Shown here: one piece after another, positions 1 to 52,845 of the stretch
How the letters are laid out: each line of letters begins with the position of its first letter
Position numbering within the stretch: the stretch's first letter is position 1
Translations under genes and position numbers: made by a program
Source of the DNA: Chitinivibrionales bacterium
GTDB taxonomy: Bacteria > Fibrobacterota > Chitinivibrionia > Chitinivibrionales > WJKA01
Assembly: GCA_014728215.1 (NCBI GenBank)
Contig: WJLZ01000202.1
Coordinates: 1-52,845 of the forward strand
Direction of reading: 5' to 3'
Length of the DNA: 52,845 nt
Notes under the pieces: generated by a model
What the model saw: only the letters and a program-made list of their open reading frames with translations
Told to the model about the DNA's origin: nothing
Database searches by the model: none

Positions 1-1
1 C

Positions 2-187
2 AGGGAGTTTCGTGTTGAGTTAGAGCAGGTGCTGAAGCGGGGGCGGGGAGATATTCGCTCTTTTGCGCGTGCGTCATTTTGCCAAAAGGCAGTCCGGCAG
101 CATTATTATACTCTCAGGGAAGTCGCCGCATATCTTGGCGTGAACGCATCGTCGGTACTCAAGATGTGCAGGAGACAGGAGACTTAA
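2..187 (+). CDS. C-terminal fragment of a RAYT-like (REP-associated Y1) transposase, partial at left edge
   Basis: Frame 2 is open from the window edge to a TAA at 185-187 and gives 61 residues. The fragment is basic and ends in a helix-turn-helix-like segment reading LREVAAYLGVNASSVLK. This resembles the C-terminal DNA-binding helix seen after the Y1 transposase domain of REP-associated tyrosine transposases (family knowledge). The catalytic HUH and Tyr motifs would lie outside the window, so the assignment rests on the tail alone. The same tail recurs as degraded copies at 481-595 and about 2355-2408, which supports a mobile or repeat-associated origin. An ordinary HTH regulator C-terminus is the alternative. 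Confidence 0.45.
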   Translation, partial: REFRVELEQVLKRGRGDIRSFARASFCQKAVRQHYYTLREVAAYLGVNASSVLKMCRRQET

Positions 188-241
188 GGCAATAAAGGCA
201 ACTCCGTCCCCAAAGCTCGTCCCCAAAGCTCTCGTCCCCAA
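111..241 (+). repeat. Transposase-tail repeat, copy 1, with tandem CGTCCCCAA units
   Basis: This covers the last 25 codons of the fragment above plus downstream DNA in which a unit resembling CTCGTCCCCAAAG occurs three times in tandem (about 203-241). Copy 2 lies at 481-595 and repeats both the codons and a pair of CGTCCCTAATG units. A further shared block, CCTTTCCATATAAAGAAATTC, occurs at about 336-356 and 606-626, so the two copies share downstream flanks, with a shorter spacing in the second. Confidence 0.7.
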
Positions 242-480
242 GTCTCCTCCGTGCCGAAGATCTTCCTATGCCGATTTTTTCGGCATAGATTATAATCAAG
301 CATTTTCCTTAGAAGGGATACAAAGCGATGGAATCCCTTTCCATATAAAGAAATTCCATACTTCGTTAAATCCAGGGGCGGAGTTAAATAATTGAATTAA
401 GGATTTACTGTTTCATAAGAAAAGACATTACTGCCCTGCGGCAATGGATTTGGCGGTGTTTGTCTTTATCTCGGGCTCTT
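188..480. other. Non-coding stretch between transposase-tail copies
   Basis: I see no supportable gene here. It holds the tandem CGTCCCCAA units at its left end, the first copy of the CCATATAAAGAAATTC block at 341-356, and a palindromic CTGCCCTGCGGCAATG-like segment near 433-450. Confidence 0.5.
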
Positions 481-595
481 CTTTCAGGGAAGTCACCCCG
501 TATCCCGATATGAACGCATCGTCGGTGCGCAAAATGTGCAGGCGACAGGAGGCTTAAGGAAATAAAGCAACCCCGTCCCTAATGCGTCCCTAATG
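481..595 (+). pseudogene. Degraded second copy of the transposase tail
   Basis: This stretch aligns base for base with 111-225, including the block GAACGCATCGTCGG, the TGTGCAGG..ACAGGAG segment and the terminal CTTAAGG with its stop codon. It carries many substitutions. No upstream part of the transposase is recognisable in 360-480, so this is a remnant and not a working gene. Two CGTCCCTAATG units follow the stop. Confidence 0.6.
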
Positions 596-635
596 CAAAT
601 AAATACCTTTCCATATAAAGAAATTCGGTCGCTTC

Positions 636-1061
636 TCAGCCCTTCCATGAAATAACCGTGATATTTCGCCGCCCGGGGTCCCCCTTAAACCGTCCTTTCA
701 CCTCCACTTTCTTTCCCGCTAGCCTGCTGATCGCTTTCCCGTTTTTGTTCGGAACAATAGTATATTCAACTGTTTTTCCATGCTGATCGGAAACAATCAG
801 GCGAAAAGCACTCCTTTTTTCTGAATCCTGTAGGCTTTCTATGGTTCCGGTAACTGTAATTAGTTGTTTTTTGGTATGATACGATGATAACGTCCAGGTC
901 CACAGGGCGATACTGCACAAAAGAAAAATTGCGACCGCTTTCATTGAGGTCGTAACGGAAGAATCGCCGTTTCGATTTTTCGATCTAAGTGATTGCTTAT
1001 TAGCAGGATAAGTGCTCTTTGCAGTTGCTCCGGAACCGGCATTCTCTGCTTGAGAATTCAT
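636..1061 (-). CDS. Small membrane-anchored protein with an OB-fold-like C-terminal domain
   Basis: I place the start at the ATG at 1061 (protein MNSQAENAG..., 141 aa) and not at the longer frame opening at 1160, because AAGGAG sits 7-12 nt upstream of 1061 and the extra codons are low-complexity DNA. A charged N-terminal region of about 40 residues precedes one transmembrane helix (VAIFLLCSIALWTWTLS). The remaining 75 residues read like a small beta-barrel nucleic-acid/OB-type fold: TVTGTIESL, then FRLIVSD, VEYTIVPN, GKKVEVKGRF and NITVISW strands. Such single-TM proteins with a periplasmic OB-like domain are widespread and mostly uncharacterised. The domain reading is inference from strand pattern only. 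I do not recognise a named family. Confidence 0.6.
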   Translation of the reverse strand: MNSQAENAGSGATAKSTYPANKQSLRSKNRNGDSSVTTSMKAVAIFLLCSIALWTWTLSSYHTKKQLITVTGTIESLQDSEKRSAFRLIVSDQHGKTVEYTIVPNKNGKAISRLAGKKVEVKGRFKGDPGRRNITVISWKG

Positions 1062-1625
1062 GGCGAACTCCTTGGTTAAGTTATTTAATTTCAGCAAGAA
1101 ACTGGAATCTGGATGCTGTATGCTGGATACCGGATGCAGAATGCCGGTTGCTAAATCCATTTTCCTGCCCCACTTTCCTAATCCATTAATCCATTTTCCT
1201 GATCTATTTCCTTAATCTATTTTCCTTTTTCTTGCCCTCGCTTACTGCAAATCAAATGCCATTGTAATCAATCCCTAATCTTTGCGATAGCGGATGATTG
1301 AACAGGTTTTGATAGGCATTAATTCCGAATAGCGGCTGAAACAGGACTTAAAAGTTCCGATTTTCTGTTGATTAAATTCCGATAAGGGCGAAATACCGCA
1401 ATCCCTTCCTCATCAATCACCACTAGTCCGGTCTCAATCGCGCTATGCTGAATTCCACAGTTGAATCCACCACACAACCGCTTGGTGCAGCGGTCAGCAA
1501 AAAAAAAGCAAATTCCGGATTTTCAGGCTTCAGCAAGCTCGGGACAGGAGAACTGTTGTGGTCCCTGCCGGTTTCAGAGTACAATCTACTTGACCCATCT
1601 GCCGGCTGAATCTAATTTTTAGCCT
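1062..1625. other. 564-bp gap with degenerate short tandem repeats and an unassigned minus-strand open stretch
   Basis: 1102-1149 has imperfect repeats of GGATGC/TGGATAC type. 1152-1230 is a degenerate tandem array of TAATCCATTTTCCT units. On the minus strand 1522-1319 is open without an early ATG and would encode a Cys-containing peptide with CTKRLCGGFNCG followed by GLVVIDEEGIAVFRPYRN. The neighbouring minus frame is also open across the oligo-A run at 1499-1507, so a frameshifted gene remnant is possible. I cannot assign it to a family. The first 300 bases upstream of 1626 show no clear promoter. Confidence 0.4.
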
Positions 1626-1970
1626 ATGGAAATAGTAAAAGAAAAAATTGCAATTGCACAGTTGAAAGAAATGTCGCAAAAGATGTTCGGAAATTTAGTG
1701 AAGGCTGTGGTTGATGTAAATCGCCGGAAAATTGCCGTAGACGCCGATTTGCATTCCGATCAAGAAGCGCTGCTGCTAGAGGATGGCTCAAAACAGCAAG
1801 ACATATGGGGAATAAATATTTATCCCGAATTAGATCTCACCGATCCAGGCTTTATTGAGTTCGATTCAATGATTAATTTAAGGCCATCGCAGGGAAATCG
1901 CAGTCGAGGTGTAGAAAATCCTGAAATGCAGGAAAAAATAATCAGAATTGTCCGGGATTGGATTAAATGA
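1626..1970 (+). CDS. DUF5674 family protein
   Basis: The 114-residue protein matches what I know of DUF5674: short length, the segment MFGNLVKAVVDVNRRKIAVDADLHSDQEALLLEDGSKQ..WGINIYPE, and the strongly conserved block DSMINLRPSQGNRSRGVENPE near residues 80-100. The family has no established function. Conserved acidic, Asn and Arg residues in the last block would suit a binding or catalytic site, but that is speculation. No signal peptide or membrane segment is visible. No good Shine-Dalgarno lies before the ATG. The stop overlaps the next start (ATGA at 1967-1970), so the two genes are probably translationally coupled and work together. Confidence 0.75.
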   Translation: MEIVKEKIAIAQLKEMSQKMFGNLVKAVVDVNRRKIAVDADLHSDQEALLLEDGSKQQDIWGINIYPELDLTDPGFIEFDSMINLRPSQGNRSRGVENPEMQEKIIRIVRDWIK

Positions 1971-2323
1971 GCATGCAACATAAAGGGTTAATTTCCGGAC
2001 GATGGTTTGAAATGCCGTTTATCGAACAGATGGCCAATATCGGCAGTGAAATTGAACGTACAATAAACTGGAAAGATAAGGGCAACCAAGAGTATTCCAA
2101 TCTGGCTTTTGATCGCGTGCTCGAGCTCCTGGATTTAACTATAGCAGATCCCAAAAACGTCTCCCGTTTAAAAGAACTCGTACGGACCCGTGAAGCTCTT
2201 GCCGATTATTTTGTTTTCGATAATGAATATAACAGCACTGCACAAATCTGGAAAAATTACTTTTTCGCTTTTTCCTGGGCAGCCGCTCTCAGGCGGGAAA
2301 AGGCTTCTCAATCAGAGAGATAA
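1967..2323 (+). CDS. Conserved small protein coupled to DUF5674
   Basis: This 118-residue soluble, helix-rich protein starts inside the stop codon of the DUF5674 gene. The text FEMPFIEQMANIGSEIERTINWKDKGN...AFDRVLELLDLTIADPKN...LKELVRTREALADYFVFDNEYNSTAQIWKNYFFAF is characteristic of a small conserved bacterial and archaeal family that I have seen annotated only as hypothetical. Conserved features are the N-terminal GRWFEM, the ExxNIGSE helix and a C-terminal YFFAFSWAAALR. The 4-nt overlap with the upstream gene suggests a shared role. A helical-bundle, nucleotidyltransferase-partner-like fold is imaginable but unsupported. Confidence 0.65.
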   Translation: MSMQHKGLISGRWFEMPFIEQMANIGSEIERTINWKDKGNQEYSNLAFDRVLELLDLTIADPKNVSRLKELVRTREALADYFVFDNEYNSTAQIWKNYFFAFSWAAALRREKASQSER

Positions 2324-2344
2324 CTCATTGATATAAGATCAATT

Positions 2345-3178
2345 ATGCAGGAACTCTCAAGATATGCGGGCGACGGGGGCCTTAAGGCAAAAAAGGCAAC
2401 TCCGTTCCGATTGGATCTTCCTGAAGGCATCCTCACCTTTGAAACAAGCCTTCCGGCCGCGCCCGCACGAGTCAGTCATATCGTACGGAACCTGTTTCCA
2501 TTCTGCGATAGGGTGAATGAGTTGGGCGCCGGTATTGCAGCGCAATTCGGGAAAAAAATCTCCTGCGGTCCCGGATGTGGCGTGTGCTGCCGGCAGATGG
2601 TCCCTCTGTCGCCGCCCGAAGCCGTGCATGTGGCCGAGGTCCTGCAATCGCTTCCCGACAAAAGAAAAGAAATTATCAGTGAACGATTTACCGCTGCCCG
2701 CACGCTGCTGAAGCAAAACGGCCTTATCGAAAAAATCATGAAACTCTATATGTGCAGCGCGTCCGATGAAGAAATCCTTGCGGTCAACCGGGAGTATTTC
2801 GACCTTCATATCACTTGCCCGTTCCTGGAAAACGGCTCCTGCAGCATTTATCACGAGCGGCCGTCACGATGCAGAGAGTATTCGGTGCTCTCGCCGCAAT
2901 CTCTCTGTGAAGACCCTTTCGATACACGAATCAGGCGGCTCCCGGTCACAGTCAGACTCTGTGAATCGATTACTTATATCTGGGCCTCGCTCACCGGTAA
3001 ACCACCCCGGATCATTCCGCTGATCGACGCTCCCTTCTGGATCGAGAATAATCAGGATGATCTCATGCTCACGGTGGATAATCCCGAACCGCTTATGAAA
3101 GCTGTCCTGGAGCACGCCTGCTATGGCGCAAACAAACGTGCAAAGGCCAAAATGGCGAAAATGAAATCAGGCGAATGA
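2345..3178 (+). CDS. YkgJ-family cysteine-cluster (zinc/iron-chelating) protein
   Basis: The 277-residue protein has the YkgJ (CxxCxxxxC) signature: CGPGCGVCCRQMVPLSPPE near residues 76-94, then CPFLENGSCSIYHERPSRCREY near 158-179. Together these Cys residues are thought to bind an Fe-S cluster or zinc. Function is unknown; some family members act in oxidative or modification chemistry. The first 20 or so codons are unusual: nucleotides 2355-2408 are about 83% identical (by eye) to the transposase-tail repeat at 152-207, read in another frame. The family-like sequence begins at FRLDLPEG (residue 21). Either the ATG at 2345 makes a chimeric N-terminus, or translation starts at the in-frame TTG at 2411. 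The gap to the upstream pair is short (21 nt), so co-transcription is likely. Confidence 0.75.
   Translation: MQELSRYAGDGGLKAKKATPFRLDLPEGILTFETSLPAAPARVSHIVRNLFPFCDRVNELGAGIAAQFGKKISCGPGCGVCCRQMVPLSPPEAVHVAEVLQSLPDKRKEIISERFTAARTLLKQNGLIEKIMKLYMCSASDEEILAVNREYFDLHITCPFLENGSCSIYHERPSRCREYSVLSPQSLCEDPFDTRIRRLPVTVRLCESITYIWASLTGKPPRIIPLIDAPFWIENNQDDLMLTVDNPEPLMKAVLEHACYGANKRAKAKMAKMKSGE
2355..2408 (+). repeat. Transposase-tail repeat, copy 3, inside the 5' end of the YkgJ-type gene
   Basis: Aligned to 154-207 without gaps, about 45 of 54 bases match, including CTTAAGGCAA and AAAGGCAACTCCGT. In the transposase frame it would read LKICGRRGP then a TAA stop, paralleling LKMCRRQET-stop in copy 1. 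It is therefore a recognisable scar of the same element, read in a different frame by the host gene. Confidence 0.6.
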
Positions 3179-3303
3179 CACTTTCGCTACAGCAGCACAT
3201 AATGGCCGGTTGTATTGTTCTGCATTTTTTTGTTGATTGCATCGCTTAGTTTGCATATCTTATAATATTGTACCCACTCAAGTCCATAAGGATGATTTCT
3301 GGA

Positions 3304-3329
3304 GTCATTCCGGCGAAAGCTGGAATGAC
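3304..3329. repeat. Dispersed hairpin GTCATTCCGGC-GAAA-GCTGGAATGAC
   Basis: An 11-base inverted repeat with one wobble/mismatch and a four-base loop lies in the gap after the YkgJ-type gene. This GTCATTCC...GGAATGAC type of repeat is dispersed through many bacterial genomes. A related hairpin with different stem bases is at 7994-8020. No T-run follows, so it is not a typical terminator. Confidence 0.6.
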
Positions 3330-3425
3330 GAGGCGGATCCCCCTGAGTAGTTACATAACTTTTTGATATTCCGGTCCTATCAGCTATTTTTCATGATCTG
3401 TTCGATCAAGCGAAGGGATTTTTTG

Positions 3426-5446
3426 ATGAGCAAGCGGTGCGTTGTTTTTCTGGCGATCTTAATCCTGTTTAAAGTGTCATATCCCGAAAAGAGGATTCCC
3501 GCCTTTCCCGGCGCAGAGGGATTCGGCATGTATGCAAAAGGCGGAAGGGGCGGCAAGGTCCTTTGTGTGACCAGTCTCGACGATTACGATCCCGAAAAAG
3601 AGGATACTATCCCCGGCACGTTCCGGTGGGCCTGCGAGCAGCCGGGGCCCCGTATCGTGATATTCAAAGTCAGCGGCACGATCGAATTAAAAGCACCAAT
3701 CTGTATCTCGGAATCCTATATAACGATCGCGGGCCAGAGCGCTCCCGGTGACGGCGTCTGCCTGAAAAACAGCACCCTGGCGCTTCTGGGCGACCGGGAA
3801 AAAGAGGTGACCGATGTGATTGTCCGGTATTTGCGGGTCCGTCCGGGCGACAACCGCGCGTTTATCGGCGATACCACCGCCCCGGTCCGCACCGACCGCG
3901 CAACAAACGGCAATGACGGCGTCACGTTCCGCAATGTCCATAACTCGATTATCGACCACTGCTCGGTCTCCTGGGGTGTCGATGAAAATATTGAGTGCAT
4001 TTGGCACAGCAAAGATGTCACGATCCAGTGGTGTATCAGCGCTGAAGGCCTCCATAAGAGCACCAATCGCAAAGGCGCGCACAGCAAAGGACTCATGGTC
4101 GGCTATCACACCACCAATGTCACGCTTCACCATAACCTGATCGCTCACTGTGTCGACCGGAACCCGTATCTTCCGGCAGACAACGAGTATCCTCATACAA
4201 TCGATGTTGTCAATAATCTTGTCTACAACTGGTGGGTACGGGCCGGAATCGCCTACCCGAAAACGAACCACAACGGCAATGTCAATTTTGTGGGCAACTA
4301 TTATATCATGGGCCCAACTCATGGAAAAAACCCTGCCTTACCCTCTGCGTTGACACGCGGGTTTTTGCACGAGGCAATATCGGCCCGTACCGGGTATGCG
4401 AGGACCAGGATGAATACGATGCAGTCGTGTGGGCCGGACCGCAGCAGCGCGACAGCCTGCAATATCCTGGCCGGTTCGATGCCCCCGAAGTTTCAACGCA
4501 GCATTATCTCGAGGCGTATGAATCTATCCTGAACAATGCCGGCGCAACCCTTCCACGGAGAGACTCCCACGATCATCGGGTTATCCAGGAGGTCAAACTC
4601 CGCAGCGGAAAAATTATCAGCCATCCCTCGGAAGTCAACTGGTGGCCCGTGCTCAGGCCCGCAGCGCCTCCCACAGATTCAGACAATGACGGCATGCCTG
4701 ATGAATGGGAGAAAAAGCATGGCCTGAATCCGCAGGACCCCAGGGATGCCTCCGGGGACAGGAACAAGGACGGCTATACCAATATTGAAGAATGGTTGAA
4801 CGGCATTGTCGAAAAACCATTTAGGTCGGAAACAAATGCAAAAATTGCGGGCAATGGGACCGATAAGAATCCGATTATTATACCACGGGCAAAAAGCGAA
4901 ATGACTGTCGACGGGTATGTTGACGAGTGGAAAAAGACGCCCTCCATGCCGCTTCCGTTGCAGAAAAAGCAGACCAGCCCGTTCTATTTTGCCTGGAATG
5001 AAAAAGGATTGTACGGCGCGGCGGTGCTCGATGATTCCATTCTGCATTTGTACGATGGTGACCCGTATCTCGGCGACTGTATCGAGCTGTTTATCGACCG
5101 GAACACCGCAACCACAAAGGATACGATCTACGATGACGCTGTTCAGATAATGTTTCTCCCGACCGAAAACCTGATCGCCGGTCCTTGCTATATACATATT
5201 CCTTACAAATGGAACCAGCGTGACAAAGAGTTGCTGCAGGCCCATTGGAACTGGCATAAAGATGGTTACACGATCGAATTTTTTATCCCTGCCGGATTTT
5301 TGGAGCCGGCTAAATTAAAGAAAGGCTCAACCTTCCGTCTCAATTTCAACCGTACCCAGGATGGCGAAGCCAGGGAGCAGTTTTTCGGAGAAAACAGCAA
5401 GGTGTGCTTTTTCCCGAAACAGTGGGCGCTGTGCAGGTTGGAATGA
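3426..5446 (+). pseudogene. Secreted PL1-like pectate lyase with Ca-binding repeats and CBM9-like domain, split by one frameshift
   Basis: The start is the ATG at 3426 with AAGGGA upstream, followed by a signal peptide (CVVFLAILILFKVSY). The first frame runs to 4532 and carries a pectate-lyase superfamily beta-helix: FPGAEGFGMYAKGGRGGKV, GTFRWACEQPGPRIVIFKVSGTI, ITIAGQSAPGDGV, IIDHCSVSWGVDENIE and NFVGNYY. Homology continues in another frame from about 4360 (VFARGNIGPYRV) to 5446. That part holds a thrombospondin-type-3/dockerin-like acidic repeat (DSDNDGMPDEWEKKHGLNP, then DRNKDGYTNIEEWLN) and a C-terminal carbohydrate-binding family-9-like domain (VDGYVDEWKKT, FYFAWNEKGLYGAAVLDD, CIELFIDR). 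The shift lies around 4325-4360. The domains on both sides are well preserved, so a recent mutation or a sequence error are both possible. The likely role is cleavage of pectic or related uronan outside the cell. Confidence 0.75.
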
Positions 5447-5603
5447 GAGGAGCGGGAGAAGATTATTCGCAACAAGCGCTCAACGAATCCGGGAAAGAGG
5501 AAGAATGAAAAGCTAAGGATTTAGAGATTTGGGTTCCGCTCGTTCGTTCGTGCGCTCACTCTTCTTTCGTCGCGTCACCGCGTCGTCGCGTCGTTTCACG
5601 ACA

Positions 5604-6134
5604 TTACCGCTCACCCATCCCTTCACTCTCGGCCATTTCCTCAACCAGGGCATCGAAGAGGGTAATAATATCGCTGTTTGCTTTGCGGATTCTGTTACAG
5701 ACAATGCGGGTTAATTCCCTTGTGACATGAAGGCCGATAGGGGGGGATTCATCGCCGAGCTTGATGAATTTTTCCCGGCTGAGAACATAGAATTCACAGT
5801 CGGTTTTGCAGATGACAGTCGCGGAGCGTTTGTCGGGATCCAAAAGGGCAATTTCACCAAAGAAGACGTTGTCTTCGGCTTTCAGTTCGATGACCGTGTA
5901 GGAGTCCCCCTGCATGGTCTTTTTTTCGATAATAACGGTCCCCGATTTAATCACATAGAGTTCATCCCCCTCTTCGCCTTCGGCAATGACGACATGATCT
6001 TTTCCTACAGAGACCGTGGTAAAGAGTTGTGCGATTTTCTCCATGGCCTCGGTGCTGTCGGCAAAGGCTTTGAACAGGGCGATGTTTTTGAGGCGGTCAA
6101 TCTTTTTCTGAAAATCTTTTGATTGTGCCATCAT
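5604..6134 (-). CDS. Stand-alone cyclic-nucleotide-binding domain protein
   Basis: From the ATG at 6134 the protein has 176 residues. Residues about 15-150 form one cNMP-binding beta-roll: ALFKAFADSTEAMEKIAQLFTTVSVG, VVIAEGEEGDELYVIKSGTVIIEKK, then FFGEIALLDPDKRSATVICKTDCEFYVLSREKF. The phosphate-binding cassette FGEIALLDPDKRSATV retains the Glu and Arg expected for cyclic-nucleotide contact. No HTH follows, so this is not a Crp-type regulator; the C-terminus is a short helix. Its start (ATGATG) overlaps the TGA of the upstream potassium channel gene, so the two are translationally coupled. I infer it may be a trans-acting sensor subunit for that channel. A longer frame to 6170 exists but would overlap the channel gene further. 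Confidence 0.8.
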   Translation of the reverse strand: MMAQSKDFQKKIDRLKNIALFKAFADSTEAMEKIAQLFTTVSVGKDHVVIAEGEEGDELYVIKSGTVIIEKKTMQGDSYTVIELKAEDNVFFGEIALLDPDKRSATVICKTDCEFYVLSREKFIKLGDESPPIGLHVTRELTRIVCNRIRKANSDIITLFDALVEEMAESEGMGER

Positions 6135-7321
6135 GCATGTTCCGGTGAAGGTGAATAGGTTGTTCCCCAAATGGCGATCGCTTTGGTATATCTTTTAATA
6201 TCGTAATCGTGCGGTGGATTGATTACCGGTTCATTGGCGATAAGCCCTTTGACATTTCTGAGGTCGGGGACCAGTTTGGATATGTCGGGATTTTTCTGTG
6301 CTTCCCGCAAAGCTTCTTTTTTCCGGAGCATGATATTGCCGGTGTTTTCGAGAAGTCCCACTACTTGGAGCGTATGGTTCTTTTTGAAATGTTCGATTAA
6401 ATCGCCGTAGGTTTTACCGATAAGCGACTCGGGCAGATCGACTGTTTTGATACGTGCCTTGCTCTGTTTTGATAAGAGTGATTTAACAACATGAGAAAGA
6501 CCTTCGCCCGAGGAGGCCGAGGCGAGCATAAAACGGGAAAACTCCCGGGAAAGCAGGATCTCATCACAATGGGAAATCTTGAGATACTTTTCGAATTTGG
6601 TGTCCAGGAGTTCGGCACACACATAGGCCTTTTTGTTGAGATTTTTAATCGACATTACTGCCATGACTGTTTTTGAATCTATCTGCTGAAGGTCGCCTTC
6701 GGTATAAAAATCGGCCATGACAAGAATCTTTGCAGCGCCCTTGATACCGGCCCGTATCAGCACCCGTTCTTCGATAAAATCCCCGTGAACATAATGGATA
6801 CCTTTGAAAAAAGGTTCGCTTCGAATAGCATTGATCTCTTCGAGCGGAGCACGGTTTAGGAGAATTGTCGTTGATGGATCATGTTCGGGATTTCGTGTCA
6901 GGACTTCGCGTAATACCAAATCCATCCCCTGTTTCCAGCCGCAAACAATAAAATGCCTGGTCATGCTACTGTAATCCATGAGACCCTTTTCCTCTTTCAT
7001 TTGACGTTCGAGCAAAAAAGATGCAATACGACCGGTAACCGTACCCATCATGGCGATTCCAAGAAAAATAGTAAGAATTGCAACGACCCGGCCAATCGTT
7101 GAGTTGGGCAGCCGGTCGCCATAACCGACGGTGGAAATTGTTACAATGGTCCACCAGAGGCTGTCAAAAAAGGAAACAAAACCTTCATTCCTGTTTCGTT
7201 CGATGAGAAAAACAACAAAGGAGCTGAGGAGTATAACACCGATAAAAAAGAGGATGATTTTCAGCCCCGAACTCGTTTTTACAAAGATCAGGAGCCGCTT
7301 GAGTTTCTTTTTATAGCTCAT
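6131..7321 (-). CDS. Two-TM potassium channel with RCK (TrkA-N) domain
   Basis: The 396-residue protein begins with a basic stretch, TM1 at about 20-40, a pore helix and the selectivity filter TVGYGD at 64-69, then TM2 at about 77-100. This is the Kcs/MthK-type pore module. From residue about 120 an RCK/TrkA-N-like domain follows (HFIVCGWKQGMDLVLREVL, HYVHGDFIEERVLIRAGIKGAAKILVMAD). Its glycine motif is CGWKQG and not the classical GxGxxG, so NAD binding is uncertain. A second regulatory region spans about 285-345 (RCK-C-like, LPESLIGKTYGDLIEHFKK). It sits in the inner membrane and probably forms tetramers for K+ flux. The next gene downstream, overlapping its stop, encodes a cyclic-nucleotide-binding domain protein. 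Confidence 0.88.
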   Translation of the reverse strand: MSYKKKLKRLLIFVKTSSGLKIILFFIGVILLSSFVVFLIERNRNEGFVSFFDSLWWTIVTISTVGYGDRLPNSTIGRVVAILTIFLGIAMMGTVTGRIASFLLERQMKEEKGLMDYSSMTRHFIVCGWKQGMDLVLREVLTRNPEHDPSTTILLNRAPLEEINAIRSEPFFKGIHYVHGDFIEERVLIRAGIKGAAKILVMADFYTEGDLQQIDSKTVMAVMSIKNLNKKAYVCAELLDTKFEKYLKISHCDEILLSREFSRFMLASASSGEGLSHVVKSLLSKQSKARIKTVDLPESLIGKTYGDLIEHFKKNHTLQVVGLLENTGNIMLRKKEALREAQKNPDISKLVPDLRNVKGLIANEPVINPPHDYDIKRYTKAIAIWGTTYSPSPEHA

Positions 7322-7432
7322 CGCCGATTCGGGCTAAAAGGAAGACTAACTGGTTGAACAGCATTGTATTACGCATAGTGAATGCGATTAAAGTATATCT
7401 TTTGGAGGCCGGAAATGCAAGCGGAGAATCTC

Positions 7433-7660
7433 TTAGTAAAGAGAAGGGTCCGACTTCAATGTGCTGCTGAAAACCGGAGCGATCTCTTCAACAATATTTT
7501 CCAAAACCGTATTGCTGCTGTAATAACCACTCTGAATTTTCTGTATCAAAGCATCCAGATACTCCTTCTGAGAATCGGGCTTACGCCATAGAAACCGGCC
7601 TTTGCGGACATTGGGCGATTGTAACTGAGGAGGATCTATTTCGTCCCTGAAATAATTCAC
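7433..7660 (-). CDS. Small protein resembling FlgM-type anti-sigma-28 C-terminus
   Basis: The start is a GTG at 7660, supported by GGAAGGAG located 8 nt upstream. The 75-residue product has an unstructured, Pro- and basic-rich N-terminal third. The second half, EYLDALIQKIQSGYYSSNTVLENIVEEIAPVF, follows the spacing of the FlgM C-terminal helices (helix, IxxGxY, then a helix starting near the Ile-rich segment). FlgM binds the flagellar sigma factor. No flagellar genes are in this window, and the match is a pattern by eye, so the function is tentative. It lies upstream of the channel gene on the same strand with a 111-nt gap. Confidence 0.5.
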   Translation of the reverse strand: MNYFRDEIDPPQLQSPNVRKGRFLWRKPDSQKEYLDALIQKIQSGYYSSNTVLENIVEEIAPVFSSTLKSDPSLY

Positions 7661-8119
7661 GTCCCTGCTCCTTCCGGATAATGCTGATGGTGCGTTTTAT
7701 TATGTAATATCGGTAGTGGAAAAAAAACTCTTTAGGAAGACATCGCACATTGCCGTTTTTTTTCTCCTTCACAAGGTAAATGCAAAAGGTATATAATGGT
7801 ATAAACAGTCATAAAATCGATAGTCATCCATTTTTTGGCAAAGGCAGGGGCTCTTTGGTTAATTCAGCGATATTCACAACGTACAATATCCTCGGAGCGA
7901 TTGCTCCGGCACTGAAATATAGCATCATTGGTGTACTTTTTTGTCATTTTGCATTTGATGATGAATCCAGCTCTTAATGCTTAAAAAAGCCTGTGATTCC
8001 CGGACCAAGTCCGGGATGACAGCAAAAAATACAAATGAAACACGCCACGTTTAGTTACCGAAATAATACATTCATTCATATGCATCCTAGCGCACAGCAA
8101 CAGGGGTTAAGCTTTACTA
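7661..8119. other. 459-bp intergenic gap with one dispersed hairpin
   Basis: Apart from the hairpin at 7994-8020 I see no gene. A plus-strand open frame at 7780-7977 (65 codons) has no Shine-Dalgarno and no recognisable sequence, and I do not accept it. The gap separates divergently transcribed genes, so it should hold promoters for both; none reads as a convincing consensus. Confidence 0.4.
7994..8020. repeat. Dispersed hairpin GATTCCCGGAC-CAA-GTCCGGGATGAC
   Basis: An inverted repeat with the stem CCCGGAC/GTCCGGG extended by ATT/GAT-type pairs and a CAA loop. It belongs to the same general class of short intergenic hairpin as 3304-3329 but has a different stem sequence. No T-run follows. 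Confidence 0.55.
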
Positions 8120-9304
8120 ATGGTCAGATATAAAATTGATGATGTTACCGACGACATGGTTCTTGCCGAATCAATATTTACTTCATCGGGAGAACTGCTC
8201 CTTGCAGCAGGTTACCGGGTTACCGAGCGATACCGGCGACGGCTTAAATCCCTTGGTTTCGGCACAGTCAAGATTATAGTTGAGGGGACCGAGGAGGTTA
8301 TTCCCGAAACGATTATCTCCGAACATGTCCAGCGGGAAATGTCGGTGGCTTTCAAAAAGACCACTTCGGAGATGAAATCGCTGTTTCAGTACAAACAGCA
8401 GACCCAGAAGACTGTGCAGGACCTGATTGCCGAAAACCGCAATCACCTCGACAAGCTGATCATGAATTCCGGCATTGTCAATACGCTCGACAAGTTTATC
8501 GAAGAGATCCTTGCTCAATCGGCGGTAGTGCTGAACCTTTCGGCCCTGGCTCAGATCAATGAATCATACTTCACCCATGTAGTCAACGTGACCATTTCGG
8601 CGCTCTGCCTGGGAAAGAAATACCGGTTTTCCTATGATGAAATGAAACAGCTGGGAATGGGGGCGATCAACTATGATCTCGGGCTGGTGGCGATCTCGAA
8701 GGATATTTTAGAGAAGAATGAACCGCTCACCGATGAAGAAAAGCGCCAGTTGCAGCAGCATACGGTATACGGGCATCTGATGCTTTCCCAGAATCCATCG
8801 ATACCGGCTACCAGTTCGGCGGTGTCCTTTCAGCACCATGAATATCAGAATGGGACCGGCTATCCCCGGGGATTACGGGGAGAAAACCTTCCGCCGGTAA
8901 AAGATTTTTCCAGAAAAAACATGATCCATCGCTATGCCGAGATTGTGGCGGTTGCCGACGCCTACGATATGCTGTCGAACGGAAGAAAGCATTACAGCAG
9001 AAAACATGATGCCCGCACTGCGCTCAGACGGCTGATCGAGCTGGGGGGTAATTTTCTCAATGCCGATGTAATCAAAACAATGATCACCATGATACCGCTT
9101 TACCCGGTCGGCGCCAGAATACGGGTTGTCAACGCACCGATCTCACAACTCGTGGGCTACTACGGAGTGGTAGCCAGAGACAATCACGAAAATCTCGAAC
9201 ATCCCCAGATTATTCTCTACGAAACAAAGCATCATCAGAAAGTAAAACCTATCCTTATCGACCTGTCAAAGCATCGGGGGTTTATTGTCGAGCTGGCAGG
9301 CTAG
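8120..9304 (+). CDS. HD-GYP domain protein with degenerate HD dyad
   Basis: The 394-residue protein has an N-terminal beta-rich region (residues 1-60, DUF3391-like position), a helical linker, and an HD-GYP domain from about 140 to 330. Conserved parts are the first His (FTHVVNVTISALCLGKKY), HTVYGHLMLSQNP, and SFQHHEYQNGTGYPRGLRGE with the GYP motif. The canonical HDIGK is replaced by NYDLGL near residue 184, so the metal-binding His is Tyr and the Lys is lost. Family members hydrolyse cyclic di-GMP with a bi- or trinuclear metal centre; losing that His probably weakens or abolishes catalysis, so a binding or sensory role is plausible. The 3' end adds about 60 residues of a beta-rich tail (GARIRVVNAPISQLVGYYGVV). 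The gene stands alone on the plus strand. Confidence 0.85.
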   Translation: MVRYKIDDVTDDMVLAESIFTSSGELLLAAGYRVTERYRRRLKSLGFGTVKIIVEGTEEVIPETIISEHVQREMSVAFKKTTSEMKSLFQYKQQTQKTVQDLIAENRNHLDKLIMNSGIVNTLDKFIEEILAQSAVVLNLSALAQINESYFTHVVNVTISALCLGKKYRFSYDEMKQLGMGAINYDLGLVAISKDILEKNEPLTDEEKRQLQQHTVYGHLMLSQNPSIPATSSAVSFQHHEYQNGTGYPRGLRGENLPPVKDFSRKNMIHRYAEIVAVADAYDMLSNGRKHYSRKHDARTALRRLIELGGNFLNADVIKTMITMIPLYPVGARIRVVNAPISQLVGYYGVVARDNHENLEHPQIILYETKHHQKVKPILIDLSKHRGFIVELAG

Positions 9305-9420
9305 TGAGAGTGGGCAGAAGTCGAAGTGTAATGAAATATTAGATCCATAATCCTGTTTCATTCCCAATCCAGTATCCCCTCGCCTCGTCGCGTCGTTTTC
9401 CCCCGTGCTCTTCCCGATTT

Positions 9421-10416
9421 TCATCGGGACAGGCGTGCGCTCATACGCTCATTCTTCCCGATCCCGGTCAGCATCCTGACCTTCTCAAGCGTTTTCAATC
9501 CCACAGCGCGGGCTTTTTCTTTTCCCTTGATGCGGATTTCCTCAACGTAGTCGAGATTGTTTATTAATTCTTCGCGGCGCTTGCGCTGGGGGGCGAAGTA
9601 TTCCCAGAGTAGAGCAAAGAGTTCCTTTTTGGCGTCACCGTAGCCATATCCGCCCCGGCGGAATTTTTCTTCCATCTCCCGGGCTTTGTTTTCATCGGCA
9701 AAGAGGCGGTAGATACCATAGATAACGCTCCGGCCGGGATCCTTGGGCTCTTCAACCGGCGTCGAATCGGTAAGAATCGACATGACCTTTTTTTTCAATT
9801 TCTTTTCGGGCGCAAAAATCTCGATAATGTTGTCGTAGGACTTTGACATTTTCTGACCGTCAACACCGGGGATTACCGCAACCGTATCCGAAATCTCGGC
9901 GTCGGGGATAGTGAACACTTCACCATAGGTCTGGTTGAATTTGATCGCCAGGTCGCGGGTGACTTCAACATGCTGTTTCTGGTCTTTTCCCACCGGTACC
10001 AGATTCGACTGATACATGAGTATGTCGGCAGCCATGAGCACGGGATAGCAGAAGAGTCCGGTGTTTGCCGGGATGTCCCTGGCCACAGCGTCTTTATAGG
10101 CATGACATCGCTGCAGAAGTCCCACTGGACAGACATTATTGAGATACCAGGTCAGCTCAGTCACTTCGGGAAAGTCGGATTGCACCCAGAAAACCGAGCG
10201 GTCGGGATCGATTCCCAGGGCAAGGAGATCGATCAGGGCAGTGGTGGTATTCTGATACAGCTTTTGGGCATCGAAAAGGGTCGTCTGACTGTGCATATTT
10301 GCGATAAAACAGAAGAGTTCGCCCCGGTCCTGGGATTCGATCATCGGTTTGATCATTCCGAGGTAATTGCCGATATGAAGCGTTCCCGAGGGTTTAATTC
10401 CTGAAAGTATGCGCAT
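9421..10416 (-). CDS. trpS: Tryptophanyl-tRNA synthetase
   Basis: The 331-residue length and class-I synthetase motifs are clear: GTLHIGNYLG near residue 12-21 (HIGH equivalent) and GQKMSKSYDN near 188-197 (KMSKS). FWVQSDFPEVTELTWYLNNVCPVGLLQRCHAYK, MAADILMYQSNLVPVGKDQKQHVEVTRDLA and the GVDGQK segment are typical of bacterial TrpRS. It charges tRNA-Trp with tryptophan at the expense of ATP. The ATG at 10416 has GGAG 9 nt upstream. The C-terminus overlaps a short CCCGAT-TTTC-ATCGGG hairpin at 9413-9428. The neighbour downstream is convergent (HD-GYP protein). No attenuator or T-box is visible upstream. Confidence 0.95.
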   Translation of the reverse strand: MRILSGIKPSGTLHIGNYLGMIKPMIESQDRGELFCFIANMHSQTTLFDAQKLYQNTTTALIDLLALGIDPDRSVFWVQSDFPEVTELTWYLNNVCPVGLLQRCHAYKDAVARDIPANTGLFCYPVLMAADILMYQSNLVPVGKDQKQHVEVTRDLAIKFNQTYGEVFTIPDAEISDTVAVIPGVDGQKMSKSYDNIIEIFAPEKKLKKKVMSILTDSTPVEEPKDPGRSVIYGIYRLFADENKAREMEEKFRRGGYGYGDAKKELFALLWEYFAPQRKRREELINNLDYVEEIRIKGKEKARAVGLKTLEKVRMLTGIGKNERMSARLSR

Positions 10417-10585
10417 AGTATGAACTCCGGATGTATTTAATTATTTTGTATGGTTACACTGTGCCCATCGCAGCCCGAATTCACCGGTCTGCCGGCTGCC
10501 GCAATCACGTTTACTTTTTAATTTTCCAAAAATACATCATGAGACATAGATCAATTCATACTTTGGAAGGACAGGGAAAATAAAA

Positions 10586-12349
10586 ATGGAACAATCGGAA
10601 ATAATTAAAAAAGCGAAGGAATATTGTGCGGTCGAAAAGGACCCGCAGTTCAGACAGGAAGTCGAGGACCTTCTGGGTAAGGAGGATTTTGAAGCGCTTG
10701 GAGACCGGTTTTATACCGAATTGAATTTCGGCACCGGCGGATTACGGGGTATTATCGGCGGGGGCTTTAACCGGATGAATCCCTATATTGTCCAGCGGGC
10801 CACTCAGGGGCTGGCTAATTATATTGTCAAAGAAAAAGACCCGGCCCGGGCATCGGTTGTCATTGCCTATGATTCCCGCCGCTTTTCCGACCGCTTTGCT
10901 CTTCAGGCAGCCTGTGTATGCGCAGGAAACGGTATCAAAGCTTATTTGTTTACCGGACTTCGCCCGACCCCTGAGCTTTCCTTTGCTGTTCGTCACCTGA
11001 AAGCAACAGCCGGGATCGTGCTGACCGCCAGTCATAATCCTGCCCAATACAATGGATATAAGGTTTACTGGGAAGATGGTGCGCAGATTGTTCCCCCTCA
11101 GGATAAGGCAATCGTTAATGAAGTATACGATGTAACCGATATTACCGGTATGTCGGAAAAAGATGCCGTGAAACAGGGCCTCCTTGTGCATATTGACCAC
11201 GAAATTGATGATGCGTATATCGAGACGATTCGTCGTCAGGCCTTGCGTCCCGATCTGATTAGAGGACGGGGAAGCGAGCTTTCGGCGGTCTATACTCCCC
11301 TTCACGGGGCAGGGCGAATGCCGCTGCAGACGGCACTCGAAAAGATGGGGATTACCGTTACCCCGGTGGAAGAACAGAAAGAGCCCGACGGCAATTTCCC
11401 GACCGTTACCTATCCCAACCCGGAAGAACCATCGGCGATGAAAATGGCCCTTGAGCTTGCCGAACAAACAGAGGCCGATCTGGTTCTGGGCACCGATCCC
11501 GATGCCGATCGGCTGGGTGTGGGCGTGCCGGTGGACGGCTCCTGGGTTCTGCTCACCGGGAACCAGTTGGGGACCCTTCTGCTCGATTATATCGTGACAA
11601 CCCGAAAAGAGCAGGGAACGCTGCCTTCCAATGGTGCGTTTGTGAAAACGATCGTCACCACCGAACTCCAGCGGCTGGTGGCCGAAAATGCCGGGCTTGC
11701 CTGCTATGATACCCTTACCGGGTTTAAATATATCGGCAAACTGATCCGCGATTTCGAAAACATGGAAAAGGGGCCGGAATATGTATTCGGCGGTGAAGAA
11801 AGCTATGGTTATCTCGTGGGGACCAGTGTCCGGGATAAAGATGCGGTCTCTTCCGCGGCCATGACCGCCGAAATGGCGCTCTACTATCGAACGAAAGGCA
11901 TGACCCTGTTCGACCGGCTCAATCAGATCTATGATGAATACGGGGATTTTGAAGAAATCCTTATCTCGAAGTATTTTACTGGAGAGAAAGGGGCGAAGAT
12001 TACCTTATCGATTATGGATGAACTGCGCAACAATTCGCTGGCTCAGTTTGCCGGTCAGGAGGTCGTTGTGATCAAAGATTATCTTGACGGCACCACGCTG
12101 GATAAACGAAAAAATGTGAAAGAAAAAGATATAAACCTTCCTTCTTCCAATGTTTTGCAGTATTTTTTATCCGACAAGACTATTGTCAGTGTCCGTCCAT
12201 CCGGTACAGAGCCAAAAATTAAATTCTATGCATCGTGCCGCAGTGAGCCGAAAATGGAATTATCACAGGCTAAAGAGGTGGTACACGGTAAGATAACCGC
12301 TGTAGAGACGGAAATCGATAACCTTATCGACCGATTGAGTCATGCCTGA
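10586..12349 (+). CDS. Phosphoglucomutase/phosphomannomutase family (alpha-D-phosphohexomutase)
   Basis: The 587-residue protein carries all four phosphohexomutase motifs: the phosphoserine loop TASHNPAQYNGYK near residue 147 (Ser carries the phosphate), the metal loop GTDPDADRLGV near 302, the sugar-binding loop GGEESYGY near 402 and the phosphate-binding loop RPSGTEPKIK near 537. Length and the N-terminal GTGGLRGIIGGGFNRMN match the PGM2-type subgroup, which interconverts glucose-1-P and glucose-6-P and sometimes acts on other hexoses or pentoses. The substrate cannot be fixed from sequence. AGGGA lies 9 nt before the ATG. Its stop overlaps the following kinase gene by 8 nt, so the two are one transcript and possibly regulated together. 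Confidence 0.9.
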   Translation: MEQSEIIKKAKEYCAVEKDPQFRQEVEDLLGKEDFEALGDRFYTELNFGTGGLRGIIGGGFNRMNPYIVQRATQGLANYIVKEKDPARASVVIAYDSRRFSDRFALQAACVCAGNGIKAYLFTGLRPTPELSFAVRHLKATAGIVLTASHNPAQYNGYKVYWEDGAQIVPPQDKAIVNEVYDVTDITGMSEKDAVKQGLLVHIDHEIDDAYIETIRRQALRPDLIRGRGSELSAVYTPLHGAGRMPLQTALEKMGITVTPVEEQKEPDGNFPTVTYPNPEEPSAMKMALELAEQTEADLVLGTDPDADRLGVGVPVDGSWVLLTGNQLGTLLLDYIVTTRKEQGTLPSNGAFVKTIVTTELQRLVAENAGLACYDTLTGFKYIGKLIRDFENMEKGPEYVFGGEESYGYLVGTSVRDKDAVSSAAMTAEMALYYRTKGMTLFDRLNQIYDEYGDFEEILISKYFTGEKGAKITLSIMDELRNNSLAQFAGQEVVVIKDYLDGTTLDKRKNVKEKDINLPSSNVLQYFLSDKTIVSVRPSGTEPKIKFYASCRSEPKMELSQAKEVVHGKITAVETEIDNLIDRLSHA

Positions 12350-14018
12350 GAAAAAACGGAAAACACCGGCCGAATCATACGATGCACCCGATGATGCAGC
12401 GACACCTTCGGTGTCGGACCCCTTTATCGGCAAAACATTCGGTCATTGTGAAATAATCGAGAAAATCAGTGAGGGCGGCTCCGCCTATGTTTACCGGGGC
12501 TATAATGTGCGGTTCGATCTCGACCGGGTGATAAAAATCCTGAAACCATCCCTTACCGAGGAAGAAGATTTTTATTTCCGTTTCAGGCAGGAAGCGCAGC
12601 TTACCGCCCGTCTAGACCATCCCAATATCCTTCGTGTTTTCGATACCGGTGAACAGGACGGCTATTTTTATATCGAGATGGAGTATATCCGGGGGCAGAC
12701 CCTTCGTGAATATATCCAGATGAACCCGAAGCTGAATGAGCGGGAAATACTCGAGATAACTACCCAGGTCGCCCGGGCGCTCGATTATGCTCATAATGTC
12801 GAGATTACCGCACCCAACAACGAAGTCATCCATGGGATTCTTCACCGCGATCTGAAACCCGAAAATGTCATGCTGACCCAGGGAAAGCTGGTCAAGTTGA
12901 TGGACTTCGGTGCGGCAAAACCGCTCAATATTACCTCAAACACGATGCAGGGGATGATTGTCGGGACCTTTCATTATATGTCGCCCGAACAACTTAAGGG
13001 CGAGGATCTCGATGCGCGGAGTGATTTTTTCTCTCTCGGGATTATCATGTACGAGCTGTGTACCGGGGTAAAACCCTTTGCCGCCGAAAATCTCACCGAA
13101 CTTATCGACAAAATTACAACCTGTAAATATGCCAAACTTCGAAGTGTCCGCCCGACCGTAACGGTCCTGACCGAAGAATTGATCGATCGGCTTTTGTCGA
13201 AAAAGCGGGACCATCGGCCAAAAACGACAAAGGAGATCGAAGAGATAATCCAGATATCAGCGCAGCGCCTTACCGCCTGGAGCGAGGGACGGCGGGTGCG
13301 GGTCCCTTTTTCATTTAAACGGGCATTTCCGGCTATTTCGGCACTTTTCTCAACCCTCGCCCTGGCATTGTCGATCTATTCGGCCTTTTTTAAATCCGGT
13401 ACCCCTACTAATGCCACCCTATCGTCAGCAATGAAGAATTCGGGGTCGGCGCTTTCCGGTTCCACATTGCTTGGTAAGGGCAAGGAACTCGAACGGCGGC
13501 GGCTGTGGGGTGAAGCCGTGCAGGTGTATGAATCGGTCCCGACGGTCGATGAAGGCGGGTTGGCAAACGAGTATCTCGAAGCCCAGATCAGGCTGGCCTA
13601 TATCTCCTTTACCTACCGAAATCAGCTGACCAAGGCCCGGTCGATCCTCGAAAAGTTGAGGATGGAATATTCCGATCCGGCTATCGACGCCTATCTCGGG
13701 AAAATTTACATGCGCCAATCGCTGCATATCGAAGCCAAGGAACGGTTCGAGACCGCACTCTCCTCAACGAAGGGCTCGGTCATTCAGATTACCGACGAAT
13801 TCAAAAGCGACCTTCTCTTCGATCTGGCAACCTCCCTCGATAAACAGTATATCTATGTCGACAAAGACCCGGGAGTGCTCATGGAAGCTATCAAGGCATG
13901 GTCTTATTTTATCGAGTTTGCAGGATGCGATTCGAAAAAGTCGAAAAATTGTATTTATGCCAAAAAGCGGATCGAGGAACTCCACAAGATCGACGAGCAG
14001 TTAAACCGGGGCAAATAG
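12342..14018 (+). CDS. Membrane-anchored Ser/Thr protein kinase with C-terminal repeat region
   Basis: The 558-residue protein has a Hanks-type kinase domain at about 33-305. Motifs seen are the glycine loop ISEGGSAYVYRG, the Lys in RVIKILKP, HRDLKPENVM near 168, DFGAAKP near 188, GTFHYMSPEQ near 210 and DARSDFFSLGIIMYELCTG. A single TM helix lies at about 327-349 (AFPAISALFSTLALALSIYSAFF). The extracytoplasmic part, about 200 residues, is helical and TPR-like (LGKGKELERRRLWGEAVQVYESVP, AYLGKIYMRQSLHIEAKERFETAL). There are no PASTA repeats. It probably phosphorylates cytoplasmic targets in response to an envelope signal. The 8-nt overlap with the phosphohexomutase gene makes sugar-phosphate metabolism a candidate target, which is inference only. 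Confidence 0.88.
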   Translation: MPEKKRKTPAESYDAPDDAATPSVSDPFIGKTFGHCEIIEKISEGGSAYVYRGYNVRFDLDRVIKILKPSLTEEEDFYFRFRQEAQLTARLDHPNILRVFDTGEQDGYFYIEMEYIRGQTLREYIQMNPKLNEREILEITTQVARALDYAHNVEITAPNNEVIHGILHRDLKPENVMLTQGKLVKLMDFGAAKPLNITSNTMQGMIVGTFHYMSPEQLKGEDLDARSDFFSLGIIMYELCTGVKPFAAENLTELIDKITTCKYAKLRSVRPTVTVLTEELIDRLLSKKRDHRPKTTKEIEEIIQISAQRLTAWSEGRRVRVPFSFKRAFPAISALFSTLALALSIYSAFFKSGTPTNATLSSAMKNSGSALSGSTLLGKGKELERRRLWGEAVQVYESVPTVDEGGLANEYLEAQIRLAYISFTYRNQLTKARSILEKLRMEYSDPAIDAYLGKIYMRQSLHIEAKERFETALSSTKGSVIQITDEFKSDLLFDLATSLDKQYIYVDKDPGVLMEAIKAWSYFIEFAGCDSKKSKNCIYAKKRIEELHKIDEQLNRGK

Positions 14019-14032
14019 CTTTCCGGTCTTAC

Positions 14033-15853
14033 TTACGGAAGACGCTTTTTTATTTTTTCAAATCCCTCTTTTAAATCTTCTTTTTTCTCGATTTGCGGCC
14101 GAGCCTTTTCCTGTGCTTGGTGCCAGCGAGACTCTTGTTCCTCCTGTTTTCCGGAGGTAGACTTTTTCAAAGCCGAATAACTATTGGTGAGTTCGGCGGA
14201 CAACTGACTGCAGAGGTGCGTTATCTTTTCATGAAAAGCCTTCGAAAGGATTTCGATGCTCGAATCGATATGTTCTTTCAAGATAGGCAGATAAATGGTT
14301 TCATAATGTTTCCCGAGAGCTTCTTTGCTTTTAAAGCGGTCGGAAAAAGAGGTGCTCAACCGGGCGAGTGTTTCATCGGTATTTTTGGAGATGCTTTCAT
14401 AGGGCGGTGAAATCTCCATGCCTTCAAGGGTGTCCTTTACCGCATCGGGGATGGTAAAGGTAACGTTAAGCAACTGCCGGGCTTTTTGGGCAATCCGTTC
14501 GAATTCCCGGCGATGGATCAGCGATGCTTTTCTGAGCGGCTTGTTGATGGCTGTTGTTACCTGTAAAACAAAAGCCTTGCTTGCCTGGGTATAAAAGGAT
14601 GGATAGGATGTCGTAAGTCGGTCTTTGAGCATGAGCTTGACATTGTCCTGCTTTAAGATGTCGTGAAAAAACTCTTCGGTTTGTCCGTGAAGGCTTTGCT
14701 TCTGCTTATCGATCGTTTTGTCTAAAAATTCGGTGAGGGCCTTTTTTTCAGCCTCAACCATGGTGATCTCCGACTGAGACTGTTTTTCGATGTCCTCGAC
14801 TTTTTCTTTGAGCTGCAATACAGCTTCATGAAGCTCCGATACCGGTGCACCGATTTCGGCAATTTCTTTGCCCAGAGTTGATGTGATGCCGTCGAGTGCA
14901 TCGTGCAATTTTTCATTGAGGGCATGGGAAAGGATAAAATATTTATCCGCGATCATGAAATGATTGATGGCGTCGACAATCGCCTGCAAACCGCTGCGGT
15001 TCCAGGGCTGATCGGTTTCATCGCGGGCCGTCGACGATTCGCCCTGCCGGGCGTTAATCGGAAAAAGCGTGACATCGGTGGGAAGGTCGAGATGTTGCCG
15101 GACTTCGGCGCGGACAAATTTGGTGGTCTTTGTCCGTTCTTCTTCATTCAACAAATCGACTTTGTTAAACACAAAAAATATGCGGGGAACAAACTTCTGC
15201 ATCTCCTTGAGAAAGGAGACTTCAATTTCGGTAATAGGCAGATCCGCGCTTAAAAGAAAGAAGGCGGCGTCGCATTCAGAGAGCAGGTCGATCGTGGTTT
15301 GCGTATTATGAATAAAGGTGGAGCCGAATCCCGGCGTATCGATAATAACCGTCCCGTTGCGCACCAGATCACTGGAACACTCTACATGCACCGATGCAAC
15401 CTTATGCCGGTTTTTCGGATTGTTTTCTTCAGTGACATATTTAATAAGGAGCTGCTGAATCGCTTCACTTGAATTTTCGGCAATTTCATCGTCTTTTTCA
15501 TCAGAGAAACTCACGATGCTCTTTTCTGTGCGCCCGTAGCGAATGACTGTCGGAACATTGGTGAGGGGAAGCACTGACGTAGGGAGCACTTTCACGCCTA
15601 AAAGTGCGTTGATAAAGGTGCTCTTTCCCCGGTTGAACTGCCCCAGAACGGCAAAGTGCAGCTTGCCTTTTGATAACCGCTCCCGGAGTTCTTCAATCCG
15701 CTCCGTATATATATCGTAGCTGGATGGGAGTTCTTTGCAGAGATCAACGGCCCCATTGATAATACTGTCGATTGAAACACCCTGGTCTATAGCGGTCTCG
15801 GATGAGGGAGTATGCGATGGTTGTTGAATCGGTCTGTCGTTGTTGTCAATCAT
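14033..15853 (-). CDS. Dynamin-like large GTPase
   Basis: The 606-residue protein has G1 GQFNRGKST at 71-79, switch region LPLTNVPTVIRYG, G3 DTPGFGST near 174 and G4 NKVDLL near 234: the Dynamin_N family layout. The rest is long alpha-helix and coiled coil (ALNEKLHDALDGITSTLGKEIAEIGAP, then Lys/Glu-rich helices to the C-terminus). I see no confident transmembrane paddle. Bacterial dynamin-like proteins remodel or protect membranes and may act in pairs; a role here is unproven. Its start overlaps the aroB stop by 8 nt, so it is co-translated as the last gene of the aro operon. No adjacent second dynamin gene is present. Confidence 0.85.
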   Translation of the reverse strand: MIDNNDRPIQQPSHTPSSETAIDQGVSIDSIINGAVDLCKELPSSYDIYTERIEELRERLSKGKLHFAVLGQFNRGKSTFINALLGVKVLPTSVLPLTNVPTVIRYGRTEKSIVSFSDEKDDEIAENSSEAIQQLLIKYVTEENNPKNRHKVASVHVECSSDLVRNGTVIIDTPGFGSTFIHNTQTTIDLLSECDAAFFLLSADLPITEIEVSFLKEMQKFVPRIFFVFNKVDLLNEEERTKTTKFVRAEVRQHLDLPTDVTLFPINARQGESSTARDETDQPWNRSGLQAIVDAINHFMIADKYFILSHALNEKLHDALDGITSTLGKEIAEIGAPVSELHEAVLQLKEKVEDIEKQSQSEITMVEAEKKALTEFLDKTIDKQKQSLHGQTEEFFHDILKQDNVKLMLKDRLTTSYPSFYTQASKAFVLQVTTAINKPLRKASLIHRREFERIAQKARQLLNVTFTIPDAVKDTLEGMEISPPYESISKNTDETLARLSTSFSDRFKSKEALGKHYETIYLPILKEHIDSSIEILSKAFHEKITHLCSQLSAELTNSYSALKKSTSGKQEEQESRWHQAQEKARPQIEKKEDLKEGFEKIKKRLP

Positions 15854-16943
15854 TGGCCGGTTGAGTTTTAAAAATCCGGGTAAGGGTGGCTATAATAGCA
15901 TTTCGGTCAATATCGCTTTTTATTATTGATTTTCCCGGAGAGGTCGGCACGATAAAGCGGATCTTTCCTCCAGAGACTTTCTTATCGGAGAACATGGCAT
16001 CGTACAGGTGTTCGCAGTCAGGCGTATCAGGGAGTTCGGGCATGCCCGGCTTTTTGAGAAGAGCCTCGTATGCTTTCCGTGAATCTTCGGGTACAGTGCC
16101 GATTCGCACTCCCAGATCGCAGGCGCAGGCAATTCCCCACAGGACCGCTTCGCCATGAAGGATTTTTTCATAATTATAATAATTTTCGAGCGCGTGTGCA
16201 AAGGTATGGCCGAAATTGAGCAGTGCCCGGTTGCCCCTTTCACGCTCATCATCGGAGACAATGCGTGCTTTGACGGCTATACTGCGTCTGATACCCTCCT
16301 GCAGAATACCGGGCTTTTTTGCGATCATATCATCGTGGTGTTCCATAACAAAATCGAACATCTCTTTTCCGCCGATAAAGGCGTATTTGTATAACTCGGC
16401 ATAGCCGGCAATAAATTCGCGCTCGGGGAGGGTGGAAAGATAAGCGGTATCGACCCATACCAGACCCGGTTGGTGGAATGCACCGATCAGATTTTTACCT
16501 CTGCGATGATTGACCGCGGTTTTGCCTCCCACACTCGAATCGACCATGGCTAAAAGGGTGGTGGGTATCTGGATGTATTTGACTCCCCGGAGAAAGGATG
16601 CAGCGGCAAAACCGGTGATATCGCCCACGACGCCGCCGCCAAAGGCAATAATAACCGAACTCCGCTCCAGACGGTTCTCAAGAAGCGTATCGAGGATGCC
16701 CGACCAGGTGTCGATGGTCTTGTATTTTTCGCCGTCGGGAATAGCATACACCAGCGCGTCGAGGGAATGCTGAAGCTGTTCGATCTGAGAACGGTACAGT
16801 TCCTGGATCGTCGTGTTGGTGACAAGGGCAAAACGGGCCCCGTGAAACTCTTTTTTAATTGCAACGGCCAGTTCTTTGAAGGTATCAGAACCTATAAAAA
16901 CAGGATATGAACGGTCACCAAGTGCTACGACAATCTGCTGCAT
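15846..16943 (-). CDS. aroB: 3-dehydroquinate synthase
   Basis: I start at the ATG at 16943 (MQQIVVALGDRSYPVFIG, 365 aa) because GGAGA precedes it and the longer frame to 17000 runs into aroA. The NAD-binding block GGGVVGDITGFAAASFLRGVKYIQIPTTLLAMVDSSVGGKTAVN and the metal-site segments GYAELYKYAF and LNFGHTFAHALENYYN...HGEAV are all present. It converts DAHP to 3-dehydroquinate, the second step of the shikimate pathway. It sits 5 nt after aroA and overlaps the GTPase gene by 8 nt in the order GGDEF-aroE-aroA-aroB-GTPase. Confidence 0.93.
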   Translation of the reverse strand: MQQIVVALGDRSYPVFIGSDTFKELAVAIKKEFHGARFALVTNTTIQELYRSQIEQLQHSLDALVYAIPDGEKYKTIDTWSGILDTLLENRLERSSVIIAFGGGVVGDITGFAAASFLRGVKYIQIPTTLLAMVDSSVGGKTAVNHRRGKNLIGAFHQPGLVWVDTAYLSTLPEREFIAGYAELYKYAFIGGKEMFDFVMEHHDDMIAKKPGILQEGIRRSIAVKARIVSDDERERGNRALLNFGHTFAHALENYYNYEKILHGEAVLWGIACACDLGVRIGTVPEDSRKAYEALLKKPGMPELPDTPDCEHLYDAMFSDKKVSGGKIRFIVPTSPGKSIIKSDIDRNAIIATLTRIFKTQPAND

Positions 16944-16947
16944 AAAG

Positions 16948-18228
16948 CTATTCTCCAATTTCTTCCAGTACTGCGCCGATATTTCTGAAGTCTTGTGCAA
17001 AGGATGGATAGGTTATTTGTGATGCTTCAGCGGTAGTGATAACCGTTTCGCCTTCGGCAACCATCCCGGCCAGGGCCAGGGCCATGACTACCCGATGATC
17101 ACCATGACCGTCAACAACCGTACCTTTGAGTTTGCTGTGATGAATCTTCAGGCCATCGGGTTTTTCCTCGATCTGGGCTCCCATTTTTCTTAATTCCCGG
17201 GTGATAATTGCGATCCGGTCGCATTCCTTGATGCGGGCATGGGCGACATTGACTATTTGTGTTGTCCCCTTTGCGCAACATCCTGCAACGGCTATTGCCG
17301 GCAAAGAATCGGGCATGGCGTTCAGATCGATCGTGGTTCCCTGCAGCTCCCGCGGACCCCTGACCGTGGCCGACCCATCGTTTTTCTCAATGACAACGCC
17401 CATTGTCTGGAGAACCGTGAATATCTCTTTGTCGCCCTGGGGATCGCTGAAATCGATCCCGTCGACTGTAAGGGTTGAACCGGTAATTGAAGCCGTTACA
17501 GCAGGAAATGTCGCCGATGAAAAATCACCGGGGACAGCCCGGTTAAAACTGTTATAGCGCTGGTTCCCGGGTACGAAAAAGGTTGTATAATCCGATGATG
17601 CTTCGTAACGGATCCCCATGCTCCGGAGCCACCAGAGCGTAATGTCGATATAGGGTTTTTCGTGGGGGTTGTGCACGGTGATCGTTGTATCGTCCGAAAG
17701 AAGAGGACAGGTGAACAGAAGACTCGAGACAAACTGCGAAGAAACTCCGTCGACAGTGGTTGCGCCGCCTTTCAACGGTCCGTGAATGGTAAAGGGTATA
17801 TCCCCGGTATCGCTTTCGATTTCGTAGATTGCGCCAAGGAGCGTTAATGCCTCAAGGAGCGGTTTTGCCGGACGGGACCGCAGGGAATTGTCGCCGTCAA
17901 AGCGGCGCCTGATCGAACCCAGGGCCGCCGCCGAGGTAAAAAGATTGGTTGTAGTCCCCGAATTGCCGGTATAAACATCACCGCTACCTAAATTGTAGTT
18001 TCCGCCGATGCCGTCGATTTCGAGCATTGTACCGGTGTCGTGTATCCCGGCGCCAAGGGCCTGGGCTGCATTCAGGGCGGATTTGCCGTCACCCTGCAGA
18101 AGGGGGTTGCGGATTATCGATTTTCCCTCTGCAAGGGTCGCGATTAAAAGTGCACGGATTGTATGGGACTTGGACGGCGGTATGTGAATAGTTCCGTCTA
18201 ATTGTGATCCTGCCACTTTCCATTTCAT
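16948..18228 (-). CDS. aroA: 3-phosphoshikimate 1-carboxyvinyltransferase (EPSP synthase)
   Basis: The 426-residue protein begins MKWKVAGSQLDGTIHIPPSKSHTIRALLIATLAEG, the substrate-binding PSKSHTIRA motif with its Lys, and has YTGNSGTTTNLF near 82-93 (GNSGTT loop) plus the C-terminal ECDRIAIITRELRKMGA and HGDHRVVMALALAG motifs. EPSP synthase joins shikimate-3-phosphate and PEP. The start overlaps the aroE stop by 4 nt (ATGA), and the stop lies 5 nt before aroB. The usual aroA glyphosate-site segment is a variant (GNSGTTTNLF where most have TMRL). Confidence 0.94.
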   Translation of the reverse strand: MKWKVAGSQLDGTIHIPPSKSHTIRALLIATLAEGKSIIRNPLLQGDGKSALNAAQALGAGIHDTGTMLEIDGIGGNYNLGSGDVYTGNSGTTTNLFTSAAALGSIRRRFDGDNSLRSRPAKPLLEALTLLGAIYEIESDTGDIPFTIHGPLKGGATTVDGVSSQFVSSLLFTCPLLSDDTTITVHNPHEKPYIDITLWWLRSMGIRYEASSDYTTFFVPGNQRYNSFNRAVPGDFSSATFPAVTASITGSTLTVDGIDFSDPQGDKEIFTVLQTMGVVIEKNDGSATVRGPRELQGTTIDLNAMPDSLPAIAVAGCCAKGTTQIVNVAHARIKECDRIAIITRELRKMGAQIEEKPDGLKIHHSKLKGTVVDGHGDHRVVMALALAGMVAEGETVITTAEASQITYPSFAQDFRNIGAVLEEIGE

Positions 18229-19100
18229 TTGTGCACGACCAGCCTTTCCAGTTCTTCCATGTCGAATATGTCTTCAGGGACATTCGCTCCTGTCCAGTAG
18301 GTGAAGGACGCCAGCCCCTGGTAGAGCAGCATCCTGAGTCCGTTCTGAATGGTACACCCTTTTTCTTCAGCCATGGCTAAAAGCTTTGTTTTGGGTGGAT
18401 TATAGATTGCATCAACAACAGTCATTGTGGGGTGGAGCATCTCCTTTTCCAAGGGGGAGACATCGGCGCGTGGATGCATGCCCAGTGAAGTACAGTTGAC
18501 ACAAAGGGCACATGGTTCCATCCGGTCTCTGAGAGAAGCGTTGGAAAAAAGCGTCCACTGAACGGGAAAACCGGTTTTCTCGGTAATTTCTTTGGCAAGG
18601 CCCCCGACCCGGTCTTCATTGCGGCCCACCAGAGTAAGGGTGGCGGGAATTTTTTTTAGGGCAAGCGAAAACCCGAGGGTACGGGCGGTTCCACCGTTGC
18701 CCAGAATAACAATATTGCCGCCCCGGGGCTCGTGCCCCATCCATCGCAGTGCACCATAAAAACCCTGCGGGTCGGTCGTGGTGCCCCAGAGTCGATCGTT
18801 GTCGAAATAGAGCGTGTTTACTGTTCCGGTTAAGCGGGAAATATCTGAAACATGGTCGCAACGTTGCATGACTGCCCGCTTGTGCGGGATCGTGACATTG
18901 GCGCCGGCAAATCCCATGACTTTCAAAGCCCCAACCGCAGTCTGGATATTTTCAGGTTTAACTTCCAGGGGTATGTAGACAAAGGGAAGGTCGAGTTTTC
19001 TGAATGCATGGTTTTGAAACACCGGCGAGACCGAATGCGCGACCGGATAACCGAACAGGCCCACCAGGCGCGTGTTTCCCCGAATTATCTGACAATCCAT
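18225..19100 (-). CDS. aroE: Shikimate dehydrogenase
   Basis: The start at 19100 (MDCQIIRGNTRLVGLFGYPV, 292 aa) follows the stop of the diguanylate cyclase gene by 4 nt, and it matches the usual family N-terminus; the frame to 19187 would overlap that gene. GYPVAHSVSPVFQNHAF binds shikimate, NVTIPHKRAVM holds the catalytic Lys and a downstream Asp (TTDPQGF) is conserved. VILGNGGTARTLGFSLALK is the NADP-binding glycine loop. It reduces 3-dehydroshikimate to shikimate. The Shine-Dalgarno is weak, consistent with coupling to the upstream gene. Confidence 0.93.
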   Translation of the reverse strand: MDCQIIRGNTRLVGLFGYPVAHSVSPVFQNHAFRKLDLPFVYIPLEVKPENIQTAVGALKVMGFAGANVTIPHKRAVMQRCDHVSDISRLTGTVNTLYFDNDRLWGTTTDPQGFYGALRWMGHEPRGGNIVILGNGGTARTLGFSLALKKIPATLTLVGRNEDRVGGLAKEITEKTGFPVQWTLFSNASLRDRMEPCALCVNCTSLGMHPRADVSPLEKEMLHPTMTVVDAIYNPPKTKLLAMAEEKGCTIQNGLRMLLYQGLASFTYWTGANVPEDIFDMEELERLVVHK

Positions 19101-19104
19101 ATAC

Positions 19105-20046
19105 TCAACTCGCGGATTCTCTGAAGAATGCTTTGACTTTGTTTCTTCCGCTGTTTTTTGCCCGATAGAGTGCAACATCGGCCTCATCGATCATTTCCGA
19201 GGGTTCCTTGATATCGTCGCGGAAAGCGGTGACGCCAATGGAAACTGAAAGGCGGCCGCCCGGAAGGTGCTGTTCGTTAACAAAGCGGTAGTCGTAGAGC
19301 GCATTGCGGATGTTGTCGGCCGTTGTCATCGCCAGACTGAGCGACTGGTTCGGCAGCAGAATGGAAAATTCTTCTCCGCCATACCGGGCAACCGTATCGT
19401 CGGTGCTGCACACGGCATGGAGAATCCGCACTGTCTCGATCAGTGCGATGTCACCCTTGATATGCCCGTTGAGATCGTTATACATTTTGAAATGATCGAG
19501 GTCGAGCATAAGCATCGAAAAGAGATTTCCGCCGGTTTTGGCTTTAAAAAAGAGCCGCTTGATCTGCTGCTCGAAAAACTGACGGTTGTATGCCTTGGTC
19601 AGGTCGTCGGCCAGTGCACGGCTTGCCGTGTCGGCATATTCGTTGGCATCGATGATCTTCGGATGCTTTATCTTCCGTTTGATATTGGTATAATAATCGA
19701 GTGCCGCAACATGGATACCAACATTCCGTCCCAGTTTCTGGCTTATATCGTATTTATGCTTCAGGATCTCTTTCCAGTCGCGCTGGGCTTCGTTTTCAGG
19801 AAGACGGATCTGGATGAGTGCAAATATGATATCCTGGTGATAGGTGCCGGGTTGCTTATCGAGCGATAAAAGAATCTCTTCATCCTTCTCGATATGCTCT
19901 AAAAGATCGCCGCCGGCAAGCTCGATCGCCTGACTTTCGGTCAGCTTTTTCAGATTTTGTATATCGTCAATCTTCAGATTGGTGCTGTCGAGCTCTTTTT
20001 CGAGCTCCTGAAGATTAACCTCGGTGTATTTTTTGCTCTTTTCCAT
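19105..20046 (-). CDS. GGDEF diguanylate cyclase with helical N-terminal region
   Basis: The 313-residue protein has an acidic, coiled-coil-like N-terminal half and a GGDEF domain from about 145 to 310: AYNRQFFEQQIKRLF, LDLDHFKMYNDLNGHIKGD, and the active-site motif ARYGGEEFSILLP near 240. The GGEEF form is competent in characterised enzymes, so it probably makes cyclic di-GMP. The inhibitory RxxD site five residues upstream reads CSTD, so its Arg is missing and feedback control may be absent. No TM segment is seen; it is likely cytoplasmic. It is the first gene of the aro operon. What the N-terminal region senses is unknown to me. Confidence 0.9.
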   Translation of the reverse strand: MEKSKKYTEVNLQELEKELDSTNLKIDDIQNLKKLTESQAIELAGGDLLEHIEKDEEILLSLDKQPGTYHQDIIFALIQIRLPENEAQRDWKEILKHKYDISQKLGRNVGIHVAALDYYTNIKRKIKHPKIIDANEYADTASRALADDLTKAYNRQFFEQQIKRLFFKAKTGGNLFSMLMLDLDHFKMYNDLNGHIKGDIALIETVRILHAVCSTDDTVARYGGEEFSILLPNQSLSLAMTTADNIRNALYDYRFVNEQHLPGGRLSVSIGVTAFRDDIKEPSEMIDEADVALYRAKNSGRNKVKAFFRESAS

Positions 20047-20140
20047 AAATACAAAATATTTGATATCCGGTTTTAAAACATCTCTTTTTGCCTTCGGCTT
20101 AAAAATACTATTTGCAATACTCCCCGGCGTCGTTTTTAAT

Positions 20141-20176
20141 TTGACTTTTTCTTAAACATGTTTTATAATTACTGTA
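20141..20176 (+). promoter_or_regulatory. Sigma-70-type promoter with palindromic operator, apparently leaderless
   Basis: TTGACT at 20141-20146, a 17-bp spacer and TATAAT at 20164-20169 form a near-consensus promoter. The palindrome AAACATGTTT (20154-20163) fills the end of the spacer and would suit a dimeric regulator such as the gene product itself. The ATG at 20177 is 7 nt after the -10 box, so transcription should begin at or within a base or two of the start codon. No Shine-Dalgarno is present. Confidence 0.65.
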
Positions 20177-20773
20177 ATGAATAAAGTAATACTGAATTAT
20201 CCTCGGGATCACATTGGAGCTATTCTCAGGGCGTACCGGGAAAAGACCGGCAAAAATCAGAGTGATATTGCCGAAAAAGCGGGGATATCGATAAGCATGC
20301 TGAGTCAGATAGAACGGGGAAAAGTGTCGCCGTCGATTGAAACGCTGATGGGTGTCTGTTCATCCCTGGATATGGATATCGTCGATCTGTTCAGGTTTCT
20401 TTCGCCGGCCCGGACCGCGCGTATTCATCGTCCGGGAGAACGTCTGACAACGGCAAACAACGGTGCACAGTACGAACAGTTGATAACGAGTTTTGACAAC
20501 GCATATCCCGCAGAGATGTTTCTTCTGGAGATTGCCCAGAGCCGTGAGGTTGAATTATCGACCGGGGGGCATGATGGTGTTGAGATGGGGTATGTTTTGT
20601 CGGGTATGGCGGTTTTGTGGGTTGGAGAATCGAAGTATGATTTGAACGTGGGTGACAGCATATCGTTTAATGCGCGACTACCCCATAAGCTGGTCAGTGG
20701 CGCCCACGCACCTTTTCGTGCGGTCTGGTGCGCAATCCCCCCGCACAAGGATTATTTGCAGGTAGATTCATGA
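20177..20773 (+). CDS. XRE-family transcriptional regulator with C-terminal cupin domain
   Basis: The 198-residue protein has an N-terminal HTH (residues about 12-66: LRAYREKTGKNQSDIAEKAGISISMLSQIERGKVSPSIETL) and a C-terminal cupin (about 115-190: ELSTGGHDGVEMGYVLSGMAVLWVGESKYDLNVGDSISFNARLPHKLV), with cupin His and Glu positions that could bind a ligand or metal. Such regulators often control a nearby metabolic operon and bind a small-molecule product. A likely autoregulatory palindrome lies in its promoter. leuCD starts 95 nt downstream on the same strand and is the obvious candidate target or co-transcribed operon. The ligand is unknown. Confidence 0.88.
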   Translation: MNKVILNYPRDHIGAILRAYREKTGKNQSDIAEKAGISISMLSQIERGKVSPSIETLMGVCSSLDMDIVDLFRFLSPARTARIHRPGERLTTANNGAQYEQLITSFDNAYPAEMFLLEIAQSREVELSTGGHDGVEMGYVLSGMAVLWVGESKYDLNVGDSISFNARLPHKLVSGAHAPFRAVWCAIPPHKDYLQVDS

Positions 20774-20868
20774 TCGGGACTGAGTGAAGGATTCGGTAAC
20801 AATAGATACAACGAAACGTAATGAAAAAAAGTAGTGATACATAACCATAGTTGAAACGAGGGATACCC

Positions 20869-22158
20869 ATGGGAAAAACGATCACCGAAAAGATTTTCCA
20901 GAAGCATGTGGTTGATGAGCCCTTTAGGGGGACAAAAATTGTCTCTCTGGATGTTGTTTTATGCCATGAGATAACCACCCCCATTGCAATTGCCGATCTG
21001 GTATGGCGTAAAAAGGACCGTGTTTTCGATTCGTCAAAAGTAAAGGCGGTCATCGATCACGTAACGCCGTCAAAGGACTCGAAGACTGCTATGCAGGCGA
21101 GGATTTTGCGCGACTGGGCGCATCGCCACAAGATTAAAGACTTTTTCGATGTGGGGTGTAACGGCGTTTGTCATGCGATCTTTCCGGAGAAGGGTTTTAT
21201 CCGTCCGGGCTACACGGTAATTATGGGAGACAGTCATACCTGCACTCACGGCGCCTTCGGCGCCTTTGCCGCCGGGGTGGGAACGACCGATCTCGAGGTT
21301 GGTATCCTCAAGGGGGTCTGTTCGTTCAGGGAGCCGAAAACGATCCGGATCGATATTACCGGTAAACCGCAGAAAGGTGTTTTTGCAAAGGATATCATTC
21401 TGGAGATTATCAGGCAGCTGACTGTCAATGGTGCTACCGATCATGTGATCGAATTTGGTGGTCCGGTAGTCGATTCCATGAGCATGGAGGAGCGGATGAC
21501 GCTCTGTAATATGGCTATTGAGGCCGGTGGAACATCGGGTGTATGCATGCCCGATTCCGTCACGGTCGATTATCTGTGGCCTTTCATTTCTGAAGAGTAT
21601 GGAAATGACAAAGCAGCGGCGATCGCGGCGTTCCGGCAGTGGCATTCGGATGATGACGCCCGGTATGCTTCACGGCATACCATCGATGTTTCAGCGCTCG
21701 AGCCTGTTGCGACGGTTGGGTATAAACCCGATCAGGTGAAAAAACTTTCCGAATTAAGTGAGACGAAAATTGATCAGGTATATATCGGGAGCTGCACTAA
21801 TGGACGGCTCTCCGATCTTCGGGAAGCCGCATCGGTGATGAAAGGGAAACCTCTTGCCCCCGGCGTTCGAGGAATCGTTTCACCGGCAACGCCCGAAATA
21901 TTCAAGGCGGCCATGAAAGAGGGAATTCTTCAGACATTCATGGAATCCGGCTACTGTGTGACCAATCCTACCTGCGGCGCATGCCTGGGCATGTCCACTG
22001 GTGTCCTTGCTGAAGGCGAAGTGTGTGCATCCACAACAAACCGGAATTTCAACGGACGGATGGGTAAGGGAGGAATGGTTCATTTAATGAGTCCCGCCTC
22101 GGCTGCCGCAAGCGGTATTACCGGACACCTGACTGATCCCAGAGAAATTTTAAAGTAA
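20869..22158 (+). CDS. leuC: 3-isopropylmalate dehydratase large subunit (LeuC/HacA type)
   Basis: I choose the ATG at 20869 (MGKTITEKIFQ), preceded by GAGGGA; protein 429 aa. The three iron-sulfur cysteines are visible: GSCTNG near residue 308 and PTCGACLG near 367 and 370. DVGCNGVCHAIFPEKG and GDSHTCTHGAFGAFAAGVGTTD are family motifs. It isomerises 2- to 3-isopropylmalate in leucine biosynthesis. The sequence resembles the shorter archaeal-type/homoaconitase-like group, so the substrate could be a related 2-alkylmalate. It pairs with leuD 23 nt downstream. leuA and leuB are not in this window. Confidence 0.88.
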   Translation: MGKTITEKIFQKHVVDEPFRGTKIVSLDVVLCHEITTPIAIADLVWRKKDRVFDSSKVKAVIDHVTPSKDSKTAMQARILRDWAHRHKIKDFFDVGCNGVCHAIFPEKGFIRPGYTVIMGDSHTCTHGAFGAFAAGVGTTDLEVGILKGVCSFREPKTIRIDITGKPQKGVFAKDIILEIIRQLTVNGATDHVIEFGGPVVDSMSMEERMTLCNMAIEAGGTSGVCMPDSVTVDYLWPFISEEYGNDKAAAIAAFRQWHSDDDARYASRHTIDVSALEPVATVGYKPDQVKKLSELSETKIDQVYIGSCTNGRLSDLREAASVMKGKPLAPGVRGIVSPATPEIFKAAMKEGILQTFMESGYCVTNPTCGACLGMSTGVLAEGEVCASTTNRNFNGRMGKGGMVHLMSPASAAASGITGHLTDPREILK

Positions 22159-22181
22159 GAGCATAGAGAAGGAGCGCTATT

Positions 22182-22712
22182 ATGAAACAATTCGGCGGAT
22201 CGGTACTGTTTTTAGACAGATCCGATATCAACACCGATGAGATTATTCCCGCGAAGTATTTAACCGAGGTTGCCAAGGGGGCTTTAGGGCCCCATTTGCT
22301 GGAAGACCTCAATCTCGAGGGATTCGATCCCGCGGGTGAGAATCTCAGGCAGGCACGGGTGATAATTACCCGTGAAAATTTCGGCTGCGGTTCCTCGCGG
22401 GAGCATGCACCGTGGGCGCTGGAGGTTAATGAAATTACAGTTGTGGTGGCTCAAAGCTTTGCCCGCATATTCCGCCAGAATATGTTCAATTGCGGTATGA
22501 TGGCGATTGAACTACCGAAAGAGACAATCGATACGCTTTTTGATTTTAACAGAAACGGCAAAGTAGCGTGCGCAGTCGATCTTGACAATAAAAAACTTGA
22601 GTTTAACCGTGATGACGGTAAAAACATATCGGTCTCCTTTTCGCTGAGTGAATTCGATGAAGCGCTGGTGAAAGCCGGAGGATGGGTTGAGTTTGCGGAT
22701 GCGAGATATTGA
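22182..22712 (+). CDS. leuD: 3-isopropylmalate dehydratase small subunit
   Basis: The 176-residue protein has the swivel-domain signature ENFGCGSSREHAPWAL near residues 63-78, with NTDEIIPAKYL at the N-terminus and ARIFRQNMFNCGM after it. AAGGAG precedes the ATG at 8-10 nt. It forms the heterodimer with LeuC and completes the aconitase-type active site. The short length and NTDEI start are typical of small subunits from the archaeal-type group. The gap after it contains an inverted-repeat element (22824-22945). Confidence 0.9.
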   Translation: MKQFGGSVLFLDRSDINTDEIIPAKYLTEVAKGALGPHLLEDLNLEGFDPAGENLRQARVIITRENFGCGSSREHAPWALEVNEITVVVAQSFARIFRQNMFNCGMMAIELPKETIDTLFDFNRNGKVACAVDLDNKKLEFNRDDGKNISVSFSLSEFDEALVKAGGWVEFADARY

Positions 22713-22823
22713 GGAGAGATGTGGACAGGGAGAAGAACAGGTTGAGGACAAGAAAGAGAGATAAAAGATAAGGGGAACGATTACGACAATGCTTTTTGGG
22801 TTTAATCATTTCTCATCAGTCTT

Positions 22824-22945
22824 GTCCAAAATAGAACGCTAATTACGCTGATCAAGCTGATATTTGCCGATCAGAAATATAAAAATATCAAAAAAAATCA
22901 GCGATAATTAGGCAAATTGGCGTCATCGGCGTTCTATTTTTGGAC
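22824..22945. repeat. MITE-like inverted-repeat element
   Basis: GTCCAAAATAGAACGC at 22824-22839 and its reverse complement GCGTTCTATTTTTGGAC (one extra T) at 22929-22945 flank about 90 bases of AT-rich DNA. Inside are AATTACGCTGAT and ATCAGCGATAATT, again mutually complementary. No open frame lies within. The element fills the gap between leuD and the convergent MscS gene, and might also act as a bidirectional terminator. Confidence 0.55.
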
Positions 22946-22957
22946 AGCTCTGATTTA

Positions 22958-24061
22958 TCATGCCTGTTTTACATGAAGTGTTCGGGTGGGAAAGGCGATG
23001 GAAAGCCCCATGTTTTCGATCAGCCGCATAATGGCAAGATTTATCTCCTGCCGCACGGCAAGATGCTCCGACCAATCGGTGGTGTTGGTAAAATAATAGA
23101 CAAGGATATCCAGTGATGATGCTCCGAAATCGGTGAATTTAACCATCATGAATTCCTGACTAACGTCTTCGTGAGTTGTAAGAAGTTTTTCAATGCCTTT
23201 CACCGCATTTTCCATCTGTTCGGCTGTGGTTTCGTAGGTGACACCGACCGTCATCTTTACCCGCCGTTTCGGCATGCGGGTATAGTTATCGATCGATTCG
23301 TTGGCCAGGACCGAATTGGGAATACTGATCAGAGTTTTGGGAAAGGTCCGGATCCTGGTGGAGCGGAATCCGATCTCTTCAACAACGCCTTCATTATCCT
23401 GTATCTTGATCCAGTCGCCCTTTTTAAAAGGCCGGTCGGCAAGGATCATCATTGATCCGAAGAAGTTTGCGAGTGTATCTTTGGCAGCCATTGCAACGGC
23501 AAGGCCGCCGATACCAAGACCGGCGATAATGCCTGAAACTGAGTAGCCGAGTGCCTGAATGATATAGACCATGCCGAGAATAAAGAGAAACACCTTGATT
23601 GTCTTCTGAAATATCGGCACCAATTGGTCATCAAGACGGCTGCTGGTTTTCACGATCCTGTGCAAAAGATAAACGCCCACAATGTCGATTATGCGAAAAC
23701 AGAGCCAGAGCCCATTGAGCACCACACCTATTTTGATGGCAACGAGAAGGAATTTTTTAACATCAAAAGGCTCCAGCGGCAATCTGAGCACATTCGCAAT
23801 AAGGAATGCGCCAAAGAGGAGAACAAAATTGCCCACCGGCCTGCTGGAGTTTTTAACAATTAAATCGTCGATCTCGGTGCGGGTTTTACGGGCAAATATA
23901 GTGACTCTGTTAAAGAGGAAGACGATAATTCGCTCGATGACAAAGGTTCCGAAAATGAGGATAAAGACGGTAATCCACTGCTGATTTTGGATAAAATCGG
24001 TGAATATTTCGGCAAATTCGGTGAATTGCTGTTTGAAGGGAATAAGGTAAATATTGAGCAT
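22958..24061 (-). CDS. MscS-family mechanosensitive ion channel
   Basis: The 367-residue protein has about five hydrophobic helices (residues 30-50, 70-90, 100-130, 145-175) and the pore-lining TM3 with GLGIGGLAVAMAAKDTLANFFGSMMILADRPFKKGDWIKI near 178-217. The cytoplasmic beta domain (GVVEEIGFRSTRIRTFPKTLISIPNSVLANESIDNYTRMPKRRV) and mixed alpha/beta domain follow. It opens on hypo-osmotic shock to release solutes from the cell. AGGA precedes the ATG. It stands alone on the minus strand between leuD and the glycan cluster. Confidence 0.93.
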   Translation of the reverse strand: MLNIYLIPFKQQFTEFAEIFTDFIQNQQWITVFILIFGTFVIERIIVFLFNRVTIFARKTRTEIDDLIVKNSSRPVGNFVLLFGAFLIANVLRLPLEPFDVKKFLLVAIKIGVVLNGLWLCFRIIDIVGVYLLHRIVKTSSRLDDQLVPIFQKTIKVFLFILGMVYIIQALGYSVSGIIAGLGIGGLAVAMAAKDTLANFFGSMMILADRPFKKGDWIKIQDNEGVVEEIGFRSTRIRTFPKTLISIPNSVLANESIDNYTRMPKRRVKMTVGVTYETTAEQMENAVKGIEKLLTTHEDVSQEFMMVKFTDFGASSLDILVYYFTNTTDWSEHLAVRQEINLAIMRLIENMGLSIAFPTRTLHVKQA

Positions 24062-24266
24062 AGAAATCCTACAGTGAAAGTATCCTGGAATGTGATGTTA
24101 TGAAAAAATAGATTAATTCACTCTTCAATGGTTAAGCTTTGCCTCTGCACAAAACGTATATTTTTCCATATTAATGCTCATGCATTGACTAAAAACCGAG
24201 GTTCTATCGTAGTGAATATAAAACCATCAGAGCCCAATTTACCATACTTTATCGAGAGAATGAGCA

Positions 24267-24995
24267 ATGTCTGAAGAAAACTCGTTGATAATAATTCCCA
24301 CCTATAATGAGAGCGAAAATATCGGTCTTATTATTCCCGAGATATACAAGGTTGTTCCCGGCACCGATGTTTTAGTGGTTGATGATTCTTCCCCGGACGG
24401 TACAGCCAACTGCGTGAAGGCGTTGAGTGAAGAATTCAGCGGAGTCCATCTGTTGAGTCGGGCAAGAAAGGAAGGGTTGGGAAGAGCCTATATCAGCGGG
24501 TTTAAATGGGCACTTGAGCGGGATTATGAGTATATTTTTGAAATGGATGCCGATTTTTCCCATGATCCATCCTACCTTCCCAGGTTTTTAGAAGAGATTA
24601 AAAATAGCGATCTGGTGCTGGGATCACGATATAAAAACGGAGTTAATGTGATTAACTGGCCTATGAGCCGTTTGATGCTCAGTTATTTCGCCAATATGGT
24701 TTTCACCAGAATTATCGCAGGCCTTCCATTCACCGACAGTACCGGCGGATTCAAATGCTTCAGAAGGAGAGTCCTTCAGGCATTAAATCTCAACAAAATC
24801 GGCTCATCAGGATACTCCTTTCAAATTGAGGTTAATTATCTGGCCTGGAAAAAAGGCTTTCGCATTAAAGAAATCCCCATTATTTTCACCGACCGCAAGC
24901 GTGGTGAATCAAAAATGTCGACAAAGATTATTCGTGAAGCTATGCTTCTTCTCTGGAAACTCAGATTGCGGTCATTTATCCATAGGAATGGATAG
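24267..24995 (+). CDS. Polyprenol-phosphate mannosyltransferase (DPM1-like, GT2)
   Basis: The 242-residue protein is a family-2 glycosyltransferase: IIPTYNESENIGLIIPEIY, VVDDSSPDGTANCVKAL, EMDADFSHDPSYLPRFL with the DxD-like metal motif, SRYKNGVNVINWPMSRLMLSYFAN and TGGFKCFRRRVL. This matches dolichol/polyprenol-phosphate mannose synthases without a membrane anchor domain. It probably transfers a sugar from a nucleotide donor to a lipid phosphate at the membrane. GAGAATGAGC precedes the ATG. It starts a plus-strand cluster for a surface glycan; its TAG abuts the next TTG start. Confidence 0.9.
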   Translation: MSEENSLIIIPTYNESENIGLIIPEIYKVVPGTDVLVVDDSSPDGTANCVKALSEEFSGVHLLSRARKEGLGRAYISGFKWALERDYEYIFEMDADFSHDPSYLPRFLEEIKNSDLVLGSRYKNGVNVINWPMSRLMLSYFANMVFTRIIAGLPFTDSTGGFKCFRRRVLQALNLNKIGSSGYSFQIEVNYLAWKKGFRIKEIPIIFTDRKRGESKMSTKIIREAMLLLWKLRLRSFIHRNG

Positions 24996-26627
24996 TTGAA
25001 TTCACAAAGCAGTCCTTCGGGCCTTATTTCGATCGTTATCGTTAATTATAAGGTGCCAACGTATCTCTACCAGGCACTTTGTTCGATAAAGCATGCAGAC
25101 CGTTACGATCAAACGGAGATTATTGTTGTCGATAATGCGTCCAACGACAATTCCGAAAAACTGATTACCAAAGATTTTCCCGAGGTAAAATGGATAGCGC
25201 TGAAAAGCAATGTGGGATTCGGTCGTGCATGCAATGTAGGAGCCAGGAATGCAAAGGGAGACTACCTTCTGTTTCTCAATCCCGATACGGTCATCTCGAA
25301 AAACACTCTTGCTGCGTGTGCAGATTTTCTCGACAGTAACACAAAAGCCGGGCTGGTGGGTCCCAAGACACTCAACCCCGACGGTTCGCTTCAAATAAGC
25401 TGCCGGCGGAGTTTTCCTACTCCTATAGTTGCACTCTACCGGTTTTTGGGCCTGAGCAGGCTTTTCCCGAAGAGTAAGACCTTCGGTCGATATAACCTTA
25501 CCTACATGGACCCGGATGAACCTGCGGAAGTCGATGCTGTTTCAGGTTCGTTCATGTTTATGCGCACAAAGTTATATGAAGAGATCGGCGGTTTTGACGA
25601 GCGGTTTTTTATGTACGGTGAAGATCTCGATTTGTGCGCGCAGGTGCGGAAATGGGGCTATACTGTCTGGTATTATCCGGTTACCCAGATAATTCATTTT
25701 AAAGGGAAGAGTTCATCAATACAGTCGTTCAGGGCGCGGTGGGCCTTTTACCAGGCGATGATTCTCTTCTCCAGAAAATATCGTCATACCCATGCGGCAT
25801 TTTTCCCCCAGTGGCTGCTCTTTCTCGGCACCGCGCTTTTGGGAGCAATTAACATAGGGGCAAATCTTTTCAAGACATTCACCGCCTGTTTTATCGATCT
25901 CCTGATTATCAACGCCACCCTCTGGGGAGGGCTGATCATCCGTTATAAAATGACCGATATGGTCAATCCCTACATGGCGGGTAATATTCTTGTTATCCTG
26001 ATAATGCATCTGCTTATCTCCCTTAGTTATATCTGGGTGATGGCGTCTCGGGGGGTGTATACCAAGGAGCGATACTCGACATCCAACACCTTTCTTTCGG
26101 GCCTGATTGCGTCGGTGCTGTTTATCGCCTGCGCATACTTTATCAAATCGATGGCATACTCACGGCTGGTTATTGCTATTGCTTCCATAGTCATATCGGT
26201 GCTTTTGGTCGCCTGGCGTGAACTTCTTCCAGGAATCGGCTCACAATTGAAACGGGTGATCGCATCGACCGGAAAAGTCATTGTTCTGGGTGACGGCCCT
26301 GTTGCTTCGAGTCTTATCGACAGTGTCGAAAAAGACAAATCCGCCACACTTCACGGTGTTATCTGGCCCTTTACAGATGCCCAGCCGGGGCAATTTAAGG
26401 GATATCCGGTTGTGGGCGGTCTCGATTCGATTGCATCAATTTTAGCCAGGGAAAAAATCGACCTTCTTCTGATCGCAACCACCGTACCCTGGTATTCTCA
26501 TATCATCGAAGCCCTTTCGTCGACCCAGGTCAAGAGCCTGACTATACGGTGGGTACCTCATGAAATACTTGATCAGAAAAAAGAAGAGCTTCCCGAAACA
26601 ATCCCCCTTCACGACTTCAAGGTATAG
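24996..26627 (+). CDS. GT2 glycosyltransferase fused to membrane and CoA_binding_3-like half of a polyprenyl-phosphate sugar transferase
   Basis: The start is a TTG immediately after the preceding TAG, with AGGA 9 nt upstream. Residues 1-250 are a rhamnosyltransferase-like GT2: IVNYKVPTYLYQALCSI, VVDNASNDNSEKL, LFLNPDTVI, VSGSFMFMRTKLYEEIGGFDERFFMYGEDLDLCAQV. From about 260 to 405 follow several membrane helices. Residues about 415-543 form a Rossmann-like domain (VIVLGDGPVASSLIDSVEK, GYPVVGGLDSIASILAREKIDLLLIATTV) like the N-terminal half of WbaP/PssY-type undecaprenyl-phosphate sugar transferases. The catalytic sugar-transferase domain that normally follows is missing; the protein ends at IPLHDFKV, about where the connecting segment would begin. 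The combination looks like a fusion and is unusual. It is probably a membrane-bound glycan assembly enzyme. Confidence 0.82.
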   Translation: MNSQSSPSGLISIVIVNYKVPTYLYQALCSIKHADRYDQTEIIVVDNASNDNSEKLITKDFPEVKWIALKSNVGFGRACNVGARNAKGDYLLFLNPDTVISKNTLAACADFLDSNTKAGLVGPKTLNPDGSLQISCRRSFPTPIVALYRFLGLSRLFPKSKTFGRYNLTYMDPDEPAEVDAVSGSFMFMRTKLYEEIGGFDERFFMYGEDLDLCAQVRKWGYTVWYYPVTQIIHFKGKSSSIQSFRARWAFYQAMILFSRKYRHTHAAFFPQWLLFLGTALLGAINIGANLFKTFTACFIDLLIINATLWGGLIIRYKMTDMVNPYMAGNILVILIMHLLISLSYIWVMASRGVYTKERYSTSNTFLSGLIASVLFIACAYFIKSMAYSRLVIAIASIVISVLLVAWRELLPGIGSQLKRVIASTGKVIVLGDGPVASSLIDSVEKDKSATLHGVIWPFTDAQPGQFKGYPVVGGLDSIASILAREKIDLLLIATTVPWYSHIIEALSSTQVKSLTIRWVPHEILDQKKEELPETIPLHDFKV

Positions 26628-26715
26628 GTGCAGACCTGTAATCGCCTGGATTCTAAAGATTTCAAGTGCACAATCCGATATTTTAATGTAAGGTTGATAA
26701 TGATCGTTAGAGAAA

Positions 26716-27531
26716 GTGATTTGTATGCAGGCAACAGGAACGCAGATAACAGATACAACAGGGATCCCTCCGGCGCCAACCGGTGAGTCGAGGATATGTC
26801 ATGATGCACCCGATCATATCGTTCCCGGAAAAAACAGGAACATAATTTTTACCTTCATTTTCGGCAATTACGATACTTTGAAAGATCCGCAGGTGGTGAC
26901 TCCCGGATGGGATTACTACTGCTTAAGTGACACGGGAATTTGCACCGATATCTGGAAACCGGTCAATATTGCAAAGAGGCTTGGTCATATTTCCTGCCCG
27001 AAACGCAAAGCATCACTCCTGAAAATCGAGCATCACAAGTACATTCCTCCCCAGTACGATATCTGCATTACCCTCGATGGGTCTATGCTTTTGAATGCCG
27101 ACCTGAATGAGTTTATCGATAAAAACCGGAAGGATGGCTTCGACCTGATGATCGCCCGTCACCCGGACAGAACGTGCATTTATGATGAAGCGGCGGTGGT
27201 ACTGCAGGCGCAGCTCGATTCGAAACAGAACGTGGTTTCCCACATGCAGCGCTATGCACTGGAGGGTTTTCCCCGTCACCAGGGGCTGTATGGCACCCGG
27301 ATGATGGTGAAGAACAATAAAAGCGAAAAGCTGAAAAGGGTCTGTGATATCTGGGCCCGGGAATATCGACGGGGTTCCCGGCGAGATCAGCTCAGTATGA
27401 ATTACGCAATCTGGAAAGCATCCAGGGAAGGGATAAAACTGAAAATCAAGGAATTCGATTTCAGGGACCTGTATTTTAAAAGCGGAAATTTCATAATAAC
27501 CCGTCACCGGAAAATTATGCGATGGCGATAG
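26716..27531 (+). CDS. DUF616 (TOD1/MUCI70-like) putative glycosyltransferase
   Basis: The protein is 271 residues from a GTG at 26716; an in-frame ATG at 26725 is equally possible because no strong Shine-Dalgarno is present. The DUF616 pattern is clear: FTFIFGNYDTLKDPQVVTPGWDYYCLSD near 47, KRKASLLKIEHHKYIPPQYDICITLDGSMLL near 97-127, RHPDRTCIYDEA near 148 and RRGSRRDQLSMNYAIWK near 222. The DGSMLL position parallels the DxD-like metal site of GT-A enzymes. Family members are thought to be glycosyltransferases; plant relatives act on cell-wall or cell-death pathways. The last 10 nt overlap the sulfotransferase gene, implying coupling. The substrate is unknown. Confidence 0.72.
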   Translation: MICMQATGTQITDTTGIPPAPTGESRICHDAPDHIVPGKNRNIIFTFIFGNYDTLKDPQVVTPGWDYYCLSDTGICTDIWKPVNIAKRLGHISCPKRKASLLKIEHHKYIPPQYDICITLDGSMLLNADLNEFIDKNRKDGFDLMIARHPDRTCIYDEAAVVLQAQLDSKQNVVSHMQRYALEGFPRHQGLYGTRMMVKNNKSEKLKRVCDIWAREYRRGSRRDQLSMNYAIWKASREGIKLKIKEFDFRDLYFKSGNFIITRHRKIMRWR

Positions 27532-28160
27532 TCTCTTTCTCCCAGAAATATATCTTTATTAAAACCCGTAAGACCGCAGGAACCAGTGTCCAGAAAACCC
27601 TTCGGCCCTTCTGTAAGGATGGTGATATTGTGACCATGCAATGGACCGATATCATGACCGGCACGCGGTGCCGGGTCGAAGAGTTCGCCTCTATTGAAGG
27701 CATCGAGCAGCAGTTTTCAGTAGACCGCAATGAGTATTTTACCTTCGGGTTTACCCGGAACCCCTATTCGCTGGCCCTTTCCCGCTATTTTTATCAGATT
27801 AAGATGAACCGGATTCCCGGACCACCATCGCCGGCATATTTCAACCGTTGGCTTGCCGATGTCTATTTCCGCGGAGAGCCGGGCTTTCCAAAGGGGAGAT
27901 ATGTCAAAGACAGAAGCCGTCATCTTCTTTTTGATGCAAACGTTAAGCCCACGGTGGATTTTATCGGAAAATTCGAAAATCTTCAGGACGATTTTACGAC
28001 AATTACCCGGCGCCTTGCACTTCCCGATACGGAACTATCCCATGTAAATAAATCAAACCATAATAATATTCACTATCGTGACTGGTTCGACAGCCGCAGC
28101 ATCTATTTGGTGCAGAAGCATTTCGATTTCGAACTGGAGTATTTTAATTATGCTTTTTAG
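27522..28160 (+). CDS. Sulfotransferase-family protein
   Basis: The 212-residue protein starts with the PAPS 5'-phosphosulfate loop FIKTRKTAGTSVQ near residues 12-24 (P-loop-like), and has the 3'-phosphate motif FTFGFTRNPYSLALSRYFYQ near 71-90 with the Arg and Ser. The later part (VDFIGKFENLQDDFTTI) resembles the acceptor-binding region of Sulfotransfer_2 (carbohydrate) enzymes. It should transfer sulfate from PAPS to a glycan or lipid hydroxyl. It overlaps the DUF616 gene and belongs to the glycan cluster, so I infer sulfation of a surface polysaccharide. There is no TM helix or signal peptide. Confidence 0.78.
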   Translation: MAIVSFSQKYIFIKTRKTAGTSVQKTLRPFCKDGDIVTMQWTDIMTGTRCRVEEFASIEGIEQQFSVDRNEYFTFGFTRNPYSLALSRYFYQIKMNRIPGPPSPAYFNRWLADVYFRGEPGFPKGRYVKDRSRHLLFDANVKPTVDFIGKFENLQDDFTTITRRLALPDTELSHVNKSNHNNIHYRDWFDSRSIYLVQKHFDFELEYFNYAF

Positions 28161-28176
28161 ATTGAAATGGAAGATT

Positions 28177-28228
28177 GGAGTGGTGGAATGTTGGAGTATT
28201 GGAATCAACAACCCTTCGATTCCACTCC
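28177..28228. repeat. Hairpin GGAGTGGTGGAAT / ATTCCACTCC
   Basis: An imperfect 10-bp inverted repeat, with a two-base bulge, spans the gap after the sulfotransferase stop and contains TGGAATGTTGGAGTATTGGAAT-type text. It could end the sulfotransferase transcript, but only TTGTTT follows and no T-run. Confidence 0.4.
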
Positions 28229-28287
28229 TTGTTTCGTTCCAGCAACCCATTTTGGGCCTTCAGTAATTTCAGCCGGGATTGAGAAGT

Positions 28288-28860
28288 ATGACCTGGAAAC
28301 GCGGACACAATGTTAATGTTTTAGAGGAAGAGCACCATCGTATTTACGGAAGCAAGTGGGCGCTTGGGCTCGATCAGTATGAGTATCTGGTCTCCCACGG
28401 TCTGCAGCCCGGGCACCGGCTGCTCGATTTCGGCTGCGGTGCCGGACGGGCTGGAATTCATCTGATCGATTATCTTGATCCCGGCAACTATACGGGAGTT
28501 GACGGCCATGAGTCGGGTATCAACGCCTTTCAAGATTACGAAATACCCCTCAACAGGCTCGGACCAAAAGACCCCGACATCCGACTGCTCGATCTCGAAA
28601 AGGAACCCTTCGGCGAAGAGGAGGTGTTCGATTATGTTATTGCATTCAGTGTGTTCAATCACATGCGAAATCATGCCCCGGCAGCACACAATGTAAGCCG
28701 TGCGTTAAAAAATGGTGGCCTCCTGGTCGCCACCTTTGGTATTCCTCACAATTTCGGAGAGTTCGGACTTACGCTCATTAAATCAGAACGCACACAAAGC
28801 AGGCTGGTGCCCACCAAGACAATCGACTGGTTTATTCTACGGAAGGAATCGGGTGAATAA
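28288..28860 (+). CDS. SAM-dependent methyltransferase (class I)
   Basis: From the ATG at 28288 (MTWKRGHNVN) the protein is 190 residues; the frame could open at a TTG at 28279. Motif I is LLDFGCGAGRAGIHLIDYL near residues 44-62, then VDGHESGINAF, LLDLEKEPF and the motif IV region FDYVIAFSVFNHM near 114-126, and ALKNGGLLVATFG. These are class-I Rossmann-fold methyltransferase features. The acceptor is unknown. It is the last gene of the glycan cluster on the plus strand, so methylation of a sugar is a fair inference. Confidence 0.78.
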   Translation: MTWKRGHNVNVLEEEHHRIYGSKWALGLDQYEYLVSHGLQPGHRLLDFGCGAGRAGIHLIDYLDPGNYTGVDGHESGINAFQDYEIPLNRLGPKDPDIRLLDLEKEPFGEEEVFDYVIAFSVFNHMRNHAPAAHNVSRALKNGGLLVATFGIPHNFGEFGLTLIKSERTQSRLVPTKTIDWFILRKESGE

Positions 28861-28930
28861 CTCAGATGCAGTATATTGGGAGAAATGGTCTACACGCAAG
28901 AGAATGGCGCTCTCTTCACTTAAAAGGCCA

Positions 28931-29875
28931 TTAATCCATATCTTCTCCCCAGTTGTTTTCTTTGAAAAGATCTAAAAACCGCTTTTCGTACAATTCGAAA
29001 AGGTTCCACCGCACGAGTTCATCTTTGAGCACCTTGGCTTTGCTCCGGTCTTGTTCGACATTGTCGAACAGACGCTCGATTTTATCCATGATATACTGGG
29101 GAACTTCCTCTTCCTTGAGGTTCAGCGATGACATTTCTTCATCGTGTTCGTGGACATTGGGGAAAAATTCTTTTATCCGGTCTTCGATGGTTTCCAGTTG
29201 CTGATCCATTTCCGAGGCAGCGCTTTTTATCTCATCAAGGCTCAGGGAAACATCAAAAATCCCTTCGAATATTTTCAGTATTTCGAGTGATGCCTTTGGA
29301 TAGGTAAGATTAGTTGCATAGGATGGTATTGTTCCTAAAAGGCATGCCGCCTCGATACCCCGTGATGCTGCAACGCCCAAAAGCAGACCGTTGAGTCCGG
29401 CAATGTAACCGTCGGGCATGGGCGTGACCCCGAAATCTTCGGTAAAATCCAAAAACGATTCCTGATTACAGGCAACCATGACTTCCGAGCCCTGTTGATG
29501 ACTCATGGGCTGAGCAAAGGCCGCCGAGGTAAATATCCGTTTCACCTGAAACTGGTGAGCGATATCCAGAATCGTCTTAATGATCGTAATACCTTCCTTG
29601 CCTCCAACCTGCCCGTTGCTGAGAAAGATGATCAGATTCGGATTGTGGGAGTAGTAAAAAACACTTGATGGAATCTCGGGAAACTGGGCAATACCGTCTT
29701 TAACGACAATCGAGTCGGGAATGACAAAGGGGCTCATATCGATTTCGGCAAAGGGCTTTGCATCGATCTTCCGGCGAAAATAATCCATGGTGATCAGGCC
29801 CACATTGCCCATGCCCTGCCATGCGGCGAGCATAATCGGTGGCGTATCAAACTGAATACTTTCAATCATTTTCAT
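28931..29875 (-). CDS. PAC2 family (proteasome-assembly-chaperone-like) protein
   Basis: The 314-residue protein has the PAC2 domain from residue 1 to about 230: IMLAAWQGMGNVGLITMDYF, AEIDMSPFVIPDSIVVKDGIAQFPEIPSSVFYY, NLIIFLSNGQVGGKEG, IFTSAAFAQPMSHQQGSEVMVACN and LNGLLLGVAASRGIEAACLLGTIP. The remaining 80 residues are acidic and helical. The eukaryotic relative helps build the proteasome; bacterial and archaeal members have no fixed role. AGAGGA precedes the ATG. No proteasome genes are nearby. Confidence 0.88.
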   Translation of the reverse strand: MKMIESIQFDTPPIMLAAWQGMGNVGLITMDYFRRKIDAKPFAEIDMSPFVIPDSIVVKDGIAQFPEIPSSVFYYSHNPNLIIFLSNGQVGGKEGITIIKTILDIAHQFQVKRIFTSAAFAQPMSHQQGSEVMVACNQESFLDFTEDFGVTPMPDGYIAGLNGLLLGVAASRGIEAACLLGTIPSYATNLTYPKASLEILKIFEGIFDVSLSLDEIKSAASEMDQQLETIEDRIKEFFPNVHEHDEEMSSLNLKEEEVPQYIMDKIERLFDNVEQDRSKAKVLKDELVRWNLFELYEKRFLDLFKENNWGEDMD

Positions 29876-30001
29876 AGGTAAAAATCCTCTAAAGCTTATA
29901 CGAAGTCTTCAATTTAATATTTTAACATCAAAAAAATATATTGTAAATAGGGACGGGCAAAAAATGGTGAGGAGGTGATGATGGGGGGGCGCTGGATTAT
30001 C

Positions 30002-32960
<2,959 letters not shown>

Positions 32961-33046
32961 ACACTCCTCACGTAATAACTTCTTTAATACACTCGAATAC
33001 TAAAAAAATATGTTTCTCATACCCACAAAAAGATTATTTTTCTCAG

Positions 33047-33877
33047 GTGCCGACAACAATTCGAATAATTAACGACCCACCAAATGCCGCATCCTTTAAT
33101 ATGGCGGCGGACCTGTTTCTGTTGGAACAATGCCGTGTATCGAATATAATTTACCTTCGGGTCTATCGTTGGTCTCCACCGGCAATCAGCCTTGGTTACC
33201 GTGAAAATCCGGAGAAAACACTCGATTTTGAGGCCATGGAACGGGATGGTATCGACTGGATTCGGCGGTCGACCGGTGGACGGGCGGTGTTGCATGATGA
33301 GGACATCACCTACAGCATCATCTTTCCAAAAGGAATCACCGGGATGGGCGGGTCTATTCCTCAAACCTATAACCTGATTTCACAATGTCTACAGGACGGC
33401 TTCCGCCGCTGTGGCATTAGGAGTTCTTCGCATGATTCGGCTCCCGATATCGTTCGGGAGAGGACTGCGGTGAGGCTCCCCTGTTTTCTGGCGCCCAACC
33501 GGGATGAAATTATGGTGGGTAACAAAAAAATGGTTGGTTCCGCCCAGAAACGGACCGCCCATGCCGTGCTCCAGCATGGTTCGATCCCCTATACCGATGC
33601 ATACCGGAATCTCCCGGACTATCTTCTGCTGCCGGCGGAACAGCGGAACACCCAGAAAAGAATCCTTGCCCGAAAATGTGCCTGTGTCCGGGAAATTGCC
33701 CCATCCTGCACACAAGAAACTGTTGTCGATAATCTGATTCAGGGTTTTGTGCAGACGCTGCCGTTTAATCCCCAGACAGAAAATTGGAACCGGAAGGAAA
33801 AAGAAATCATTTCGGCAATGGCCCGTAGTGATGCCTTTGCGGAAAAATGGAAATCATTACATAAGGCGCATATATAG
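33047..33877 (+). CDS. Lipoate/octanoate protein ligase family, LipM-like
   Basis: I choose a GTG start at 33047 (VPTTIRIINDPPNAASFNMAADLFLLEQ, 276 aa), because family members begin just before the IIND segment. The longer frame from 32921 overlaps the divergent ROK gene. LRVYRWSPPAISLGYRENPEK, RRSTGGRAVLHDEDITYSIIFP near 92-113 and NKKMVGSAQKRTAHAVLQHGSIPY near 160-183 are BPL/LplA-LipB family motifs. The C-F pair in RLPCFLAPNRDEIMVG lies at the position of the LipM catalytic Cys. I therefore favour octanoyl transfer to a lipoyl-carrier protein; a lipoate ligase is the alternative. No Shine-Dalgarno is obvious. Confidence 0.8.
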   Translation: MPTTIRIINDPPNAASFNMAADLFLLEQCRVSNIIYLRVYRWSPPAISLGYRENPEKTLDFEAMERDGIDWIRRSTGGRAVLHDEDITYSIIFPKGITGMGGSIPQTYNLISQCLQDGFRRCGIRSSSHDSAPDIVRERTAVRLPCFLAPNRDEIMVGNKKMVGSAQKRTAHAVLQHGSIPYTDAYRNLPDYLLLPAEQRNTQKRILARKCACVREIAPSCTQETVVDNLIQGFVQTLPFNPQTENWNRKEKEIISAMARSDAFAEKWKSLHKAHI

Positions 33878-33896
33878 CCGCCGGCCGGCGTGCTAC

Positions 33897-33924
33897 TTGA
33901 AGTATATGTGAACTTTGTTATAGT
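33897..33924 (+). promoter_or_regulatory. Predicted sigma-70-like promoter for the ABC transporter operon
   Basis: TTGAAG at 33897-33902 and TATAGT at 33919-33924 are separated by 16 bp. The first gene starts at 33971 with AAAGGAG 6 nt before its ATG, giving a short leader of roughly 40 nt. No operator repeat is visible. Confidence 0.45.
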
Positions 33925-33970
33925 TTAGTAGCAATTACTATTGCCCTGTTGATAACGAAAGGAGCACTTA

Positions 33971-35773
33971 ATGCGCTTTAAAGGATTCGTCATAATAACT
34001 GCAGCAGCACTGATATCCCTTGTGGGGTGCGGTTCCATAAAAGATAGGAAAGCATCCAAAGTCGAGGGTATCGATTATATGGCGCTGCAGAAAAAAGCCG
34101 AAACGTTTGTTCCCGAGATCGGAACGTACGGTGGAGAGTTGATAATGTCAACAATTTCGGATCCTAAATCTTTCAACCCCATTACCGCTACGGAAACATC
34201 GACCAGTGAATTTACCCAGTATATTTATGAAGGGCTTACCCGCATTGACGGGGTGACGAGGATGCCCGAGCCCAATCTTGCCGAGAGCTGGGAGGTTTCG
34301 GAGGACGGACTCACCTGGATTTTTCATATTCGAAAAGGAGTCCTCTGGTCCGACAGCGTGCCGTTCAGCGCCTATGATGTCGAATTCTCCTTTAATGATC
34401 TGATTTACAACGAAGATATCAACCCGAACTCGGCTCGGGATATACTACTGATTGAAGGTAAGAAAATTGAAGTAACCCCGCTGGACAGCCACCGGGTAAA
34501 ATTCGTACTCCCCACTCCCTTCGCTCCTTTTCTCCGCACTGTCAATGGCGGTGTGGCGCCGATCCTTCCAAAGCACCGGTATGAAAAGTTTGTAAAATCG
34601 GGGACCTTTTCCAATGCCCTTGGTATCCAGACGCCGCCCGATTCGATGGTGGGAACCGGGAAGTTTTTGCTCGATTCGTATGTTTCTTCACAAAAAGTGA
34701 CCTTCCGCAGAAATCCTCTCTACTGGGAAAAAGATTCGGCCGGCAACCGGCTGCCCTATCTTGATCGCCTTGTCTATATGATTGTCAGCGATCAAAATAC
34801 GGAGTTGCTCCGGTTCAAGCGGGGAGAAATCGATGTGCTTGCAGCAAAAGGGGAAGATTATCCGGGGCTGAAAAAAGAAGAGGCTAAAAGCAACTATACG
34901 GTGTTCCGTCTCGGACCGGCAACGGGAAGCAGCTTTCTCTTTTTTAATCAGAACACCCTTACCGATTCCGAAACCGGCAAGCCCTATGTGGACCCGGTCA
35001 AGCAATCATGGTTCCGCAACCCTCGATTTCGAAAAGCTGTGGCCCATGCCCTTGATAAAGAAAGCATGATCCGTATTGTCATGAACGGCCTGGGGTATCC
35101 TCAGTGGGGTCCGATGACTCCTTCTGAAGGGTATTTTTATAACCCCGATGTTCCCCGGCAGGAATATGACCTTGAGAAGGCAAAGAAAATACTTGCCGAT
35201 GAAGGATTCAAGGATTCGGACGGTGATGGTATTCTCGAGGATGCTGATGGAAACACGGTCGAATTTTCCTTTATTACCAACAGTGGGAATAATGTGCGGG
35301 TAAAGATTGCCGAAATAATCCGGAAAGACCTGGAAACGCTTGGATTTAAAGTTCATTTCCAACAGATGGAGTTCAACAGTCTGGTACAGAGAATCGATAA
35401 CCGTCCGTTTAACTGGGATGCTATTCTTTTAGGACTTACCGGCGGTCCCGAGCCCCATTTCGGTAAAAATGTCTGGCATTCATCCGGGACACTCCACATG
35501 TGGTTTCCCCGCCAGAAAGAGCCATCGACTGAATGGGAAGCAACAATCGACACCCTCTTTGTATCGGGAGTCAAGGAGCTTGACAAGGCTCAGCGAAAAG
35601 CGATCTATGATGAATGGCAGCGTGTTGCGGCCGAAAAGCTACCGCTTATTTATACGGTGTTGAACGAAAGAACCGTCTGTATTTCCAATAAATTCAAGAA
35701 TATTAATCCGTCACCCAACGGCGGCGTACTCCATAATATAGAAAAAATCTATATCGATACCGAAAAACAGTAA
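33971..35773 (+). CDS. ABC transporter substrate-binding lipoprotein, peptide/nickel (DppA/OppA) family
   Basis: The 600-residue protein has a lipoprotein signal peptide ending LISLVGC (Cys near residue 20), so it is membrane-anchored outside the cell. The solute-binding protein family 5 pattern runs from YGGELIMSTISDPKSFNPITATETST through YIYEGLTRIDGVTRMPEPNLAESWEVSEDGLTWIFHIRKGVLWSDSVPFSAYDVEFSFNDL and on to the RFRKAVAHALDKESMIRIVMNGLGYPQWGPM region. It binds oligopeptides or a similar ligand and delivers it to the two permeases that follow. The stop TAA overlaps the permease ATG by one base. The specific ligand is not readable from sequence. Confidence 0.9.
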   Translation: MRFKGFVIITAAALISLVGCGSIKDRKASKVEGIDYMALQKKAETFVPEIGTYGGELIMSTISDPKSFNPITATETSTSEFTQYIYEGLTRIDGVTRMPEPNLAESWEVSEDGLTWIFHIRKGVLWSDSVPFSAYDVEFSFNDLIYNEDINPNSARDILLIEGKKIEVTPLDSHRVKFVLPTPFAPFLRTVNGGVAPILPKHRYEKFVKSGTFSNALGIQTPPDSMVGTGKFLLDSYVSSQKVTFRRNPLYWEKDSAGNRLPYLDRLVYMIVSDQNTELLRFKRGEIDVLAAKGEDYPGLKKEEAKSNYTVFRLGPATGSSFLFFNQNTLTDSETGKPYVDPVKQSWFRNPRFRKAVAHALDKESMIRIVMNGLGYPQWGPMTPSEGYFYNPDVPRQEYDLEKAKKILADEGFKDSDGDGILEDADGNTVEFSFITNSGNNVRVKIAEIIRKDLETLGFKVHFQQMEFNSLVQRIDNRPFNWDAILLGLTGGPEPHFGKNVWHSSGTLHMWFPRQKEPSTEWEATIDTLFVSGVKELDKAQRKAIYDEWQRVAAEKLPLIYTVLNERTVCISNKFKNINPSPNGGVLHNIEKIYIDTEKQ

Positions 35774-36753
35774 TGCGTGATGAAATAATCCGGAGGATGC
35801 TGATATCCATACCTCAGCTCCTCATAATGTCTTTTATTGCCTTTCTTTTTATCGATCTCGCGCCGGGAGATATCCTGGCCAAGTACCGGTTTGATCCCCG
35901 TATTTCGTCGGAGACCGTTGAAAAGATCGAGGAAAAGTATCATTTTGATGATCCGGCGATTATCCAGTTCGGTTACTGGCTGATGCGTCTGGTTCGCCTG
36001 GATCTTGGCTATTCTTTTTCCAGGGAGGCCAATGTTTCTGCGGTCATTGCCGAGCGTTTTTTAAACACCCTCACGCTCTCGTTTTTTTCGATCCTCCTGA
36101 CCTGGCTCGTTGCGGTGCCGCTGGGGATCTATGCGGCGGTGCGTCAATATTCATGGGGTGACCGGATCATGTCGGTTATCTCTTATTTCGGCATGTCGCT
36201 TCCCAGCTTTTTTCTCGCCTTGCTTTTAATGTACACCGTGTATGTGGGACGTGACCTTCCGATCATATCCGCCCTGCCCATGGGGGGCATGATTTCATCG
36301 AATTACGAGCAGCTTTCCTGGCCCCTGAAAATCGTCGACCGGGCTGCGCATCTGATTCTTCCGGTGATCATCCTGACAATTCACGCCCTGGCAGGACTCC
36401 AGCGTATCAGCAGAGGGAATATGCTCGAAGAATTACGGAAGCAATATGTGATTACCGCCCGGGCAAAAGGGCTTCCCGAAAACAAAGTGATCTACAAGCA
36501 TGCCTTACGGAATGCCATAAACCCCCTTATCACGTTGTTTGGTTTTTCCTTTTCTTCCTTGTTGAGCGGCGCGGCACTGGTGGAGATCATTATCAACTGG
36601 CCGGGCATGGGAAGCCTCATGCTGGCCGCGGTGCGGGCCCAGGATACGTTTCTGGTTATGGGGAGCATGCTCATGGGCGGGGTGATGCTTATTCTCGGGA
36701 ACCTCCTGGCGGATATCCTTCTGGTTGTGGCCGATCCGAGGATGCGAAAATGA
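35773..36753 (+). CDS. ABC transporter permease, DppB/OppB type
   Basis: The 326-residue protein has six hydrophobic helices and the conserved EAA loop region ITARAKGLPENKVIYKHALRNAINPLITLFGFSF near residues 233-266. SFIAFLFIDLAPGDILAKYRFDPRIS at the N-terminus matches DppB relatives. It forms one half of the membrane channel. It starts one base into the stop of the binding-protein gene and overlaps the next permease by four bases (ATGA). Confidence 0.93.
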   Translation: MRDEIIRRMLISIPQLLIMSFIAFLFIDLAPGDILAKYRFDPRISSETVEKIEEKYHFDDPAIIQFGYWLMRLVRLDLGYSFSREANVSAVIAERFLNTLTLSFFSILLTWLVAVPLGIYAAVRQYSWGDRIMSVISYFGMSLPSFFLALLLMYTVYVGRDLPIISALPMGGMISSNYEQLSWPLKIVDRAAHLILPVIILTIHALAGLQRISRGNMLEELRKQYVITARAKGLPENKVIYKHALRNAINPLITLFGFSFSSLLSGAALVEIIINWPGMGSLMLAAVRAQDTFLVMGSMLMGGVMLILGNLLADILLVVADPRMRK

Positions 36754-37826
36754 ATGTGCTGAAAGATAAACGGATAACAAAGAAATTTCTGCGCCATCCG
36801 CTGGCAATTCCGGGCCTTGTTATTCTCTGTGTTCTTTACTTCATAATGATATTCGCCGAGTTTTTCGCGCCCTACCATTATGATAATGCCAACCGGGGTA
36901 ATTCCTATGTTCCGCCCGGCAAAATCCATTTTGTTCACAATGGAGAGTTCAGGATCAGACCTTTTGTGTATCCATATACTTATACCTTTAATAAATATTA
37001 CGAACGAGTATATGTGGAGGATACAAGTCGTCCATACCCGCTCACGTTGTTTGCCGAAGGGGATGAAGTAAAGTTGTGGGGAATAATTCCCCTTTCCCGT
37101 CATTTGTTTGGTGTTAAAGGAAATCCTTCCGATTGTCGTTTTTATCTGATGGGCGGCGACAGTGTCGGACGCGATCTTTTTTCACGTATCATTTACGGTG
37201 CCAGGGTATCGCTGACCGTGGGGTTTTTCGGGGTTATCATTACTTTCTTTCTTGGATTTCTGGTTGGCGGCCTGTCGGGCTACTACGGAGGCAAAGTCGA
37301 CTGGGTGCTCATGCGATTTACCGAGTGTTTTATGCTGGTGCCCGGATTTTTTCTCATGCTTGCTCTCCGCAGTGCCTTTCCGATTACCCTGTCGTCGATA
37401 CAGGTCTATTTTCTTATCGTTATCATCATGAGTTTTATCAGCTGGGCCGGTTTTGCACGGGTTATTCGAGGGATGGCCCTCTCGATCAGTAAGAGAGATT
37501 TTGTTACTGCGGCACGGGCAATCGGTGCATCGGATTTATCGATCATATTCAAACATATTCTACCACAGACCCTTTCCTATGCCATTGTTTCGCTCACCCT
37601 GTCGATACCGGCATATATCCTCGGGGAATCATCCCTCAGCCTTATCGGGCTTGGCATTCAGGATCCCCATGCCAGTTGGGGTAATCTGCTCAGTGCAGCA
37701 ATGAATATATCCGAAATTCAGTATCATCCCTGGATACTGATACCGGGTGTTTTTATTTTCGTTTCGGTCATGGCCTTTAATTTTGTGGGTGACGGTTTGC
37801 GGGATGCGACGGATCCCAACCGGTAA
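36750..37826 (+). CDS. ABC transporter permease, DppC/OppC type
   Basis: The 358-residue protein has an N-terminal TM, a large periplasmic insertion at about 50-125 (longer than in E. coli DppC), then GGDSVGRDLFSRIIYGARVSLTVGFFGVIITFFLGFLVGGLSGYYGG and the EAA loop VTAARAIGASDLSIIFKHILPQTLSYAI near 251-278. It pairs with the preceding permease. No ATPase genes follow: the next feature is a hairpin and then tRNA-Sec. The ATPases must be supplied from elsewhere, or the system is incomplete. Confidence 0.92.
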   Translation: MNVLKDKRITKKFLRHPLAIPGLVILCVLYFIMIFAEFFAPYHYDNANRGNSYVPPGKIHFVHNGEFRIRPFVYPYTYTFNKYYERVYVEDTSRPYPLTLFAEGDEVKLWGIIPLSRHLFGVKGNPSDCRFYLMGGDSVGRDLFSRIIYGARVSLTVGFFGVIITFFLGFLVGGLSGYYGGKVDWVLMRFTECFMLVPGFFLMLALRSAFPITLSSIQVYFLIVIIMSFISWAGFARVIRGMALSISKRDFVTAARAIGASDLSIIFKHILPQTLSYAIVSLTLSIPAYILGESSLSLIGLGIQDPHASWGNLLSAAMNISEIQYHPWILIPGVFIFVSVMAFNFVGDGLRDATDPNR

Positions 37827-37878
37827 AATTGTTCCCGTAGAATATATACGGAAAAGCTCGAAAAAGACGGAAATCCCC

Positions 37879-37925
37879 AATCGCACCGATGAAATGGCAC
37901 CGTATCGTTGCGATTAGTATTTTTT
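37879..37925 (+). terminator. Predicted rho-independent terminator between dppC-like gene and tRNA-Sec
   Basis: AATCGCACCGAT (37879-37890) pairs with ATCGTTGCGATT (37904-37915), giving 11 pairs and one mismatch around a 13-base loop, and a T-run (TATTTTTTATTG) follows at 37919-37930. It lies 53 bases after the permease stop and just before the tRNA, so the transporter transcript probably ends here. Confidence 0.6.
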
Positions 37926-37930
37926 ATTGT

Positions 37931-38022
37931 AGAGGGGAAGGATCTGGTGGTCCAGCTGGTCTTCAAAACCAGTAGCGGGCGGATAAAACCGTCTGTGGCA
38001 GGTTCGATTCCTGCCCTCTCTG
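37931..38022 (+). tRNA. selC: tRNA-Sec (anticodon UCA)
   Basis: AGAGGGG at 37931-37937 pairs with CCTCTCT at 38015-38021 (one G-T pair). The anticodon arm CTGGT-CTTCAAA-ACCAG shows a TCA anticodon. A long variable arm (GCGGGCGGAT...GTCTGTG region) and the T arm GCAGG-TTCGATT-CCTGC are present. The UCA anticodon and long variable arm identify selenocysteine tRNA. CCA is not encoded. selA starts about 140 bases downstream and selB follows, so the machinery is clustered. Confidence 0.92.
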
Positions 38023-38164
38023 ATTTTTTTATTTCGGTTTCCCTCGGAAATGTGTCGATTGATGCAATGCCTCTTTAAATATATCGCAGGTAATCTCCAA
38101 AAATGGAAAATCGATCGAAATAATCCGGATCATCTTCCTGATAGTAACACTGTTTTTGATTAGG

Positions 38165-39616
38165 ATGAATAATTTTATTGTGAATTCTAATATGAATAAT
38201 TTCCGCAACATTCCCAGCATCGATTCTCTGCTGAATTCCTCTGAATTGAAAGAGACAATTCCCGAATACGGCAGAGACCTTGTGCTCTATGCTGCCCGCA
38301 TTGTGGTAGGAGAATTGAGAGATACTCTCCGCGCAGGTAAAAACGTTCCTTCGCCGGGTTCAATTATTACTCGAATTATCGACCGTGTCCGCACAATAGC
38401 ATCGCCGTCCCTGAAACCGGTTGTCAATGCTACCGGGGTCATTCTCCACACGAATATCGGCCGCGCGCCTCTGGGGAAAGCGGTTCTTGAAGACATTGCA
38501 CCGATTGTCGCGGGGTATTCGAATGTTGAGTTCGATCTTTACAAAGGACGGCGCGGAAACCGAAACGATCATCTTTCCGGGTTGTTCTCCTATTTAACCG
38601 GCGCGGAGGATGCGATTGTTGTCAACAATAATGCGGCAGGACTCATACTGGTGTTGAGTACCTTTGCAAAGAATAAAGAGGTGATTATATCCCGTGGCGA
38701 ATTAATCGAGATCGGCGGTTCGTTCCGTATACCCGAGATCATGGCCGCAGGCGGGGCAAAGATGATTGAGGTCGGTACCACAAACAGGACTCGCCTTTCC
38801 GATTATGAACAGGCGTTATCTCCGGAGACGGCTTTAATTTTCAAAGCCCATCGCTCGAACTATGCGGTAACCGGTTTTACCGAAGAGGCGTCACTTACCG
38901 GGCTGGCTTCCTTTGCACACAGTAAGGGAGTGCCCTTTGTGTATGACATCGGTTCGGGGCTTCTGAGAAAGCCCTCCTGCGGGCCGGTGGAGAAGGAGCC
39001 TGATGTCAGCGACGCCCTTGCTGCAGGCGTTGATCTGGTCTGTTTCAGTTGTGATAAACTCCTTGGTGGACCGCAGGGCGGAGTAATCGCCGGCAAGTCG
39101 GAACTCGTTTCAGTCTTGAAAAAAGCGCCGCTCATGCGTGCGCTGCGGGTAGGAAAGTTAACTATTGCCGCCTTGACCAGTGCATGCAGAAATTATCTCA
39201 GTGATGAACGGCTACTCGCTCGAAATCCCGCTTTTACAATGTTTACGATGAGCAAAGAGGCGATTGAAACAAGGGCCGAAAAATTTGTTCTGGCCCTCGA
39301 AACCAAGGGCGTATCCTCCGAAATCATTCCAAGCACCGGTCAGGCCGGCGGTGGATCGCTTCCGGACGCCACATTCGACAGCGCAGCCGTTGCACTCTTT
39401 CCGCAGGGAAAAACATCCAGAGAAAAAGAAAAATTCTCCGAACATATTTTTGATTCTCTGTTACGCCTCGATCATCCGGTACTGGGCGTACTCAGGGAAG
39501 GCAGGGTTATTCTTGATATGTTGACGGTTGGTGATGATGAAATCGAGTACATTGCCGGGGCACTCACATCGGTTGTTCAGGAAGCCGGAAGGTTGTTAGC
39601 ATGCCAAAACATCTGA
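38165..39616 (+). CDS. selA: L-seryl-tRNA(Sec) selenium transferase
   Basis: Product about 483 aa from the ATG at 38165; an ATG at 38192 and a TTG at 38156 are in-frame alternatives, and none has a strong Shine-Dalgarno. Typical SelA sequence runs from RNIPSIDSLLNSSELKETIPEYGRDLV through VNATGVILHTNIGRAPLGKAVLEDIAPIVAGYSNVEFDLYKGRRG and the PLP-binding CFSCDKLLGGPQGGVIAG, whose Lys forms the Schiff base. It converts Ser-tRNA-Sec to Sec-tRNA-Sec using selenophosphate. It overlaps selB by 16 nt, so coupling is expected. No selD is in this window. Confidence 0.94.
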   Translation: MNNFIVNSNMNNFRNIPSIDSLLNSSELKETIPEYGRDLVLYAARIVVGELRDTLRAGKNVPSPGSIITRIIDRVRTIASPSLKPVVNATGVILHTNIGRAPLGKAVLEDIAPIVAGYSNVEFDLYKGRRGNRNDHLSGLFSYLTGAEDAIVVNNNAAGLILVLSTFAKNKEVIISRGELIEIGGSFRIPEIMAAGGAKMIEVGTTNRTRLSDYEQALSPETALIFKAHRSNYAVTGFTEEASLTGLASFAHSKGVPFVYDIGSGLLRKPSCGPVEKEPDVSDALAAGVDLVCFSCDKLLGGPQGGVIAGKSELVSVLKKAPLMRALRVGKLTIAALTSACRNYLSDERLLARNPAFTMFTMSKEAIETRAEKFVLALETKGVSSEIIPSTGQAGGGSLPDATFDSAAVALFPQGKTSREKEKFSEHIFDSLLRLDHPVLGVLREGRVILDMLTVGDDEIEYIAGALTSVVQEAGRLLACQNI

Positions 39617-41559
39617 TTATGGGAACCGCCGGTCATATCGACCATGGAAAAACGGCCCTTGTCAGGGTTCTGACCGGCATTGAATGTGATACGCATAAAG
39701 ATGAAAAACGTCGTGGAATAACAATCAATCTGGGTTTTGCTCATCTCGATTTGGCAAACGGCGACTCTGTCGGCATTGTCGATGTACCCGGGCACAAGAA
39801 TTTTGTGCATACAATGGTAAGTGGCGCATGCGGTATCGATTTTGCGCTCATGGTGGTTGCTGCCGACAGTGGTATCATGCCTCAAACCAGAGAGCATCTT
39901 CAGATAATGGAAGTTCTCGGAATATCAAAAGGCCTGATTGCCTTGACAAAGATTGATCTGGTGGATGAAGAGGTGTATGAACTGGCAAAAGAGGAGGTGT
40001 CGGAATTTGTGGAAGGCACTTTTCTCGCCAATGCGCCTGTTATCGGTGTTTCGTCGAAAACCGGTAAGGGAATCGATGAGATCAAAGAAGGTATCGAAAC
40101 CATAGCAGCAACAATACACGAACGGCTGGCCGGTGAGATTTTCCGGATGTTTATCGACCGGATTTTTACGGTGAGCGGTTTCGGTACGGTCGTTACCGGT
40201 TCGGCGTTAAGCGGCATTATTCACAGGGAAAGCAAAGCATATTTAGTTCCAGGAGAAAAGGAGCTCCGTGTTCGAAGAATCGAACGGCATGAGCAGGAAG
40301 TCGAGTCTGCCCGTGCCGGTGACCGTGCATCATTAAATCTTGTAGGATTAAATCGAGAAGAATTTCAGCGGGGGATGGTTATTTCCGATCGCCCCTTGCG
40401 TCCTACGATGCTTCTTGATGTCAAGTTGCGACTTTTTGAGTTCAGCCGGCTCTTCAATCTCTGGACTCATTCGATCTTTATCCTGGGGACCTACGAGAGC
40501 CAGGTACGCATTCATCTTATTGACAAAGACAATATGCGGGGCGGTGATACGGCACTGGCCCAGGTTCATCTTCCAGAGCCCTGTATCGCACGGGCCGGAG
40601 ACCGGTTTGTTATCCGGAGTACCTCAAGCGACATAACGCTGGGTGGGGGGGAAGTAATCGATTCTGCACCGTTGCACCACAAACGGCGGCCGCAGAAACT
40701 GCTGGACGCAATCGGTCGTATCGCGGAAGGGAAACTCCCCGAACTTGTTGCCGCCGAGGTAAATAAACATGTCGGGCCGGTCGGCAATAAAACAATTGCC
40801 GAAGTATTAAATGTCGCTGCCGCCGATGTCGCGGCTATTCTCCTTGACAATCCGCCAGAAACGATCAGTGTTTACGCCGATAATGACACAGTCTATGCTG
40901 CGGGGAAAGAAACGCACGTTAAATTCAGAGAAATTGCACTCAGAAAAATCAATGCGTTCCACAAGCATAACCCTATGGAAGATAATGGCTTGTCAACCAA
41001 TGAGCTTCTGGGTATGATGGGTGTCGATATACGGTCTGAAGGGGAACCCTATGTCAGGTGTATGCTCGAAGACCTGGAAAAGCAGGGATTGCTCAAGAAG
41101 GTCCGTCATACCTGGGCACGGAAAGATCATGAGGCAACGATTCCTCCCGAGAGAAGAGACCAGATTAATTTTGTCGAAAATTTCATGAAAAAACCCGGTA
41201 TGAAGGTTCCGATAGTGAGCGAACTCGAAAAGGAAGCGGAAAAAAGGGGTATTGAAGAGAAATGGCTTCGACAAATTCTGAGATTCCTGGTAAAACAGGA
41301 GAAAATCTACTTTACCGAAGGCGTTTATCTTCATGCATCAGTGGTTGATCCATGCAGGGAAAAGCTTCTGAATGCTCTGGTAGATAAACCTGAAGGTGTT
41401 ACGGTTGCCGAATTTCGGGATATTATTCAGGGCAACAGGAAAATATGTGTTCCCATGATTAATATTTTTGATTCAGAAGGATATACGCAGCGTGAGGATG
41501 ATAAGAGAGTTATCACGAAGAAGGGAAGGCAATACATTCAGTACAAGGGGAAAAACTGA
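39601..41559 (+). CDS. selB: Selenocysteine-specific elongation factor
   Basis: The 652-residue protein starts MPKHLIMGTAGHIDHGKTALVRVLTGIECDTHKDEKRRGITINLGFAHLDL: the GTPase P-loop AGHIDHGKT, switch region KRRGITI and DVPGHKNFV G3 with TKIDL G4. Domains II and III and a C-terminal winged-helix part (about 440-650: EALAD-free, helical repeats ending KGRQYIQYKG) follow; the latter binds SECIS RNA. It delivers Sec-tRNA-Sec to UGA codons. It overlaps selA and precedes a GH94 gene by 26 bases. Confidence 0.95.
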   Translation: MPKHLIMGTAGHIDHGKTALVRVLTGIECDTHKDEKRRGITINLGFAHLDLANGDSVGIVDVPGHKNFVHTMVSGACGIDFALMVVAADSGIMPQTREHLQIMEVLGISKGLIALTKIDLVDEEVYELAKEEVSEFVEGTFLANAPVIGVSSKTGKGIDEIKEGIETIAATIHERLAGEIFRMFIDRIFTVSGFGTVVTGSALSGIIHRESKAYLVPGEKELRVRRIERHEQEVESARAGDRASLNLVGLNREEFQRGMVISDRPLRPTMLLDVKLRLFEFSRLFNLWTHSIFILGTYESQVRIHLIDKDNMRGGDTALAQVHLPEPCIARAGDRFVIRSTSSDITLGGGEVIDSAPLHHKRRPQKLLDAIGRIAEGKLPELVAAEVNKHVGPVGNKTIAEVLNVAAADVAAILLDNPPETISVYADNDTVYAAGKETHVKFREIALRKINAFHKHNPMEDNGLSTNELLGMMGVDIRSEGEPYVRCMLEDLEKQGLLKKVRHTWARKDHEATIPPERRDQINFVENFMKKPGMKVPIVSELEKEAEKRGIEEKWLRQILRFLVKQEKIYFTEGVYLHASVVDPCREKLLNALVDKPEGVTVAEFRDIIQGNRKICVPMINIFDSEGYTQREDDKRVITKKGRQYIQYKGKN

Positions 41560-41585
41560 ATGTAAACTCAAAAGGAGGCCTTATA

Positions 41586-43880
41586 ATGAATACAGCGGGA
41601 TTTTTCAATGATGATTATACCACCTATACAATAACATCAATGTTTCCGCCCCGCCCATGGCGGAATTACCTTTTCAATGATCGATTTCTTATCTGCTGCG
41701 ATCAGTTCGGTATCGGGGGAAGCTGGGATACGAATCCCGACGGTACTCGTTCGTTCTGTGCGGGCGGCGCCGATAACCGGCTTATCTATATTCGGGATAA
41801 CAATGATGGCTCCTACTGGGCTGCAAACCGGAATTACAAGCGCGAAAAATGGGAAGTATTTTTCTGTGAAGTCGGTGTGGGATATTCCAATGTAGTCTCA
41901 AAGCACAAAGGAATACGTACCTCATTCAAACTCTTTGTGCCCACCGAAGGTCTTGTTGAATGCTGGAGTGTCGAAATTGAAAATACGGGTGATTCAAAAA
42001 GGGATATCAGTTTTTATCCCTATATGGAGAGCACCATTCCCGGTATACGAATTCCGGCATGTAATGGTGCTTTTTTTGAGCCGGAAATGAATGCAATATT
42101 TCATTATAACAGAAATGTACAGAATAATATTCCTTTTCCAACCATGTTTTTCGCAGCCGAATTTACACCTGATAAGTATGATACCACTAATCGAAGATTC
42201 AGGGGTGTTTACGGCTCCAATGCTCATCCCGACACGCTTGAAGGTGATGGACAACTGGCAAGCCTGAACACGTCGTTCGATCATCTTATGGCAGCAGTCA
42301 TGCAATACGATACCGTTCTGGAACCGGGAGAAAAAAAGACATTCAGATTTGTCGCCGGTCTTGTTGATGACCCCAAAAACGCACCCTCGATTGTCAACGG
42401 GAAGCTTTCTGCACACTATTACGAAGAAGAGCTGCAGAGGCTCCACAACAAAAAACAGCGATACCGTGAACGTTTCTGCATATCCACCCCTGATGATGAT
42501 ATCAATGCTTTCGGCAGCGTTTGGCTGAAACAACAGGTCAATCTGGGGAAAACGTTTGGCCGGGTATCAGGACTCAGGTTTCGGGATTCCATGCAGGATA
42601 TCGCCGCCTATATTCCCCTCGATCCTTCCACGGCCAGGGAGCGGATCCTCCATATTTTAACCAAACAGTATCCAAACGGTAATACGCCCCGTCAGTGGAT
42701 CCCCTTTGACGAACGGCTTTACCGGGACGGTTCGGCATGGATCGCTGAAACGGTGTGTCAGTATATCAAGGAAACCGGGGAATTTGATTTGCTGAAAGAA
42801 GAAATTCCCTATTTAAGGAGCGATGAAAAGGGCTCGGTACTCGACCATATGATGCGGGGACATGAATTCCTCTATAATGAAACGGGTGAACACGGTCTCT
42901 GCTTATGGGGCGAAGGTGACTGGAACGATTCGATCAATGCAGCCGGTGTACAGGGCAAAGGAGAAAGCGTCTGGCTCAGTCTGGCAACCGTGGCGTCATC
43001 CAGAATATTCGCAGGACTTCTTAGTCGAGCCGGTGACAATGAAAAAGCGACGTATATCAACGTAAAGGCCGATGAAATGCAGGAAAATATACTGAAATAT
43101 TCCTGGGATGGTGAATATTTTATCTGTGGTTTCAATGATTATGGCGAGAAAATCGGCTCGAGGGAAAATGTCGCCGGCAGGATATTTCTTATATGTCAGG
43201 CGTGGGCCGTGCTTGCAGGTATTTCGGAAGGCAAGGAGGGACAGATTCTCATGGATATTGTCGAAAAAGAGATGGAATGCCCCTGGGGTTACATGCTGAG
43301 TTATCCCAGTTTTGATAATGGTCGTGACAGCAATGAGCATATCGGACGAATAACCTATATGGAAAAGGGTTCCTATGAAAACGGTTCGGTATACAATCAC
43401 GGTGTCTGTTTCAAAGCTGCTGCCGATTGTAAATTAGGCCGTGGTGAATTGGCCTATAAGACAATAAAAAAGATTTTACCATCAAATCCCGAAAATCCTT
43501 CCCTGAAATCGGGATGTGAACCTTATGTTATCACCAATATGTATCTCGGTCCCGAAAATCCATGCAGGGCAGGCCATTCGATCAATCCCTGGACAACCGG
43601 GACCGCAGGGTGGCTTCTCCGATGCATTAATGAGTATATGATTGGTGTTATTGCCGATTATGACGGCCTTGCGATTCGCCCGGTGCTGAACAGTAAATGG
43701 AAAGAGATTTCGGTGCGCCGAGAATTTCGAAATGCAGTCTACAACATCAAAATCATGAATCCCAAAGGCCTGGAAACCGGCGCGCTGTGTGTTACCATGG
43801 ATGGTCGCAAAATGGATACAAATATTCTACCGCCGGTTGGTGATGGTAAGGAACATGAGGTTATTGTTGAAATCGGATGA
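41586..43880 (+). CDS. GH94-family glycoside phosphorylase
   Basis: A strong AAAGGAGG lies 9 nt before the ATG. The 764-residue protein has a GH94-type start (FNDDYTTYTITSMFPPRPWRNYLFND), the RFRDSMQDIAAYIPLDPSTARERIL segment, the catalytic loop GEGDWNDSINAAG near residues 439-451 (Asp general acid) and the phosphate/sugar region near NPWTTGTAGWLLRC. GH94 enzymes reversibly phosphorolyse cellobiose, chitobiose, laminaribiose or cellobionic acid. The N-terminal segment differs from the classical cellobiose enzymes, so specificity is open. It lacks a signal peptide and acts in the cytoplasm. The gene follows selB by 26 bases and may share its transcript, though functions are unrelated. Confidence 0.88.
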   Translation: MNTAGFFNDDYTTYTITSMFPPRPWRNYLFNDRFLICCDQFGIGGSWDTNPDGTRSFCAGGADNRLIYIRDNNDGSYWAANRNYKREKWEVFFCEVGVGYSNVVSKHKGIRTSFKLFVPTEGLVECWSVEIENTGDSKRDISFYPYMESTIPGIRIPACNGAFFEPEMNAIFHYNRNVQNNIPFPTMFFAAEFTPDKYDTTNRRFRGVYGSNAHPDTLEGDGQLASLNTSFDHLMAAVMQYDTVLEPGEKKTFRFVAGLVDDPKNAPSIVNGKLSAHYYEEELQRLHNKKQRYRERFCISTPDDDINAFGSVWLKQQVNLGKTFGRVSGLRFRDSMQDIAAYIPLDPSTARERILHILTKQYPNGNTPRQWIPFDERLYRDGSAWIAETVCQYIKETGEFDLLKEEIPYLRSDEKGSVLDHMMRGHEFLYNETGEHGLCLWGEGDWNDSINAAGVQGKGESVWLSLATVASSRIFAGLLSRAGDNEKATYINVKADEMQENILKYSWDGEYFICGFNDYGEKIGSRENVAGRIFLICQAWAVLAGISEGKEGQILMDIVEKEMECPWGYMLSYPSFDNGRDSNEHIGRITYMEKGSYENGSVYNHGVCFKAAADCKLGRGELAYKTIKKILPSNPENPSLKSGCEPYVITNMYLGPENPCRAGHSINPWTTGTAGWLLRCINEYMIGVIADYDGLAIRPVLNSKWKEISVRREFRNAVYNIKIMNPKGLETGALCVTMDGRKMDTNILPPVGDGKEHEVIVEIG

Positions 43881-43997
43881 TGTATAATTCGATATCAAAT
43901 GAGCATATTCCGGTAATAATCCTTATATTAGTTGAATAGTACGTTATATCCAGGATCTTGCATCGGAACCTGTAGCACAATAGGCAGGGGAGAGTCG

Positions 43998-46241
43998 TTG
44001 ATTAAGCCTTTATGTATGTTCAGCTATGTGTTTCCTGTTGTATGTCTTGTATTTTTTCAGCAGAATGAGTGCCGTGAATATTATGTTGCTCCCGGCGGCG
44101 GCAATTCCAGTGATGGCACCCTTACTGCTCCTTTCAGAACAATTGCCCGCGCGGCCGATTCGATGGAAGCCGGGGATATCTGTTACCTACGAAGAGGTAT
44201 CTATCAGGAATCGATAATTCCAAAAACCTCCGGAACAGAATCGATGCCGATCCGGTTTGAAGCCTACAACAATGAAAAAGTGATTATCACTACGACCGAT
44301 ACGGTCACCGCCTGGGAACATCATACCGGCACTATTTACAAAGCACCGATAGCGTGGAATCTGGGACCGGGGAACAATCAGGTGTTTGCGAATGGCGAGA
44401 TGATGATCGAGGCACGGTATCCCAATATTGACGAAGAATATGACTGGCAGATGAGCTGGTATGGAAGCGGGGAAAAGGATGGTCAGATATTTAACCGCAG
44501 TTGGCCGCCCGATTTACCGCGGAGTTTACTGCACCCGACCTATTTTCGTTCCGCTGGAGGATACGATGAAAAGGGGTGGTATAAGGCTTCCGATGGAACC
44601 CTGCCCATTAAAATTTTTAATCCCTTTATCTGTAACCGGGGCGAAAATTTCTGGACAGGTGCACTTTTGTGGAATCCGGGCAATTTCTGGGGAGCTGCGG
44701 GGTTGATCAAGCGTTCCACAGACATTGCCGATACGACTATTTTGTTTCTGGAAACCGACCGTTTTCGGTGGCCGGGGGCTTCTGTTATTTCGGGCGTAAT
44801 GGAGCTTCTGGATACAGAGGGCGAATGGGTGATACAAAATGACACACTTTATTTCCGGCCGCCCTGGGGGATGACACCCGATGAAATGAGGGTCAGTGTT
44901 AAAAGGCGAAACAGTGTCGCCCTTCTTTCTACCAGAGAATATATCGAACTGGCGGACCTCTGTTTTCATGGCGGTTCTGCTGTTCTGGCGGAATCCCATC
45001 ATTGCACAATCGATAATTGTCATTTCCGGTATGTAAGCCATTTTACTCAGTTTACTTATCGATACGATGCACTCGCTTCGGGCAGCAATACCGATAAATA
45101 CAAGGGTAACAGAGGTATATACATCTCGGGCAGCAATAATGTAATAAAGAATTCTTCGGTTGTTTATTCTGCCGCCAGTGGAATTATTATTGCCGATACG
45201 GCGAATACGGTCACCAATTGCCTTATTCATGAAATCGATTACAGGGGAACCTATGCGGCCGGCGTATTTTTCACTCAACCTCACTCGCGACAATATTCAA
45301 ACGGTCATGAAGTCAGTCATTGCACGATTTACAATTGCGGAAGGTCCTGTATAAATTTCCACCGGACGAACAAATACGATGCAAATATTAAACTGATGTA
45401 TAATAATCTCTATGGGGCAATGTGCATTTCTCAGGACGGCGGTACGATTTATGCCGACAGTGTTCCTGCAAACAATATTGAGATCGGGTATAATTGGTTT
45501 CATAAGGTTTATACCGGGCCGGGTTCATATGTTTATTTCGATCACCGTGGAGGGCGGGACTGTAGCATACATCACAATGTTTTTTTTCGAAATCACCGTG
45601 GTCAACGGAGGTTTTTTACCTTTTCGGCGAATAATACTTTCATGTATAATAACACCTTTGTGGACCCGAATAAAGAGGTGTTTTCTCTGAGCGCACAGTT
45701 GAGAAAGTACAGGGAGGAACATCCGGGCATAACCGCCAATAATCTTGATGCATCAGAGGACCAGGCCCAATGGATGTTTGTTGATACGGTGAATATGGAT
45801 TACCGCTTGCAGGAAGAATCCCCGGCAATCGATTCGGGTGTTGCCATTGCGGGAATAACCGGCAATGCGATCGGTCGTCCGGACCTGGGTGCTTACGAAT
45901 ATGAAGGAGAACAATGGGTTCCCGGTCATACGTGGGGTGAATCACCGGATGTTACGGAATTATGGGCGGAAGGAAAAACGGTCGGGGTACAGTATAATAC
46001 GTTCTCGCCGGCTGAAAAAGTTCCCGAAATCTATTTGTGCCGGGGGCGATTGATGTTTAAAGCTGAAGGTGACACCCCATGGACTATATCACTTTTCACC
46101 TGCCGGGGAATCAGGGTTGCACGGTGGACTCGCCGGAGACCGTCGCTGCTGCCGATAAATATTTTGCCGTCCGGCATTTATACAATTTGTATTCAGAATA
46201 AAACTCGGATAATCGTTCAAAGAGCAATCCTTGTCGATTGA
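43998..46241 (+). CDS. Secreted right-handed beta-helix protein with T9SS-like C-terminal domain
   Basis: I take the TTG at 43998, preceded by AGGGGAGAG, as the start (747 aa); the frame opens earlier at a TTG at 43932. A signal peptide (PLCMFSYVFPVVCLVFF) is followed by a DUF1565-like start YYVAPGGGNSSDGTLTAPFRTIARAADSMEAGDICYLRRGIYQE. Parallel beta-helix repeats continue to about 620 (NCHFRYVSHF, NVIKNSSVVYSAASGIIIAD, CTIYNCGRSCINFH, NIEIGYNWFHK). The last 70 residues (WTISLFTCRGIRVARWTRR, LPSGIYTICIQNK) resemble the C-terminal sorting domain of type IX-secreted proteins of Bacteroidota and Fibrobacterota. A polysaccharide-binding or lyase role is plausible; no catalytic residues can be named. 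Confidence 0.75.
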   Translation: MIKPLCMFSYVFPVVCLVFFQQNECREYYVAPGGGNSSDGTLTAPFRTIARAADSMEAGDICYLRRGIYQESIIPKTSGTESMPIRFEAYNNEKVIITTTDTVTAWEHHTGTIYKAPIAWNLGPGNNQVFANGEMMIEARYPNIDEEYDWQMSWYGSGEKDGQIFNRSWPPDLPRSLLHPTYFRSAGGYDEKGWYKASDGTLPIKIFNPFICNRGENFWTGALLWNPGNFWGAAGLIKRSTDIADTTILFLETDRFRWPGASVISGVMELLDTEGEWVIQNDTLYFRPPWGMTPDEMRVSVKRRNSVALLSTREYIELADLCFHGGSAVLAESHHCTIDNCHFRYVSHFTQFTYRYDALASGSNTDKYKGNRGIYISGSNNVIKNSSVVYSAASGIIIADTANTVTNCLIHEIDYRGTYAAGVFFTQPHSRQYSNGHEVSHCTIYNCGRSCINFHRTNKYDANIKLMYNNLYGAMCISQDGGTIYADSVPANNIEIGYNWFHKVYTGPGSYVYFDHRGGRDCSIHHNVFFRNHRGQRRFFTFSANNTFMYNNTFVDPNKEVFSLSAQLRKYREEHPGITANNLDASEDQAQWMFVDTVNMDYRLQEESPAIDSGVAIAGITGNAIGRPDLGAYEYEGEQWVPGHTWGESPDVTELWAEGKTVGVQYNTFSPAEKVPEIYLCRGRLMFKAEGDTPWTISLFTCRGIRVARWTRRRPSLLPINILPSGIYTICIQNKTRIIVQRAILVD

Positions 46242-46290
46242 ATGATACCGCGGTTACAAATCATCTGTTTATTTTCTGAGAAGGCCTTTA

Positions 46291-48441
46291 TTATTCAGAA
46301 ACAGAGTCGAGTGCGGCCCTTAATTTTTCGAGTGAATATGGTTTCCGGATTGCTGCAAAAAAGCCGAATTTCCGGTATTGAGCGATTTCTTCGTTTTCGG
46401 CGTAACCGCTGCAGATGATAATTTTTAAGTCCGGGTCGATTTTATGGAGTTCTTCGGCAAGCTTTACTCCTCCCATGCCTCCGGGGATGGTAAGATCTGC
46501 AAGGACCACATAGTACTGTTCATTTCCCTCTTTACGCTTGTTATAAATCCCAAGCGCTTCTTCACCATTAATTGCGGCGTCGACCTTATAGCCGAATCGC
46601 TCGAGGATTTTTTTCAGGATATTTCGTATAACATGATCGTCTTCCATAACAAGGATACGTCTTTCGTTGCCCGTCGCCCGTTCTGTTTTGTGTAATTGGT
46701 CAAGCTGTTTTTCCATGCCCTCTTCCGGAATATACACGGTAAAGACAGCGCCGACGCCGGATTCTGAAGAGACAAAAATGGAGCCGCCGTGATTTATCAA
46801 TATCGAATGAGCCATTGATAACCCCAGACCACAGGCCTGTTTTTTTGTGGTAAAATAGGGTTCGAATACTTTATCGATAAATTCCTCGGGAATTCCCTCA
46901 CCTTCATCTTCGATCATGATTTCAACGTAGGGGCCGGCCGGAAGATTAAGCACCGAATTTTCTTGTACATGACGGCTCCTGATTTTTACACGGACCACAC
47001 CGCCTTCAGGCATAGCCTGAACGGAGTTGAGCGTAAGATTTTGAAAGACCTGTGTTAATTGCCCCTTGTCGGCCTTGACGGTAAGTTCCTGTTGTGGAAA
47101 ATCAAACACCAGTTTCGCTTTTGACCCCCGGGCGGCAAAAACGCAGGCTTCACGAACAATGTCGCCGATTTGAAATGATTCATTGATCGGCATTCCACCT
47201 TTGGCAAAAGCAAGGAGCTGCTTGGTAAGGCTCGACGCATCGAGCGCTGCTTTTTCTCCCTGCCGAAGGATCTCTTCAATTTCGGGGTTGTCGTGAAGCT
47301 CCATTAATGCAAGTGAGAAACTGGCGGTGATACCGCCGAGAAAATTGTTGAAATCGTGAGCAATTCCCCCGGTTAACTGACCCAGGGCCTCGAGGTTCTG
47401 CGCCTTCTGAAGTTCCTGTTCGGTCTTGATTTGTTCACTGATATCACGTACCAGCATGATAATACCGAGTTTGCGTCCCTTGGTGGCAATTTCAGTCTGC
47501 GAGAGCAGAAGATGTCCGCTCGTAGTATCTTTCCAGAGGATAAACGGTTCATTCCGGTATTGACGGTTAAATTCATATCCCTTTATGCGTTCCTGAAGTA
47601 ATCGGACCGTGATTTTATCTTTTGACTCTCCAAAAAGGGAGCAGGCGCTCGAATTTGCCTGCAGAACATCACCCCGAGGATCAAGCAGCAGTATGGCGTC
47701 GTCAATATCTTCGAATAAAACACTGAAGGATTGTTCCAGTTGTTCGATATTGGCCGAAAGCAGATGATATTTTGATACTGCATGGTAAATAAAATAGATT
47801 TGAATCAGAATTGAAAGCGATGAATAGTGGAGGGCCCGGGGAACGTTGAATAGGGAAGGCAGGATAATAACGAAAAATATCCCCCAGAAACTTGATAATA
47901 GCGCGCCAATAAACAGGAGTCCAAGCTGTTTTCCAAACAGGGTCCCCCTGTTCTTCCGCATAAAGAAATAACAAAGAAAGAGTGCATACAAGCCGGGGAT
48001 TTCGACCGCAAACAGGATAAGGAGGATATATTCGAACGACAGCTCTCCTTTATATTCCAGGCCCAAATTGATAAGGTCGTTGTGTGGGTGAATGAAAAAC
48101 GATAGTATGACACTTCCAAAAACGAGCGCCAACGAAAACCAGTATAAATAATTCGGCTTTTTCCCAAGAAGGGCAAAGACAAAATTAAGAAATAAAAAGC
48201 CCAGGGGGATGAAAAAGGGAGTGATAAGACATTTCACGATAGTTTCAAGAGTCGGTGTGAGGGGAGTATAGAGCAGAAAATGGATAATACCGATAAAAAA
48301 AGCAAAGAATGCAAAGAGAAGAAAAGCCTTGCTAACCGGAGTTTTTCGTCGTTGACCGTAGATATAGGCAAAAATAAACAGATTTGCCAGGGCGGGCAGA
48401 AGGGGTATGAGCGTATGGAAAGTAATCATGCTATTACCCAA
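46291..48441 (-). CDS. Hybrid sensor histidine kinase with C-terminal receiver
   Basis: The 716-residue protein has a seven-helix N-terminal membrane region (residues about 8-220), a PAS domain (about 230-340: LEQSFSVLFEDIDDAILLLDPRGDVLQANSSACSLFG), a coiled linker, HisKA with H-box LTGGIAHDFNNFLGG near 356-370, HATPase_c with FQNLTLNSVQAMPEGG, DEGEGIPEEF and GLGLSMAHSIL, then a receiver domain (about 595-716) with RILVMEDD, the phospho-acceptor LADLTIPGG and CSGYAENE...IRKPYS. It senses a membrane signal and passes phosphate to its own receiver. No partner regulator is adjacent. TAA at 46291 converges on the beta-helix gene. Confidence 0.92.
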   Translation of the reverse strand: MGNSMITFHTLIPLLPALANLFIFAYIYGQRRKTPVSKAFLLFAFFAFFIGIIHFLLYTPLTPTLETIVKCLITPFFIPLGFLFLNFVFALLGKKPNYLYWFSLALVFGSVILSFFIHPHNDLINLGLEYKGELSFEYILLILFAVEIPGLYALFLCYFFMRKNRGTLFGKQLGLLFIGALLSSFWGIFFVIILPSLFNVPRALHYSSLSILIQIYFIYHAVSKYHLLSANIEQLEQSFSVLFEDIDDAILLLDPRGDVLQANSSACSLFGESKDKITVRLLQERIKGYEFNRQYRNEPFILWKDTTSGHLLLSQTEIATKGRKLGIIMLVRDISEQIKTEQELQKAQNLEALGQLTGGIAHDFNNFLGGITASFSLALMELHDNPEIEEILRQGEKAALDASSLTKQLLAFAKGGMPINESFQIGDIVREACVFAARGSKAKLVFDFPQQELTVKADKGQLTQVFQNLTLNSVQAMPEGGVVRVKIRSRHVQENSVLNLPAGPYVEIMIEDEGEGIPEEFIDKVFEPYFTTKKQACGLGLSMAHSILINHGGSIFVSSESGVGAVFTVYIPEEGMEKQLDQLHKTERATGNERRILVMEDDHVIRNILKKILERFGYKVDAAINGEEALGIYNKRKEGNEQYYVVLADLTIPGGMGGVKLAEELHKIDPDLKIIICSGYAENEEIAQYRKFGFFAAIRKPYSLEKLRAALDSVSE

Positions 48442-48660
48442 TAATTCAAGGGGTTATCGTTTCCGGTGTAGTAATATTGCTCTCATAATCAGGCCGGCGT
48501 CGTTATCGAATACAAAATATACATTGATTCAACACCTTTCCCGGGGAATTATTTAAATTTTTAATTAAAATATTAAATTCATGGATTTACCACTACCATC
48601 GATAAGTATTTTTACAGGAGTAATAGTTAGTATCCTCTATCCGGTTATTCTGGAGGTTTT

Positions 48661-49185
48661 ATGAAAAAAGCACTTGGAATGCTTCTTCTTGCTCTGGCCT
48701 GTTCGCTTTCGGCTGCACCGTCCCTGGGCGTCGATTTCTATCTCAACGTCCGGGACAATGGCGACACCGATGCTGATCTCGAGATTATTCCATCGTTGAT
48801 ACTCATGCCCTCAAGTCGTTTTGAGGTTGTCCCCAAAGCCGGATTCAATGTGGATATGGATGAGCACGGTACGGAATTCGGCATTCTTGGAGGATGTGGT
48901 TTTTATTTTCATCTTATCGAATCCAAACCCTTTGTACTCTCATTCGGCCCAGATTTTTTTATTCCTTTTGGTTTTGGTGATGATCTTTTTAAAAGCGGCA
49001 TTTTTATGGGTGCACCGGTTAATGTGGACCTTTATCTGCACAGGAGGTTTTTTCTCAGAGCTGGATTACGGGTAATATCCTTTGGAATCGATATAACCAG
49101 CCAAAATGATGAAACCGATGTGCACACGGATTTTACGATCGATTCGGTTCTGGAGCCGCTGGTGGCATTTTATTTCGAATTGTGA
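48661..49185 (+). CDS. Exported outer-membrane beta-barrel-like protein
   Basis: The 174-residue protein starts with a signal peptide (MKKALGMLLLALACSLSAAPSLGVDF) and continues with alternating beta segments ending in an aromatic C-terminus (LVAFYFEL, typical of outer-membrane barrels). VDFYLNVRDNGDTDADLEIIPSLIL, GFNVDMDEHG and FRLILE-free strands such as FFLRAGLRVISFGIDI fit an eight-stranded barrel. TGGAGG is 4 nt before the ATG. No family is recognised. It stands alone, convergent with the batDE-like gene. Confidence 0.65.
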   Translation: MKKALGMLLLALACSLSAAPSLGVDFYLNVRDNGDTDADLEIIPSLILMPSSRFEVVPKAGFNVDMDEHGTEFGILGGCGFYFHLIESKPFVLSFGPDFFIPFGFGDDLFKSGIFMGAPVNVDLYLHRRFFLRAGLRVISFGIDITSQNDETDVHTDFTIDSVLEPLVAFYFEL

Positions 49186-49262
49186 GATTGGAGAGGGATT
49201 GATATATCGATAGTAGGGGCGGAAAAAAAATGGGAGTGGGCTACACCCCGGCTTACCGGATG

Positions 49263-51863
49263 CTAGATTTTCCCCAATCCGTCTTTTTCAACCCAGCCCG
49301 ATACGCCGTTGGGAAGACTGACCAGTGCCCAGTCGCCCAGCTCTTTACGTATGTGGAATTTGATGCCTTCGTGGGCAGTAAAAAGCACCTTTGATCCCTT
49401 GGGCTGATTAAGAGCATCAACAGATCGGTCAAGAACAATCGCGTAGGTGACCTTTTCGGCCTGATAGATTTTATATCCGGTTGAAATACCGGTGATAAGG
49501 GCAATTATTATCAGCAATGACGACAAATAAATAATCCACAAGCGGATATTGTGGGAAACAAATAACCCCAGGGCAAAAAGAATACTGAGAAGCAGGAGAA
49601 TCCAGAATATAAGCCATAACTGGACGTTGAGTGAGAGCGCCGTATGAAGCCGCCAGAGGACGGTTTCGAGAAATCCCCGTTCGGGTTCAGGCGCCCGGTC
49701 GATAATATTGGCTGTTGCAAACTTGATGTTTGTGGTGATATCCGGATCGCCTGGTGACAGCTTGTGAGCTTTTTCATAATACAAAATGGCTTCACCCAGT
49801 TGACGGAGACGAAAATAGGCGTTTCCCAAATTGTAATAAACATCACTGTTACTGATTCCCGACTCAATAATTTTTTCGTAGTATACTGCCGCACTGTCAT
49901 AATTTTTCTGCTCGTAGAACGAGTTTGCCTTTTGCACCCATCGTTCAACCGGTGCGGCATAACTGTTGGCAGCACAAAAGAGAGCCAGAATAAGGAAAAC
50001 TCTTTGTACCACGCTATTTTTCTTTCCCTTCTTTGCCCGGGCTGAAGATTTTTCCAGCTCTTCAATAAATTGTCGTGTCTTTTCTATCATACTGTTTTTC
50101 GCATTGTCATCAAGTGAACCACCGCCAAAACGGTATTCGTCCAGAGATGAGATAAAGCTCGTCAAGTTATCGACAATCTCGGAGTTGATACCGCGATTTA
50201 TCAGTTCGGCTCGAAGTTCGTCGAGCATTTTTCCCGTAGCGGGAAAACCGAATTTATGGGATATATACCGTTCGATTATCCCGGCAATCTTTCCCAGCAC
50301 CTCGGCGTTGGAAAGCGATCCCGACGTTTGGGATACTTTTTGCAATTCTTTGTGTGCTGTGCGAAGCGCTTTCTGTTTAAGGTTACCGGCGACGTTTTTC
50401 TGTCGTTGTGACTGGACCCTGAAGAGAAGTGAAAATACCGCTATCAAAAAAGGGAGCGGATATACAATAAAAAACAGTGGCTTTCTATATGGTTTTTCGG
50501 GTTGGTTGTGAAGTTGAGTTGACGTTTTGATATATCGGATATCCCGGCCTACTTCTCTGATTTCCTCCTGGGTCAGATACCGGGACCGGGATTTGCTTTT
50601 ACCTTTTCCTTTGGTAACTGCAACAGTGAGCGTGTCGGATGAAGTCGTTTTAAATGCTCGGGCGTCGGGATCAAAATAGACCAGACGTATCGGTGGAATG
50701 ACTGCAGTGCCTTCCCGATTGGGTATAGCAAGATACTTGTAGGTTTTCCGGGCATAAATTCTCTGCGATGTGGTATCGACAAAGGTGTGTTTTTCCGGTG
50801 AAAAGACCTCGAACTCCGGAAGGGTCGGGATTGTGGGCTCGCCGATACTTCCCGGACGGGAATTTCCTTTAACGGCAATTTTCAGAGTAATCGCTTCACC
50901 CGCGGGAACCGATTTTGGATCAACCGATGCTTCGAGGGTGAAATTACCCACCGAACCGGTAAAGTCCGGTGGCGTTGACGGTATGCTTTTGATGGAAACG
51001 TTAAGTGAATTTGAGAGTACGCTTTTGGGTATCTGTTGAACACGGGTGCCGAAGCCGAAAAAATTCCCGTCAAAGAAATCATCAAAGAACGGGTCCCGTC
51101 GGCGTGAAGATTGAATGCGTTTCTGTTCAACGAATTCAAAAGGTATTCTGTTAATTGTGAAACTACCCGTACTGAGCGGAAAGGCCGCATAGGGGGCACG
51201 GATTACTTCATAAATTTCTCCGCCTACCCGTTCCTGGTCGCGGCCGAGTTTCTGACCGTATAGTTTGCTCAGGGAAAATACCGCTCCCAGTTCTTTATCG
51301 ATCCGGTCGATAAGATCCGAAAAACCGCTCTGGGTCCAGGCCGCGGCCGAGTTGGCTTTTCGCATAACCTTAACCATCAGCAGGGTCTGCTCGCCAACGT
51401 AAAGTTCCTTTTTGTTCAGTATCAGCCGCACGATCATGTCGGGATTTTTGACAACATCTTTAGTGACGGTAATTTTGACCGGTCCGGTCGAATGGACAGT
51501 GCCGCCAATCGAAAAATTCAGTGATGGAAATGAAAAGGCGCCGGGCTTTTTGGGTACACAATGATAATGGAGATAATAGATTATCTCTTCTTTTTTAGTC
51601 ATCTTACCATTAATAATCTGGATTGACGAAGTGAATCCTGAGGAGTTTTTAGTGACCTTGGCTACGGTGAAATGTTCATTGTCGGGTATTTTGGGGACCG
51701 GCAGGCTTTTATACTGCTTTGAGCTTTTAATTGAAACGGTAACGATTACCTGCTCCCCGAGAGCAACCCTGGTGCGCTCCGCCTGTGCAGAGACCGAAAC
51801 AGCACCGAAAGAATCGACCACCGTAAGGAGAGCGAAAAATATCATTGCAATGATTATTCGCAT
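49263..51863 (-). CDS. BatD-BatE fusion protein with TPR and SH3-like domains
   Basis: I place the start at the ATG at 51863, with AAGAGG 5 nt upstream (a GTG at 51869 is possible); 866 aa. A signal peptide is followed by a BatD-like region to about 480 (VSAQAERTRVALGEQVIVTVSIKS, LNKKELYVGEQTLLMVKVMR, FFDDFFDGNFFGFGTR, ASVDPKSVPAGEAITLKIAVKGN) and a TM helix near 460-480. A second signal-like hydrophobic stretch, VVQRVFLILALFCAANSYA, follows near 615-635, then two TPRs (VQKANSFYEQKNYDSAAVYYEKII, YYNLGNAYFRLRQLGEAILYYEKA), two TM helices at about 725-780 and an SH3-like end (KFHIRKELGDWALVSLPNGVSGWVEKDG). The second half is the BatE layout. Bat proteins contribute to aerotolerance and stress resistance in the Bacteroides and Leptospira operons. 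The retained second signal-like segment suggests gene fusion. Confidence 0.85.
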   Translation of the reverse strand: MRIIIAMIFFALLTVVDSFGAVSVSAQAERTRVALGEQVIVTVSIKSSKQYKSLPVPKIPDNEHFTVAKVTKNSSGFTSSIQIINGKMTKKEEIIYYLHYHCVPKKPGAFSFPSLNFSIGGTVHSTGPVKITVTKDVVKNPDMIVRLILNKKELYVGEQTLLMVKVMRKANSAAAWTQSGFSDLIDRIDKELGAVFSLSKLYGQKLGRDQERVGGEIYEVIRAPYAAFPLSTGSFTINRIPFEFVEQKRIQSSRRRDPFFDDFFDGNFFGFGTRVQQIPKSVLSNSLNVSIKSIPSTPPDFTGSVGNFTLEASVDPKSVPAGEAITLKIAVKGNSRPGSIGEPTIPTLPEFEVFSPEKHTFVDTTSQRIYARKTYKYLAIPNREGTAVIPPIRLVYFDPDARAFKTTSSDTLTVAVTKGKGKSKSRSRYLTQEEIREVGRDIRYIKTSTQLHNQPEKPYRKPLFFIVYPLPFLIAVFSLLFRVQSQRQKNVAGNLKQKALRTAHKELQKVSQTSGSLSNAEVLGKIAGIIERYISHKFGFPATGKMLDELRAELINRGINSEIVDNLTSFISSLDEYRFGGGSLDDNAKNSMIEKTRQFIEELEKSSARAKKGKKNSVVQRVFLILALFCAANSYAAPVERWVQKANSFYEQKNYDSAAVYYEKIIESGISNSDVYYNLGNAYFRLRQLGEAILYYEKAHKLSPGDPDITTNIKFATANIIDRAPEPERGFLETVLWRLHTALSLNVQLWLIFWILLLLSILFALGLFVSHNIRLWIIYLSSLLIIIALITGISTGYKIYQAEKVTYAIVLDRSVDALNQPKGSKVLFTAHEGIKFHIRKELGDWALVSLPNGVSGWVEKDGLGKI

Positions 51864-52645
51864 GAGCACCTCTTACGTATCCATGCACTGAGTGATATTG
51901 AGATAAAATTAACTCCGGCCACCGTTGAGAAATTATGATCGTTGTTCGGGAGCAGATGATATTCTTCATTGATCCCCTGTTGCCGGGCATAATGCGTATA
52001 CTTACCCGATTCACGAACACTTACCGAAGGGTCGGCGTCGCCCTGAAAAATAATAAGATCGCCTTTGAATCCGGCAAGCGCTTCGAGGGGGTTCTGATTT
52101 TTCATATCTTCGATAAAATGCATTCCCATTTCGTGGGGTCCCTTTTCATAAAAACCGTTTTGGTTGACTCCGGCGGCGACGACATTCTGTTTTCGTTCCA
52201 TAAAAATTTTATGGGGTTGGGCAACTGGGGCAAGAAGAATCAATCCCCGGGCTTTGGTTTCCGCTGCGCCGAGAGCTGCAACAGCGCCGCCCAGGCTATG
52301 ACCGAGAACAAAGAGAGATGCCTTCGGGTCGTGCTGCTTTATAAATCGTATCGCCGAAAAAAGATCTTCCTTCATGGTAGACAATGTCATATCCGAAAAC
52401 CGGCCGTCACTTTCGCCGCATCCTCTGAAATCAAATCGTAGTGATGCAATCCCCTGTTGGGCAAGAGTTCGTGAAAATTTAACAAAAAGATACTCAGGTC
52501 CCATGCGCTGCGAAGTAAAACCATGACAAAAGACTACGTATGGCTGTTCCTTGCTGCCGGTGCTGTGCAGCGAACCCCGAAGAGTCTTGCCTTTTAATTG
52601 CCATTCAACAAATTGAAATGTCTCTTTCATCCCGTAAGCCGTCAT
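51854..52645 (-). CDS. Alpha/beta hydrolase (serine hydrolase family)
   Basis: The 263-residue protein has a classical alpha/beta hydrolase layout: PYVVFCHGFTSQRMGPEYLFVKFSRTL, LRFDFRGCGESDG (oxyanion-side region), nucleophile elbow FVLGHSLGGAVAAL near residues 111-124 with the Ser, GDADPSVSVRES (acid) and HNFSTV (His) near 245. This is the Hydrolase_4/serine aminopeptidase S33-type group. The substrate is unknown. No signal peptide is seen. It lies between the batC-like end and batDE and overlaps batDE by 10 nt, so it is translated with the Bat genes. Start at 52645 has GGAG upstream. Confidence 0.85.
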   Translation of the reverse strand: MTAYGMKETFQFVEWQLKGKTLRGSLHSTGSKEQPYVVFCHGFTSQRMGPEYLFVKFSRTLAQQGIASLRFDFRGCGESDGRFSDMTLSTMKEDLFSAIRFIKQHDPKASLFVLGHSLGGAVAALGAAETKARGLILLAPVAQPHKIFMERKQNVVAAGVNQNGFYEKGPHEMGMHFIEDMKNQNPLEALAGFKGDLIIFQGDADPSVSVRESGKYTHYARQQGINEEYHLLPNNDHNFSTVAGVNFISISLSAWIRKRCSCE

Positions 52646-52695
52646 TTTCCAGTTACTCCACTAGGAGTTCATTGTCCTTAAAATACTCAATTTCT

Positions 52696-52845
52696 CTACC
52701 AGTCTTTTTCCGGCTTGCCCCCTTTCATGGGTACGACTTTTCTTGGTTTGTTGAGTTTATCTTCGTCATCCGAAAACTGTTCCAGCATACGTTTTGCTTC
52801 CCGCTTCTCCTGCTTTTCTTTTTGTTCACTTGGTGAGGGTGGGGG
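52696..52845 (-). CDS. C-terminus of a BatC-like protein, partial at right edge
   Basis: On the minus strand a TAG at 52696-52698 closes a frame open to the window end. The last residues read PPPSPSEQKEKQEKREAKRM, then LEQFSDDEDKLNKPRK and end PEKDW. The Pro/Gln/Glu-rich lead followed by a short charged helix and terminal KDW is the tail of BatC-like TPR proteins in Bat operons. The TPR part lies outside the window. It ends 50 bases before the hydrolase start. Confidence 0.5.
   Translation of the reverse strand, partial: PPPSPSEQKEKQEKREAKRMLEQFSDDEDKLNKPRKVVPMKGGKPEKDW

Follow-up and report, generated by a model that had tools for sequence, protein, structure and literature searches.

Here we describe a bacterial gene whose 5′ end has become joined to the terminus of a transposon. 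In the window, the 52,845-nucleotide stretch of Chitinivibrionales DNA that we analysed, an open reading frame for a YkgJ-type CxxCxxCC protein, of a metal-binding type, contains, as its residues ~5-22, a relic of a RAYT (IS200-like) element read in a frame other than that of the transposase. We refer to this relic as the scar. The end of the RAYT probably replaced the native start of the gene, and putative translation from an ATG at 2345 would run through the element tail and give the protein a leader of ~18 residues. Alignments establish the element origin of the scar, its exact terminus, its frame and its absence from relatives of the protein.

The scar (2356-2408) and the tail of a transposase fragment at the start of the window (copy 1, 158-210) share 45 of 53 bases in an ungapped pairwise alignment within the window, and searches of the whole 5.0-Mb genome return this match at E 2e-10 and 2.9e-10. 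A tail profile built from the other copies, with the scar excluded, recovers the scar in the window at E 8e-11. The original prediction had claimed about 45 of 54 matching bases between 154-207 and 2355-2408; the similarity is real, but the register is three bases off and gives 10/54. Both reading frames are as it described them, with the last transposase codons and stop present in copy 1 (LKMCRRQET*, against LKICGRRGP* in the scar) and another frame, SRYAGDGGLKAKKATPF, used by the gene. It had further taken the tail to form the first 20 codons. These are indeed N-terminal codons in another frame; however, homology starts at 2356, leaving the first three to four codons outside, and to the left of this position extension scores against the element are at background level.

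Because the contig begins inside copy 1, we used the genome of a member of the same family (G002) to identify the element, and the identity of the transposase was tested on this relative, the window fragment holding the C-terminus only. Contig 34 of G002 carries at 2645-3662 an intact 1018-bp element encoding a 311-aa IS200-like RAYT, which matches Y1_Tnp (PF01797) at E 1.8e-6 and 28.5 bits (cut-off 23). The element is bounded by inverted repeats, GGGACGGAGTTGCCTTAATTGCTTTA ... TAAGGCAACATAGGCAACTCCGTCCC, whose 26-bp arms are 85% complementary and lie 966 nt apart. Set against this unit, the scar comprises 27 bp of the transposase 3′ end followed by the 26-bp terminal repeat, and it ends exactly at the right terminus of the element as defined by the intact copy. 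By sequence, the source of the scar is a RAYT/TIRYT-type element with a Y1 transposase and inverted repeats at both ends. The coordinates of all features in the window are collected in Table 1.

Table 1. Features of the window around the scar and the related element copies
Feature	Position	Strand	Evidence or remark
RAYT transposase, C-terminal 61 aa, cut by contig start	2..187	+	matches C-terminus of the G002 311-aa Y1_Tnp protein
Right terminal inverted repeat of copy 1 (TAAGGCAATAAAGGCAACTCCGTCCC)	185..210	+	equivalent of the 26-bp terminal inverted repeat on G002 contig 34
25-bp non-element stretch following copy 1	332..356	+	96% repeat at 602-626
Copy 2, 5′-truncated element tail with right terminus	481..579	+	83% to copy 1; profile
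25-bp non-element stretch following copy 2	602..626	+	repeat of 332-356
Upstream gene, intact, C-terminus unaltered by the scar	1967..2323	+	G039 relative aligns to residue 117/118
CxxCxxCC (YkgJ-type, PF03692) ORF, 277 aa from ATG 2345	2345..3178	+	Pfam E 1.1e-6, above cut-off
ATG and initial codons, left of the recognisable element	2345..2355	+	left extension at background
Scar, 53-bp relic of the right end of a RAYT (IS200-like) element	2356..2408	+	45/53 to 158-210, 44/53 to intact G002 element, profile E 8e-11
Alternative TTG start	2411..2413	+	AAGG 14 nt before, within the element end

TIRtrons, which carry TIRYT genes, are RAYT-like tyrosine transposases lying between long terminal inverted repeats (TIRs) (Di Nocera et al. 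2013, PMC3733652). The element resembles them in its IS200-like Y1 transposase, in the inverted repeats at both ends and in having solo TIRs that form dimers and clusters (in G036 and G022); unlike them, its TIR (GGGACGGAGTTGCCTTAATTGC...) matches the TIRtron motif GGGGWSAS incompletely, and the window retains only a fragment. In a folding test that included the element end as single-stranded DNA, the terminal repeat gave no significant hairpin, and it is not self-complementary, which places the element nearer to TIRtrons than to REPtrons or REP-flanked RAYTs. RAYTs with REPs proper are recognised by palindromic hairpins plus a GTAG tag, and the tag is absent from the TIR; CGTC REPs carry CGTC at one end of a stem of 8-9 bp, whereas the TIR ends in CCGTCCC without a stable stem. 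Solo copies of the terminal repeat are dispersed in G002, G036 and G022. Tandem arrays of it were observed in G022, on contig 14 at about 92970-93245 (L068) and on contig 41 at 110-434, with spacings of 43-44 bp and 21 bp, and no stop interrupts any of the three frames on one strand of the contig 14 array.

The gene that received the scar scores 29.6 bits against the PF03692 profile (cut-off 23), and its translation contains the cysteine cluster CGPGCGVCC (CPFLENGSCSIY). At E<=1e-30, 13 of the 168 genomes of the phylum, its own among them, contain a relative of the protein, and a scan of genome contigs returned a single distant relative (L061, Desulfobacterales, 33%). AlphaFold2 run on the single sequence gave a mean pLDDT of 38.8 and was uninformative. 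The core conserved across the family starts at F21-R22 and adjoins the scar, in agreement with the suggestion that family-like sequence begins directly after the tail. In the closest relative, from the same genus (G001, 67% identity), the alignment begins no earlier than residue 17. Other relatives place leaders of ~5 (MSLHT-IELDF in G039) to ~20 residues before the core position, all dissimilar to the scar. No scar residues were found in G001, G039, G027, G004, G155, G156 or L061, where the leaders are unrelated. A comparison of 5′ ends among relatives had been proposed as a check, and in it the first 20 residues are common to none of those examined, each having a short leader of its own. Relatives all have leaders of their own and none shares the scar residues, and in the gene studied here the core adjoins the scar; we conclude that its native start has been replaced.

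The flanks of the gene are shared with G001, which has a DUF5674 gene remnant upstream (L053 4740-4850) and a pectate-lyase-like gene downstream; the partner gene was not found in G001. In the window the pectate-lyase-like gene appears to occupy two overlapping frames (3363-4532, 389 aa, and 4232-5446, 404 aa), a split that suggests a frameshift or a sequencing error. Over 256 codons the body of the CxxCxxCC gene differs from that of G001 at 60, 52 and 152 sites in codon positions 1, 2 and 3, a pattern indicating that the body is under purifying selection, although the measure covers all the time since G001 diverged, and the selection may have acted before the insertion.

Two in-frame start candidates only, ATG 2345 and TTG 2411, are found near the scar. 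The ATG stands 21 nt past the stop of the upstream gene (2321-2323), in the same frame, and because it lies 11 bp to the left of the recognisable element, where the left extension is at background, the idea that the element supplied the start codon is unsupported. No Shine-Dalgarno match of at least four bases precedes this ATG. By a rough count, an SD-like 4-mer stands before the first ATG in 10 of 28 long ORFs of the window, and genes without one appear to be common there. Alternatively, the gene would have outlived the insertion by starting at TTG 2411, which is in frame, and the scar would be an untranslated leader in which the AAGG offers the ribosome a weak binding site. For this reason a large number of REPs placed at predicted N-termini may in fact be extragenic, as Di Nocera et al. 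2013 (PMC3733652) caution. We give this reading some weight but consider it unlikely: the AAGG is 14 nt from the TTG, beyond typical spacing, and the start would drop the two core positions F-R and leave an N-terminus shorter than that of any relative examined, every one of which has at least five residues before F-R. Because TTG 2411 would thus cut into the conserved core, unlike the start of any of these relatives, ATG 2345 is preferred as the likely, putative site of initiation.

In the explanation that we favour, a RAYT element flanked by TIRs, a TIRtron, landed in the start of the CxxCxxCC gene or just ahead of it, with its right end pointing toward the gene. The native start region and all element DNA except the last 53 bp would have been lost. 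The frame would have stayed open to the first core residues, with no stop, since the gene frame is the one frame that is open through the element end, as in copy 1. Translation would begin at ATG 2345 in non-element DNA and continue through the tail, so that the protein would gain the element-derived leader (SRYAGDGGLKAKKATPFR) in a region freely variable across the family. Which came first, insertion or deletion, and where translation starts are our inferences, as is the view that the leader brings no adaptive benefit and is merely tolerated. The species is known here from one strain, and the event may be assembly-level or very recent.

It is quite unlikely that the insertion destroyed the start region and turned the gene into a pseudogene, untranslated or in decay, with a body that is still to degrade. 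Neither candidate start has a good initiation signal, and the scar is ~15% diverged from the other copies, so that the event may not be recent. However, the body runs intact through 277 codons, free of stops and frameshifts and with its cysteine motif retained, and next to a scar that is old an untranslated gene should already have begun to break. We also doubt that the tail already lay upstream of the gene in an ancestor shared with G001 and was fused to it by a later deletion, in the lineage of the window, in which the native start was lost. At the matching place G001 has a tail-like stretch (GGCGACAGG..CTTAAGG..CAAC.CGTT.GATTG), whose strict score against copy 2 is equalled in 2 of 1000 shuffles; but the tail profile fails to find it in G001, unrelated windows score as high, and the support from copy 1 and from the scar is weaker. 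Chance similarity, the outcome named in the original prediction as fatal to it, is vanishingly improbable and is refuted by E values of ~1e-10 from three methods, by a local alignment score of 74 between scar and copy 1 where the highest of 1000 dinucleotide shuffles reached 26, and by a match that halts exactly at the element terminus.

The proposed search of the genome for further copies yielded three tail copies in the 5.0-Mb assembly, all inside 2.4 kb and in one orientation. The degraded copy first placed at 481-595 is genuine, with a shorter extent (481-579), but it does not show repeated activity of the element. Copies 1 and 2 share a non-element flank of 25 bp whose 21-bp core is found nowhere in the genome besides 332-356 and 602-626, and copy 2 therefore looks like the product of a local duplication carrying flanking DNA rather than of renewed transposition. 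Similar CGTCCC-rich stretches also follow both copies. The flanks of the scar differ from those of copies 1 and 2, and over the 53 bp the scar, copy 1 and the G002 element are about equally distant (45/53 for scar and copy 1, 44/53 for scar and G002, 45/53 for copy 1 and G002), so that the scar is probably an old and separate event.

REPs are known within predicted ORFs, including at their N-termini, with a caveat on start calls (PMC3733652). The scar resembles them as a RAYT-linked repeat that falls in the N-terminal codons of an unrelated gene, where the true start is likewise in doubt, but consists of transposase-coding DNA and a non-hairpin TIR without a REP palindrome. Rickettsia palindromic elements (RPEs) in host proteins are reviewed in PMC10969869, and RPE-1-bearing N-termini have been reported to be expressed in vivo (PMC3733652). 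The scar shares with them the toleration of mobile DNA in frame in host proteins; RPEs, however, are ~150-bp palindromic units present in many genes, whereas the scar is one 53-bp transposon end. Among the titles and abstracts listed for IS elements and start codons there was no direct precedent. The event is of a known kind, that of intragenic REP, TIR and RPE elements, and is distinct in that transposase-coding DNA, not just a short repeat, is placed in a new frame. By comparison with relatives, it is a clean example of a gene whose 5′ end has given way to a transposon terminus and whose body remains intact, and it illustrates that automated start calls near transposon termini can be wrong.

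Entry of the RAYT/TIR repeat family into host proteins elsewhere is suggested by a genome of the same order, G036, in which 35 terminal-repeat matches were found. Its MnmE (TrmE) gene (L072 214-1797, minus strand, G036:C4) contains an in-frame insert of ~57 residues with three copies of the terminal-repeat motif, and one further copy lies downstream. MnmE of G011, from the same genus as G036, is 68% and 64% identical on either side of the insert position and lacks the insert, and no terminal-repeat match was found in G011; the insert is absent from the window genome as well. G036 and this sister genome offer a natural before/after comparison. In a lipoprotein-like ORF of G036 (L065 1416-2735, plus strand, G036:C11), repeat-encoded codons (GKKATPSPIWSPIW) come just before the signal peptide, so that the n-region, taken from the predicted start, would be encoded by the terminal repeat; the n-regions of the G011 and G030 orthologues are short and of the ordinary kind. 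These cases support the view that the repeat family can be tolerated inside coding sequence. Only tentatively do we suggest that one RAYT/TIR family repeatedly donates coding sequence in this order, as the N-terminal leaders of the CxxCxxCC gene and the G036 lipoprotein and as the MnmE insert. If true, this would be a second lineage, outside the rickettsiae, in which proteins are remodelled much as by RPEs, and one in which the remodelling can be linked to an identifiable transposase.

A further ORF was observed in G036 (L085, minus strand, 1585-2382 of the reverse complement, G036:C4). It resembles a formylglycine-type enzyme and reads MQKKQLRPRFTIVLMIMIIIF, that is, an ATG, repeat-encoded basic residues and then a signal-peptide-like stretch.
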